In this document: positions 1-49,054 of the stretch, piece by piece
Position numbering within the stretch: the first letter of the stretch is position 1
Layout of the letters: the number at the start of each line of letters is the position of its first letter
Source: an uncultured Chthonomonas sp.
GTDB lineage: Bacteria > Armatimonadota > Chthonomonadetes > Chthonomonadales > Chthonomonadaceae
Assembly (NCBI GenBank): GCA_903859705.1
Contig: CAIONQ010000128.1
Location: forward strand, 1-49,054
Reading direction: 5' to 3'
Length of the DNA stretch: 49,054 bases
The notes under the pieces: model-generated
What the model was told of the DNA's origin: nothing
Database searches by the model: none
Seen by the model: only the letters and a program-made list of their open reading frames with translations
Made by a program: the position numbers and the translations under genes

Positions 1-141
1 GAGTATTACAAGAACGCGCCTCCACCGGGAGTAAAGCGGCTCTGGATCGGACTGCGACGACTACAAGACATAGCGCTTGGGCTTCAGTTGGCAAGGAAAC
101 AGCAAGGCAAAATCGACGGCAGAGATATGATACATTGTTAG
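1..141 (+). CDS. C-terminal fragment of an IS4-like transposase
   Basis: An open frame runs from the left edge to a TAG at 139-141 (46 residues visible). Its middle, VKRLWIGLRRLQDIALGLQ, resembles the C-terminal helix of IS4-family DDE transposases, where a 'GxxxLWxGLxRLxD' pattern is common. The catalytic DDE residues would lie outside the window, so neither integrity nor family can be confirmed. No terminal inverted repeat could be recognised in the following 300 bases. It could also be the tail of an unrelated basic protein. Confidence 0.45.
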   Translation, partial: EYYKNAPPPGVKRLWIGLRRLQDIALGLQLARKQQGKIDGRDMIHC

Positions 142-435
142 GGTATTGGCCTGCATTTTCTTGGGCTCTTGCCAGGCATTTTTAGCGTTTAGGCTGATGC
201 CAAAACGTGTAAGTACACAATCACTTTATAACGCTCTTTAATCGTAAAGGATTGATTTGCACTTAAGTGGCCAGATTTGCAAAAAAGAGTCTCACTGGCA
301 GCTTTGTTCGCAACGTTAATAGGTACTATTATTCAGCGGATTGCAGATACGTCCACGATGCCCACCCCTCTTCCCGCGTTACCATCCACTTTAGTAACAA
401 TATCATGAATTGCGTTACAGACCCCGGTTTGTGAC
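142..435. other. Non-coding stretch between transposase tail and regulator
   Basis: No ORF with coding character is seen here. It should contain the right end of the insertion element, if the upstream fragment is one, and the promoter of the regulator at 436. The near-palindrome gtgtaagtacac at about 209-220 is the only obvious symmetry. No consensus promoter was recognised. Confidence 0.4.
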
Positions 436-1770
436 ATGCGGAAACCTTTCATGTTTGGAATATATCTGCAGCAGATGCGGCGCAACCGCGGTATTACTGC
501 CACTCAGCTTGCCGAGCGCGCAGGCATCTCACGCCGGTCTGTTAGCCGATGGGAAAACGGCACATCTCTGCCCCGGATACCAGAACTAAACCAGCTGCTG
601 GATGCCATTGGTGCCGATGCCGAAGAACGAGTGCACTGCATGGCATTGATCCCGGCACCGAGGGCGAAAAAGCACATACGGATGTCACAACCTGCCTATA
701 CACCGGGTTGTTGGGAAGCATTGTGGGGGCTACGGCTGCGCAGTGGGCTAACGCTTAAGCAAACGGCAGAACGTGTTGGCATTGGCCTCACAAGCATTAG
801 CCGATGGGAACGTGGTGAAGGCTGGCCATCCGCCGAAAAACTGCAGATGCTTTGCCTGGCACTGGGCGCCTCTGTAGAAGAGTATGCTGCCATCCAAACT
901 GCCAACGCATGGCGGCCCATAGAATTACGGCACCACGATGAGGGGGATGCCGTTGCATGTTATGCTGCGCGCTGCCACAGCTTGCTGATTTCAGAAAGGG
1001 AAAGCACTGGCTTTACCCTGTTTAACCTGCGGGCCCTGGCGCTTACAGCCGAAGGGATGCAGATGTTGCCTTCTCACCCCAATGTTTTGCAAATAATCTG
1101 CAGATTGCTTCGAGGGCATGCAAGGCATCTCAGCCTTACGGGCATGCACCCTGCCGCGAACAGGGCGTGCCGCAGGCTGCTGTCCCTCACCGAAGGTAAG
1201 CCAGAGCTAATTACGGATAACGTAACTGCCCGTGCATTTATTGCACGGGGAATGGTGAAAGGTGCCGAGTGGCTGCCCGGGCAGGTTTACTGCCCAACAC
1301 CACGCCCCTCTGCTGGTGCCATTCAAACCGCCATCCGAATAGCATCTCCTTTGCTTTCCGCACCTGTCGATTCAGATATGCTGGCCTGGTTGCATAGCAT
1401 TGTTGGCCTTATGTATGGGCTGGCTGGCAAATACCAGGAAGCAACAGCGCTGCTTTGCAACGGTGTGGCCATTGCTGAGCGTGCAAATATCCCCGCTGTG
1501 GAGCTGCGGCGTGTGGATGCTGCAGGCCTGATGCTATACATGAATCGCCCTGAATCTGCGCTAATTGCGGCAGACAATGCGCAATCTCGCTATGAATGCC
1601 CCCATAACCACATGTACACTGCATTTATCAAAGCAGCGGCGCTTGCCTCGGTAGGAGACACGGGATCTTCGCTGAAAGTACTGGAACCGCTGGAGGTAAT
1701 GAGCGATACCTACAGGGCCTATGCCATCCGATCGGCAGCCGCAGATTTAAGAACAAGCCTTACAGCATAG
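436..1770 (+). CDS. XRE-family regulator with two tandem HTH domains
   Basis: This 444-residue protein has two Cro/C1-type helix-turn-helix domains in its first third. The first is at about residues 10-62 (core ITATQLAERAGISRRSVSRW), the second at about 92-150 (core LTLKQTAERVGIGLTSISRW). Each has the typical 'SRWE.G...P' recognition-helix end. The remaining 290 residues are Ala/Leu-rich and helical, with a TPR-like look (for example around 330-360, 'LAGKYQEATALLCNGVAIAERA'-type helices), as in regulators that use a TPR sensor. No membrane segment is seen. ATG 436 has no clear Shine-Dalgarno; the in-frame ATG at 451 is an alternative. It lies between an IS-like fragment and a tRNA and may be an accessory gene. 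The DNA target and ligand are unknown. Confidence 0.75.
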   Translation: MRKPFMFGIYLQQMRRNRGITATQLAERAGISRRSVSRWENGTSLPRIPELNQLLDAIGADAEERVHCMALIPAPRAKKHIRMSQPAYTPGCWEALWGLRLRSGLTLKQTAERVGIGLTSISRWERGEGWPSAEKLQMLCLALGASVEEYAAIQTANAWRPIELRHHDEGDAVACYAARCHSLLISERESTGFTLFNLRALALTAEGMQMLPSHPNVLQIICRLLRGHARHLSLTGMHPAANRACRRLLSLTEGKPELITDNVTARAFIARGMVKGAEWLPGQVYCPTPRPSAGAIQTAIRIASPLLSAPVDSDMLAWLHSIVGLMYGLAGKYQEATALLCNGVAIAERANIPAVELRRVDAAGLMLYMNRPESALIAADNAQSRYECPHNHMYTAFIKAAALASVGDTGSSLKVLEPLEVMSDTYRAYAIRSAAADLRTSLTA

Positions 1771-1777
1771 CAATTTA

Positions 1778-1807
1778 TTGACAAACGGCACCTTGCCGTT
1801 CTATACT
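1778..1807 (+). promoter_or_regulatory. Sigma-70-type promoter of tRNA-Val
   Basis: TTGACA at 1778-1783 and TATACT at 1802-1807 are separated by 18 bases. The -10 ends 22 bases before the mature 5' end of the tRNA. The -35 begins only 8 bases after the upstream stop codon, so the tRNA is transcribed independently. Confidence 0.75.
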
Positions 1808-1829
1808 AATGCTCGTAATACGATGAAGC

Positions 1830-1901
1830 GGGCGGTTGGCTCAGTGGTAGAGCAGATCCTTTACACGGATAAGGTCGGGGGTTCGAATCCCTCACTGCCC
1901 A
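1830..1901 (+). tRNA. tRNA-Val (anticodon TAC)
   Basis: The 72-nt sequence folds as a cloverleaf. The acceptor GGGCGGT (1830-1836) pairs with ACTGCCC (1894-1900), with one G-U pair, and the discriminator is A at 1901. The D arm is GCTC/GAGC with an AGTGGTAG-type loop. The anticodon loop TTTACAC (1860-1866) gives anticodon TAC (1862-1864), which reads GTA and related valine codons. The T arm has GTTCGAATC. The anticodon stem has one mismatch at its outer pair (G1855/A1871). CCA is not encoded (ATT follows), so it must be added after transcription. Confidence 0.93.
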
Positions 1902-1946
1902 TTGGCTCACTGGCGATTATACGCCAGCAAAACAGAAAGTATCATG

Positions 1947-1988
1947 AACAGGCACGTCCTTAGTCGGGAGCGGTGCCTGTTTTGTTTT
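1947..1988 (+). terminator. Intrinsic terminator after tRNA-Val
   Basis: AACAGGCAC (1947-1955) pairs perfectly with GTGCCTGTT (1973-1981), and a T-rich tract (TTTTGTTTT) follows directly. It ends the tRNA transcript. Confidence 0.75.
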
Positions 1989-2046
1989 ATCATACTAAGA
2001 TTCATGTGTGCTTACATGCGCACGATGTGCTTCCCAAGCCAAATGC

Positions 2047-2080
2047 AAAAAGCCCTCCGGAAATCCGGAGGGCTTTTTGT
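2047..2080. terminator. Bidirectional intrinsic terminator
   Basis: AGCCCTCCGG (2051-2060) and CCGGAGGGCT (2065-2074) form a 10-bp stem with a 4-base loop. It is flanked by an A-run on the left and a T-run on the right, so it can stop transcripts from both strands. On the minus strand it serves the DUF2325 gene that ends at 2099; on the plus strand it backs up the tRNA terminator. Confidence 0.85.
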
Positions 2081-2098
2081 GTAACCAGTTAAGCTGCG

Positions 2099-3955
2099 TT
2101 ACGACGCCGACTTCTTGCTGCGAGAAGAGGTTGCCGTGCACAACTGCTTGATGAGGTGGCGAACGGTAACAGGCAGATCGGCGGTAGATGCCACGGTGGC
2201 AAACTTTTTGCCAGCCCTGGTAACTGCCTCAGAGATGCCCTTCCACTCTTTACGGCTGTAGCGCGTTACCAGAATAACGATATCTGCACCCTCAATCTTC
2301 GGCGCAATCGTTTCCAGTGTGTCGTTGGGATTTGGGGATTCCCAGGTTAGCTCGCCAGCCTCAAAAGTGGTTTTGAACCGCTCACGGGTGGCATCGGTTG
2401 GGGCCCCACCCAGGATAACCAGGTTCTTGCCGCCAGTTGCCGTTCTGATGGAGGTTACTTCCGCTGCGGGCGGATCGCCATTGCTTTCGCCAGGGCCTTC
2501 AGCCAGCGTGGAGGCCTCAAGCTGCTGCTCCCACTCGGTGGCTACTTCGCGAAGAAGATCTTTGAAGCGCTCATCGCCTTCCAGGAAGCTGGTCCACGGG
2601 GCCAGGGCTTCTTTAAGGCGCTTATCTGCAGGCGATACGCGGTGGTTTTTGCACTCCCACAGCGATTCGCGCAGTACATCCTCATCATGATCACCGTGCT
2701 CACCAAAGTCTGGCTCAGAAAGCAGCGCAATTACATTATTAATCAGAGACTGTCGATGTTCATCATCTGCAACCGGGCCACGGGCGCGCTCCCATGCATC
2801 TTCCAGGGTTGCTGCCTTCTCCATTAGTTCAGCCATTGGTACTTTGGGTCTCAGGCTGTACAGGTAGCACTGATCCTCACGAGCCCAGGTGCGCAGATCA
2901 TCAAACAATTGCTGCTGGAATGGATCACGGGCACCAATGCGGAACAACAGGCGGTTAAAGCGCTGCTGCACTGCAGCAACGGCCTCTGCCAGAGGCTGCA
3001 CATCGGATACAGCCAGAAGCTGCCGATTACGCTGCCACCACTCAAAGCCCTCCTGCGCTCTCGCCATTTCGTTGTAACGATCGGCAAGCTCGCCCCATTG
3101 GTACGCCGTTGGGCGCGGATCCAGCTCATCATCCAGAGCTACCGTGTACTCCTGGTCGTTTGCGCTGTCTAGAAGGTCTATCAAGTCTTCGGATAGCTCC
3201 GTTACCTCGGCAACTTCGGTATCGCCACACTCTTCTTCCAATCTGCGATGGCGGCATGCTATAGAGCGAAGCCTCAGGCAGTTCGGGATGTTTAGCTCAC
3301 CAGATTCGGTGTTGAGCGGGTACTTTTTGGCCCACTCTTTGAGCTCTTGTCGCAAAGCTACCGCATCGGTTTCAATATCGATAAGCGGTCGCATCGGTCG
3401 GCGAGGAGTTCGTGGCGCAGAAGGAGCGCTAGGTGCTGCAGGTGCTGCTTCGGCACTGATCGGTGCTGCAGGGGCAACCAGAGATCCCGGGTTGGTGACC
3501 TCTGCCCTGCGGCTCAGCTGCGAAACAGGCGGCACGATCGGAACTGGGGTTGGCCGGCTAAACGGCCCGCTTGCTGGCTGGGCTGGCAGGGCTGGCGAGG
3601 CACTTACCGGCATGGCACGAACGGGCGGAGGCGCGGCAGCCTGGTACGGCTCGGATACATCACCGCCCTGTACGCGGCGAACGGCATCCAGAAGCTCTCG
3701 GGTTGCCATGCGGTGTTGAGTGATCTCGCCGATTAGCGAGGAATCTTCTACATCTTTAGCAGCCTGCAACAGGCTGGAAAGGCGCTCGAATGCTGATTGC
3801 AGGAACGTGAGGCGATGAGATGCATGAACAGCCAGCTTCTGTTGAACCTCTGAACAGTAAGCATCAAATGCTTCTGAGTTGCGCAGAGGAGAACCGCCGG
3901 TAGGTGTGCTCACAAGCTGATCGTCACGATCATGATCGGCAAAATTAATGGACAT
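2099..3955 (-). CDS. DUF2325-domain protein with proline/alanine-rich linker
   Basis: 618 residues. The N-terminal ~100 residues are helical. Residues ~105-185 form a Pro/Ala-rich, probably disordered linker. A long acidic helical region follows (about 190-490). The last ~100 residues begin NLVILGGAPTD and have a Rossmann-like pattern (GADIVILVTRYSRKEW, then a Lys-rich strand), matching the shape of DUF2325 domains, whose function is poorly defined. No signal peptide or membrane helix is present, so it is probably cytoplasmic. ATG 3955 has a good Shine-Dalgarno (GAGAAGGAG about 6 bases upstream). The gene is monocistronic and ends at the bidirectional terminator. The DUF2325 assignment is from pattern recall, and the helical middle was not recognised. 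Confidence 0.7.
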   Translation of the reverse strand: MSINFADHDRDDQLVSTPTGGSPLRNSEAFDAYCSEVQQKLAVHASHRLTFLQSAFERLSSLLQAAKDVEDSSLIGEITQHRMATRELLDAVRRVQGGDVSEPYQAAAPPPVRAMPVSASPALPAQPASGPFSRPTPVPIVPPVSQLSRRAEVTNPGSLVAPAAPISAEAAPAAPSAPSAPRTPRRPMRPLIDIETDAVALRQELKEWAKKYPLNTESGELNIPNCLRLRSIACRHRRLEEECGDTEVAEVTELSEDLIDLLDSANDQEYTVALDDELDPRPTAYQWGELADRYNEMARAQEGFEWWQRNRQLLAVSDVQPLAEAVAAVQQRFNRLLFRIGARDPFQQQLFDDLRTWAREDQCYLYSLRPKVPMAELMEKAATLEDAWERARGPVADDEHRQSLINNVIALLSEPDFGEHGDHDEDVLRESLWECKNHRVSPADKRLKEALAPWTSFLEGDERFKDLLREVATEWEQQLEASTLAEGPGESNGDPPAAEVTSIRTATGGKNLVILGGAPTDATRERFKTTFEAGELTWESPNPNDTLETIAPKIEGADIVILVTRYSRKEWKGISEAVTRAGKKFATVASTADLPVTVRHLIKQLCTATSSRSKKSAS

Positions 3956-4303
3956 TAACTGCTCCTTCTCCCGATGCCGTATTGGCCGGGAGACAATTCG
4001 CCAGACTGGGAAGCGGTGTATTGTGCGTGGCGAGCACGCGGAAATCGAATATGGCTATACCGCTTCGGTTATCCGGACTATGGGGAGTGACTCACGCGAG
4101 CATGATGGAGAACGGTACCGCATTTTACAGTGAAAACAAACAGTAAACCGACCAACCATTTCAACCCGCATTAAGATATACAAGTGTTCGAGCCACGCGC
4201 AGAGTATTCCTTCTGCAATTGCGGGCCTATTTTATTCTAACTGAAAACTATGATATCTGCTACAGATCTACATAATTCTCTTTAGATTTGCACTTATTTG
4301 CGC
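3956..4303. other. Intergenic region upstream of the DUF2325 gene
   Basis: This stretch carries the 5' region of the minus-strand gene that starts at 3955 and the downstream end of birA. Its only clear signal is the Shine-Dalgarno of the former gene. No consensus promoter, hairpin terminator or small ORF is convincing. Confidence 0.4.
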
Positions 4304-5104
4304 TTATCGATCGATAGAACCCCCTGCCGGCTCTTCTGTAATTACGGCTGCTGACTGAATTGCGAGTGTTGCGCCGGAGTCCAGACGTAAAATCAGTGCC
4401 CCGTGTTCATCAATCCCCAGTGCCGTACCCAGCTCACTGCCATTTGGTCCTTCGGCACGGTAGCTCCGCCCAACCGTTTTATCATGTTCACGCCATAGCC
4501 GCAGTAGGCCACGCGTGCCATTAGCACGCACTGCCTCCACCTGCATTCGCAGGCAATCATCCACTAACTCAGCCATTTGCCTGGCGGAAGGAGGCGTAAT
4601 GCCAGCGAGAGCAAGCGATGTTGAGTGTTCGGCAATTTCGGCCGGAAAGTGCATGCAGGCCAGGTTAATCCCAATCCCTACAAGTGCTACCGTTTCGCCA
4701 CTTGGCTCAACGGCGAGTTCAATCAACACGCCGCCAAGCTTCTTGCTGTTCAGCAGCAAGTCGTTGGGCCATTTCAGCCCCAGCTCAACCGGCTCAGCAG
4801 GCGGTTCTAAAGCAAGTGCTCGCTGAACGGCGTTTAGTGCTGCCGCACCGGCGGCCAGCGCAATCCATGCAGGTGCTGCAGCTTCTTCGGGCAGCAAGGG
4901 TAGAAACAACGTGCAGCAAAGGCTCTGGCCCGGTTGGGCATACCAGGTTCTACCGCGCTGCCCCCTGCCCTGCGTTTGCTCCAGTGCCTGCACACCAGAA
5001 GGTACAGGAATCTGCTGACTGTCCCAAACAGTTTGCCCGGTACGCAGCATTTGCCGTGCAACATCCATCGTAGAACCAACGGAGCCGAGTACAAGTAGAG
5101 ACAT
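4304..5104 (-). CDS. birA: Biotin--[acetyl-CoA-carboxylase] ligase
   Basis: This 266-residue enzyme activates biotin as biotinyl-AMP and attaches it to the carrier protein of acetyl-CoA carboxylase, which feeds malonyl-CoA to fatty-acid synthesis. Recognisable motifs are STMD near the N terminus, the adenylate-binding GRGQRGRTW (about 46-54), KWPNDLLL and KKLGGVLIEL (about 109-130) and VGIGINL (about 142-148). It lacks the N-terminal winged-helix domain of E. coli BirA, so it is a monofunctional ligase and not a repressor. The C-terminal SH3-like region is present (LGTALGIDEHGALILRL). It follows nadC after 26 bases and is the last gene of the minus-strand run. Confidence 0.93.
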   Translation of the reverse strand: MSLLVLGSVGSTMDVARQMLRTGQTVWDSQQIPVPSGVQALEQTQGRGQRGRTWYAQPGQSLCCTLFLPLLPEEAAAPAWIALAAGAAALNAVQRALALEPPAEPVELGLKWPNDLLLNSKKLGGVLIELAVEPSGETVALVGIGINLACMHFPAEIAEHSTSLALAGITPPSARQMAELVDDCLRMQVEAVRANGTRGLLRLWREHDKTVGRSYRAEGPNGSELGTALGIDEHGALILRLDSGATLAIQSAAVITEEPAGGSIDR

Positions 5105-5130
5105 TGCGGTAAATAGCCTCCAGGTAACTC

Positions 5131-5973
5131 TTAGGTGATGTTTATATCCAATCCGATATCCAGCGATACTGCTGAGTGAGTAATGCTGCCTACGGAAACA
5201 ATATCTACACCTGTTGCGGCAATATCAGCAACTGTTGCCTCGGTAACGCCGCCACTGGCTTCAATGGCTGCCTGCCCATCTACCAGCTCCACTGCAGAGC
5301 GCATCTCATCCAGCGTCATGTTATCCAGCATTACGATATCGGCGCCGGCTTCTACCGCTTCCTGCACTTGATCCAGCGTATCGCACTCCACCGTTACCGT
5401 CATTGTATGAGGTGCCTGCGAGTATGCTGCTTGAACCGCTGCGGTAATGCCTCCACAGGCTGCGATGTGATTATCTTTAATCATAACCGCATCATACAGG
5501 CCAAAGCGGTGATTGTGGCCACCGCCGCAGCGCACTGCATACTTTTCAAGTGCGCGCAGGCCAGGTGTGGTTTTGCGTGTGTCTACTATGCGAGCCCGCG
5601 TGCCTTCGGCAAGCCGAACAAACACGGCTGTTTTGGTTGCAATTCCTGATAGCCGTTGAACAAAATTCAGCGCCGTACGTTCCGCTGTGAGTATGGAGCG
5701 TGCACTGCCTGTAACCGTTAGCAAGGTATCGCCAGCAGAAACCGCCTGGCCATCTTCGGCCAGCGGTGTGATGTTTAGAGTGGGATCCACACGCTGAAAC
5801 ACGCGTACAGCAATTGGAATTCCCGCTATAACACCGGCGGTACGCGTGCTCATAACTGCAGATACTACTTTATCTTCCGGAATTGTAAACTGGCTGCTAA
5901 CATCGCCTGTGCCGATATCTTCCGCCAGAGCGCGCTCAATTGTATCTGTTGCATCGGGAAGAAGGCATGTCAT
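5131..5973 (-). CDS. nadC: Nicotinate-nucleotide pyrophosphorylase (carboxylating)
   Basis: 280 residues, the usual length. The enzyme converts quinolinate and PRPP to nicotinate mononucleotide in de novo NAD synthesis. The sequence shows EDIGTGDVS (about 18-26), ERTALNFVQRLSGIAT, DTRKTTPGLR, KYAVRCGGGHNHR, IKDNH, VECD, MLDNM and EASGG, which are the conserved quinolinate- and PRPP-binding blocks in order. An AAGGAG lies about 12 bases before ATG 5973. No nadA or nadB is nearby; here it is paired with birA and sits 50 bases after the STAS-USP gene. Confidence 0.96.
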   Translation of the reverse strand: MTCLLPDATDTIERALAEDIGTGDVSSQFTIPEDKVVSAVMSTRTAGVIAGIPIAVRVFQRVDPTLNITPLAEDGQAVSAGDTLLTVTGSARSILTAERTALNFVQRLSGIATKTAVFVRLAEGTRARIVDTRKTTPGLRALEKYAVRCGGGHNHRFGLYDAVMIKDNHIAACGGITAAVQAAYSQAPHTMTVTVECDTLDQVQEAVEAGADIVMLDNMTLDEMRSAVELVDGQAAIEASGGVTEATVADIAATGVDIVSVGSITHSAVSLDIGLDINIT

Positions 5974-6023
5974 TGCTCAGAAAGCTCCTTTCGGCCCCGC
6001 TCCACAGTGCGCGCTATACCGAA

Positions 6024-6821
6024 TTATTCGGACTGTTTTAACCGCCCGATCACTACTTCTACAGGCGATCGATGCAGCAGGCTATCTACCAGATGATGGA
6101 ACCTATCGTGCCCTTCAGCACCAATAGGTTCGCTGGTAGCTCCGACAACAACAGTATCGGCCTGCAGTACTTTTATTGCTGTGAGAATACCCTCTGTAGA
6201 GTCTCTTACGCGCTCTACATGCTCTGCAGCAATTACATTCTGTTGCCGCGCCAGCGGTGCAGCAACGGCAAGCGCTTCCTGCGCTTCCTTCTCGGCATCT
6301 GGCAGCGGAGCATTCAACGGCAGCGTGCGGGCTACTTCCAGAAAGTAAACCAGGTGCACTTCCCCACGCCCCGCCCGGCTCAGGCGCCCGGCAAGGGTTG
6401 CCCCGTAGGTGAGATCAAGGTCGGCTATAAGCGGAACCAGAATTGAGCTGCCTTTTTTTGCTGCATCGGCTGTGGGTGCCAGCGGGCTATGATGCACTCG
6501 CAGAGATGCGCGTGCCGCCTCGATGGAATCTGCAATTGGCAGCTGGCTGCGCACGCCTGGTATGCTTCGGCAAATTGCAAGCATAGATTCTGGCAGGTTG
6601 GCAACAATAATTCTTGATCTTGCCGCTTCGATATCCCGCATGGCTTCCAGAAAGGTTTTCGCACCTTGCTCAGAAATGTCTGCAATGTGGGAGCAATCAA
6701 TAATGATTCCATTCTTGTGCTCTTGCAGAAGCAGATGCGCGGCCGCCTTAATTGTCATCCACAGGTTTTTATGCAGGTTGCCCGAAAGTTGAACAACATC
6801 GTCCCGGGTCTCAATTATCAT
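6024..6821 (-). CDS. STAS domain fused to universal stress protein-like domain
   Basis: 265 residues. Residues ~1-105 have the anti-sigma-factor-antagonist (STAS) pattern: a short N-terminal strand set, then IIIDCSHIADISEQGAKTFLEAM, where Ser/Glu sit at the position phosphorylated in SpoIIAA-like proteins, then the SRIIVANLPESM strand. Residues ~125-262 resemble a UspA alpha/beta domain (SSILVPLIADLDLTYGATLA; ending ADTVVVGATS, then SPVEVVIGRL). The G-2x-G-9x-G(S/T) nucleotide-binding signature is only partly kept. The gene overlaps the end of the upstream K+ transporter gene by 4 bases (ATGA), so the two are translationally coupled. A role in controlling or sensing transporter activity is an inference. 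Confidence 0.7.
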   Translation of the reverse strand: MIIETRDDVVQLSGNLHKNLWMTIKAAAHLLLQEHKNGIIIDCSHIADISEQGAKTFLEAMRDIEAARSRIIVANLPESMLAICRSIPGVRSQLPIADSIEAARASLRVHHSPLAPTADAAKKGSSILVPLIADLDLTYGATLAGRLSRAGRGEVHLVYFLEVARTLPLNAPLPDAEKEAQEALAVAAPLARQQNVIAAEHVERVRDSTEGILTAIKVLQADTVVVGATSEPIGAEGHDRFHHLVDSLLHRSPVEVVIGRLKQSE

Positions 6822-8929
6822 TTCGTATCTCCTGCTGCCGGATGGGAGTGCGTTCCGCTACTGTGGCCAGTATCCCCGTGGGATCCATGGTGACCGTGCC
6901 CATGGCCATCACTCTCCGAATCATCGGTAGGAATGTTCTTAAGGTCCTGCAAGTAGTAGCGCACATTGGCGAGCACAATATCCTTACGGCCCATCAGCGC
7001 TATCTTCAGGCGCAATCCAGACTGGCCGTGCAATAGATTATGCCACCGTTTGGAAGGCACAAACTCTGGCACTACTACGGTAACCAGATGGTTTCTGCGT
7101 TCTACCTGCACAGCATCAAGGTATCGCATGATCGGCCCGATCATTTCACGGTACGGGCTATTGAGAATAACAAGCGGAACATCTTGCCCCCATGTTTCCC
7201 ATCGCTCTTTAAGTGCAGGCGTTTTCTCTGGATCGGTTTGTATATGTACAGCCCGGCAATCTGGCGAAAGGGAGCGCGCATAATCCAGCGCAGGCATTAC
7301 GCCGCGATGCAGTGCGGGCACCATAACAAGCACCGTATGCTTAATGGGAGTGGTGTTTGGCGTGAAATCGCGCATGCCAAGCTGTTCACTTACTTCAAGA
7401 TAATGGCGGTGTACTTTCCTGAACATCCATACAGATATCGCCACCAGAACAATAACGTACCAGGCGCCTTCGCTAAATTTCTCAATTGTAATGTCAATTA
7501 AAACCAGAAAGGTAGCGATTGCACCAATTCCATTAATGGTGGCCTTAACGGCCCAACCTCTGGTTGTATCCTTAAGCTTATACCAGTGCACCACCATGCC
7601 CGATTGCGATAGAGTAAAGGCTGTGAATACACCAACGGCATAGAGCGGGATAAGGGCATCTACGCTGCCATTCTTAAGTATGATTAGCCCTGCAGCGAAG
7701 GCACCGAGGATGATAATACCGTTGCTGAAAACCAGCTTATCTCCCAGGTTAGAAAACTGCTTGGGAAGATACCGATCGTGGCCAAGGATGGAGGCAAGGC
7801 GAGGGAAATCTGCAAAGCTGGTATTGGCAGCGAGCACCAGAATAGCTGCCGTAAAGAACTGCGTAAGGTAGTAGCCAAGCATCAGCTTGCCGGTTTTACC
7901 AAACACTGCTCCAGAAATTTGATCGATAACTGCGTTCGCGGTTTGCCCGTTACTCTCCCAGTACACAACATGCAATCTCATTGCAAGCCAGGAGATACCA
8001 AGGAACACGGTTCCGAGAATAACACCCATTGTAACCAGAGTAACAGCAGCGTTCTTAGATTTTGGCTCCTTAAACGCCGGAATTCCGTTACTAACGGCCT
8101 CCGTACCCGTCATTGCGGAACAGCCCTGAGCAAACGCACGCATTAGCACAACAAGTCCAAACGTTTCAGCAGCCTTTTGTGGCCCCCAATTGTGGTTCAC
8201 CCATTCATCATGGAAGTGCCAGCCGAACATTGGCCCGAAAATGCCCACCGCAATCATAACGTAGCACATCACCACAAAGCCGTAGGTGAAGATTGCAAAC
8301 AGCGCGCCCGATTCTTTAAGGCCGCGCAGGTTGGCCATTGTTAGAAGCGCAATAAAGGCCAAACACCACGGCACCAGATGATAAAAGTGCAGAAACTTAA
8401 AAGAATCTGGCAGGCTACCCAGGTTCTGAACGCCGGAAGCTATAGATACTGAAACAGTAAGCACATAATCTATCAGCAATGCGGCGGCAGCGATGAGTGC
8501 GGGCAGGGTTCCGAACCGCTTAGTAGTGAGGTTATCCTTGGATACAATGTAGGAGCCACCACCGCCCGGGTAACCAAAAACGGTTTGCCAGTAGGATACA
8601 ACAACGATAACCAGCAGGGTTACAATTAGCCCCGTAACCAGCATGGTATAGTGCGTGTACTGCTGGCGGTTCTCTATTGCATATAAACCGGCTGCACCCA
8701 GCGCCAATATAATTTGCTGCGTTGCATAAGCAACCGATGAGATAGCATCGGAGGCGAACACCGGAAGCGCCAGGAACTTTGGAAGCAGCGTGTGCTCAGC
8801 ATGTTCGGTGGAAATTGGAGAACCAAGAAACAGCCGGCGCATCCGCTGCTGACCGGTAACCTTTGCAGGCGCAATGGGGGTGAGGGGTAGCGGCTCATCA
8901 TTCAAGCCCCCGGGAGAAACATCTGCCAT
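6818..8929 (-). CDS. KimA-like APC-superfamily potassium transporter
   Basis: 703 residues. The N-terminal ~500 residues carry about 12 hydrophobic helices and the APC-fold signature near the first helix (LPVFASDAISSVAYATQQI), as in Bacillus KimA (YdaO), a high-affinity K+/H+ symporter inhibited by c-di-AMP. YPGGGGSYIVSKDNL follows helix 2, a conserved site in this family. Residues ~520-650 form a cytosolic USP-like domain (HTVLVMVPALHRGVMPALDYA), typical of KimA. The last ~35 residues are a His/Gly/Asp-rich tail (HGHGHHGSHGD) that may bind metal; the tail is unusual. It is longer than KimA (about 607). It heads the run STAS-USP, nadC, birA. Potassium as substrate is inferred from family resemblance; an amino-acid permease role is the alternative. 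Confidence 0.78.
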   Translation of the reverse strand: MADVSPGGLNDEPLPLTPIAPAKVTGQQRMRRLFLGSPISTEHAEHTLLPKFLALPVFASDAISSVAYATQQIILALGAAGLYAIENRQQYTHYTMLVTGLIVTLLVIVVVSYWQTVFGYPGGGGSYIVSKDNLTTKRFGTLPALIAAAALLIDYVLTVSVSIASGVQNLGSLPDSFKFLHFYHLVPWCLAFIALLTMANLRGLKESGALFAIFTYGFVVMCYVMIAVGIFGPMFGWHFHDEWVNHNWGPQKAAETFGLVVLMRAFAQGCSAMTGTEAVSNGIPAFKEPKSKNAAVTLVTMGVILGTVFLGISWLAMRLHVVYWESNGQTANAVIDQISGAVFGKTGKLMLGYYLTQFFTAAILVLAANTSFADFPRLASILGHDRYLPKQFSNLGDKLVFSNGIIILGAFAAGLIILKNGSVDALIPLYAVGVFTAFTLSQSGMVVHWYKLKDTTRGWAVKATINGIGAIATFLVLIDITIEKFSEGAWYVIVLVAISVWMFRKVHRHYLEVSEQLGMRDFTPNTTPIKHTVLVMVPALHRGVMPALDYARSLSPDCRAVHIQTDPEKTPALKERWETWGQDVPLVILNSPYREMIGPIMRYLDAVQVERRNHLVTVVVPEFVPSKRWHNLLHGQSGLRLKIALMGRKDIVLANVRYYLQDLKNIPTDDSESDGHGHGHHGSHGDTGHSSGTHSHPAAGDTK

Positions 8930-9284
8930 GACGTACGGGCTCCAGAATCATGACCGGACGGCGGGGCTCATACCCGGTGATGCTGCCTCACGCGCCGAGG
9001 GGTCTTGTGTTTGCGATTTTCGTAAGATTTGACAGCAAAAGCATTTATTTGCATGCTGTAGCTGATTTGTAAGTATACCCAGAGCCAGCGGAGATATGGG
9101 GTGTTCGCAACATGCCACCGTCTATGCTATTCAGCATAGCACACGCTTCGCAAATAAGCCATGCACAAACGGAACGAGCCTTCCGCAACTGTTATACAGA
9201 AGATATAATGTGGATCTAACGAATCCATTGCAGCAAAACACCATTTATTGGCCTGAAATCACTGAGAGAGAGGGAATGGGCTCT
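8930..9284. other. Divergent intergenic region with possible structured leader
   Basis: This lies between the start of the transporter gene (minus) and the start chosen for the PD-(D/E)XK-like gene (plus). On the minus strand the 90 bases before the transporter can pair as ACCGG/CCGGU around a 16-base loop, extended by AUCA/UGAU, which may be a leader structure. It does not match the c-di-AMP (ydaO) riboswitch consensus as I know it. On the plus side there is a palindrome, CTATGCT/AGCATAG (9122-9128/9133-9139, 4-base loop), that could be an operator. Confidence 0.4.
9204..9209 (+). promoter_or_regulatory. -10 element for the PD-(D/E)XK-like gene
   Basis: A perfect TATAAT at 9204-9209. A weak -35 (TTCCGC, 9181-9186) lies 17 bases upstream. 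Transcription would start near 9216, leaving a 5' UTR of about 70 bases before ATG 9285, which argues against any start codon upstream of this site. Confidence 0.55.
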
Positions 9285-10019
9285 ATGTACGACATACGCG
9301 AAAGCTATCGAAATATTCGGCTAACCCCTCCTCAAGATGAAGAGTATCTTGCCTGGATGCGTCGCATGGCCGACCAACGCCCCACGCGGGGTGGCCGCCG
9401 ATCGGCAGGAGAGTACCTTGGTGGCCTGGTAGAACGCTGCGTTCGGCACTATATTGGCACTCATGTTGATTTGAAGGAAGAGCGCATACTTGCCTGGGAA
9501 CAACGGCTCAAAAATGGGCGTGTTGGCCCAATGTATCGAGAGCTCGATGGCGTTTGGCAAATTGATCAGGAATCACTGTGCCTTTTTGAAATGAAACTCA
9601 CCCGCCCGCAGAACATGGAAAAAGGAACGGGCATCAAACAGCTGAACACTGCAGCAGATATTCTGCTCAGGCAGGGCGATTGGCAGTATTTGCTAAAACG
9701 CCTGGTTTACGTAGCAAATGCGGAACAACGGGTGGATGTATTGGATGGTATTCCCGTGGTGGAGCCTGCCGAAGAGTATGAAGAGCTGGGCGTAATCTGG
9801 GTTCCGCTTGCCGCTGTTGAAGCAGCAGCCAAAGAGCTGGAGATTGAGCTACCAGAGAATTGGAGCGAACCAGAGGCACGCGAGGGAGATCTGGAAGATC
9901 CTGAGCGAGACAGCTGGAAACAGTATGTTCAGGAGGAACCTGAATCAGGTGATTCGGAAACGCCACTTGATAATAACCCACTTGCAGCGGCGTTGCGTAA
10001 AGCAATGGGCGGGCAATAG
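9285..10019 (+). CDS. PD-(D/E)XK nuclease-like protein
   Basis: 244 residues from ATG 9285, chosen because the purine-rich GAGAGAGAGGGA (9264-9275) lies about 9 bases before it and a TATAAT is at 9204. The open frame extends back to 9096, but that part lacks coding character. Motifs fit a PD-(D/E)XK phosphodiesterase core: Glu in the first helix (AGEYLGGLVE, about 42-50), Asp in YRELDGVW (D88), the E-x-K of LFEMKLT (E102, K104) and a Gln in GIKQLNTAADILL (Q119). The C-terminal ~70 residues are very acidic and probably disordered. No partner gene is adjacent. The fold is inferred from motif spacing; it could be a non-catalytic relative. Confidence 0.55.
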   Translation: MYDIRESYRNIRLTPPQDEEYLAWMRRMADQRPTRGGRRSAGEYLGGLVERCVRHYIGTHVDLKEERILAWEQRLKNGRVGPMYRELDGVWQIDQESLCLFEMKLTRPQNMEKGTGIKQLNTAADILLRQGDWQYLLKRLVYVANAEQRVDVLDGIPVVEPAEEYEELGVIWVPLAAVEAAAKELEIELPENWSEPEAREGDLEDPERDSWKQYVQEEPESGDSETPLDNNPLAAALRKAMGGQ

Positions 10020-10049
10020 CTGCTACCGCCTATAACGAACAGCAGAGCC

Positions 10050-10102
10050 AAAAAAAATCGCCGCTGGAGCGTCGCTGCCATATCGGCGCGCACTCCAGCG
10101 GC
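10050..10102 (-). terminator. Intrinsic terminator on the minus strand
   Basis: GCCGCTGGAG (10060-10069) and CTCCAGCGGC (10093-10102) make a perfect 10-bp stem. An eight-base A-run at 10050-10057 becomes a U-run after the hairpin on the minus strand. On the plus strand no T-run follows. No protein gene reads into it on the minus strand, which points to a short minus-strand transcript. Confidence 0.65.
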
Positions 10103-10235
10103 AAGATCTGTGAATTCCGTGAAGTCCCCACGAGATCAAAATGGGTCTTACCCATAATCGAGCTGCTGTAATATATGACGCGGTTTGACCTCCTGAGTTG
10201 CACGGTTGTAGGAACCAATTATCAGAAAATTTTTT
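10050..10235 (-). ncRNA. Candidate structured small RNA
   Basis: Read on the minus strand, this region forms a rod and ends in a strong intrinsic terminator. The rod stacks CCGUG/CACGG, GAGGUC/GACUUC, CCGCG/CGUGG and a terminal hairpin AUGGGU-AAG-ACCCAU, with an 8-base bulge and larger internal loops. A GATAAT that could be a -10 lies at about 10219-10224 in reverse; no good -35 was found. The size (about 170-180 nt) and bulged-rod shape recall 6S RNA, but no sequence match can be claimed. The minus-strand ORF across it shows no coding character. Alternatively it is a plus-strand leader of alr. Confidence 0.35.
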
Positions 10236-10302
10236 CGATAGCCTGTTCAGGTTGCAATTTGGGGTTAATCTGCGAAACCCACCTGCCGATTCTCTGATAA
10301 TT
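10217..10302. repeat. Long-spaced 10-bp inverted repeat before alr
   Basis: AATTATCAGA (10217-10226) and TCTGATAATT (10293-10302) are perfect reverse complements. The 66 bases between them can nest CAGGU/ACCUG around GGGUU/AACCC. A shorter TCTGA-ACA-TCAGA lies at about 10316-10328, just before the alr start. This could be an RNA element in the alr leader or paired operator sites. Confidence 0.5.
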
Positions 10303-10340
10303 CATAATATAAGTATCTGAACATCAGAAAGTATGGCTTT

Positions 10341-11504
10341 ATGACCGCTGAACAGAGAGCCTGGGCCGAAATTAGCCTGGCTGCAATTGCTCACAACGTG
10401 CGATCAATTCTTGAATCGCTTCCCGCCGAATCGGAAATGATGGCAGTGGTAAAAGCCGATGCGTACGGGCATGGCTTTTTACCAGTTACGCGGGCGGCCC
10501 TGCAGGCAGGCTGCAGCTGGCTGGGGGTTGCCGCCGTAGGAGAGGGCATTCGGCTACGTGAAAACGGGGTAAATGCTCAGATTGCGGTGCTGGCACCCTG
10601 TGCCCCAGATGAAGCGCCCGAGATTGCCGAGTATGGCCTTACCTGCATGGTAGGTGATCCTGAAATTGTAAGAGCCCTGGGTACGCAGGTGGCAGCAGGT
10701 AAATCCATCTCAGTTCACCTGGATATCGATACCGGTATGGGCCGATCTGGAACACTGGCAGAAAGCGCCGTGGATCTGTACCAACTGGCTATCCGATGCG
10801 GCCTGAATGTGGAGGGAGTAAGCACCCATTTCTCGGATGCGGATGGAGCTTCGCCAGAGCATACAGATATGCAGATTCATGCCTTTAACTGTGCGTGCCG
10901 CGCGCTACGCGCGGAAGGTGCCGTATTTAGATGGGTGCACATGAGCAATAGCGCCGCCACGCTGCGCCAGCTGCAAGGTGAGTGCAACCTGTTCCGGCCT
11001 GGCCTCATAATGTATGGCATCAACTGTCCGCTGGGAGGCAATTCTTCGCAGGAAGTAAATCTGAATTTAAGAAGAGTGCTGAGCCTGTATGCGCGCACCG
11101 CAAGCATCCGGCACTTGCCTGTTGGGCATGCCATAGGCTACGGTGCTACGCACCGCCTGGCCGGGCCTGCAAGGGTGGCAACGGTTACGATTGGATATGG
11201 CGATGGTTACCCGCGCGCACTCTCAGGCAGGGCAGATATGCTGATATGCGGGCAGCGCGCCCCTGTGCTTGGCCGCATAAGCATGGACCAAACCGTTGTG
11301 GATGTTACCCACATTCCGGAAGCTAAGCCCGGTGATATCGCGGTGTGCATCGGTGATATGGATGGGGAAGAAGTTACTGTTAATGAGCTGGCCCAGCGGA
11401 GCGGCCTGATAGAACATGAAATAACAACAGGCCTCTCATTACGCATACCACGGAGATACACTGGCGGCCATGAATCGGTTACGCAATTGGGCTGCAACAT
11501 ATGA
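10341..11504 (+). CDS. alr: Alanine racemase
   Basis: 387 residues. This PLP enzyme interconverts L- and D-alanine for peptidoglycan. The PLP-binding lysine is K38 in AVVKADAYGHG. Further blocks are DIDTGMGRSG (about 132-141), the VHMSNSAA segment, FRPGLIMYG and the second catalytic site GHAIGYGATHRL, where the tyrosine is the acid/base of the family. GRISMDQTVVDVT and GEEVTVNELA complete the C-terminal domain. It starts at ATG 10341; a clear Shine-Dalgarno is not obvious. The gene is alone, between a structured intergenic region and the recG promoter. Confidence 0.96.
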   Translation: MTAEQRAWAEISLAAIAHNVRSILESLPAESEMMAVVKADAYGHGFLPVTRAALQAGCSWLGVAAVGEGIRLRENGVNAQIAVLAPCAPDEAPEIAEYGLTCMVGDPEIVRALGTQVAAGKSISVHLDIDTGMGRSGTLAESAVDLYQLAIRCGLNVEGVSTHFSDADGASPEHTDMQIHAFNCACRALRAEGAVFRWVHMSNSAATLRQLQGECNLFRPGLIMYGINCPLGGNSSQEVNLNLRRVLSLYARTASIRHLPVGHAIGYGATHRLAGPARVATVTIGYGDGYPRALSGRADMLICGQRAPVLGRISMDQTVVDVTHIPEAKPGDIAVCIGDMDGEEVTVNELAQRSGLIEHEITTGLSLRIPRRYTGGHESVTQLGCNI

Positions 11505-11585
11505 AGCAAATGACCCGCACACTCCTATATAGAGATGAATCCCAAACCGCCACACCCAGGGAATCTGAGGTATAATGGTGCGGTT

Positions 11586-11614
11586 GACGGCGGAATACCA
11601 GCCGTCTCTTTTGT
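11586..11614 (+). terminator. Probable weak terminator after alr
   Basis: GACGGC (11586-11591) and GCCGTC (11601-11606) pair with a 9-base loop, followed by TCTTTTGTT. The stem is short. A TATAAT at about 11572-11577, just upstream, has no recognisable -35. Confidence 0.4.
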
Positions 11615-11637
11615 TGCGTCTCAACTCTGACAATCTG

Positions 11638-11667
11638 TTGACAATTCTGATGAGCGTCGGTTACAAT
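11638..11667 (+). promoter_or_regulatory. Promoter of the recG-fab gene run
   Basis: TTGACA at 11638-11643 and TACAAT at 11662-11667, spaced by 18 bases. It lies 48 bases before ATG 11715 and is the only strong promoter seen before the 11-gene run. Confidence 0.75.
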
Positions 11668-11714
11668 TTGCCGCCCCGTCCGGTATACGGACGCCGCTTT
11701 TCGTCGGAGGCACC

Positions 11715-13883
11715 ATGCCGGATCCGATAACCTACGGTAGCAGCGGCAAATCCTCCAGCGCGCCCCGAAAGTATGTTCGCCTCACCGATCCGGTGGAGGT
11801 TGTACATGGTATTGGAGCACGTGGTGCAGTAACGCTCGCTCGCCTTAACATACATACCGTGGGTGATCTGTTGCGCCACTACCCGAGTAGATGGGAAGAC
11901 CGCACGCAATTTCGATCCGCCGCGGATGTTCAGCACGCCGAAACAGCCTCCTTATCGGGAACGGTTTCTGCCGTATCTGTTAAGAAGATTAGGCCCGGTT
12001 TAACGGTAACCGAGGTTACTCTGAACGATTCTGGCGAACCCCTCCGCCTACTGTGGTTCAATCAGCCCTTTACAGAACGGCAGTTCAAGCCGCTTGTGGC
12101 CGCCAAACGCCGCATTGTAGTTTATGGCCAGGTAAAGAGAAACAGCTGGGTGCCAGAAATGGTGAACCCGGAATGGGAAGAGCTTGCTGAAACAGGAGTT
12201 GGCCTCTCCTCCAATAGAATTTGCCCGGTGTACCCTGCCACCGAAGGGATTACGCAGCAAAAGCTGCGCAAAATAGTTTCTGCGGCACTGGAAGCTGTTA
12301 AGGGCTCTATACCTGATGCAATTCCTGAGGAACTTCGAACCTCCCATGGCTTAATAGATGCCGAGGATGCACTGGCCGCCATTCACTTCCCTGCTGGCGA
12401 AGAGCAGCTTGCTGCAGCCAGGCGAAGGCTAGTATTTGAAGAGTTCTTTCTGTACCAGGTGTTAACGGCTTTGCGTAAGCGCCAGAGTTCCACCCGGCGG
12501 GTGCTCAGCACGCTGCACGCTGCCCCCTGTAACGAAGCCCTTAAGCGCTTACAAGGAGCACTGCCCTACGCACTTACGCGCGCACAAAAGCGCGCGATTC
12601 TGGATATACAGCGCGATCTTACCTCTGGCAGTTGCATGAACAGGCTTCTGCAGGGCGATGTTGGAAGCGGTAAAACTGCCGTTGCGATGGCTGCTATATT
12701 GATGGCCGTGCAAAATGGTTGCCAGGCTGCGCTGATGGCCCCCACCGAAATTCTTGCGCAGCAGCATGCCGCGTTGTTTAAGCGATGGCTGGAGCCGCTT
12801 GGCATATGCGTGGAGTTAAGCACAGGCAGCCTGCCCACTTCAGAGCGCAGGCGTGTGTTGGCCGCCGCCGAATCTGGTGATGCGCATGTTGTGGTTGGCA
12901 CCCATGCTCTCATTCAATCTGGAGTGCAATTTAAAAAGCTTTCTCTGGCCATTGTTGACGAGCAGCACCGCTTCGGAGTGATGCAGAGGCATGCCCTTGC
13001 ACAAAAAGGCTTATCCGCACATCTTTTAGTTATGACCGCAACGCCTATACCGCGTACGCTCACGCTTACTCTGTATGGTGATCTGGATCTCTCTGTGCTG
13101 GATGAAATGCCCCCCGGAAGGCGGCCGATAACTACCCACTGGAAGCAGCCAGATAAGAGGCATCAGGTATACGAATCTGCAAGGCGCCTGTTAGCCAAAG
13201 GCCAGCAGGTGTACGTAGTTTGCGCACTGGTGGAAGAGAGTGAAAAGCTGCAGGCTGCAAATGCAGAAGCGCTTGCCGAAGAACTTGCAAACCAGGTGTT
13301 TACAGAGTACGAAGTTGGCCTGCTGCACGGGCAGATGAAGCCTGATCAAAAAGAGGCTGTGATGGCCGGGTTCGCGGCTGGCACCACACATGTACTGGTG
13401 GCTACCACAGTTATCGAAGTTGGCATTGATGTGCCAAACGCCACCGTGATGATTATTGAAGATGCCGACAGGTTTGGCCTGGCTCAACTTCATCAACTGC
13501 GAGGCAGAGTTGGCAGAGGCAGCGCTGCTTCTTACTGCGTTTTGTTGGGGGCACCCGCTGGCGAAACAGGAAAAGCACGGCTGCAAGCCATGGTGAATAC
13601 AATAGATGGTTTTGTGATTGCGGAAGAGGACCTGAGCCTGCGTGGGCCCGGCGAATTCTTCGGCACACGCCAGAGCGGCGCCCCGGAGTTTGCAATTGCA
13701 AACGTACTGAGGGATAACAACATTCTTGTGGAAGCGCGCGGCGCGGCATTTGGGCTTGTTGAGAAAGATCCTCAACTGAATGATGCTAGCTGCGCGCCAC
13801 TAAAAATGGCGCTCCGAGATATCGGAGATCGGATGGCAACCGTTTTGAGAGAACGGGGTGAGGATGCCGTACAATGTCCGTAA
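11715..13883 (+). CDS. recG: ATP-dependent DNA helicase RecG
   Basis: 722 residues. RecG remodels stalled replication forks and branch-migrates Holliday junctions. The N-terminal wedge part is recognisable (VHGIGARGAVTLARLNIHTV, then LLRHYPSRWEDR). The helicase core has Walker A GDVGSGKT (about 314-321), DEQHRFGV as the DExH-type motif (about 414-421), TATPIPRTL as motif III, TTVIEVGIDVPNA and QLRGRVGRG as motifs V-VI, and the C-terminal GPGEFFGTRQSG typical of RecG. ATG 11715 has CGGAGG about 6 bases before it. It overlaps the start of coaD by 10 bases. Confidence 0.97.
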   Translation: MPDPITYGSSGKSSSAPRKYVRLTDPVEVVHGIGARGAVTLARLNIHTVGDLLRHYPSRWEDRTQFRSAADVQHAETASLSGTVSAVSVKKIRPGLTVTEVTLNDSGEPLRLLWFNQPFTERQFKPLVAAKRRIVVYGQVKRNSWVPEMVNPEWEELAETGVGLSSNRICPVYPATEGITQQKLRKIVSAALEAVKGSIPDAIPEELRTSHGLIDAEDALAAIHFPAGEEQLAAARRRLVFEEFFLYQVLTALRKRQSSTRRVLSTLHAAPCNEALKRLQGALPYALTRAQKRAILDIQRDLTSGSCMNRLLQGDVGSGKTAVAMAAILMAVQNGCQAALMAPTEILAQQHAALFKRWLEPLGICVELSTGSLPTSERRRVLAAAESGDAHVVVGTHALIQSGVQFKKLSLAIVDEQHRFGVMQRHALAQKGLSAHLLVMTATPIPRTLTLTLYGDLDLSVLDEMPPGRRPITTHWKQPDKRHQVYESARRLLAKGQQVYVVCALVEESEKLQAANAEALAEELANQVFTEYEVGLLHGQMKPDQKEAVMAGFAAGTTHVLVATTVIEVGIDVPNATVMIIEDADRFGLAQLHQLRGRVGRGSAASYCVLLGAPAGETGKARLQAMVNTIDGFVIAEEDLSLRGPGEFFGTRQSGAPEFAIANVLRDNNILVEARGAAFGLVEKDPQLNDASCAPLKMALRDIGDRMATVLRERGEDAVQCP

Positions 13884-14377
13884 GAAGAGCGCTCGTTCCC
13901 GGAAGTTTCGACCCGGTGACAAATGGTCATCTCGATATCATTGAGCGTGCCGCAGGGCTGTTCGATGAAGTGCGGGTTGTGGTGGCGAGAAATGCATCTA
14001 AATCACCTCTCTTCTCTCTTGATGAGCGGCTTGAGATGCTGCAGGATGTCTGCTCTCCTCTGAAAAACGTAACAGTGCATACTTTCGACGGACTTTTGGT
14101 TCAGTATGCGATCGATTGCAAGGCCCAGGTGATTGTGAAGGGCTTGCGCGCTGTTTCTGATTTCGAGTATGAGCTGCAGATGGCTCTCATGAATCGTCGC
14201 CTTGCGGATCGTGTGGAGACTGTGTTCCTGATGACAGGTGCAGATTACTCCTACCTGAGCTCGAACATTGTAAAGGAGATCGCCCGCCTCGGCGGTGCGG
14301 TGGAAGGGCTGGTGCCTGAGAGTGTCGAGAAACGATTACGGCAAAAACTCGCCGAACAACGGCGGGAGACAGTCTGA
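13874..14377 (+). CDS. coaD: Phosphopantetheine adenylyltransferase
   Basis: 167 residues, close to the family length of about 160. It makes dephospho-CoA from 4'-phosphopantetheine and ATP, the penultimate step of CoA synthesis. The nucleotidyl-transferase motif GSFDPVTNGHLDII (10-23) and the C-terminal SSNIVKEIARLGG are intact. VKGLRAVSDFEYELQMA is the phosphopantetheine-binding stretch. Its start lies inside the end of recG, so the two are probably translationally coupled. CoaD supplies the CoA from which acyl carrier protein, encoded later in this run, gets its prosthetic group. Confidence 0.96.
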   Translation: MSVRRALVPGSFDPVTNGHLDIIERAAGLFDEVRVVVARNASKSPLFSLDERLEMLQDVCSPLKNVTVHTFDGLLVQYAIDCKAQVIVKGLRAVSDFEYELQMALMNRRLADRVETVFLMTGADYSYLSSNIVKEIARLGGAVEGLVPESVEKRLRQKLAEQRRETV

Positions 14378-15092
14378 CCCGGTTGGTGGTTCCGCCTCAT
14401 CGGCTTCTGGCGGAAGGGCCGATGCTGGTACTGCGGGGGGACAGCCCGACCCTGCAAGGTTTGTTGCGCCAACCCACAACAGCGTCGACATACTGAAGCT
14501 GCTTGCAGAAATGGAAGAAATTGTGGAGAAGGCCCCCAGAATGATGGGTGCCATCCTTCGATTCGACGAAGAAAAGTTTCATATGACCTTGATGAAGATT
14601 CGCGCGAATCTTCCCGAGGAACTGAAGCGTGCAACAAAGCTCGTAAAAGAGAGCGAGCAGATTATCAGCGAATCCAGAGACACTTCTGAGCGCGTAATCA
14701 CCGAAGCACGCAGAAACGCACAGTTGGATCTGCAGCGGGCCCGCGCCGAAGTGGATAAGCTGAAGCAAGACACTTTCGCTGAAATTGCAGAAGAACGCAA
14801 ACAGCTGGAGCGCGACGCAGAACTGAAGATACAGGAAGTTCAGGATGAAGCTGCCGGTATCATAAACGAGGCACGCACACATGCAGCCCTCATTATTTCA
14901 GACAGCGAAATTGTGAGAGCTGCTGAAGCGCAAGCCAACGAAATACGTTTTCAGGCCGAACAAGACGCCACGGAACTGCGGCAGGGAGCCAGCCAGTATG
15001 CTGGAGGAGTGCTTGCGCACCTTCAGGCCGTGTTGGAAAAGGCTGCAACTGAAGTAGAGCGCGGCCAACAGGTGCTCCAGGAAGCACAGTAA
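14295..15092 (+). CDS. SepIVA/DivIVA-like coiled-coil protein
   Basis: 265 residues from GTG 14295. Residues ~64-110 (VDILKLLAEMEEIVEKAPRM, then IRANLPEELKRATKL) resemble the N-terminal part of actinobacterial DivIVA-type proteins such as SepIVA, which is also encoded beside coaD and rpmF in mycobacteria. Residues ~110-260 are a long charged coiled coil, also like F-type ATPase b subunits. The start is uncertain: GTG 14295 and GTG 14322 both lie inside coaD, and ATG 14511 would remove the Gly/Ser-rich first 72 residues. No membrane segment is present. A role in septation or envelope organisation is inferred from family and neighbours. Confidence 0.65.
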   Translation: MRWKGWCLRVSRNDYGKNSPNNGGRQSDPVGGSASSASGGRADAGTAGGQPDPARFVAPTHNSVDILKLLAEMEEIVEKAPRMMGAILRFDEEKFHMTLMKIRANLPEELKRATKLVKESEQIISESRDTSERVITEARRNAQLDLQRARAEVDKLKQDTFAEIAEERKQLERDAELKIQEVQDEAAGIINEARTHAALIISDSEIVRAAEAQANEIRFQAEQDATELRQGASQYAGGVLAHLQAVLEKAATEVERGQQVLQEAQ

Positions 15093-15108
15093 GGTACTAC
15101 CAGCCAGC

Positions 15109-15666
15109 ATGAGGCTAGATTTAACCGAAATACTGAGGGAGGTTGGCAAAAACCTTCCGTACGAGATTCACGAGCCACCCTTCGTGGATGAGCACCTGGA
15201 GTGCACTCTGCCTATAGATGGCAAGGTTACCTTCAACAATACGGGCGGTTTGCTCCTGGTTCGCGGAAATGCGGAAACCACGGTAGCATTGGCGTGTAGC
15301 CGGTGCGGAGACTACTTCGAACAGGCCGTTCGGCTAAAAATCGAAGAAGAGTTCGAACTCAAACATGTTGCCAGTGGCCCAAGAACGCTGGCTACCGTAA
15401 CCGTGGTAGAAGAGGATGAAAATCCCGCAGCAGCCAGGCTGTTTGATGGCCACGTGTTCGACCTAACAGAGATGCTGAGGCAGTATATTGTGCTGGAGGA
15501 GCCAACAAGGCCCCTGCCACCAACACTGCCCGATGGCAGATGCGCGCAATGCAAGCTAATGCCACAGCAGGTTCTGGAAAATGTGTCTGTAGCGGATGAT
15601 GAACCCGTTACTATCAATCCTGAACTCGCAAAACTTAGCGAGTTGCTGCAAGAAGATAGCCCATAG
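15109..15666 (+). CDS. yceD: YceD/DUF177 family protein
   Basis: 185 residues. Members of this family almost always precede rpmF and plsX, as here. In plants and some bacteria they are linked to 23S rRNA maturation, though the bacterial role is not settled. The central ALACSRCGDYFEQ (about 63-75) and the later GRCAQCKLMP (about 143-152) give two CxxC pairs that could bind a metal. The ELTEML-type helix near residue 120 is also family-like. It starts 16 bases after the DivIVA-like gene. Confidence 0.88.
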   Translation: MRLDLTEILREVGKNLPYEIHEPPFVDEHLECTLPIDGKVTFNNTGGLLLVRGNAETTVALACSRCGDYFEQAVRLKIEEEFELKHVASGPRTLATVTVVEEDENPAAARLFDGHVFDLTEMLRQYIVLEEPTRPLPPTLPDGRCAQCKLMPQQVLENVSVADDEPVTINPELAKLSELLQEDSP

Positions 15667-15731
15667 TTTCCTGTGGTTAGGGTATGATAAAATCCCGAAA
15701 CGCACACAGGTCAGAAAGGTACCAATAACAA

Positions 15732-15932
15732 ATGCCCCTGCCGAAACGCCGACATTCTAATCAGCGCACACGCAAGCGCCGAACCCACTACAAGCTTACG
15801 CACAGCCCGGCAATGGTTCCGAGCTTTGAGAAGCCAGGTGAGTACAACCTTCTTCACCATGTAGACCAGAGCACCGGCCGATACAAAGGCCGCCAGGTAT
15901 TCCAGATGGAAGAAGACCAGGCCGAGGCTTGA
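15732..15932 (+). CDS. rpmF: 50S ribosomal protein L32
   Basis: 66 residues. The N terminus PLPKRRHSNQRTRKRRTHYK is the basic L32 extension that threads into the 23S rRNA. The usual zinc ribbon (two CxxC pairs) is absent: the protein has no cysteine at all. The segment before RYKGRQVF still matches the L32 end 'YYKGREV'. It is therefore a zinc-free (C-) form. The tail MEEDQAEA is slightly longer than usual. The stop TGA overlaps the plsX start by one base (TGATG). L32 upstream of plsX is conserved in many phyla. Confidence 0.92.
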   Translation: MPLPKRRHSNQRTRKRRTHYKLTHSPAMVPSFEKPGEYNLLHHVDQSTGRYKGRQVFQMEEDQAEA

Positions 15933-16993
15933 TGCCAGCTCAGAATCAGGATCACAAGCAGCCCATGCGCATTGCAATCGATGCCATGGGCGGCGATAGA
16001 GGGCCGCAGGAGGTAACGCGCGGCGTGATTGATGCTGCGCGTAACTCCAATTCCCTCTTTTTGATAGTTGGTGACCCGGATGTGATCCGGCCCGAAATCG
16101 AAAGATCCTCATCGCCCCCCCGCAACATTGAGATTGTTCCTGCATCGCAGATAATCGAAATGTGCGATGAACCGGTTGCTGCATTCAAAAAAAAGCCCGA
16201 TGCCTCCGTAGTGGTTGGCGCAAGGCTTGTTAAAGAGCACAAAGCAGATGCCCTCGTTACTATTGGTAACACAGGCGCGGCTATGGCTGTTTCGTTGCTT
16301 ACCTGGGGACGCATTAAAGGCATTGATCGGCCTGCTATTGCAACCCCTCTCCCCGCCCTCACTGGCACTGTTATTCTTCTGGATGCTGGTGCTACCCCGG
16401 ATTGCGACCCGAACAATCTCTACGAATTCGCGCTTATGGGCAGCGTTTACGCAGAGTGCTTCCTCGGCAAGAAATACCCGAAGGTGGGAATCGTCTCCAA
16501 TGGCGAAGAGGAGAGCAAAGGGAACCAGCTGGTTAAACGCACGCATGCACTGCTAAAAAACTCCGTTGCCAGCATCAACCCTGCCCCGTTTGAGTTCACC
16601 GGCAATATCGAAGGCAAAGATATATTTCGTGGAACCGCAGATGTGGTTGTGTGCGATGGATTTGTGGGCAATGTGGTGCTGAAAACCGGCGAAGGCGTGG
16701 CAGAGATGATACTCACCCTGCTAAAAGAAGAGCTTTCAAGCCATGCCTGGATGAAGCCTTTTATTCTGCCCCTGATGCCTGCACTGCGCAAGCTAAGAAG
16801 CCGAATTGATTACGCGGAATGTGGCGGAGCCCCGCTGCTGGGTGTTAATGGTATATGTATTATTGGGCACGGAAGATCCAATGCCTATGCCGTTACCAAC
16901 GCATGTAAAGCTGCAGAACGGGCGGCGCAGCAAAACATTGTAAACACCATTCGTCAGCGCATTTGTGAAATGCCTACACCGCCTCCGGAGTAG
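15932..16993 (+). CDS. plsX: Phosphate acyltransferase PlsX
   Basis: 353 residues from ATG 15932. PlsX makes acyl-phosphate from acyl-ACP for phosphatidic acid synthesis. The start IAIDAMGGDRGP, the ALVTIGNTGAAMA block, GIDRPAIATPLP, VGIVSNGEEESKGN and the C-terminal YAECGGAPLLGVNG are all typical. ATG 15932 overlaps the rpmF stop and has GAGG 4 bases before it; ATG 15965 (MRIAIDAMGG) would match the usual family start and may be the true one. It leads the fatty-acid genes. Confidence 0.95.
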   Translation: MPAQNQDHKQPMRIAIDAMGGDRGPQEVTRGVIDAARNSNSLFLIVGDPDVIRPEIERSSSPPRNIEIVPASQIIEMCDEPVAAFKKKPDASVVVGARLVKEHKADALVTIGNTGAAMAVSLLTWGRIKGIDRPAIATPLPALTGTVILLDAGATPDCDPNNLYEFALMGSVYAECFLGKKYPKVGIVSNGEEESKGNQLVKRTHALLKNSVASINPAPFEFTGNIEGKDIFRGTADVVVCDGFVGNVVLKTGEGVAEMILTLLKEELSSHAWMKPFILPLMPALRKLRSRIDYAECGGAPLLGVNGICIIGHGRSNAYAVTNACKAAERAAQQNIVNTIRQRICEMPTPPPE

Positions 16994-17035
16994 GTTTCCC
17001 CCTACCATAGCCAATCTACGCAATTCGAGGTAACT

Positions 17036-18076
17036 ATGACTCAGTTCCCGGGCGTCGACGTTCATTCCAATCTAACACTCAACCATGCACTGCGCGGCGC
17101 CGGTATCATCGGCCTCGGGATGGCAGTTCCGGAGAGGGTCCTCACTAACGACGACCTGGCCAAATTTGTAGAAACATCTGATGAGTGGATCACATCTCGC
17201 ACCGGCATTCGCCAGCGACATGTGTGCGACCCAGAAACCGCAACCTCCGACCTCGCCGCATCTGCCGCACTGGCTGCACTGGCAGATGCCAAACTCTCAC
17301 CACAAGATCTGGATCTAATTCTGTGTGCCACTGCAACCGGGGACTATCTCTGGCCCTCTACCGCATGTGTAATTCAGCACAAGATCGGCGCAACCAACGC
17401 CGCAGCCTTCGACCTTAGCGCCGCATGCAGCGGCTTCTGCTATGGGCTAACTGTTGCGGGTGGCCTACTGCGCACCGGCGAAATGCAGAACATACTGGTG
17501 ATTGGTGCCGATACGCTTACAAAACAGCTTAACTGGCACGATAGAGGCACGTGCATCCTCTTTGGCGACGGAGCCGGAGCTGCCGTGTTAACAGCCTGCA
17601 ACCCGGATGAAGGTGTGATTGCATCCTATCTCGGTGCCGATGGAAGTGGTGTAGAATCTATCTGGATGCCGGGAGGTGGCGTGCGCACTCCCCTCACCAC
17701 AGAGAATATTGGTGCTGGCCTAAACTGCATTCAGATGAAGGGCTCAGAAGTATACAAGTTTGCAGTGCGCATCGTTCCGGAAGTTATAGAACGTGTGCTG
17801 GTGCGCGCCAAGCTGCAGCCAGAAGATATTGGCCTACTGGTGATGCACCAGGCTAACCTGCGCATCATCCAGGCGGTTGCCGAGAGATTTGGCATTGATG
17901 ATGAACGCGTATTCGTAAACCTCCACAAGTACGGCAACACCTCCGCAGCCTCCATACCCATCGCACTTACCGAAGCACAGGCAGAAGGCCGCCTGCAGCG
18001 CGGAAAGGTGATAGTAACGGTTGGCTTTGGTGCGGGCCTTACCTGGGGCGCAAATGTGCTACGGTGGAATAAGTAA
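17036..18076 (+). CDS. fabH: Beta-ketoacyl-ACP synthase III
   Basis: 346 residues. It condenses acetyl-CoA (or a branched starter) with malonyl-ACP, the first step of type II fatty-acid synthesis. The catalytic triad is C131 (DLSAACSGFCYGL), H271 (VMHQANLRI) and N301 (YGNTSAASIP). GTGIRQRHV lies near residue 56, and the C-terminal GFGAGLTWGA is typical. About 20 extra residues precede the usual start (GAGIIGLGMAVPE). ATG 17036 has GAGGT about 6 bases upstream, which supports it over later starts. Confidence 0.96.
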   Translation: MTQFPGVDVHSNLTLNHALRGAGIIGLGMAVPERVLTNDDLAKFVETSDEWITSRTGIRQRHVCDPETATSDLAASAALAALADAKLSPQDLDLILCATATGDYLWPSTACVIQHKIGATNAAAFDLSAACSGFCYGLTVAGGLLRTGEMQNILVIGADTLTKQLNWHDRGTCILFGDGAGAAVLTACNPDEGVIASYLGADGSGVESIWMPGGGVRTPLTTENIGAGLNCIQMKGSEVYKFAVRIVPEVIERVLVRAKLQPEDIGLLVMHQANLRIIQAVAERFGIDDERVFVNLHKYGNTSAASIPIALTEAQAEGRLQRGKVIVTVGFGAGLTWGANVLRWNK

Positions 18077-18101
18077 TTTAGACAGGGAGTAATTCAGAAC
18101 C

Positions 18102-19070
18102 GTGAAGAAGACGGCGTTTGTCTTTCCCGGCCAGGGTTCACAAAAAGTTGGCATGGGCTCATCGCTCTGCGCAGAATCCCCAGAAGCCCTGGCAGTTTTT
18201 GACCAGGCAAACGAAATCCTGGGTTTCGATTTGAAACAGCTCTGTTTTGATGGCCCAGAAGATGTGCTAAAGCAAACTGAGAATGCACAGGTAGCGCTGT
18301 TTACCTGCAGTATTGCTGCACTGTGCGCGTTTCAGGCGCTCTCAGCCTATGAGCCAGCAGCAGCAGCCGGGCACAGCGTGGGCGAATATGCCGCGCTGGT
18401 TGCCGCCGGTTCTCTGGAATTTGCCGATGGCCTTAAACTGGTGCGCCGCCGAGGCGAACTCATGCGCGATGCTGCCGCCTCTGTAGATGGCACTATGGCT
18501 GCCATATTGGGCCTTGAAGCTGAAGTTGCACGGCAAGCATGTGATGAGGCACAGGCAGAAGGCACCGGCGTGGTTACCGTGGCAAACTACAACGGTGGCG
18601 GGCAAGTAGTTATTTCTGGAACGGTGGCAGGCGTCCAGCGAGCGGGCGAAATTGCAAAAGAGAAGGGAGCGCGCAAAGTAATGCCGCTTACCGTATCTGG
18701 AGCATTTCACTCTCCACTCATGGTAAATGCCGGGGATGCGCTCTTTGCCTCGCTTGCGGCAACCCCTTTCCGTAAACCTGCAGTGCCTGTTATATCCAAT
18801 GTGGAAGCCCGGTACATTCAGGCTCCATCAGATGTTACTGCCGGCCTCACCATGCAGGTAAGTGGCAGCGTTAGGTGGGAAGAATCTATGCAGACGCTGA
18901 TAAAGGATGGAATCGATTCCATCATCGAATTTGGCAGCGGCGAAGTGCTCTGCGGCCTGATGAAGCGAATTGATAAATCGATTATCAGTTGCGCAGTAAC
19001 CGATGCCTCCAATTTGGCAGCCACTGTAGCCCTGGTCGCAAGCTCAACAGCAGAAGAGGTAGCTGAGTGA
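18102..19070 (+). CDS. fabD: Malonyl-CoA:ACP transacylase
   Basis: 322 residues from GTG 18102. It loads malonyl groups from CoA onto acyl carrier protein. FVFPGQGSQKVGMG is the N-terminal signature. The nucleophile is S92 in AAGHSVGEYAAL, R (LVRRRGELM) lies downstream, and the second catalytic His is in VSGAFHSPLM. EFGSGEVLCGL is the C-terminal block. The Shine-Dalgarno GGGAG is about 13 bases before the start, rather far. Its stop overlaps the fabG start (GTGA). Confidence 0.96.
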   Translation: MKKTAFVFPGQGSQKVGMGSSLCAESPEALAVFDQANEILGFDLKQLCFDGPEDVLKQTENAQVALFTCSIAALCAFQALSAYEPAAAAGHSVGEYAALVAAGSLEFADGLKLVRRRGELMRDAAASVDGTMAAILGLEAEVARQACDEAQAEGTGVVTVANYNGGGQVVISGTVAGVQRAGEIAKEKGARKVMPLTVSGAFHSPLMVNAGDALFASLAATPFRKPAVPVISNVEARYIQAPSDVTAGLTMQVSGSVRWEESMQTLIKDGIDSIIEFGSGEVLCGLMKRIDKSIISCAVTDASNLAATVALVASSTAEEVAE

Positions 19071-19810
19071 AACTCTCTGAAAAGATAGCTCTTGTAACCG
19101 GCGGCGGCCGGGGAATTGGCGCAGCCATCTGCGAAGAACTTGCTGCCCGGGGCGCAACGGTAGTTGTAAACTACAGCCGAAGTGCCGAGGCGGCCGAGGC
19201 CGTTGCAGCCGCAATAGTGGCAGCAGGCGGAAAAGCACGCACATGGCAGGCAGATGTGGCCAGTATAGAGCAGGTAGATGCCATGATAAAGGGCATCGTT
19301 GCTGAATTTGGCAGAATAGATATCCTGGTGAACAATGCAGGCATAACGCGCGATAAGCTTCTGTTGCGCATGTCTGAAGAAGACTGGGATGCTGTGCTGG
19401 ATACCAACCTCAAAGGTGCCTTTCTAACGCTTAAATCGGCCGTACCGGTAATGATGAAGCAAAGATCCGGCGCAATCGTAAATGTCGGCTCTGTAATTGG
19501 TAAAGTCGGCGGTGCCGGCCAAATCAACTACAGTGCATCCAAATCCGGGCTGGTGGGGCTCACCAAATCGGCAGCCAAGGAGTTTGGCTCCCGCAACATC
19601 CGCGTAAACGCGGTGGCACCGGGGTTCATCGATACGGATATGACAGAGGTACTTAAGCCAGAGTACCGTGATGCCATTCTAAAGCAGATACCACTCGCAC
19701 GTATGGGTGCTGCAGCAGATGTGGCAAAGGTAGTGGCTTTCCTCTGTTCTGAAGATGCAGCGTACGTTCATGGAGAAGTAATCTCCATAGACGGCGGACT
19801 TTTCATGTAA
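19067..19810 (+). CDS. fabG: 3-oxoacyl-ACP reductase
   Basis: 247 residues from GTG 19067. It reduces 3-oxoacyl-ACP with NADPH in each elongation cycle. It is a classical short-chain dehydrogenase: TGGGRGIG (11-18) binds the nucleotide, NNAG (89-92) follows, and the catalytic tetrad is N114, S142, Y155 and K159 (YSASK). PGFIDTDM and the C-terminal SIDGGLFM are FabG-typical. The 4-base overlap with fabD implies coupled translation. Confidence 0.96.
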   Translation: MKLSEKIALVTGGGRGIGAAICEELAARGATVVVNYSRSAEAAEAVAAAIVAAGGKARTWQADVASIEQVDAMIKGIVAEFGRIDILVNNAGITRDKLLLRMSEEDWDAVLDTNLKGAFLTLKSAVPVMMKQRSGAIVNVGSVIGKVGGAGQINYSASKSGLVGLTKSAAKEFGSRNIRVNAVAPGFIDTDMTEVLKPEYRDAILKQIPLARMGAAADVAKVVAFLCSEDAAYVHGEVISIDGGLFM

Positions 19811-19913
19811 ACTGTTCTACGCTGTTTAGCCTGCAGGCATGCGGCATACCAGATGCTCACGCAGCCTGAGAATCTCCGCAATGGAGCGGGATACCGCTGA
19901 AATTGCACAATAG

Positions 19914-19936
19914 CGCAGGGAAAACGAAGCCCTGCG
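19914..19936 (+). repeat. Hairpin in the acpP leader
   Basis: CGCAGGG (19914-19920) and CCCTGCG (19930-19936) form a 7-bp stem with a 9-base loop in the 167-base gap between fabG and acpP. No T-run follows, so it is not a standard terminator. It may stabilise or process the acpP mRNA, which is usually needed in excess. No convincing separate promoter was found in the gap. Confidence 0.45.
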
Positions 19937-19977
19937 TGAAACTATCGCTAACGAAAAACACAAGGAGTTACTCTCTG

Positions 19978-20214
19978 ATGACCACATTTGAGCGCGTGAA
20001 GAAAGTTCTGGTTGAGCAGCTGGATGCAAGCGAGGACGAGATTACCCCAACCGCGTCCATCGTAGATGACCTCGGTGCCGATTCTCTCGACGTTGTTGAG
20101 ATCGTTATGGCCCTCGAGGAAGAGTTTGATGTAGAAATCCCAGACGAGGATGCTGAGAAGATTACAACCGTTTCTCAGATCATCGAATACGTTGAGGAAA
20201 AGGCCAAGGCCTGA
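19978..20214 (+). CDS. acpP: Acyl carrier protein
   Basis: 78 residues from ATG 19978, which has AAGGAG 9 bases upstream; the longer open frame starting at 19903 lacks support. ACP carries the growing acyl chain on a phosphopantetheine attached to the serine of [19 protein letters not shown]. The protein is small, acidic and four-helical, as the family requires. It is placed between fabG and fabF, the common arrangement. Confidence 0.97.
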
Positions 20215-20224
20215 GGACGCGCTG

Positions 20225-21496
20225 ATGGGTGACAACACAATGCCCGAGACCAGCAAGCGGCGCGTAGTTATTACCGGAGTGGGAGCCGTAACGGCGCTCG
20301 GACGTGATGTTGACACGCTATGGAATGCCTGCCTCGCGGGCAAATCTGGCGTTTCGCCAATCACTGGTTTCGATGCCTCTGCGTTTACAACACGCATTGC
20401 AGCAGAAATCAAAGACTGGAGTGCTGAACCTTACATGGACAAGAAGGAGGCACGGCGCCTGGATAAATTTATCCAGTACGCGGTGGCCTCAGCAGCCATG
20501 GCCGTGCAAGATTCTGGCCTGGTTATCGATGACACCAACCGCACACGGGTTGGCGTAGCCATAGGCTCTGGCATCGGTGGGCTGGCAACCATTGAGGAAC
20601 AGCACAAAATCCTGCTGGAAAAAGGGCCGGGCAGGCTCTCGCCATTTCTGATACCAGGAATAATATGTGATATGGGCGCCGGGATGGTTTCTATCATGCA
20701 CGGCGCTCAGGGCCCAAACTTCTGCGTAGTAACCGCCTGTGCCACCGGTGCAAATAGCATTGGCGACGCCTACGAAATTATCGTTCGCGGCGTGGCTGAT
20801 GCCATGATTGCTGGTGGAGCTGAAGCCTCTATAACTCCGCTGGCCATAGGTGGATTCAGCCAGGCACGCTCGCTTTCGCAGCGCAATGACGAACCGGAAC
20901 GAGCCAGCCGACCATTTGATATTGGGCGAGATGGTTTCGTGATGGGCGAAGGCAGCGGAGTGGTGATCCTGGAAGAGCTGGAAGCAGCAAAGGCCAGGGG
21001 AGCAAAGATATACGCAGAACTCATCGGTTATGGAATGGCCGCAGATGCGTACCACATGACCTCACCGGCACCCGAGGGCGCAGGAGCTGCACGCGCAATG
21101 CGCGCTGCACTCAAAAGCGCCAACCTGCAGCCTGAAGATGTTCACTACATCAATGCGCATGGCACGTCTACCGAAATTGGCGACCAGCGGGAAACTGCAG
21201 CAGTTAAAACGGTGTTTGGAGAGGGGGCCTACTCCATTCCATTCAGCTCCACAAAATCCATGACGGGCCACCTCATAGGTGCTGCCGGATCTGTAGAGTG
21301 CATCCTAACCGCCCTCATGCTTAAGGAAGGCGTACTGCTGCCAACCATCAATTATGAGGAGCCGGATCCCGATTGCGATCTGGATTGCGTGCCCAACATA
21401 GCACGCAAAGCAGACATCAGTGTCGCCATCTCTAACTCGTTCGGTTTTGGCGGTCACAACGCAACGCTGGTGCTTAAAAAGGCACCCGGCAACTAA
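20225..21496 (+). CDS. fabF: Beta-ketoacyl-ACP synthase II
   Basis: 423 residues from ATG 20225, chosen because TGAGGA at the acpP stop gives a Shine-Dalgarno 7 bases upstream. An open frame reaching into acpP (20150) is unlikely to be used, and ATG 20240 is a later alternative. It elongates acyl-ACP with malonyl-ACP. The catalytic Cys is C172 (TACATGANSIGDA); the two His are in YINAHGTSTEIGD and SMTGHLIGAAGSVE. SNSFGFGGHNATLV is the C-terminal signature. It is the last gene of the fatty-acid run. Confidence 0.97.
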   Translation: MGDNTMPETSKRRVVITGVGAVTALGRDVDTLWNACLAGKSGVSPITGFDASAFTTRIAAEIKDWSAEPYMDKKEARRLDKFIQYAVASAAMAVQDSGLVIDDTNRTRVGVAIGSGIGGLATIEEQHKILLEKGPGRLSPFLIPGIICDMGAGMVSIMHGAQGPNFCVVTACATGANSIGDAYEIIVRGVADAMIAGGAEASITPLAIGGFSQARSLSQRNDEPERASRPFDIGRDGFVMGEGSGVVILEELEAAKARGAKIYAELIGYGMAADAYHMTSPAPEGAGAARAMRAALKSANLQPEDVHYINAHGTSTEIGDQRETAAVKTVFGEGAYSIPFSSTKSMTGHLIGAAGSVECILTALMLKEGVLLPTINYEEPDPDCDLDCVPNIARKADISVAISNSFGFGGHNATLVLKKAPGN

Positions 21497-21503
21497 TCGA
21501 AAA

Positions 21504-21544
21504 CCGGGCTGCCAGGCTATGTGCCGGGCAGCCCGATTTTCTTT
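21504..21544 (+). terminator. Intrinsic terminator after fabF
   Basis: CGGGCTGCC (21505-21513) pairs with GGCAGCCCG (21527-21535), followed by ATTTTCTTT. It closes the recG-fabF run. Confidence 0.85.
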
Positions 21545-21622
21545 GCTCAAGCGCCCTACTGTTGCGCGCATCTAACTTGACCAATGCGGCGTACCGCTCA
21601 ATTGCGCTTGCCGCTGTTTACA

Positions 21623-21651
21623 TTGACCCCTTGGAAGCGATGGAGTATAAT
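21623..21651 (+). promoter_or_regulatory. Strong promoter for the glycosidase-like gene
   Basis: TTGACC at 21623-21628 and a perfect TATAAT at 21646-21651 with 17-base spacing. The 5' UTR is about 100 bases and ends in CAGGAG about 10 bases before ATG 21756. Confidence 0.85.
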
Positions 21652-21755
21652 GAGCCGTCAGCGCCTAAGGCACCATGTGCCGGTACGCTGCACAGCAAGT
21701 TGCTTTCCCTTCCATGTACTGTACGTTTGACAATTGAAACCAGGAGATCTATCCC

Positions 21756-24700
21756 ATGAGCTTCGACGAACTGCCGCCGGGCTCCGTGCCGCCTTCCCCC
21801 ACAGGGAACGAGCAGGCATCGAGCGCCGCGCAGGAGACGTCTGGCCTGGATGCGCCGCCTGCTGCGGGTACGCGACGACGTCGCACTCGAACCGCAGGGA
21901 CCGCCGCAGCACCGGCCGCAGCGCCCGCCGAACAGGATTCTGAAACTCCCGCACGGGCGGGCCGCAGACCTCGTAATGTTGCCGCAAGTCTGCCTGCCAC
22001 CGAGCCAGCTTCTGAACCCGCTGAACCAACGGCTGCCGAAACCCCACGCTCAGATTCTGCCCCCGTTGCACGCCCCAGGCGAGCAACGCGAAAACGTGAG
22101 CCTGTGGTTGCGCCTGAGGTAACCGCAAATACGGTGGAACCAGAGCCAGAAATTGCAGCCCCAGCGCCGGAACCTGCTGCTCCAACCCAATCCGCAGCCC
22201 CAGTAGTGCCTGTACTTCCGCCCTCACGGAGGAGGCGCCGCTCCCTGCGTGGTGCACCGGAAACGGATATGGATTCTTCTGTATCTGAAGAGATTATTGA
22301 GCCTACAGCAGTTGTTGAGCCCGTGGCAGAACTCCCGGCCCCGGTTGTGGCCACAGCACCGCTTTTGCCGCCTTCCAGGCGTAGAAGAAGCTCTGCTGCA
22401 CGCGCTTTGATAACACACCAACAGCCAGCTGTAGAAGACCCATTTGCCATAACTCCGGCATCTGCAGACGAAGAACCCGCACAATCAGAGCCTGCTCCCA
22501 CCACCGTTCAGGAGAGTGCAGCCTCTGCTTCCGCTATTGATAGGCAAGCGCGCAGGCGCCGCAGCTCCCGCGGTAAACGTGGCCAGTTGTTGCCAGAATC
22601 TCCTGTTGCCGAATCAACGCCCGCTGTAGATGCCGAGCCAGCTAAAGCAGCTGTTGAAGGCACTTCCGATGCTGAATCGGAAGCAGAGGCAGCCCGATCT
22701 CGCCGCAGGCGCAGCAAGCGCGCAGGCGGCATGCCGGTTGCAGTGGCGGCAGCGGCCCCAGAAATCATCGTTGCAGAACAGCCAGAAGTGGTAGTTCCAT
22801 TGCAGGATGTGTATACCGTGCCTGCAGGTATTGATGTTACCGTTGGTGCGCACCTTGTACCGCGCAATGGCATGCCCGAGATTCACATCAACGGCACTGT
22901 TTACCCGCCGGTTTTGTTCTTTGGTAATGTGGACGACCCTGCCAACCAGGAGCGCGTTACCTCAGAAGTTAAACATGCCGCGAGTGCCGGTGTTCACATT
23001 CACTCCACGCTGATTGAACTCCCCTGCCCACTGCTTCCTGAGAGCACGGCACTGGCTGAAGCTGCGGAAAAACTGGCGCTTGTTGCGGAAGCCGACCCGG
23101 AGGGCTATGTTATTCCGCGTGTGGTAATTATTCCCGCCCGTGGCTGGAAACGCCGCAACTCTGCTGAGGTATCACTGTATGCAGATGGCTCTAACGGAGA
23201 TCCATCTATAGGCAGCGACCTATTCTGGGCGGAAGCAGCAGAATCTCTCAAAAGCCTGGTAACGTTCCTCGGTGCTCAGGAATGGGGCGGGCGCGTGGTT
23301 GGATATCATCTGGAACGCGGAGAATGGTTCCAACCGGTATCTCAGGGCTACGACAGGTGTACCGCAAACCGCGATTGCTTCCGAGAATGGCTCAAGCAGA
23401 AGTACAGAAATAACCCCATTCTGCTGCGCGCAGCCTGGTACGATGGCGATATTCAGTTCAGTACTGCCGAAATTCCACAGCCTCAGGGCAAACCCGCTCC
23501 GCACCGTGCATTCTATGAATCCAGGCGGGAACGGGCCACAGTCGATTTCAATGAGTACACCTCTGAAATCACTGCAAAACGCCTGATAGCTCTGGCAACA
23601 GCAGTTAAGCGGGCCGCAGAACATCGTGCCCTGGTTTCGGTGTGCTATGGCTACACATTTGAGTTCGGCCACACGTTTAGTGGGCATCTTGCTTTGAGCT
23701 TGATTGAGCAATCGAAAGCTATCGATCTCATCTGTGGCCCACCTTCTTATCGAGATAGAACGCCAGGTGGCGCAGCTTCTATGCCGGCACCCATCGATTC
23801 GCCAGCGCTACATGGCAAAATCTGGATCTCAGAAGACGATACCAAAACCTTCCTTGCACCAGAGGCACAGGATCCAGAAGATTTTAATATTCGTCTGGAA
23901 TCACGCGAGGCAACGGAGTTTGCGCAGCAACGTGCTCTCGGCCGCGCAATCTCACACTCTTCTGGCATTGGCTTCATGGATTTGTGGGGCGAAGGCTGGC
24001 TTGATGATGAAAGCATCTGGAGCAAACTTGGTACGTTTGTAGACCGCTACGGCCGGCAATTGGCCCTGCGCCAACACCCACGTGTTCCAGACGTAATTGC
24101 GCTTATAGATGAGCGCAGCCTGGCACATGTTCAGCGTGGAGAAGCATTTGTTCGGAGAATTGCTTCCGAAGCACGGAACTCACTGCAGTCCGCAGGTGTC
24201 TCCTTTGGGGTCTATCTGCAGAACGATGTGCTTTCACCCACCTTTCCGGATACTGCTCGCCTTTACCTATTCCTCACACCCTACAGGCTAACTGTAGAAC
24301 AGCGTGCGGCAATTAAAGAGAAGCTCCAGGATAAGAATAAGACTCTTGCATGGTTCTATGCCCCGGGCTGCTGCGAAGAACGCTCTCAGATCGGTGGCGC
24401 GGTAGAAGAATCTGCTACCGGCGTAACGGGCATTGCATTGCGCCCGCAGGAGTGGAACTCTGAAGTAGGATCTCGCGTGGTAGATACACACCACCCGCTA
24501 ACAGAACGGCTGAATGGCCGGGAAGTTGGTGCAAAAGAGAGACTGAATCCTTCATTCTACGTGGATGATCCAGAGGCATCTGTGCTGGCAGAATACCAGG
24601 GCTCTGGCCTGCCATCCATTGCTGTGAAGAACATGGGAGATTGGAAGTCCGTATTTGTAGGCGATCCTGTTCTTCCCGTCGATTTGTTACGTGGAATCTG

Positions 24701-25448
24701 CCGCTATGCCTCAGTGCATGTGTGGGCACCTCAAGGCGACGACATAATTGATATTGGCTGCGGACATGTAACCATCCACGCCGTGCGTGATGGTAACAAG
24801 ACAATTCGCCTGCCAGAATCTACAGGCCTTTACTCGGTTACGGATAGCCGACATATCGCAGAAGAAACGCGCGAATATCGCTTCTTTATGAGGCGCGGAG
24901 AAACGCACACATTCTGTGTTGGCAATGCCGAAAGGTTTGATGCCTTTGGATTACCCAATGTGCAAAAACCGGCTGCAGGCACTCGCCCAGCCCCCGTTGT
25001 ACCGCCGCCACCGCCAGAGCGCGAAGTTAGGCGGGAAACACCCTCTCGTCCCAGGCCACAATCTTCAGATATCGAAACTCTGGAGGCGGTTCTCAACATG
25101 GATATCTCAGCTCTGGAAGATGTAGAGCTCGAAACCCTGCCAGATGAACCTATAGACTTTGTGTTCCTCGATCCCAATGCTGACCCTGCAGAGATATTTG
25201 CAGATGGCCCCGATGCTGCCGGTGAAGTGATGGCCGGCGGACGCCGCAGACGTAGACGTGGCGGACGTGGGAGAGGCCGAAGGCGCCAGGGCGATGGAAT
25301 TGGCCCGGATGGTACGGATGGTCCGGAAGGCTCCAATGGCGGCTCCGAACCTACCCAGAGCAGCGGATGGCGTTCTGGAAACACAACAAACCAGGAGTCT
25401 TCTAATGGCGGGGCCGATACCTTCCGCGAAGGAACTGAGGGCTTTTAA
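21756..25448 (+). CDS. Glycosidase-like protein with Arg-rich disordered tails
   Basis: 1230 residues. Residues ~1-348 are low-complexity (Ala/Pro/Glu/Ser), with Arg clusters spaced along them (near 40, 107, 158, 208, 268 and 318; for example PPSRRRRRS). Residues ~349-1075 look like a TIM-barrel glycoside hydrolase distantly similar to GH42/beta-galactosidase proteins. GYHLERGEWF (Glu near 522) and KIWISEDDTKTF (Glu near 692) are candidate acid/base and nucleophile sites, and a later part resembles the GH42 trimerisation domain. The C terminus has an acidic stretch and then an Arg/Gly segment (GGRRRRRRGGRGRGRRRQ, ~1160-1178) like RNA-binding RGG tails. No signal peptide is visible, so a cytoplasmic location is likely. 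The Arg-rich tails resemble those of RNase E or nucleic-acid-binding proteins. Substrate and role are unknown. Confidence 0.6.
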   Translation: MSFDELPPGSVPPSPTGNEQASSAAQETSGLDAPPAAGTRRRRTRTAGTAAAPAAAPAEQDSETPARAGRRPRNVAASLPATEPASEPAEPTAAETPRSDSAPVARPRRATRKREPVVAPEVTANTVEPEPEIAAPAPEPAAPTQSAAPVVPVLPPSRRRRRSLRGAPETDMDSSVSEEIIEPTAVVEPVAELPAPVVATAPLLPPSRRRRSSAARALITHQQPAVEDPFAITPASADEEPAQSEPAPTTVQESAASASAIDRQARRRRSSRGKRGQLLPESPVAESTPAVDAEPAKAAVEGTSDAESEAEAARSRRRRSKRAGGMPVAVAAAAPEIIVAEQPEVVVPLQDVYTVPAGIDVTVGAHLVPRNGMPEIHINGTVYPPVLFFGNVDDPANQERVTSEVKHAASAGVHIHSTLIELPCPLLPESTALAEAAEKLALVAEADPEGYVIPRVVIIPARGWKRRNSAEVSLYADGSNGDPSIGSDLFWAEAAESLKSLVTFLGAQEWGGRVVGYHLERGEWFQPVSQGYDRCTANRDCFREWLKQKYRNNPILLRAAWYDGDIQFSTAEIPQPQGKPAPHRAFYESRRERATVDFNEYTSEITAKRLIALATAVKRAAEHRALVSVCYGYTFEFGHTFSGHLALSLIEQSKAIDLICGPPSYRDRTPGGAASMPAPIDSPALHGKIWISEDDTKTFLAPEAQDPEDFNIRLESREATEFAQQRALGRAISHSSGIGFMDLWGEGWLDDESIWSKLGTFVDRYGRQLALRQHPRVPDVIALIDERSLAHVQRGEAFVRRIASEARNSLQSAGVSFGVYLQNDVLSPTFPDTARLYLFLTPYRLTVEQRAAIKEKLQDKNKTLAWFYAPGCCEERSQIGGAVEESATGVTGIALRPQEWNSEVGSRVVDTHHPLTERLNGREVGAKERLNPSFYVDDPEASVLAEYQGSGLPSIAVKNMGDWKSVFVGDPVLPVDLLRGICRYASVHVWAPQGDDIIDIGCGHVTIHAVRDGNKTIRLPESTGLYSVTDSRHIAEETREYRFFMRRGETHTFCVGNAERFDAFGLPNVQKPAAGTRPAPVVPPPPPEREVRRETPSRPRPQSSDIETLEAVLNMDISALEDVELETLPDEPIDFVFLDPNADPAEIFADGPDAAGEVMAGGRRRRRRGGRGRGRRRQGDGIGPDGTDGPEGSNGGSEPTQSSGWRSGNTTNQESSNGGADTFREGTEGF

Positions 25449-25620
25449 GATAGGTGCCAGAGCGCGTAAGTTCGCTACAGAAGAGTGCGTTATCGAAGGG
25501 TACGAATTGCTCTATACTGCGATTGCAGAAGCAAAATCGGCCGATCCGGCACTGCACACACTCTTGTTGCATGAGCTCGAACGCTATGAGCTGCACGTGA
25601 GCAAACTGGAAGAGGCGTAA
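25405..25620 (+). CDS. Small helical protein overlapping the preceding gene
   Basis: 71 residues from ATG 25405, which has CCAGGAG 7 bases upstream. It overlaps the end of the 1230-residue gene by 44 bases in another frame. The open frame begins earlier (25258), but that part translates the Arg/Gly tail out of frame and is not credible. The protein is charged and helical (AKELRAFKIGARARKFATEE, then LHTLLLHELERYELHVSKLEEA), without Cys or a membrane segment. Not recognised. The overlap suggests it is made together with the large protein. Confidence 0.65.
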   Translation: MAGPIPSAKELRAFKIGARARKFATEECVIEGYELLYTAIAEAKSADPALHTLLLHELERYELHVSKLEEA

Positions 25621-25698
25621 GATGGCGGAACCGCAGGCTGTTAACAGCCTGGCCATGTTTACACTGCTGCCTCATGTATAACCACCTCCCGCTATCGT

Positions 25699-25744
25699 CG
25701 CCGGCAGGGCCTGTTATGGGCCTATGCCGGCGGCTTAACTTTTC
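25699..25744 (+). terminator. Intrinsic terminator after the small gene
   Basis: A two-part stem: CGCCGGCA with TGCCGGCG, and an inner GGCC pairing, followed by TTAACTTTT. A perfect palindrome CAGGCTGTTAACAGCCTG at about 25632-25649 precedes it without a T-run. Confidence 0.65.
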
Positions 25745-25781
25745 GAGCCGTATGCGTTAATCTCGGAGATCAGGAGCTACC

Positions 25782-27284
25782 ATGGAGCGTGAGTTTCGCA
25801 CTATTCTGCTGGCGCTAACCGGCCTGTGCCTCTTATCGGTTGCTGCTTCAGCAGCGCCGCCTGCTGGCCCACCAGCTGCTTCGGCAGCTGGCCAGGCAGA
25901 AGTATCTGCCATCATAAAAAAATCCACAGAGTACTACCACAAGCTCAACTCCTACACTGCGGATATATCTATTAAAACCACGCGCACGGCTGCCGGTGAA
26001 ACAGAATCCAGCGAGGCACGCTTTATTCTTGCTCTGGATAGGCCCAACCGCTTTTGCTATCGAGATACATCCGCTAACAACGGTACAGCAGCGGTTTGTA
26101 ATGGCAAGCAGTTTACAAACTTCAAAGCAGATCGTAAACAGTACACACAATCCGTTGCTCCTGCAGACTTCCGCGGAATAAACATAGTCGACGACGTCTC
26201 TTTTGAGCCGCTTGGTGGCTATATAATTGCGTTGATGCTTCAGGGAAACGCATACTCAGATAAAGATGTGCGTGCCGCTCTCGGCAAAGCTACCATGCGT
26301 CCGGCAGTGGTAGAAAGCGGCAAGAAGTACCAGGTAATTCATCTGCCATTTGGCCCCCAGGAAGAGCCCTACAACCTCTATGTTGCAGAAGATGGGCAGA
26401 TATCCAAAACAACCCTCACCGCCTCAGCGAATCAAATTAAAGTAACACTAACAGAATCCATGCTGAACATTAAGCTGGATAAGCCTGTAGACCCTGCGGT
26501 GTTTCTATATAACCCGCCCGCAACCGCACATAAAGTAGAAAAGTTTACGGCCCCTCAACGGCTGTTTGATGCCTATCAGCCTGCACTGCCCCATTCCGGG
26601 CTGAGCCTGGCTTCCTATGCGCCGCCCATACCGGCAATGAACAAAGATGTTGCCGATATCATCGATGCTGCGCGTGGCGCGTACTCTAAAATGAAGTCCT
26701 ATCAGCACACGGCAACTTTCAGGGCATCAGGAACTTCGCAGGGCAAAAAGGTGGATCAAGCGGCAAAGTTTTCCATGGCTATGAGCCGCCCAAACAAGTT
26801 CGCCTTCAAAATGGTAAGCAACACGGCGGTTGCTGTGGTAAGTGATGGAAAACAGGTTACAGATTTTCGGGCGGGAGAGTACTCACAATCCGCAGCCCCT
26901 GCGCACCTAAAAGACCTGAAGCTGGATCAGGATGACTTTGATCCCGTTGCGGGTAGCTTTCTAATAGCCCATTTGTTGGAAGATACCGTGTATTCAGATA
27001 GGAGCCTGCTTGGTATTCTGATTAAGGCAAGTGGGCACAAAGGGCTTGTAGCGGGCACAAAAACCTACGATGTAATTGACTTTCCAATCGTAGGTATTAC
27101 CTTTATTCTCTATTTCGATCCTTCCACCCATCTTCTTGAGAGGGCAGCAGCAAAAGTGCCAGATCAGGATCTCACACTCACCGAAACATTTGATACTGTA
27201 GAGATAGACAAACCTGTTCCAGATAGCGCGTTTACATTTGCTGTGCCCAAAACCGCCCATAAGGTAGCAAAACCAACACGCTAG
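25782..27284 (+). CDS. Secreted protein with two DUF2092/LolA-like domains
   Basis: 500 residues. A signal peptide is clear (LLALTGLCLLSVAASAAP, cleavage near residue 25). Two copies of the same ~200-residue domain follow, at about 38-255 and about 290-495. Each begins with a helix and 'Y.K(L/M)(N/K)SY', then a strand ladder with 'RPN(R/K)F', 'AV(C/S)(N/D)GKQ(F/V)T(N/D)F', and ends in 'DKPV(D/P)..(V/A)F'. This is the half-barrel outline of DUF2092 and of LolA/LppX-type lipid carriers. An internal duplication is evident. CAGGAG lies before ATG 25782. It ends exactly where the convergent gene ends. Binding of a hydrophobic ligand is inferred only from fold resemblance. Confidence 0.7.
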   Translation: MEREFRTILLALTGLCLLSVAASAAPPAGPPAASAAGQAEVSAIIKKSTEYYHKLNSYTADISIKTTRTAAGETESSEARFILALDRPNRFCYRDTSANNGTAAVCNGKQFTNFKADRKQYTQSVAPADFRGINIVDDVSFEPLGGYIIALMLQGNAYSDKDVRAALGKATMRPAVVESGKKYQVIHLPFGPQEEPYNLYVAEDGQISKTTLTASANQIKVTLTESMLNIKLDKPVDPAVFLYNPPATAHKVEKFTAPQRLFDAYQPALPHSGLSLASYAPPIPAMNKDVADIIDAARGAYSKMKSYQHTATFRASGTSQGKKVDQAAKFSMAMSRPNKFAFKMVSNTAVAVVSDGKQVTDFRAGEYSQSAAPAHLKDLKLDQDDFDPVAGSFLIAHLLEDTVYSDRSLLGILIKASGHKGLVAGTKTYDVIDFPIVGITFILYFDPSTHLLERAAAKVPDQDLTLTETFDTVEIDKPVPDSAFTFAVPKTAHKVAKPTR

Positions 27285-28412
27285 TTACTGAACTGGCACA
27301 ATAACTGGCACCAGCATAAATGCACGCCACCTATTACCGGCAAACTTGCTGACCGTTCCAAATCCCGTTATAACTCCAGAATCGCTGATATGTGTAGCAA
27401 TTGATAGCGTCCACCCCGAACCGGGCGGCACCACTGTGTTCAGATCTATAAGTGTGCCGTTGTGCCAGAGGCATGCTATCAGTTTCGAAGTATGGTCTGA
27501 TTTGATCGGAACGGTGGCCTGCCCAACAATATCGCCATTCCCGTTGATGGAGTGGGCCTCCGTATTTGCATCTGCTATTTCGGCAAGTGTTGTTACAGCG
27601 TGATTAGCTACATTCCAGCTGCAGGCTTTTCTGTTGTGTGCGCCATCCACTGCCCAGCCCACAATCTGGCCCTGATCATTTATGGCCTTGCATTCGCTAA
27701 AAGGCCCACCAAGGCCGCGCAGTAGCTGCTCGCGGCCATTTACCCACATTGCAGCGCTGCGATCACCTTCCGTTCGCATAGATTCTGCCTGCTTGCCCGC
27801 GGGAACAACAAATCCAACGCCCACGCCAGCACTATTTATTGCGTTGCAAACACTCTCCTCATCGGTGGTTGCCCCAACTATTTTTGCTTTGCAATTGTTC
27901 CAGATGGCAGCACAGGTTCTGCCATTGCGCCCCAGCGAACCGCCAGCAATCTTGCCGAGCTCGCTCAGGGACTTCACACCGCCCGCGCCTCCTGTCAGCC
28001 TCTCCGGCGCATATCCGTTTGCACGCCGCCATATTATGGGCTTTTCTTCGTAATTGCTTGTTTCTGCATAGCCTGCAACATCACCAGCAGAGTTCACAGA
28101 GTAAGCCTGACCGAACTTTCCGCCAATACCAGGCAAAGCAGTTACTTTACCGTTTTGCCACACAAACGGGTGAGATAACATGCTGTTGCCATGGCCAGGC
28201 GGAACAAACTTGTAGGCATAACCGGCCACCACCTTTGCACTATTGCAGCAGATGGCATAAGTAACATCACAACCTGGCACTGTGCACACTTCGGATATTA
28301 TGTACTTCACTGTGAGTTGCGGGGAAGTAGTGGTTTGCGTTGCCCGCCCGGCAGAAACGGTTAGTACAGCCATGACCATAGGCACTAGAATTCGGATAGC
28401 AGTGGTTTTCAT
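27285..28412 (-). CDS. Secreted HAF-repeat protein
   Basis: 375 residues from ATG 28412, chosen because MKTTAIRILVPMVMAVLTVS forms a normal signal peptide; the open frame reaches 28442. The mature part has several ~45-residue repeats with the pattern 'A..IN..G.(I/V)(V/A)G' (for example AYSVNSAGDVAGYA, CKAINDQGQIVGWA, AHSINGNGDIVGQA), as in extracellular HAF-family repeats, which likely fold as a beta-propeller. A Cys-rich N-terminal stretch (VCTVPGCDVTYAICC) may form disulphides. The gene lies downstream of metK on the same strand but beyond two hairpins, so it is probably separate. Function unknown. Confidence 0.7.
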   Translation of the reverse strand: MKTTAIRILVPMVMAVLTVSAGRATQTTTSPQLTVKYIISEVCTVPGCDVTYAICCNSAKVVAGYAYKFVPPGHGNSMLSHPFVWQNGKVTALPGIGGKFGQAYSVNSAGDVAGYAETSNYEEKPIIWRRANGYAPERLTGGAGGVKSLSELGKIAGGSLGRNGRTCAAIWNNCKAKIVGATTDEESVCNAINSAGVGVGFVVPAGKQAESMRTEGDRSAAMWVNGREQLLRGLGGPFSECKAINDQGQIVGWAVDGAHNRKACSWNVANHAVTTLAEIADANTEAHSINGNGDIVGQATVPIKSDHTSKLIACLWHNGTLIDLNTVVPPGSGWTLSIATHISDSGVITGFGTVSKFAGNRWRAFMLVPVIVPVQ

Positions 28413-28494
28413 CACCGGTGATAGCTCCCAGGGTGCACACAAGAGGGTATCTTCCCCTGCACCCCTCTTGAACTATACCATCAGAAGTGAGTAC

Positions 28495-28534
28495 GGCCCC
28501 TCTTCAACAGTTGAACTGCAAAGGAGGGGCCGAA
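28495..28534 (-). terminator. GC-rich hairpin between metK and the HAF gene
   Basis: CGGCCCCTC (28495-28503) pairs with GAGGGGCCG (28526-28534). No U-run follows on either strand, so it may end the metK transcript weakly or stabilise its 3' end. A second stem, CAAGAGGG/CCCTCTTG, lies at about 28440-28471 before the HAF gene. Confidence 0.45.
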
Positions 28535-28560
28535 TTTCGATTGAATAATTTAGAAACAGA

Positions 28561-29718
28561 TTATGCCAGCGATGCGGCCAGATCTGTCTTCTCCCATGGG
28601 AACTCCGGATTGCCGAAGTGGCCGTTTTTCGCGGTCTTAAGATACTTAATCTTATCCGGGTTCAGCAGTTCCAGGCGCTCGATCATCGCATGCGGGCGCA
28701 GGTCCATTGCCTTGCGAACCCGTGAAACAATCTCTGTTCCAGAGATCTTACCAGTGCCGAAGGTATCAACCAGTACGCTCACCGGCTCTGCAACACCAAT
28801 GGCATATGCCAGCTGAATCTCAGCCTTATCAGCCAATCCTGCTGCAACGATGTTCTTGGCGATGTAGCGGCCCGTGTAGGCCGCGCTGCGGTCTACCTTG
28901 GAAGGATCCTTGCCAGAGAACGCTCCGCCGCCATGGCGAGCAGCACCACCGTAGGTGTCTACAATGATCTTTCGGCCGGTAACGCCGGTATCACCCTGCG
29001 GGCCACCAACTACAAAGCGGCCGGTTGGGTTGATGTGGTATTTGATGTTGCCCTTAACATACTTGCTATATTCTGCAAGTACAGGGTCTACAACAAACTT
29101 CCGTACGCTCTCCTGCACCTCTTCGAGGCTCTTGTGCTCATCATGCTGTGAGGAGATAACGATGGTATCGATATGATCGGCAATGCCGTTGGCATCGTAC
29201 GCAATGGTTACCTGAGATTTTGCATCCGGGCGGAAACCAAGTTCCGGGTTGGAGCGCCGAACCTCCGCAATTTTGCGGGTAAGATCGTGAGAAATGGTGA
29301 GCGCAAGCGGCATAAGCTGCGTGGTTTCATTGATGGCGTAGCCAAACATCAGGCCCTGATCGCCAGCTCCCTGCTCTTCCGGCTTTGCGCGGTCAACGCC
29401 CTGCGCAATATCGGGAGACTGCTTCTGAATTGCCAGCATAACGCCACAGGTGCCGCCATCGAAGCCAACATTGGTGCTATCGTAGCCAACCTGCAGAATT
29501 GTATCGCGAACTACATCGGCAATCTCAACATAAGCGGTTGTGGTAAGCTCGCCACCAACCACGCAGATACCGCGGGTGAGGAAGGTTTCCAGAGCAACTC
29601 TGGCACCACGATCTTGTGCAAGCAGCTGATCAAGTACGGCATCGCTGATCTGATCGGCAAGCTTGTCTGGATGGCCTTCTGAAACACTTTCAGAAGTAAA
29701 CAGTGTAAATTCAGACAT
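28561..29718 (-). CDS. metK: S-adenosylmethionine synthase
   Basis: 385 residues from ATG 29718, preceded by AAGGGA about 8 bases upstream; the frame extends to 29751 without a better site. The enzyme forms SAM from methionine and ATP. Motifs: [17 protein letters not shown] near the start, [12 protein letters not shown] (hexapeptide), [19 protein letters not shown], which is the phosphate-binding loop of the family, and DTFGTGKI. A complete SAM-I riboswitch and terminator lie upstream on the same strand, so expression should fall when SAM is high. Confidence 0.97.
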
Positions 29719-29852
29719 GAAACGGTCCCTTTTCCTTTCAAGCCCGGTCATTTTTTACCCGCTGCCCGGAACGCGGAAATTCGGTACATCGCAGGTGCCG
29801 TGGTTCCATCATCAATATGGTAAAACTGCACCGGATGCGCTATTTCGGAGGC

Positions 29853-29887
29853 AAAATAAAACCCCTTCTGCAAAGTTCAGAAGAGGC
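29853..29887 (-). terminator. Riboswitch-controlled intrinsic terminator before metK
   Basis: On the minus strand, CCUCUUCUG and CAGAAGGGG form a 9-bp stem with a 7-base loop, followed by UUUUAUUUU. It lies about 135 bases before the metK start. Its 5' arm (CUCUU) can pair with AAGAG in the 3' strand of riboswitch P1, the usual antiterminator logic of SAM-I switches. Confidence 0.85.
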
Positions 29888-29954
29888 CGTATTGGCGGGA
29901 TCTTAAACACGCACTTGCAGCGCCAGGGCGCCATGTGTTCCTGAGGTCGCCATA

Positions 29955-30086
29955 CGCTCTTATCTTGCAGTAAGCAGACTGAACTGCACGGAATTAGCAC
30001 CTGCCAATCATACTTGTGTGATGGTTGATTGGTGGTTGTTGTGGCGTCACAGGGCCGGTTCCCTCGACCACTCTTGATAAGAAGCG
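29955..30086 (-). promoter_or_regulatory. SAM-I (S-box) riboswitch aptamer
   Basis: Read on the minus strand, the region has the S-box core. P1 is CGCUUCUUAUC with GAUAAGAGCG (one bulged U). Then UUAUCAAGAGUGG and GAGGGAACCGGCCCUGUGA form P2 with its kink-turn. P3 closes as CCAAUCA/UGAUUGG. GGUGCUAAUUCC is the conserved joining segment, and P4 closes as UGCAG/CUGCA. SAM binding stabilises P1 and lets the downstream terminator form. It controls metK. Confidence 0.95.
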
Positions 30087-30106
30087 ATGCTATTCAATTG
30101 TGCTTG

Positions 30107-30136
30107 AGTATGGCACACCCGAACCGCGAAAGTCAA
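30107..30136 (-). promoter_or_regulatory. Promoter of the SAM-riboswitch/metK transcript
   Basis: On the minus strand, TTGACT (30136-30131) and CATACT (30112-30107) are separated by 18 bases. Transcription would start about 15 bases before the aptamer. Confidence 0.65.
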
Positions 30137-30306
30137 CTTTGAAGGGCAGGTAAACGGCGATTGTTAAGGAGTTCACAGAGTGGAATCGGCCAACAACAGT
30201 AGCATTGCAACAGCCCACTCATGCCTGCTAATAGTAAACATAATGGCCGCTTTGCACCCAATTCTTTGCCCCTTGCTAAAACCATGGCGGCAGGCACTTT
30301 GCAGGC

Positions 30307-31935
30307 CTATTCGGAAATCTGGCCCAGGCGAATCAGCTGCTCATGAGCGGCCTGAGCCACTTCTTTATTGGCATCCTGCGCCAGCGTTTGCAGGAGATCT
30401 GTAGCAGAAGAAATTCCTATGCCCCCAAGCGCAACGGCAGTCCAGCGCTGACCAACAGGATTGGCAGAATTATGGGCCGTTTTCTGCAGAGCGGGCAGTG
30501 CAGGCTCGCCTATTTTAGCAAGCGATTGCGATGCGTATAGGGCAGTTACATCCCCACCATTTAGTGCAGCGGTAAGCGGTACTGCCGCATCTGCGCCGAT
30601 GCCCGCCAGTGCCTCGCGAGCAGCGAGCCCAACCTCGGAGGATGCATCAGAGAGCGCTACAATCAGTCGGGCAACCGCCGCGCGGTTGCCGGCAAAGCCC
30701 AGTGCGGAAGCCGCAGCTGCACGTAACTCGGTGGCGGCAGCTCGGTTTGTAAGCACGGCTGTGAGCACGGCTGCTGCTTTCTGAGCAGCAACATCCTCAC
30801 GAGAAGTGCCTGCAAGCGCGGTTTGCAGAGCGGATGCCGCACCAAGCTGCTGGCTGCTGCTTTGCGAGGTAAGCGCGCGGGTAAGTACTTCCATCACATC
30901 TGCCCGTGTGGCGTTCTGTGCCTCGGCGTGTGCAGCGCGTGCAAGTGCTGCAGAACAGGCCGCCCTAATATCTTGATCCCTGTCGTCCAGCCCAACAGCA
31001 AGAGCCGCCAGTGCCTTTGCAGAACCAACCTTGCCCAGGCCACTTGCGGCCTGAGAGCGTGCCTGCTTATCATCTTCAATATTGGCAAGCGCCTCTTCAA
31101 GGGCAGCCTCACAGCCGGCATCTGCTATTAGCGCAAGTGCACCAATAGATACGCGCCGAATCTGAGGAGTGTCGGTATGCATCGCAGTTAGAAGGGGCTC
31201 TATTGCTCGTGGATCTCCAACCTTACCCAGCGCATCTGCTGCCCCAGAGCGGTTGCCTTCATCGGATTTATATCCTTTGGCATCTTTTGCCGAGAGGATA
31301 TCAACCAGCAACGGTATGCTGCGGTCACTTCCACCCTGCGATGTGAACAATTTCGACCCAAGAACATCGCCGCCGGGGCCACGTGTTGCCCCATCGGCCT
31401 TCATACGATCAATTATTGCCTCAACCACACCCGGGCCAGGGCCAACACCATGCTGCAGATCGGTAAATGCGGCACGCACTCCGCGCCGTACACTGTTATC
31501 CCCATCGCCAATACCCAGCACAAGCTTCTTCAAATTAGCCGTGGTAGCATTGCCAATTTTCTGCAGTGTAATAACTGCTCTGTCACGCACGCGGGTATCC
31601 GTATCTTTCAACAGGCCAATGGCCTGCGAAACAGCAGATGCCCGAAAATCGGGAGCATCTTTAATACTCTTATCGGGAACTACGGAGGCATCCAGGCCCA
31701 GGGCCTCAAGCGCTTCTGCAGCATGCAGCCGCGTGGGCACCGGCTCACCGGTTATAGAATCGGAAAACTGCTCTGTACGAATCAGCTCCATGGCAGCAGC
31801 GCTCTTTATTTTTATATCAGAGCTACCCATTTCCGAAACAAGCCTGTGTACCGTTCGGCTGTGCTGCACGGCCATGGCAACAACAACCATCACAACGCCT
31901 ATAAACAACAGATAGTTCAGATACTTCCGGATCAT
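30307..31935 (-). CDS. Membrane-anchored HEAT-repeat protein
   Basis: 542 residues. The N terminus has one hydrophobic segment (YLNYLLFIGVVMVVVAMAVQ, residues ~5-24) after a short basic start, so the protein is probably anchored with its repeats outside the cytoplasm. The rest is Ala-rich with many ~31-36-residue HEAT/PBS-lyase-like units ('AADALGKVGDPRAIEPLLTA' is a typical one; others near 'ASGLGKVGSAKALAALAVGL'). Such arrays are protein-binding scaffolds. No catalytic motif is visible. GGGGA lies about 7 bases before ATG 31935. It is 163 bases after the kinase gene and probably in the same transcript. Partner unknown. Confidence 0.78.
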   Translation of the reverse strand: MIRKYLNYLLFIGVVMVVVAMAVQHSRTVHRLVSEMGSSDIKIKSAAAMELIRTEQFSDSITGEPVPTRLHAAEALEALGLDASVVPDKSIKDAPDFRASAVSQAIGLLKDTDTRVRDRAVITLQKIGNATTANLKKLVLGIGDGDNSVRRGVRAAFTDLQHGVGPGPGVVEAIIDRMKADGATRGPGGDVLGSKLFTSQGGSDRSIPLLVDILSAKDAKGYKSDEGNRSGAADALGKVGDPRAIEPLLTAMHTDTPQIRRVSIGALALIADAGCEAALEEALANIEDDKQARSQAASGLGKVGSAKALAALAVGLDDRDQDIRAACSAALARAAHAEAQNATRADVMEVLTRALTSQSSSQQLGAASALQTALAGTSREDVAAQKAAAVLTAVLTNRAAATELRAAAASALGFAGNRAAVARLIVALSDASSEVGLAAREALAGIGADAAVPLTAALNGGDVTALYASQSLAKIGEPALPALQKTAHNSANPVGQRWTAVALGGIGISSATDLLQTLAQDANKEVAQAAHEQLIRLGQISE

Positions 31936-32098
31936 GCCTGTTCCCCGTATCCGGCGCTATAAGCTGCCGGCTGCCGCCCCACCATTGCCGCGGCATCTGC
32001 CCGATAATCACTCGTATTAGTATGACGCGTATTAGCCGTCTCAGTCGCGCCCATAACAAAATCGGTGGCACAACCAACGTGCAATTTACGCACTGTTT

Positions 32099-33850
32099 TT
32101 ATCTCGAAGCATACTGAAAGCACAATCCGCCAATTACCAGCCCAATTACCCCTATTATTGCGGCCCACCATCGCCAACTGCGGAGTGTGCCTAACTGAAC
32201 CAGCAAAAGGCCGCCCAGGCAAACTCCTGCCGCGCTTGCCCACCGCAAACCGGTTACTAATGAACTTGCAGTTGCCAAATGGCTTGCAGTTGCCGATTGC
32301 AAGCCCAGCACAAAACACATCCAGGCAGCAGCAACCAGGCATGCCAGCTTCTCACCAACGCCAAGATCGGCGGCGGCGCTTACTATAAGCAACATAAGCT
32401 CAAGCCCAAGGGTAACGGCCGCAGCTGGCGGAGCAAGGGCGGGATGGTTAGCACCCATGGAAGCGGAAATTGCTGCCGGTGAAAATGCTATTGCGAACAG
32501 TGGCACATACCAGAATGCAACTTGCCGAAACTTAAGGCGTGCGGGAATAACAGTTACTTCTACCGGAACTAGTACTTCGCCGGCATCAGAGCTAATTGTA
32601 ACCGTATCGGTATAGGTTCCGGGCCGCGTAAACTGGTCTCCATCTGCAACCAGTTCTATGCCCTGCTTTAGGTCATCAAATGTGGAAGGGTTTACTGCCA
32701 GCCAATCCGATTCAACACGCACCGAAGCAGCCGCCGGCCCCTCCAGATTGGTGATCTTAATATTTATGCCTCGCTCTTTTGCCTCACCAATCCGAAGTGT
32801 TCCAAACTGAACCAGTTCTACCGAGGCTGATATGCGAGGAGCGGTGGCCCTGCGGAATAAACTAAACCGCCTTCTGGGCGCGGCTGCAACGGTTTCCATG
32901 GCATCCTGCTCCCGTGGCTGAACGGCATGCACGGCGGCGGTTTCACCGGCACTGCTTGCCCAAACGGTGTGATCTTCCCCATCGGTAGCATCTACGTTCT
33001 GTTCAAACTCATTCCCAAGGCCAGAAGTGGCCTCAGAGGGAGTTAATTCCGATCGCACCTGCTGCATATCGGCCAAAAACTCTCCGGCCGTTTGATAACG
33101 AAGCGTTTTGTCTCTGGCCATTGCCCTCAGCAAACATTCGGTAAGCATTGGCGGGGCTGTAGGCAACAAAGAGTTAAGGGGTGCGGGCTCTTGCGTTTCA
33201 AGAGCACGCTTCCACGCGAAAGGAGAGCGCGTGTTTACCGCTATAAATGGCCGCTGCCCGGTTAGCATCTCAAATAGGGTTACCCCAACCGCCCATATAT
33301 CCGATTGCGCATCGGAGTGGTTCTCTTCCAGAAAATCTTCCGGTGCCATATAGGCGTAGGTGCCCGCACCGCCAGCATAGGCATTGGTTGTAAGTATTTC
33401 TGCCAACCCAAAGTCCGCAAGCTTCGCCACTCCATCTCGATCCACAAGGATGTTGGCCGGCTTAATATCTCGATGCACCGTTTGCATGCGGTGCGCGTAA
33501 TGCAGCGCATCCAAAACCTGTATGCCAATATCCAGCGCTTTTCCAATGGTAAACGGACCGTTGGCACGCAACAGCTCCTGCAGGTTGCTGCCACGAACAT
33601 ACTCCATATCGATAACGACTTTGCCATCGATACGGTCTACGCCGTTTACACGCACGATATTCGGGTGGCGCATGCGATCCATCACGCGCGCCTCTTCTAA
33701 AAAGCGCCGTACATCGCCGCTCTGCACATCTACCTCTTTAAGTGCAACCTGCTTGTTAAGCATGGTATCGCGCGCAAGGTAAACAATGCCAGAAACGCCT
33801 CTTCCAAGCACGTCCAGGCGTTCATATTTTCCAAGCATTCCGAGAGCCAT
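32099..33850 (-). CDS. Membrane Ser/Thr protein kinase
   Basis: 583 residues from ATG 33850, chosen for AGGAA about 9 bases upstream; the frame extends to 33892. The Hanks-type kinase domain occupies about 5-280: Gly-loop GRGVSG, Lys38 (VALKE), catalytic loop HRDIKPANIL (D128), DFG 146-148, APE 169-171. All key residues are present, so it should be active. A linker and a beta-rich segment (~350-450, ELVQFGTLRIGEAKERGINIK) follow, resembling a BACON/Ig-like domain. The last ~130 residues have about five hydrophobic helices. This differs from PknB-type kinases with PASTA domains. It follows the phosphatase gene by 25 bases, and the two are likely antagonists. Confidence 0.9.
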   Translation of the reverse strand: MALGMLGKYERLDVLGRGVSGIVYLARDTMLNKQVALKEVDVQSGDVRRFLEEARVMDRMRHPNIVRVNGVDRIDGKVVIDMEYVRGSNLQELLRANGPFTIGKALDIGIQVLDALHYAHRMQTVHRDIKPANILVDRDGVAKLADFGLAEILTTNAYAGGAGTYAYMAPEDFLEENHSDAQSDIWAVGVTLFEMLTGQRPFIAVNTRSPFAWKRALETQEPAPLNSLLPTAPPMLTECLLRAMARDKTLRYQTAGEFLADMQQVRSELTPSEATSGLGNEFEQNVDATDGEDHTVWASSAGETAAVHAVQPREQDAMETVAAAPRRRFSLFRRATAPRISASVELVQFGTLRIGEAKERGINIKITNLEGPAAASVRVESDWLAVNPSTFDDLKQGIELVADGDQFTRPGTYTDTVTISSDAGEVLVPVEVTVIPARLKFRQVAFWYVPLFAIAFSPAAISASMGANHPALAPPAAAVTLGLELMLLIVSAAADLGVGEKLACLVAAAWMCFVLGLQSATASHLATASSLVTGLRWASAAGVCLGGLLLVQLGTLRSWRWWAAIIGVIGLVIGGLCFQYASR

Positions 33851-33875
33851 TACTCTATTTCCTGTTCTCGAAAGG

Positions 33876-35483
33876 TCAGAAATCGGCTCCACTCGGGTGG
33901 CTGGCCTTGCCGCCGCTTTCGCGCATGTTCAATACCTTGAGATGCCCATCATCAATCACATAGATGTTGCCGTGAGCATCGGTACTAATTCGGGAGGGGG
34001 ATGTTAACTGCGACTTACCCAGATCCTGGTTGGTGCGCGTACCCGTGGAAGTGTAAGTTTCTATACACCTTGTTTCCGGGTTCAGATAGTAAATAGTGCC
34101 TGCCTCATCGCAAAATATATCTCCTGCTCCCTGCGCCTTTGCAGGGCGCTTTGCACCCTCCGCACGCATCACCGGATAGAGCGGCCCCATCGGCAACAGG
34201 CGATGCTCGGAAACCAGCACCGTTACCAGGGTTCCATCCGTCTTAGCGACAATGGGGTTGCCCTTGGGAGATATCTGCAGGTAATCAGGCAGAATTCTGG
34301 CATCCATTACAAGCTTTACCGGATCATAAACCATGCTTCCCGGCGATTTAGGCGCCTGATTGCCAGCCCCTGGCAGAGGAGTTTGTAGGCGCGTATCTGC
34401 CTGCTTTCTGAGATTTACGATGATGGCACCTTCCACCAGCATGCCTAGCACCAGCAAAAACACCAGCGCCGGAGCTATGGATGCAAACTTGCCATTTACC
34501 GATACTGGCACGCCTGGTGCTGCGCCAGCAAAGGATTGATCAGGCTTTCTCTCGGGTGGCAAAGTGGGTATTGGCGGATCATCGCGCCAATCTGGCTTTT
34601 CCAAATCCCGCTCGGTAACGGGGCGTTTCCAGTTCTGAATAGGGTCTGTATCATCCGCAGCCTCGGGCTCCAGATCAAATTCAAACTCACCCAGTGGCAC
34701 AAAATCGCCATAACGCATTACCACAACAGTAATGTTGTCTCTTCCACCAGAACGCAGCGCAATCTTTACAAGCTTATCACTGGCTGCCTGTGCTGTGGGT
34801 GCAGTGCACAAGATATCTGATATCGCATGGTCCGGCAGTTCTGTGGTAAGGCCATCTGAGCAAAGGAGCACGGTATCGCCACTCTGCAGTTCCAGGGTGG
34901 AAATATCCGGCCGCACATTGGGATCCAGCCCAACAGCACGCGTTATCTGGTTACGAAAACGGTGATTGCGTGCCTCTTCTTCAGTGATATTTCCCTTAAT
35001 TAGCTCCTCATAAACCTCGGAGTGGTCCTGAGTAAGCTGCCGCATCTCTTCGCCGCGTTGAAGGTAGATGCGGCTATCACCCACATGCCCAATAGTCACA
35101 AGCCCATTATCCACAATGGCAGCAACACAGGTGGTTGCCATACCACGGGTTTCTTCTCTGCGATTGAAACGACCTTGAGTCATGATCGCGCCATTGGCAC
35201 GAACAATGGTATCTCGAAGCAGTTGCTCTACTTCCCGCGTACTTAACGTGCGGTTTAGCTCAGAGGTAGTTTCGAGAACTCCGAAGGTGAGGGTTTCTAC
35301 CAGCAGGCTGGAGGCAATCTCACCCGCTCGGCGGCCGCCAAGGCCGTCGGCAACAACCATCAGGCAGTCCAATCGACTGTTTAACTGAGATCGGCTGAGT
35401 ACTGCGCAGCTGTCTTCATTTGTATCGCGCGCATAGCCAACATCGCTGCGATATCCAATTGTTATGCTCTTAGAGGTTGTCAA
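33876..35483 (-). CDS. PP2C-family protein phosphatase with membrane segment
   Basis: 535 residues. The N-terminal ~262 residues form a PPM/PP2C domain with NED (22-24), VADGLGG (44-50), GDSRIY (135-140), CSDGL (208-212) and GGRDN (246-250); the metal-binding Asp residues are intact. A Pro/Asp-rich linker and one membrane helix (about 336-356) follow. The remaining ~175 residues, predicted outside, resemble repeats of an NHL/beta-propeller sensor (SRISTDAHGNIYVIDDGHLKVL). It starts with TTG 35483; no ATG is nearby and the family N terminus matches. It lies between FhaA-like and kinase genes and probably dephosphorylates the kinase or its targets. Confidence 0.9.
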   Translation of the reverse strand: MTTSKSITIGYRSDVGYARDTNEDSCAVLSRSQLNSRLDCLMVVADGLGGRRAGEIASSLLVETLTFGVLETTSELNRTLSTREVEQLLRDTIVRANGAIMTQGRFNRREETRGMATTCVAAIVDNGLVTIGHVGDSRIYLQRGEEMRQLTQDHSEVYEELIKGNITEEEARNHRFRNQITRAVGLDPNVRPDISTLELQSGDTVLLCSDGLTTELPDHAISDILCTAPTAQAASDKLVKIALRSGGRDNITVVVMRYGDFVPLGEFEFDLEPEAADDTDPIQNWKRPVTERDLEKPDWRDDPPIPTLPPERKPDQSFAGAAPGVPVSVNGKFASIAPALVFLLVLGMLVEGAIIVNLRKQADTRLQTPLPGAGNQAPKSPGSMVYDPVKLVMDARILPDYLQISPKGNPIVAKTDGTLVTVLVSEHRLLPMGPLYPVMRAEGAKRPAKAQGAGDIFCDEAGTIYYLNPETRCIETYTSTGTRTNQDLGKSQLTSPSRISTDAHGNIYVIDDGHLKVLNMRESGGKASHPSGADF

Positions 35484-35520
35484 AGGCCCACTTTCATCAA
35501 ACTAATCTGGCTCGGCTTAC

Positions 35521-36789
35521 TTAGAGCGATGGATCTCCACTCTCAAACCGTAGCGTTAACGTGCCGAGAGTAATTCTATCCCTGTCTCTCAGCATAACCG
35601 CTTCACCTGGTGCTGCAGGCGCGCCGTTTACTGCCACAATGTGGCCAGGTGCAAGCGGCTCCAGCCGGTAACCATCGCCATCGCTGCAAATCCGTGCATG
35701 CCGTGCAGCCACACTGCGATCCGGCAGAACGATATCGTTGGTTACGGCGCGGCCCAGCATCGTTTCTGAGGCCATCAGGTAATCGTCTACTTCTTCGTCG
35801 CCATCCAGCAGCACAAGGCGTGCCGATCTGGAATGAAGCAATCGGATTGGGGGTGATGAACTACCGGGCTCATCTAACCCCCGGGCTGCAGCTCCGCCAA
35901 AGCGGGCTCCGCCCCGCGTTGCTGCAAGGCGAGGTTCAACCCGCACATTTGTTTTCAGTTCATCGGCTACGCCTGAGGGTTCTGCAACGGTGCACTGAAA
36001 TGTTATACGCGTTTCCCCTACATGAATCTCATCACCGTCGTTAAGAGTTCTGTTCTCAACACGGCGGCCGTTAATCTTGGTGCCGTTGGTGCTTGCCAGA
36101 TCATACAGCGTAAAGCGGCCATCCACATCCAGCTCTATGCGGGCATGCTTTTTAGAAACCTGGCCGTCTGTTGCTATCACCAGATCGCAGCCACCCCCTG
36201 TAGAGCGGCCGATTACCACTTCGTTTTTTGTAAAAGCGTACTTAAAAGGGCTTCGATTGGGTGCATAAACAACAAGGCTGGCCGTGGCCACCGCCGCCAC
36301 TGTGCCTTCATCGTCAAAATGAGAATGTGGCACCTTTGCCACGGTCCTGTCTTCTACCGCAGGTGACGCCGGCCTCGCCGGAGGGGCAGTTACGCGTGAG
36401 TCGTAACGGCACCGTACACGCACCTTCTCCTGTTTACGATCAACGTCTGCAATGTCTTCTGCACCGGGCTCCGCCTCACGCACAGTAAAATCCAGGGCGC
36501 CGCGAATATGGTACTGGTTTTGCTGGCAATATCGGCGAACAGCGGCCTCCAGCTCATCCTTATTTAAGAAGGAAAGCAGATACTCTTTCTCTTCTTCATC
36601 CTGCACGTTAATCTCAAGAATGTACTGGTTGGGCACATAAATCTTATTATCAAAGCCTTCTTTACGGTTATCTTCCATAGCCGCAAGAATACGCCTCAAA
36701 ATGTCTTTTGGGCGCACATCATCGGAGCCGCCAAACAGCCCCTCATACCATTGACCGAATGAACGGTTGATCTTTTCTAGCAGATCCAT
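35521..36789 (-). CDS. FhaA-like protein (DUF3662 and two FHA domains)
   Basis: 422 residues from ATG 36789, with GGGAG 6 bases upstream. The promoter at 36844-36872 lies inside the longer open frame (to 36918), which excludes that start. Residues ~1-125 match DUF3662, the N-terminal domain of mycobacterial FhaA. A first FHA domain is at ~175-265 (VIGRSTGGGCDLVI, KKHARIELD, DLASTNGTKINGRRV) with the phosphothreonine-binding Arg, Ser-x-x-His and Asn residues. A second is at ~325-420 (LGRAVTNDIVLP, RHARICSD), in which the NG loop is diverged. It would read Thr-phosphorylation made by the downstream kinase. No membrane segment is present. Confidence 0.9.
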   Translation of the reverse strand: MDLLEKINRSFGQWYEGLFGGSDDVRPKDILRRILAAMEDNRKEGFDNKIYVPNQYILEINVQDEEEKEYLLSFLNKDELEAAVRRYCQQNQYHIRGALDFTVREAEPGAEDIADVDRKQEKVRVRCRYDSRVTAPPARPASPAVEDRTVAKVPHSHFDDEGTVAAVATASLVVYAPNRSPFKYAFTKNEVVIGRSTGGGCDLVIATDGQVSKKHARIELDVDGRFTLYDLASTNGTKINGRRVENRTLNDGDEIHVGETRITFQCTVAEPSGVADELKTNVRVEPRLAATRGGARFGGAAARGLDEPGSSSPPIRLLHSRSARLVLLDGDEEVDDYLMASETMLGRAVTNDIVLPDRSVAARHARICSDGDGYRLEPLAPGHIVAVNGAPAAPGEAVMLRDRDRITLGTLTLRFESGDPSL

Positions 36790-36843
36790 CCAGCGCTCCC
36801 AACGGCCCCCGCACGGCGCAAACAAGCCGGGAGGCAAAAGAAG

Positions 36844-36872
36844 AATTATAGTGCATGACGAAAGAATCGTCA
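36844..36872 (-). promoter_or_regulatory. Promoter of the FHA-PP2C-kinase operon
   Basis: On the minus strand, TTGACG (36872-36867) and a perfect TATAAT (36849-36844) have a 17-base spacer. Transcription would start about 50 bases before ATG 36789. Confidence 0.85.
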
Positions 36873-36921
36873 ATTCGGTTGCACTGGCATAGCCTTTAAC
36901 ACACCGCATGCGCCGCAACTG

Positions 36922-36937
36922 CCTGCCAGTTGGCAGG
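36922..36937. repeat. Operator-like inverted repeat
   Basis: CCTGCCA (36922-36928) and TGGCAGG (36931-36937) form a 7-bp dyad with a 2-base centre. It lies about 50 bases upstream of the signalling-operon -35 and about 90 bases before the plus-strand gene. GCGTGC-ATA-GCACGC at about 36970-36984 is a second dyad. Either could be a regulator site or a short hairpin. Confidence 0.4.
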
Positions 36938-37026
36938 AATAACGGCTGCTTTCAGGCAATATGTCGGCAGCGTGCATAGCACGCAAGATAGAAGCGGGCC
37001 GCAGGTTTGGCCCGGAGGACGAGGGA

Positions 37027-37449
37027 ATGAAAACAGAAGACCAGGAAGTGCTGGTGACCTACTTTGTGCTGTGTGACAGCGTGATTACGGAGGCTGGAAC
37101 GGGCAAACAGTCCCTCATCGGCATCTATTCCGGCCTGCTTACCCAGGCATTCCCCATGCAGGCCAACCTGGCGGTTGCCGTGGGCCTGCGCGTGCAATCT
37201 CCCGAGAAACGAGAAATCACGTTCCGATTCTCTGGCCCGGATGGCACCACCATATTTGATTCGCCGCCCCTGCCAGCCAACTGGGAAAGCGTTCCGCAGA
37301 GCATTCAGGTTAATGGCTTTGCTACGGTGCAGATCAGCCTGAACGTACGCTCTATGCCCTTTGTATCTGCCGGTAACTACACTGCCGCCGTGTTGTGCGA
37401 TGGCGCCCTGGCATCCACCTACCCGCTCACGGTTCAGCTTCAGAAGTAA
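37027..37449 (+). CDS. DUF6941-like conserved protein
   Basis: 140 residues from ATG 37027, preceded by GGAGG about 8 bases upstream. The frame extends to 36961 but lacks support there. The protein is beta-rich with the phrase 'TYFVLCDSVITEAGTGKQSLIG', then 'IYSGL....FP', which I associate with short uncharacterised proteins of the DUF6941 type; the rest looks like an Ig-like sandwich (ITFRFSGPDGTTIFD, then GNYTAAVLCDGALA). No signal peptide. It is convergent with the ABC genes, only 2 bases apart. Function unknown. Confidence 0.6.
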   Translation: MKTEDQEVLVTYFVLCDSVITEAGTGKQSLIGIYSGLLTQAFPMQANLAVAVGLRVQSPEKREITFRFSGPDGTTIFDSPPLPANWESVPQSIQVNGFATVQISLNVRSMPFVSAGNYTAAVLCDGALASTYPLTVQLQK

Positions 37450-37451
37450 TC

Positions 37452-39206
37452 TCAGGCAAACAGCGATTCAAATTCATGGGTCTGCGCGGACTTGTACTGC
37501 TCATTATACAGGTTCTGGTAAACACCGGTGCGAGCTACAAGCTCCGCGTGGGTCCCAACATCTACAATCCTTCCTCCATCCATAACCACAATTCTGTCTG
37601 CATTCATAATTGTTGATAGCCTGTGCGCAATCACAAAGCAGGTTCTGCCCTTCATCAGGCGCTCCAGTGCGGCCTGAACATTGGCTTCGGTTTTGCTATC
37701 CAACGCGGACGTTGCATCATCCAGTATCAAGATTCGCGGATTGGTAAGGGTGGCGCGGGCAATGCTCATGCGCTGCTTTTGCCCAACCGATAGCTTGATG
37801 CCATCCTCGCCAATCTTGGTATCGTACCCATAGGGCAGGTTCAGAATGAAGTTGTGCAGATCGGCATTTTTTGCTGCCTGCAAAATCTGATCATCGGTGG
37901 CATCGTGGAAGCCGTATTTGATATTTTCTCGCAGGCTAACGGAGAACAGTAGGCTCTCCTGGCTTACAATACCAATCTGCCGCCGAACCGATTCCAGCCG
38001 AACGTTCCTCAGGTCCACACCATCAATCAACACTCTGCCAGAGTTTACGTCGTAAAACCGGGCTATGAGATTGACCAGGGTTGTCTTGCCTGCCCCGGAT
38101 GGACCCACTATGGCAATGATCTCGCCGGGTTTCACCCGCAGGGTAACATCACGCAACACGGGCTGATCTCGATCATATCCAAAGCGCACAGCCTCAAGTT
38201 CCACTGCCCCCTGCATGCTCTTTATCGTAACGGCATTCTGCGCATCCACAATTTCGGGCCGGGTATCCAGGGTTTCGAACACGCGCTCCATGGCCGAAGC
38301 TGTCCATTGCAGTGTAACATTGAAGTCCACAACGCGCACAGCCGGATCATATAGCTGAGCGATAAGGGCATTAAAGGCCAGCAGCTCGCCAACCAGAAGA
38401 TGCCGGTGCAGCACCAAAATGCCGCCATACCAGAGCACCATACCGGTACCCAGCGCGCGGATAATCTGAGCGTAAGCGCTGAGTTTGCGGTTCAGCCGCA
38501 TCTGCGTCATGCCAATGTCAAAATTTTCGCGCACGGTATCCATAAACCGGTCGGTTTCGTACTCTTCACGAACAAATGCTTTCACAACACTGATGCCAGC
38601 CAGCTTCTCCTGAAGCACGCCAAGCATCAGGTCCCACTTTTCGCGCAGCTGTTCGCTCAGCGGCCTTATGTGCTTAATAAACATTTTGTAGTTCAGCACA
38701 TAGAATGGGATTACACAAACAGCAATTAAACCAAGCCGTGGCTGCATGCGGAATAGCACCACAAGTACCGCAAATTCGCTGAAGAGATCTGCTAGAAACT
38801 GCACAAATCCGCCAGATACCATCTGCTGGATAAAATCGATATCGCCCATCAGGCGGGCCATAATCTTGCCTGTTTGGCGTGTATCGTAATACGAGAGAGA
38901 TAGCCGGTTGAGATGCCGATAAGACTGGAACCTGAGATCAAACACAATGCGCTGCCCCAGCCAGCCAATAAGGTAGTTAAGACAGAAAGACATAATACCG
39001 CGCGCCAGGTACAGCGCTACGATCATGAAAAACACCGTATTAAGCGCCGCATAGCGCTTATGGGGAATCACATCATCGATTACGTACTGCACAATCTTAG
39101 GCACGGCAATAGGCGTGAGGGAGTTGCACAGCAGTAGAAACACTGCCATGCTTACCCGCACTCTGTAGGGTTTTAGGTAACCCAGCAGCCTGCCAAACTG
39201 TCCCAA
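37452..39206 (-). CDS. ABC exporter half-transporter, Asp at catalytic Glu position
   Basis: 584 residues: an N-terminal membrane domain with six helices (about 15-310), then an ATP-binding domain. Walker A is VGPSGAGKTTLVN, the signature is LSVGQKQR rather than LSGGQ, Walker B is ILILDDATSALD with Asp where the catalytic Glu is normal, and the H-loop is IAHRLST. In heterodimeric exporters such as TM287/288 one subunit carries this Asp. It follows the other half-transporter gene after 58 bases on the same strand. Substrate unknown; drug or lipid export is the usual role of the type. No Shine-Dalgarno was evaluated as strong. Confidence 0.92.
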   Translation of the reverse strand: MGQFGRLLGYLKPYRVRVSMAVFLLLCNSLTPIAVPKIVQYVIDDVIPHKRYAALNTVFFMIVALYLARGIMSFCLNYLIGWLGQRIVFDLRFQSYRHLNRLSLSYYDTRQTGKIMARLMGDIDFIQQMVSGGFVQFLADLFSEFAVLVVLFRMQPRLGLIAVCVIPFYVLNYKMFIKHIRPLSEQLREKWDLMLGVLQEKLAGISVVKAFVREEYETDRFMDTVRENFDIGMTQMRLNRKLSAYAQIIRALGTGMVLWYGGILVLHRHLLVGELLAFNALIAQLYDPAVRVVDFNVTLQWTASAMERVFETLDTRPEIVDAQNAVTIKSMQGAVELEAVRFGYDRDQPVLRDVTLRVKPGEIIAIVGPSGAGKTTLVNLIARFYDVNSGRVLIDGVDLRNVRLESVRRQIGIVSQESLLFSVSLRENIKYGFHDATDDQILQAAKNADLHNFILNLPYGYDTKIGEDGIKLSVGQKQRMSIARATLTNPRILILDDATSALDSKTEANVQAALERLMKGRTCFVIAHRLSTIMNADRIVVMDGGRIVDVGTHAELVARTGVYQNLYNEQYKSAQTHEFESLFA

Positions 39207-39264
39207 AATAACACTCCCGGCGCCGGGCGGCCTCTATCGTGGTCCGCCAATCAATGCGCTACCG

Positions 39265-41043
39265 CTACAATTCTGCTCTGGCTGCAATCGCCTGTGGCGA
39301 TTCTGCCTGCCCTTCCAGCGCTACCTTAAACTGCTGATTGTACAGCCCGGCATAAATGCCGTCTGCAGCCAGCAGTTCGTGGTGGCTGCCAGATTCTCGT
39401 ATAACTCCGCGCTCCATAACCACAATCTTATCTGCCTTCACAATTGTGGAAAGGCGGTGCGCAACAATGAAGCTGGTTCTGCCTACAAGCAGCCTATCCA
39501 GCGCCTCCTGAATCAGACCTTCGGTTTCAGAATCCAGCGAAGAGGTGGCCTCATCCAGAATGAGGATCCTTGGATCAGAGAGTATGGCGCGGGCGATTGC
39601 TATTCTCTGCTTCTCCCCGCCAGATAGCTTTATTCCATGCTCGCCAATGCGCGTATCGTAACCGCGCGGCAATGCCTCTATAACATGGGCGATATTTGCC
39701 GCTTCGGCCGCGGCCTGTATCTCTTCCTGCGTGGCATCCAGGCGTCCGTATCGAATGTTTTCCCGAATGGTTGTGTTGAACAGGGTGGTTTCCTGTATTA
39801 CTACACCCACCTGCTGCCGAACCGATTTTAGCTGCACATCCCGTATGTCGTGGCCATCTATGGTAAGGCGCCCGCCGGTTACATCGTAGTGCCGCTGTAG
39901 CAGGTTTACCATAGTGGTTTTGCCGGAGCCGCTCTGGCCCACAAATGCCACCATCTGCCCGGCCTTCACATCCAGATCCACGCCCTTAATAACAGGCTGG
40001 CCCGTTTCATACTCAAACCACACGCCCTCATACCGCACATCGCCACGTACATCTGGCAGCACCAGGGCATCCGGCTTATCGTTTACATTAGGTTTGGTAT
40101 CCAGCGTGTAGAAGATGCGCCCAAGGGCCGTGTTTGTTCTTGCAATCTGATCGTTGAGCTGGATCATACGCACCGTGGGGGCGTAGATGTACCCGCTGAT
40201 ATAGCCATAGAATGCCATCAGCGATCCGGCGGAAAGCTCTCCATTAATTACCAGTTTGCCGCCATACCACAGCAGCAGCCCCGTGCCACAGCCGCTGCCA
40301 ATAAACTCTGCAATGGTCCAGAGGCCAGTGCTTAAAGAGGTCATGCGCACGTTCAGGCCCAGCAGATTGCGCGTTTCTCCAACAAACTGCCGCACTTCAT
40401 ACCGCTCTTTAGCATAAGAGCGCACCACCTGCACGCCCGCCAGCTTCTCTTGCAGGTCCCCATAAAGAACTTCGCGCTGATCTCTAACATCGCTGCTGGT
40501 TTTCTTAATTCTCCCAATAAACGCCAGGTAGTTAAGAATGTAAAGCGGGTACACCGCCAGGGCAATGAGTGCGAGCTTAGCATGGATGTTGAAAACTATA
40601 AACAGAACGGCCGTAAGCATCACGGTATCCTGAATTACGTTTACAAATCCGCCACCAATCAACTGATCCAGCGATGCCACATCGTTTGTGATGTTGGACA
40701 TCAGCTTGCCGGTTTGGCTCTTTTCAAAAAATCCAAGCGAAAGCGTTTGCATGTGGGCGTAGAGCTTACGCCGCATATCTTGCTTAAAGCGCTGCCCTAA
40801 TAATGTAATAGAGTAGGTTAACCAGTAGCCCACAAATGAGCTGCCGATGGCAATACCGGTAATTAGCGTGAACACACCGGGGAGGTTAACAGAGGTGCGC
40901 TGCATGAGATGATCGGTTAGATACCGCAGGATCATCGGAGGAGGCAGCGTAAGGGCAGAGTTGATAACGGTAAGAAACGCGATGACCGCCATAAGGCGGG
41001 CATACTGCCGGATCTCGCGTAGAAAACGAACAAAGTTACCCAT
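39265..41043 (-). CDS. ABC exporter half-transporter, canonical ATPase motifs
   Basis: 592 residues with a six-helix membrane domain (about 15-320) and a full ATPase domain. Walker A is VGQSGSGKTTMVN, the signature LSGGEKQR, Walker B ILILDEATSSLD with the catalytic Glu, H-loop VAHRLST. A NIRYGRLDATQEEIQAAAEAA stretch is typical of MsbA/LmrA-type proteins. It is upstream of the second half-transporter and probably pairs with it. A heterodimer would then have one active site (this Walker B with the partner's LSVGQ) and one degenerate site. ATG 41043 has no clear Shine-Dalgarno. Confidence 0.93.
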   Translation of the reverse strand: MGNFVRFLREIRQYARLMAVIAFLTVINSALTLPPPMILRYLTDHLMQRTSVNLPGVFTLITGIAIGSSFVGYWLTYSITLLGQRFKQDMRRKLYAHMQTLSLGFFEKSQTGKLMSNITNDVASLDQLIGGGFVNVIQDTVMLTAVLFIVFNIHAKLALIALAVYPLYILNYLAFIGRIKKTSSDVRDQREVLYGDLQEKLAGVQVVRSYAKERYEVRQFVGETRNLLGLNVRMTSLSTGLWTIAEFIGSGCGTGLLLWYGGKLVINGELSAGSLMAFYGYISGYIYAPTVRMIQLNDQIARTNTALGRIFYTLDTKPNVNDKPDALVLPDVRGDVRYEGVWFEYETGQPVIKGVDLDVKAGQMVAFVGQSGSGKTTMVNLLQRHYDVTGGRLTIDGHDIRDVQLKSVRQQVGVVIQETTLFNTTIRENIRYGRLDATQEEIQAAAEAANIAHVIEALPRGYDTRIGEHGIKLSGGEKQRIAIARAILSDPRILILDEATSSLDSETEGLIQEALDRLLVGRTSFIVAHRLSTIVKADKIVVMERGVIRESGSHHELLAADGIYAGLYNQQFKVALEGQAESPQAIAARAEL

Positions 41044-41486
41044 AAGGAAAGCGCTTTACGGCCAGCGTTTGTGTGCTGAATCCCGGCCGCCCACGTTTGC
41101 CATAACTTCGGCAAACATGCACTATAGTTTACCTCAGGCCGAGTCCGTATCCTCCCACAAATGCTATACAGGGTAAAACTGCAGTTAATTCTGTTGTCGC
41201 CAGGCGTTCACTATCATAAATTCCACTCTCGTGCCCAACCCGGCCAACTGGCACACAAGCAGTACCAAATTTCACATTAACTGTTTTTAAGGTTCATTTA
41301 AGCGGTTTTTAAGCCCGGCGCAGTAAAGTACGCAAACCTGCTTGTACCATCCGCATTCCCGGCTGCCTGTTTCTTCTTTTGCAGCAATTGGCCGGTTCCC
41401 TGGTCTTCTCGCCGCCCGTGCGCATTCCAGCAAACGGGAGCTTCTCAATATGTGTGTTGCCACTGCTGGCAATGGAGTCGCTGTTC
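41044..41486. other. Divergent intergenic region
   Basis: The region separates the ABC exporter genes (minus) from the cytochrome gene (plus). Apart from the -10/dyad pair described at 41095-41126, no consensus promoter or terminator was seen. An open frame begins at TTG 41379, but its first 36 residues have no coding character. Confidence 0.4.
41095..41126 (-). promoter_or_regulatory. -10 element and operator-like dyad of the ABC exporter genes
   Basis: On the minus strand a TATAGT lies at 41126-41121, followed at 41116-41095 by the dyad GTTTGCC-N8-GGCAAAC (7-bp arms). The dyad would cover the transcription start, the position of a repressor site. No good -35 was found. Confidence 0.45.
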
Positions 41487-44400
41487 ATGATGGAAAGTGG
41501 TTCCCCTGTAACGGAAAGCCGCGCTCAGAAATCGTCCGTAATTGCGCGCCTTCTCCGCCTTCCCGTTCTTATCTGCCTTCTTCTTATAGATTCGGCCTAC
41601 CTTGCCATTGCAAACCGGGCATCTGGGCCGCCTCGCATTCCTATTTCGGCCATCCTGTATGAGGGTTGTTTGCTGCTGCACATTGGGCTTAGCTTTGTAG
41701 CAGCCCTTCAGTTGCTGCGCGCAACACGCGCTTTCACAGCCAAAATCCGTACCTTTGAGGGGCCGCTAAAGGCAGTTTCTGTTCTTACCCTGCTGGCGGC
41801 ACGCCTCTGTATTTTGAGCGGACTTGGTTTTCTTGGTATCGGCTTTCGATGGCTGCCCCTTGGCGTTCGGCCCGCTCTGCGTTTAACACATGATTACAGC
41901 ACGGTGGTGTTTCTGGCATGCGGCGTGCTGGTTTTAATATTGAGGGCGCGCTCTGCTCGAGATGCCGCCGCTCCGGAGCGCAAACAGGCACGCCTGGCGC
42001 TGCGGCTTGGCACGGCCTTTGCCATTCCGTTTGCGGCGCTCATTGCTTACACCATTTATGTGCCTAACACGGATAGAATTATCATTAACCCTGCCCTGCC
42101 GCCCATTACTGCGCTGGATGAGGGCGATGGAGGCAATGGCAAGTTCTTCCCGGCTTCTGTGCAATCGGTGGATCAGCAGTTCTTCCCATCCCAGTACTTT
42201 ATGGATTCCAAGTCTTGCGGTAAAGCGGGCTGTCACCCGGATATTTACAAACAGTGGAACTCCAGCGCACACCACCGTGCCAGCTTTAACAATCAGTGGT
42301 ATCGACGATCTATTGAGTATATGCAGGAGGTTGTGGGAACCAAGCCCAGCAAGTTCTGCGGCGGATGCCACGATATGGCAGTTCTGCTTACCGAAGATCC
42401 CAAGAACCCGGGCAAAAGCCGCTTTGATAGCCCGATACTGGCACACGAGTTCCCGGTAGATAAATTCCCAGAATCTCACAGTGGTATCGGCTGTTCTGCC
42501 TGCCACTCGGTAGTACATGTTAAGAGCACCATGGGCACAAACGATTACACATCGGATTACCCGCCCATGCACCGCTTTATTGAGGCAGAGAACCCTGTAA
42601 CCAAAACCATGCAGGAGTTCCTTACCCGCCTGGCACCGGAGCCGCATAAAAAGACCTTCTTGCGGCCCTTCCATCAGAATCAAACCGCAAAATTCTGCTC
42701 ATCCTGCCACAAGGTTCACCTGGATGTGCCCGTTAATGGCTACCGGTGGTTCCGCGGCTTTAACGATTATGATAGCTGGCAGCAGAGCGGTGTTTCTGGT
42801 TTTGGTGCCGCATCGTTCTACTACCCCGCAGATGATGGTGGCAAACCGGCCTTTAAGAAGTGTGCCGATTGCCACATGCCCAACACAAAGTCTACCGATG
42901 CCGGTGCTGTTAATGGCATTGTTCATAACCACCGCTTCCCTGCTGCAAACACCGCCCTGCCCACTGCTTACCACGATAAAGAGCAGATGGAGGCCACGGT
43001 TAAGTTCCTTCAGGATAAAGCCCTTTCGGTAGATATCTTTGCAATCCGCCGGCAAATTGGCGCCGAGAAGCCTGCCCAGCACGCGGGAACCCCCGCACCT
43101 GCTGCACAGGATACTCCTGTGGCGGCGAGCCTTAATGGCGATGACACGGGCACGCACATCACCGCTGCTAACGTCTCCAATCGGGCAGAAGTGATAACCG
43201 CCCCGATCAATCGTGGCGGGCCCGGTGCCGTTCTACATCGCGGAGAAACTCCCCTTGTGGATGTGGTGGTACGCACCCTTAAAGTTGGGCATTCCTTCCC
43301 GGCCGGCACGCTGGATTCTGCGGATGTGTGGCTGGAACTGGAAGTGCGCGACGATCATGGCCGAGAGATTTACCACAGCGGCAAGCTGCAGTGGGAAAAT
43401 GGACCGGCTGAAGAGGGAGCAGAGCGCTACCGTGCCGTGCAGATTGATGGCCACAGCAACCCCATTAACAAGCGCAACGCCTGGGCGGCACGTGCTGTGG
43501 TTTACGCCAAAGTTATTGGCCCTGGTTCTGCAGATACGGTGCACTTCCGACTTCCGGTTCCGAAAAACTGCGGCAACAACGTTACCCTAACGGCGCGCCT
43601 AAACTATCGCAAGTTCACCTGGTTCACCAACCAGTTTGCATACGCTGGCCGATACGATGATACGTCTCGCCCGGATGATGATCCCTCTAAGATCAAGGTG
43701 AAACTGGGATATGAGGCAGATGGCAAGCCCAAAACTACCGGCCCACTATCCCATGGTTGGGATGATCGTAAGCTGCGCTTTGATGCAGACCTCAGCATCG
43801 TATCTGGAGATCTGAAAGAGGTGCCGGTGCTTCCAATAACCGTGCTGGCGCAGGATACGGTTACACTGCCGGTTATTGATGGCGCGGCAACATCTCCGGG
43901 CCCAACCCCGATGGCTGCAGCCACTGAAGATACCGTTAAGAAGGACCGCCTTCGGTGGAACGATTACGGCATAGGACTGATGCAGCAAGGCGATTTCCGC
44001 CATGCCACCGCCGCCTTTGAGCGCGTTACCAAAGTCGCCCCGAAATGGGCCGAAGGTTACGTTAATATAGGGCGTGTGCGGCAGGCAGAGCGCGATACGC
44101 CTGCAGCCAAAGCGGCATTCGAGAAGGCCTTTGCCCTCTATGAAGCATCGCCCACTCCAATGACGAAGTTTCAGAAGGCACGCACGCAGAACTTCTATGC
44201 ACAAACCCTGTTTGATACGGGCCGGTTGGATGACGCTTTGAACACCTTCCGGCAGGCGATGGAGGTATTCCCGGAAGATAGAAACCTGCACAATGCGGCC
44301 GGCGTAATCCTGTTCCGCCTTGGCAGATACGACGATGCCACCAAGGAGCTGAAACTTACCCTCAGCATCGATCCGGAAGATATCACCGCGCACTACAACC

Positions 44401-44696
44401 TCATGAAGTGCTGCCGTGCAAAGGGCGACTTTGCAAATGCCGAGATTCATGCCAAACTCTACAAACGCTTTAAAGTAGACGAAACAACAACAAATCTCGT
44501 TGGCCCGTTTGTTCGTGCCCATCCGTACGATAACAACCTGGCCCAGCCCATTCACGAACATGCCGATGCGGTGTGCCTGCCCAAGCCAGCCTGGCTGGTA
44601 AAGCGGGAGGCAGAAATTGCGGCAAAGCAGCGCGCAGAAGCTGCGCGTAATACCCGCGTTCAGCCCGTATCCACCACCGTGAGCCTGAACAGATAA
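41487..44696 (+). CDS. Membrane multiheme cytochrome c with TPR domain
   Basis: 1069 residues from ATG 41487, preceded by GGAG 9 bases upstream. About four to five hydrophobic helices lie in the first ~190 residues. A probably periplasmic part follows with five heme-type motifs: CGKAGCH (CX4CH, about 244), CGGCH (291), CSACH (336), CSSCH (404) and CADCH (459), plus several isolated His as possible distal ligands. This resembles the cytochrome c554-like multiheme domain. A beta-rich region comes next, and about four TPR-like units occupy ~820-1000 (YGIGLMQQGDFRHATAAFERV, RQAERDTPAAKAAFEKAFAL). It is 31 bases upstream of an FG-GAP gene. Electron transfer is inferred; the redox partner is unknown. 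Confidence 0.8.
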   Translation: MMESGSPVTESRAQKSSVIARLLRLPVLICLLLIDSAYLAIANRASGPPRIPISAILYEGCLLLHIGLSFVAALQLLRATRAFTAKIRTFEGPLKAVSVLTLLAARLCILSGLGFLGIGFRWLPLGVRPALRLTHDYSTVVFLACGVLVLILRARSARDAAAPERKQARLALRLGTAFAIPFAALIAYTIYVPNTDRIIINPALPPITALDEGDGGNGKFFPASVQSVDQQFFPSQYFMDSKSCGKAGCHPDIYKQWNSSAHHRASFNNQWYRRSIEYMQEVVGTKPSKFCGGCHDMAVLLTEDPKNPGKSRFDSPILAHEFPVDKFPESHSGIGCSACHSVVHVKSTMGTNDYTSDYPPMHRFIEAENPVTKTMQEFLTRLAPEPHKKTFLRPFHQNQTAKFCSSCHKVHLDVPVNGYRWFRGFNDYDSWQQSGVSGFGAASFYYPADDGGKPAFKKCADCHMPNTKSTDAGAVNGIVHNHRFPAANTALPTAYHDKEQMEATVKFLQDKALSVDIFAIRRQIGAEKPAQHAGTPAPAAQDTPVAASLNGDDTGTHITAANVSNRAEVITAPINRGGPGAVLHRGETPLVDVVVRTLKVGHSFPAGTLDSADVWLELEVRDDHGREIYHSGKLQWENGPAEEGAERYRAVQIDGHSNPINKRNAWAARAVVYAKVIGPGSADTVHFRLPVPKNCGNNVTLTARLNYRKFTWFTNQFAYAGRYDDTSRPDDDPSKIKVKLGYEADGKPKTTGPLSHGWDDRKLRFDADLSIVSGDLKEVPVLPITVLAQDTVTLPVIDGAATSPGPTPMAAATEDTVKKDRLRWNDYGIGLMQQGDFRHATAAFERVTKVAPKWAEGYVNIGRVRQAERDTPAAKAAFEKAFALYEASPTPMTKFQKARTQNFYAQTLFDTGRLDDALNTFRQAMEVFPEDRNLHNAAGVILFRLGRYDDATKELKLTLSIDPEDITAHYNLMKCCRAKGDFANAEIHAKLYKRFKVDETTTNLVGPFVRAHPYDNNLAQPIHEHADAVCLPKPAWLVKREAEIAAKQRAEAARNTRVQPVSTTVSLNR

Positions 44697-44727
44697 CCCT
44701 GTGGTTTCAGGAGACTTTGATAAACTG

Positions 44728-46542
44728 ATGAACAGCAGATTCGAGAGAGCACGCATTACGGCCAGCATAGCCATTGCGCTGGGGGCCGCTGCTCTCATAC
44801 CCCTTAATGGCTGCAATGGCTGCGGCAAGCCACCGCCACCTACTGTTACCACCACGCCAACGGCTGCCTATGCTGGCATCACGTTTACGGATGCCACCGT
44901 GCCTTCTGGCGTTCAGTTTAAGCACGTAAACGGTGCTTTTGGCCAGAAGTGGCTGCCCGAAACCATGGGCAGCGGCCTGGCATGGGTGGATGCTGATGGT
45001 GATGGGTTTCAGGATCTGTTTATAGTTAATGGCAGAGAGTGGAGTGCCGAAGAGCGCAGCCTGGGCCATCAGCCGGGCGCACCGGCAGCCGGTGCGCCGG
45101 CAACCTGCCACCTGTACCACAACAACGGCAACGGTACGTTTACCGATATAACACATGCCGCCCATCTGGATATCCCGATGTATGGCATGGGGGTTGCTGT
45201 TGGCGATTTTGATAACGATGGCAAACCGGATATCTTTGTTACTAGCCTTACCCGCTGCTATCTGTTCCACAACAATGGCGATGGCACATTTACAGAGATT
45301 GCCGACAAGGCTGGCCTGAAGGATGCAGGCTGGAGTTCCAGCGCGGCATTTGTGGATTACGATCGGGATGGCAAGCTGGACCTGGTAGTGTGCCACTACG
45401 TTAAGTGGTCGCCAGATACCGATATCCCGTTTATGCAAAACGGCCATCGCTCTTACGGTACCCCTCAGAAGTATGTGGGCCTGCCGCCAACCCTTTACCA
45501 TAACAATGGCAACGGCACCTTTACCGATGTATCCGAAAAGGCTGGCTTCCGTACTTCTGGCACCCGTAAGCTGCAGGGCAAATCGCTGGGAGTAAGCATT
45601 TGCGATTATGATAACGATGGCTGGCCCGATATTGCCATAGCCAACGATACCGAGCCCAACTACCTGTTCCACAACAAAAAAGATGGCACATTCGAAGAGG
45701 TTGGTGTGGATCTTGGCATGGCCTACCCTGATAATGGCGCTGCACGCGGGGCCATGGGAATTGATGCCTGTGATTACGATCGCAAAGGCAGAGATAGCCT
45801 GATTATTGGCAACTTCTCCAACCAGCAGCTTGCCATGTACCACAACGAAAATGGCGCCACCTTCCGAGATGTTGCCTCGCAGAACGGCATTGGCCCGGCC
45901 AGCCTTCTGAGCCTGAGTTTCGGGCTTTTCTTCTTCGATTTTGATAACGATGGCTGGCAGGATCTGTTTATTGCCAACGGCCACGTAGACGATGATGTGG
46001 AAGAGGTGCAGAAGCAGGTTCTGTATGCAGAGCAGCCGCTCATCTTCCGTAACCTGGGCACAGGCAGTTTCCAGGATGTAAGCACAAGCATCGGCCCGGA
46101 TATTCAGAAGAAGGCTGTAGCACGCGGCGCGGCATTTGCAGATATCCGCCTGCGAGGCTGGCTGGATATTGCAACAAGCACCAGCAACGGCCCGGCCCAT
46201 ATCTTTGAAAACAGCGGTGGCAGCAGCCACTCGCTGCGCCTGGAGCTGGAAGGCACGAAAAGCAACCGAAGCGCCATTGGGGCCATAGTAACCGTGAAAG
46301 CTGGCGGCGCAACCCAAACCTACCGGGTGCATTCTGGTTCTTCGTATTGCTCTCAGAGTGAGCTGCCGATTACCGTGGGGCTGGGAAAAGCAACTGCAGC
46401 AGATTCCATAACCATCACATGGCCGGCAACTGCCTCCGCTCCAACGGTGCTGAATGCCGTGGCCGCTGGTTCCATTTACCGGGTAATTGAAGGCGAGGCC
46501 CAGCCACGCATTCGGGCATTTGGTGCGGCATACAAGAAATAG
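44728..46542 (+). CDS. FG-GAP/VCBS-repeat protein with UnbV-type C terminus
   Basis: 604 residues from ATG 44728; GTG 44701 is an alternative. The N terminus MNSRFERARITASIAIALG and the following LIPLNGC form a signal sequence with a possible, non-standard lipobox (N at -2), so it may be a lipoprotein. Many FG-GAP repeats carry Ca-binding 'D.D.DG..D' loops: VDADGDGFQDLF, GDFDNDGKPDIF, VDYDRDGKLDLV, CDYDNDGWPDIA, FDFDNDGWQDLF. The C-terminal ~110 residues fit the ASPIC/UnbV domain (SNRSAIGAIVTVKAGG, then ITWPATA). This is the CRTAC1-like architecture. Its pairing with the cytochrome/TPR gene suggests a joint periplasmic or surface role. Function unproven. Confidence 0.9.
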   Translation: MNSRFERARITASIAIALGAAALIPLNGCNGCGKPPPPTVTTTPTAAYAGITFTDATVPSGVQFKHVNGAFGQKWLPETMGSGLAWVDADGDGFQDLFIVNGREWSAEERSLGHQPGAPAAGAPATCHLYHNNGNGTFTDITHAAHLDIPMYGMGVAVGDFDNDGKPDIFVTSLTRCYLFHNNGDGTFTEIADKAGLKDAGWSSSAAFVDYDRDGKLDLVVCHYVKWSPDTDIPFMQNGHRSYGTPQKYVGLPPTLYHNNGNGTFTDVSEKAGFRTSGTRKLQGKSLGVSICDYDNDGWPDIAIANDTEPNYLFHNKKDGTFEEVGVDLGMAYPDNGAARGAMGIDACDYDRKGRDSLIIGNFSNQQLAMYHNENGATFRDVASQNGIGPASLLSLSFGLFFFDFDNDGWQDLFIANGHVDDDVEEVQKQVLYAEQPLIFRNLGTGSFQDVSTSIGPDIQKKAVARGAAFADIRLRGWLDIATSTSNGPAHIFENSGGSSHSLRLELEGTKSNRSAIGAIVTVKAGGATQTYRVHSGSSYCSQSELPITVGLGKATAADSITITWPATASAPTVLNAVAAGSIYRVIEGEAQPRIRAFGAAYKK

Positions 46543-46570
46543 TCTGAGTGCCGAATCGGTTCCCCTCTTT

Positions 46571-46604
46571 ACAGCCCTCGCAGCATTTTGCGAGGGCTGT
46601 TTTG
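46571..46604 (+). terminator. Intrinsic terminator after the FG-GAP gene
   Basis: ACAGCCCTCGCA (46571-46582) pairs perfectly with TGCGAGGGCTGT (46589-46600), followed by TTTG. This is a 12-bp stem. Confidence 0.85.
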
Positions 46605-46710
46605 TGCCGCAGGCAACCTTAAACAGGGTATCCTAATGGCACGCTGTTTCAGTGCGGCAATGGTTGCCACACCGAAGTGTTGATTAAAGCATGCGAAGGA
46701 GAGTTATCCC

Positions 46711-47892
46711 GTGATTGCACGTGCGAAGAGGCTTGACCAGATCCCCCCGTACCTTTTTGGTGAAATTGCCGCCCTTAAGCGCAAGGCCATAGCTGAGGGC
46801 CGAGACCTTATTGACCTCGGCATCGGCGACCCCGATCAGCCAACCCCGGGCTCTATTATTGATGCTCTTGCTGAGGCGGCACACAACCCGGAGACTCATC
46901 GGTACGATGAAACCAATGCGGGTTGGACCCCATTTCTGGATGCGGTTGCCACCTTCTGCAAGAACCGCTTCGGCGTTGATATAGACCCGCAGACGGAAGC
47001 CATGCTGCTAATTGGCAGCAAAGAGGGGCTTTCCCACCTGGCGTGGGCCTATATTGATCCAGGAGACATCTCCCTGGTTCCCGACCCGGCCTACACGGTT
47101 TACAAAGTAAACACACTGATGGCGGGCGGCGAAGTTTATACCATGCCGATGTTTGAGGACAACGGCTTCCTGCCGGATTTCAAAAAGATCCCAGAGGCTG
47201 TAGCTCAGAAGGCAAAACTGCTGTGGCTGAACTACCCTAACAACCCAACAGGCGCCATTGCACCTCTTAGCTTCTACGAAGAGGCCGTTGCATTTGCCAA
47301 AAAGTACAACCTGCTTATTGTTAACGATGCCGCCTACTCTGAAGTGTACTACGATGATTACCGCCCCAACTCCATATTGGAAGTGCCGGGCGCCAAAGAG
47401 GTATCCATCGAACTGCACTCCCTCTCCAAGTCGTTTAACATGACAGGCTGGCGCATCGGCTTTGCGGTTGGCAGCGCAGAAGCGATTGCCACGCTCAACA
47501 AGCTGAAGAGCAACCTGGATAGTAAGCAGTTCCCGGCAGTATCGCTTGCGGCAGCCCATGCGCTGCTGCATGGCGATAACAAGAAAACCCTGGAGCTATA
47601 CACCCGCCGGCGCGATATTTTGTGCAACGGCCTGCGGGAACTGGGATGGGATGTAAAAACCCCGAAGGCTACGCTGTACGTATGGGCGCGCGTACCGGAA
47701 GGCCACACCGCCATGACCTTCTCCAGGCTTCTGCTTGAAGAGGCCGGCGTGCTGGTAATACCGGGAGTTGGCTACGGCGAGTATGGTGAGGGCTACGTTC
47801 GAATGTCGCTCACCGTAATGGGCGATAAGAACGGCGAGCGCCTGCAGGAAGCCGTAGAGCGCATTGCAGCACTTCACCTATTCGGCAAATAA
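46711..47892 (+). CDS. dapL: LL-diaminopimelate aminotransferase
   Basis: 393 residues from GTG 46711, with AAGGAG about 10 bases upstream. DapL converts tetrahydrodipicolinate directly to LL-diaminopimelate, a shortcut in lysine and peptidoglycan synthesis. It is a class I/II PLP aminotransferase: DLGIGDPDQPTP near the start, YPNNPTG (175-181), NDAAYSEVYYDD and the PLP lysine K240 in SLSKSFNMTGWRIGF. The DapL assignment over related aminotransferases rests on the RLDQIPPYLFGEI start and DLGIGDPDQPTP block. The gene is alone, between two hairpins. Confidence 0.88.
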   Translation: MIARAKRLDQIPPYLFGEIAALKRKAIAEGRDLIDLGIGDPDQPTPGSIIDALAEAAHNPETHRYDETNAGWTPFLDAVATFCKNRFGVDIDPQTEAMLLIGSKEGLSHLAWAYIDPGDISLVPDPAYTVYKVNTLMAGGEVYTMPMFEDNGFLPDFKKIPEAVAQKAKLLWLNYPNNPTGAIAPLSFYEEAVAFAKKYNLLIVNDAAYSEVYYDDYRPNSILEVPGAKEVSIELHSLSKSFNMTGWRIGFAVGSAEAIATLNKLKSNLDSKQFPAVSLAAAHALLHGDNKKTLELYTRRRDILCNGLRELGWDVKTPKATLYVWARVPEGHTAMTFSRLLLEEAGVLVIPGVGYGEYGEGYVRMSLTVMGDKNGERLQEAVERIAALHLFGK

Positions 47893-47911
47893 TTCAGTAA
47901 GTTGTTAGCAT

Positions 47912-47951
47912 AATCGGGGCCCAGGTGCCAGCAGGCGCCTTGGCCCCGATT
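47912..47951 (+). terminator. Hairpin after dapL
   Basis: AATCGGGGCC (47912-47921) pairs with GGCCCCGATT (47942-47951), and the stem continues with inner pairs. The following ATTGCGTTT is only partly T-rich, so termination may be imperfect. A short GTGCCTC/GAGGCAC hairpin follows near 47983-48003. Confidence 0.65.
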
Positions 47952-48085
47952 GCGTTTGGGGAGTGCGAGGGTTGGAAGACGTGGTGCCTCCGAGCGTGAG
48001 GCACGGTGCCAGACTGAGAACTATTGCCCTATTACGCCATTGACGATATCCATTATTCTGGCACTACAGGCAGGCAACCAGTTCC

Positions 48086-48439
48086 TCAAATCAGGCCATT
48101 AAAACCGTTCGTTGAATTTCTCAGCGATACATCGGCTCCTACGCTTAGAAGATACTGTATCTGCTGTTCTGCCCGAGGTGCTGAGGCGGACATTAGCACC
48201 GTGGTCCCCGCATTCAAACTGCGCACATTATTAGGGGATACCCCGATGTTGATTAGAGTATCAGAAAACGTGAATTGCAACTGCGATACCAGTACATCTA
48301 ATGCATAGAATTGCTCAGCCTCAGTATATTCTTCGACGAACGCTTTATGGGCCGCACCACCACAAACAATACTCGCAAGCTGTTTGCCTCGTGCATAAAC
48401 GTACTGTGATCTGGGGATGTCGAATGGTGCATTTGCCAT
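48086..48439 (-). CDS. Small protein with ankyrin-like C terminus
   Basis: 117 residues from ATG 48439, which has a weak GGAA about 6 bases upstream. The first ~75 residues have no recognised domain (ARGKQLASIVCGG, then AEQFYALDVLVSQLQ). The end, GTTVLMSASAPRAEQQIQYL followed by LSVGADVSLRNSTNG, is an ankyrin-repeat signature. It starts 43 bases after the RHS tip on the same strand; immunity proteins of RHS and similar toxins often sit there and some carry ankyrin repeats. An immunity role is an inference. It stops after a single repeat, so it may be truncated. Confidence 0.5.
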   Translation of the reverse strand: MANAPFDIPRSQYVYARGKQLASIVCGGAAHKAFVEEYTEAEQFYALDVLVSQLQFTFSDTLINIGVSPNNVRSLNAGTTVLMSASAPRAEQQIQYLLSVGADVSLRNSTNGFNGLI

Positions 48440-48482
48440 GTTTAATTCCAATTGTTCTTACTATTGATTCGTCCATATAAGC

Positions 48483-48963
48483 TCACCAGTCTGGCGGGAG
48501 GGGAATTGGCAGTCCGTTCATATCATCAGACAGACCCTCAATGATCACGCCAATTTCCTGAAGTGCAACTCCAGCGCAGGCAATCAGTGCAGTCTTCGTA
48601 CCATATTCTCCTGCCTTCATGTAATACCATGCTGCCTGATTCTCATCAGCCACGGCCTCTACATGTTCGTCGTTCAAACAAGTAAGTGCAAGGGCAGCCC
48701 AATTACCGCTAGCACAATAGATTTTTACCCTCGGAAATAAGAAGATCGCTCGCAGCTTTGAATGCGCCGGCAAGGAGTAGCTTCTCCACCATCGCTACTT
48801 CCTCCGCACCTAAATAATAGCGAAGAAACTCCATGAGGTCCTCGCCTATAAACCACTTGCCTGTTCGGTTCTGCCTGTTTATAGGGTCATTGGCACAGTA
48901 CGTTAACCAATTCACCCCATCCTTCGCCGGATCCTCACTCACAAACCATCGCGTATCTCGCGA
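48483..48963 (-). pseudogene. Frameshifted RHS C-terminal tip
   Basis: On the minus strand, the frame reading WFVSEDPAKDGVNWLTYC, then ANDPINRQNRTGKW (48948 leftward), matches the 'GR(F/W)..(S/Q)EDP....Y.YC.NNP.N..DPTG' end of the RHS core. It runs to a TAG at about 48709. In another frame a coding-like tail (ASGNWAALALTCLNDEHVEA to LPPDW) continues to 48483. Removing one base from the T5 run at 48722-48726 would join both frames, giving a tip of about 155 residues. Upstream of 48963 this frame has a TAA, so the RHS core is also broken or shifted. A sequencing error in a homopolymer is the alternative. Confidence 0.6.
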
Positions 48964-49054
48964 TTAGCATGTCTCGGCCATAGTTCATAATGCCGCGCGC
49001 CGCCCGAGGTACGAGGGAATCAGGCAGCGCCAGGTGCAAAAGAAGTTACCACCA

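Follow-up and report, generated by a model that had tools for sequence, protein, structure and literature searches.

An Armatimonadota protein with a predicted GH42-like glycosidase fold carries conserved arginine-cluster tails that may bind RNA

The window, i.e., the whole stretch of 49,054 nucleotides analysed here, corresponds to contig C128 in the 6.24-Mb genome of a Chthonomonadaceae-like member of the Armatimonadota, a poorly known bacterial phylum. It encodes a large protein with a core resembling GH42 beta-galactosidases in predicted structure, flanked by two tails with arginine clusters (Table 1); such clusters are usually a feature of RNA-handling proteins. We lean, with slightly better than even confidence, towards a cytoplasmic assembly of a clan GH-A glycosidase fold that is catalytic in most lineages and whose tails bind polyanions, probably RNA, in a multivalent manner. 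The tails were retained in orthologues from seven Armatimonadota families, including one genus in which the predicted catalytic pair was lost.

Table 1 Features of the tailed gene and its surroundings in the window.
Feature	Position	Strand	Basis or remark
Sigma-70-like promoter TTGACC-17-TATAAT, 11/12	21623..21651	+	Consensus match only
AGGAG ribosome-binding site, 5' of the ATG at 21756	21742..21746	+	Sequence
Tailed GH42-fold protein, 1230 aa	21756..25448	+	ATG start; about 60 distinct orthologues
N-terminal disordered-like tail, residues 1-354, five R4-R5 clusters, A/P/E background	21756..22817	+	Composition; kind conserved, sequence not
Core, residues 355-1075: TIM barrel, second domain, beta-sandwich, GH42 type	22818..24980	+	AF2, Foldseek, VIA
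Glu523, predicted acid/base, just past barrel strand 4	23322..23324	+	56/57 tailed, 15/15 untailed homologues
Glu693, predicted nucleophile, end of barrel strand 7	23832..23834	+	56/57 tailed, 15/15 untailed homologues; Leu in genus g31
C-terminal disordered-like tail, residues 1076-1230	24981..25448	+	Composition, C-tail comparison
Conserved basic block RRRRRRGGRGRGRRR, residues 1163-1177	25242..25286	+	Sole conserved block of 46 C-tails
71-aa three-helix protein, 44-base overlap with the large gene	25405..25620	+	15 genomes; AF2 pLDDT 95.7

The arginine runs of the window protein (R4 to R6) lie at residues 40, 158, 208, 266, and 316 in the N-tail and at residues 1163 (an R6 block) and 1175 in the C-tail. 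The N-tail has five runs of three or more arginines (R3+) versus 0.40 expected from shuffling the same tail (0 of 5000 shuffles were as high), and the C-tail has two versus 0.22 expected by shuffling (p = 0.013). The runs are encoded by mixed codons (CGN and AGR) and are thus not a DNA repeat. The background is rich in alanine, proline, and glutamate and near charge-neutral (FCR 0.26, NCPR -0.01), and the disorder of the tails was read from composition. An earlier sequence-only reading had described a barrel bracketed by such tails, and this description holds for an N-tail of ~354 and a C-tail of ~155 residues with runs far above shuffles. Its regular spacing of RRRR is only approximate, as the gaps between the strict N-tail runs are uneven (118, 50, 58, and 50 residues).

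The N-terminus is of the cytoplasmic type. An in-frame stop just 5' of the ATG excludes a longer N-terminus, the maximum hydropathy over 15 residues is 0.28 compared with 1.3-2.9 for most untailed homologues, and no Tat motif with a hydrophobic stretch was found there. The proposed lack of a signal peptide is thereby confirmed, and a cytoplasmic protein is supported as far as the N-terminal sequence can indicate. Untailed homologues from the same genomes mostly have hydrophobic, signal-peptide-like N-termini and no arginine tails, so the tails appear to go with the cytoplasm; the N-terminal type of two of them (L086 and L092) was left unassigned due to an uncertain start codon.

Orthologues were collected from 101 Armatimonadota genomes and public contigs, yielding ~60 distinct full or partial sequences from seven families, with the tails kept. 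The protein was detected in ~48 of the 101 sampled genomes (a hand count of matches above about 400 bits), with one copy each and confined to the seven families, the boundaries of which are those seen in the sampled genomes. All 54 orthologues with complete termini are tailed; the N-tails span 172-451 aa (median 304), and the C-tails span 34-337 aa. The N-tails contain on average 2.94 R3+ runs versus 0.32 in shuffles, with p < 0.05 for 41 of the 54 when each is taken by itself, and 48 of the 54 C-tails have an R3+ run. Strict R3 runs are weak or absent in the N-tails of some f3 (L069-L071) and f14 members, where the arginine/lysine clusters are looser. In general, the kind of tail is conserved and its sequence is not, as the mean column identity is 15% for the N-tails and 12% for 46 aligned C-tails.

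In a tree of 80 cores, whose root position is not fixed, all 63 tailed rows fell on one side of a branch with an SH-aLRT of 100, and the families were monophyletic. The tail state changed once on this tree, compared with 15.7 times in shuffles. Judged by copy number and phylogeny, the tailed protein is single-copy and vertically inherited in one branch of Armatimonadota. We also scanned 1616 genes of G003, a close relative with a complete genome (2.0 Mb or 58% covered, naive gene calling). The tailed gene had seven basic clusters in a low-hydrophobicity context, 23 others had one, and the rest had none, so no other gene in the set exceeded a single cluster. Together, these comparisons support that the tails are under selection. 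Close relatives without the clusters had been named in advance as grounds for rejecting the proposal, and the close relatives keep them.

The alignment of the 46 C-tails revealed a single conserved block, RRRRRRGGRGRGRR, in surroundings that drift, and the DNA pattern of the block in the window protein has one occurrence in the genome of the window. In a scan with 18,950 NCBIfam models, mycobacterial RNase E was matched by 18 of the 46 C-tails (best E 1.5e-5) and ribosomal L32 by one, and the N-tails had no match to any of these models. A tail peptide alone retrieved nothing from the PDB sequences. None of five fully shuffled C-tails matched NCBIfam, whereas two of five matched if shuffling spared only the basic block, indicating that the RNase E likeness resides in the block. 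An RNase E-like look of the tails had been noted in the earlier reading and is supported. The likeness argues for a similar function and not for common descent. The RNase E tails of Caulobacter, mycobacteria, and cyanobacteria likewise have arginine-rich blocks, set in a disordered background that is acidic and Ala/Pro-rich, and in Caulobacter such charge blocks together with RNA drive condensation (PMC10412687). Unlike RNase E, the tailed protein has no RNase E/G domain in Pfam and NCBIfam searches, and the RNase E of the same organism is a separate, tailless gene product of 714 aa.

The AF2 model of the core, built from a 51-orthologue alignment, had a pLDDT of 90.7 and a pTM of 0.91. The top Foldseek matches were GH42 beta-galactosidases (4oif, E 8e-25, TM 0.65/0.69, 13% identity), and VIA-align gave Z scores of ~21-22 over ~600 residues for GH42 (3tts, Z 22.3, 607 aligned) and GH164. 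GH35 reached a higher Z (24), yet with only 340-400 residues aligned. The GH42-type barrel suspected from the letters is thus predicted as a full three-domain fold, in which the second domain is trimerisation-like, with a Foldseek E to GH42 of about 1e-24. At the sequence level, the window protein had no match in Pfam or NCBIfam (PF02449 was absent even at E 1) and only weak GH42 matches in the PDB; 23 of the 51 orthologues matched PF02449 at E < 0.01 (best 7.5e-11).

With the eight barrel strands assigned by eye from the model, the predicted position of Glu523 after strand 4 and of Glu693 at the end of strand 7 is the arrangement of clan GH-A. Most GH-A enzymes have an asparagine directly before the acid/base glutamate. 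The window protein has Gly522 at this position, and G, R, H, N, D, or A is found among orthologues; we therefore filed the protein as GH42-like and not as a GH42 member. The known GH42 beta-galactosidases (Gan42B, 4oif/5dfa; Bca, 3tts; A4, 1kwg) share the whole fold (TM 0.60-0.71) and both glutamate positions, but differ in overall sequence (12-13% identity), in the Gly for Asn, and in the long arginine-cluster tails of the window protein. The GH164 beta-mannosidase Bs164 (6t5o) has the same overall architecture (Z about 21) at 10-11% identity, and nothing in the aligned chains corresponds to the arginine-cluster tails. The untailed homologues (e.g., G000:C144 and L080) have cores alignable at 28-34% identity and both catalytic glutamates, but are often present in many copies per genome and lie on the opposite side of the fully supported branch.

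Since nearly every lineage retains the catalytic pair, most of them probably still have an enzymatically active barrel. The exception among tailed proteins, and a further difference from GH42 beta-galactosidases, is genus g31, represented by single sequences from two draft genomes. Glu693 is replaced by Leu in G077, and Glu523 by Asn and Glu693 by Leu in G041; long tails are retained in both. The suggestion of a repurposed barrel is thus supported only in part, catalytic loss having been found in this one genus.

The 71-aa gene downstream has its own AGGAG ribosome site before the ATG, and the overlap with the large gene is as first reported. It was found as a single copy in 15 of the 101 genomes (families f1 and f3), and was thus not the isolated small reading frame that would have weakened the original interpretation. 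In all 14 genomes with both genes it adjoins the tailed gene on the 3' side (-44 to +101 bases); in the remaining genome, G016, the assembly is 64% complete and lacks a tailed gene. Twelve residues are invariant among 14 protein sequences, and the predicted structure is a three-helix bundle. Searches of Pfam and NCBIfam gave nothing useful, and the fold search, in which an MIT/TPR-like helical adaptor was considered, gave a best Foldseek E of 0.59 with no confident PDB match. The gene is missing from several tailed genomes, suggesting it is accessory. A helix motif of the C-tail, ETLxAVL, does not track the 71-aa protein, because in family f1 it occurs both in the presence and in the absence of the small gene.

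Upstream of the tailed gene lies a fatty-acid operon (plsX-fabH-fabD-fabG-acp-fabF), and downstream of the 71-aa gene a DUF2092/LolA-like gene. The operon is common to f1 members only and therefore carries little functional signal for the tailed gene. At ~18 loci in other families, a HAD-family phosphatase gene is directly upstream on the same strand; its nearest NCBIfam model is PpaX, with a match below the cut-off. The promoter from which high expression had been proposed is present as a promoter-like consensus match.

In the reading we favour, the core would oligomerise like GH42 trimers, and such an oligomer would present ~20 arginine clusters per particle for multivalent polyanion binding. 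The polyanion would most likely be RNA, either mRNA or ribosomes, and by analogy with the arginine-rich charge blocks of RNase E the assembly would probably gather into RNA-dependent clusters. The barrel site would probably still cut or bind a glycoside or a glycosylated ligand in most lineages, while in g31 catalysis would be lost and the binding function would stay. In Chthonomonadales, the small helical protein of 71 aa, whose gene is translationally coupled to the tailed gene in the window, would be a probable accessory partner. Most likely the protein has both an enzymatic and a binding function, and g31 suggests that binding is the more lasting of the two. Several observations speak against this reading: the tails are near charge-neutral overall, so RNA affinity is not guaranteed, the RNase E likeness is of low complexity and tied to the basic block, the strict N-tail runs are weak or absent in some f3 and f14 members, and Gly522 stands in place of the usual Asn.

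Arginine clusters are generic polyanion binders, and the protein could instead be a glycosidase active in the cytoplasm, with tails that attach to nucleoid DNA, polyphosphate, anionic lipid, or a glycan and serve only for its location or solubility. The conserved catalytic pair fits this alternative, and the upstream HAD phosphatase gene hints at metabolism. We nevertheless regard it as unlikely, though worth keeping in mind, as the tailed gene is single-copy, clade-wide, and vertically inherited, unlike the patchy, multi-copy catabolic glycoside hydrolases, the tails outlast catalysis in g31, and the conserved block is of the RG/RGG type. Somewhat more doubtful is a role as the main arginine-rich scaffold of an RNP body or RNA degradosome, in which the barrel would have taken over from the disordered RNase E tail of other bacteria, would bind PNPase or RNase E via its arginine clusters, and would use the 71-aa protein as an adaptor. 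RNase E is indeed short in genomes with the tailed gene (41 full-length cases, longest frame 775 aa), and those read lack an arginine tail. By hand count, 7 of the 42 genomes that lack the tailed protein (seven families) have a frame of >780 aa, versus 0 of 41 with it. G035 encodes an RNase E whose tail is Arg/Gly-rich, and in G092 an R4GGRGR DNA pattern (C131:6322-6347) shares its reading frame with the RNase E domain (7212-8024), 559 codons after the domain start ((8024-6347)/3 = 559). Cyanobacterial RNase E binds PNPase via RRRRRRSSA, as cited in PMC12489471, and the window protein contains the similar SRRRRSSA. However, RNase E is also short in the majority of genomes that lack the tailed protein, and in low-complexity tails short arginine motifs arise by chance. 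Counted by family, long RNase E is found in 7 of 26 versus 0 of 7 (p about 0.15 by hand calculation, not significant), so the complementarity is a lead only.

That the tails are functionless, the result of neutral GC- or repeat-driven low-complexity drift, is very improbable. Their poor alignability (12-15% mean column identity) would suit such drift, but the clusters are far above shuffles, use mixed codons, are unique in the sampled proteome (2.0 Mb of G003), and are kept through seven families, and the C-tail block persists amid the drift. There is similarly little chance that the protein is a glycosidase that leaves the cell, or reaches its surface, by a route needing no classical signal. 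Secreted-type glycoside hydrolases are its close homologues, but the window protein lacks any hydrophobic N-terminal segment or Tat-like start, its start codon is fixed by the upstream stop, and the orthologues open straight with low-complexity arginine-cluster sequence.

A search of one literature library, including GH42 together with RNA binding, returned no relevant paper and none describing the tailed protein. The combination of a carbohydrate-active-enzyme fold with nucleic-acid-type disordered tails, kept as a single-copy gene across a clade, is a clear case, and suggests that the protein has a housekeeping task involving RNA or some other negatively charged polymer and does not serve sugar consumption. 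It would show either a glycosidase whose ligand is associated with RNA or otherwise cytoplasmic, or a glycoside hydrolase barrel recruited as an RNP scaffold. Genus g31, with the catalytic pair lost and the tails kept, is a natural experiment separating the two functions, and the protein is a testable candidate for organising RNA turnover in bacteria whose RNase E has no scaffold tail.

At about 18 loci outside family f1, the family in which the fatty-acid operon upstream of the tailed gene is shared, the tailed gene was directly preceded on the same strand by a gene for a HAD-family hydrolase. On the other side, the small gene adjoins a DUF2092/LolA-like gene in the window, and the same adjacency was detected in several relatives.

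Features of the window and loci of the upstream gene
Feature	Position or loci	Strand
DUF2092/LolA-like protein, two repeats	window 25782-27284	
Multihaem cytochrome-like protein with TPR repeats, then VCBS/UnbV-like repeat protein	window 41379-46542	
HAD-family hydrolase gene upstream of tailed gene	L016-L043, L100, L105	same as tailed gene

In two Armatimonadota genomes without the tailed glycosidase-fold protein, G035 and G092, RNase E (L227, 792 aa, and G092:C131:6322-6347, respectively) carries a C-terminal tail rich in Arg and Gly. In the window's own genome, the PNPase (L233, G000:C130) has a long C-terminal tail rich in RGG/RGD, with an acidic stretch after it.

Untailed, secreted-type GH42-like homologues reach up to 10-15 copies in several related families, and the window's genome also encodes one (L080, G000:C144). 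Among the tailed orthologues, those of G041 (L099) and G077 (L100), from the same genus, have lost the predicted nucleophile, and L099 also lacks the predicted acid/base, yet both proteins retain both tails. L099 and L100 are candidate pseudoenzymes.
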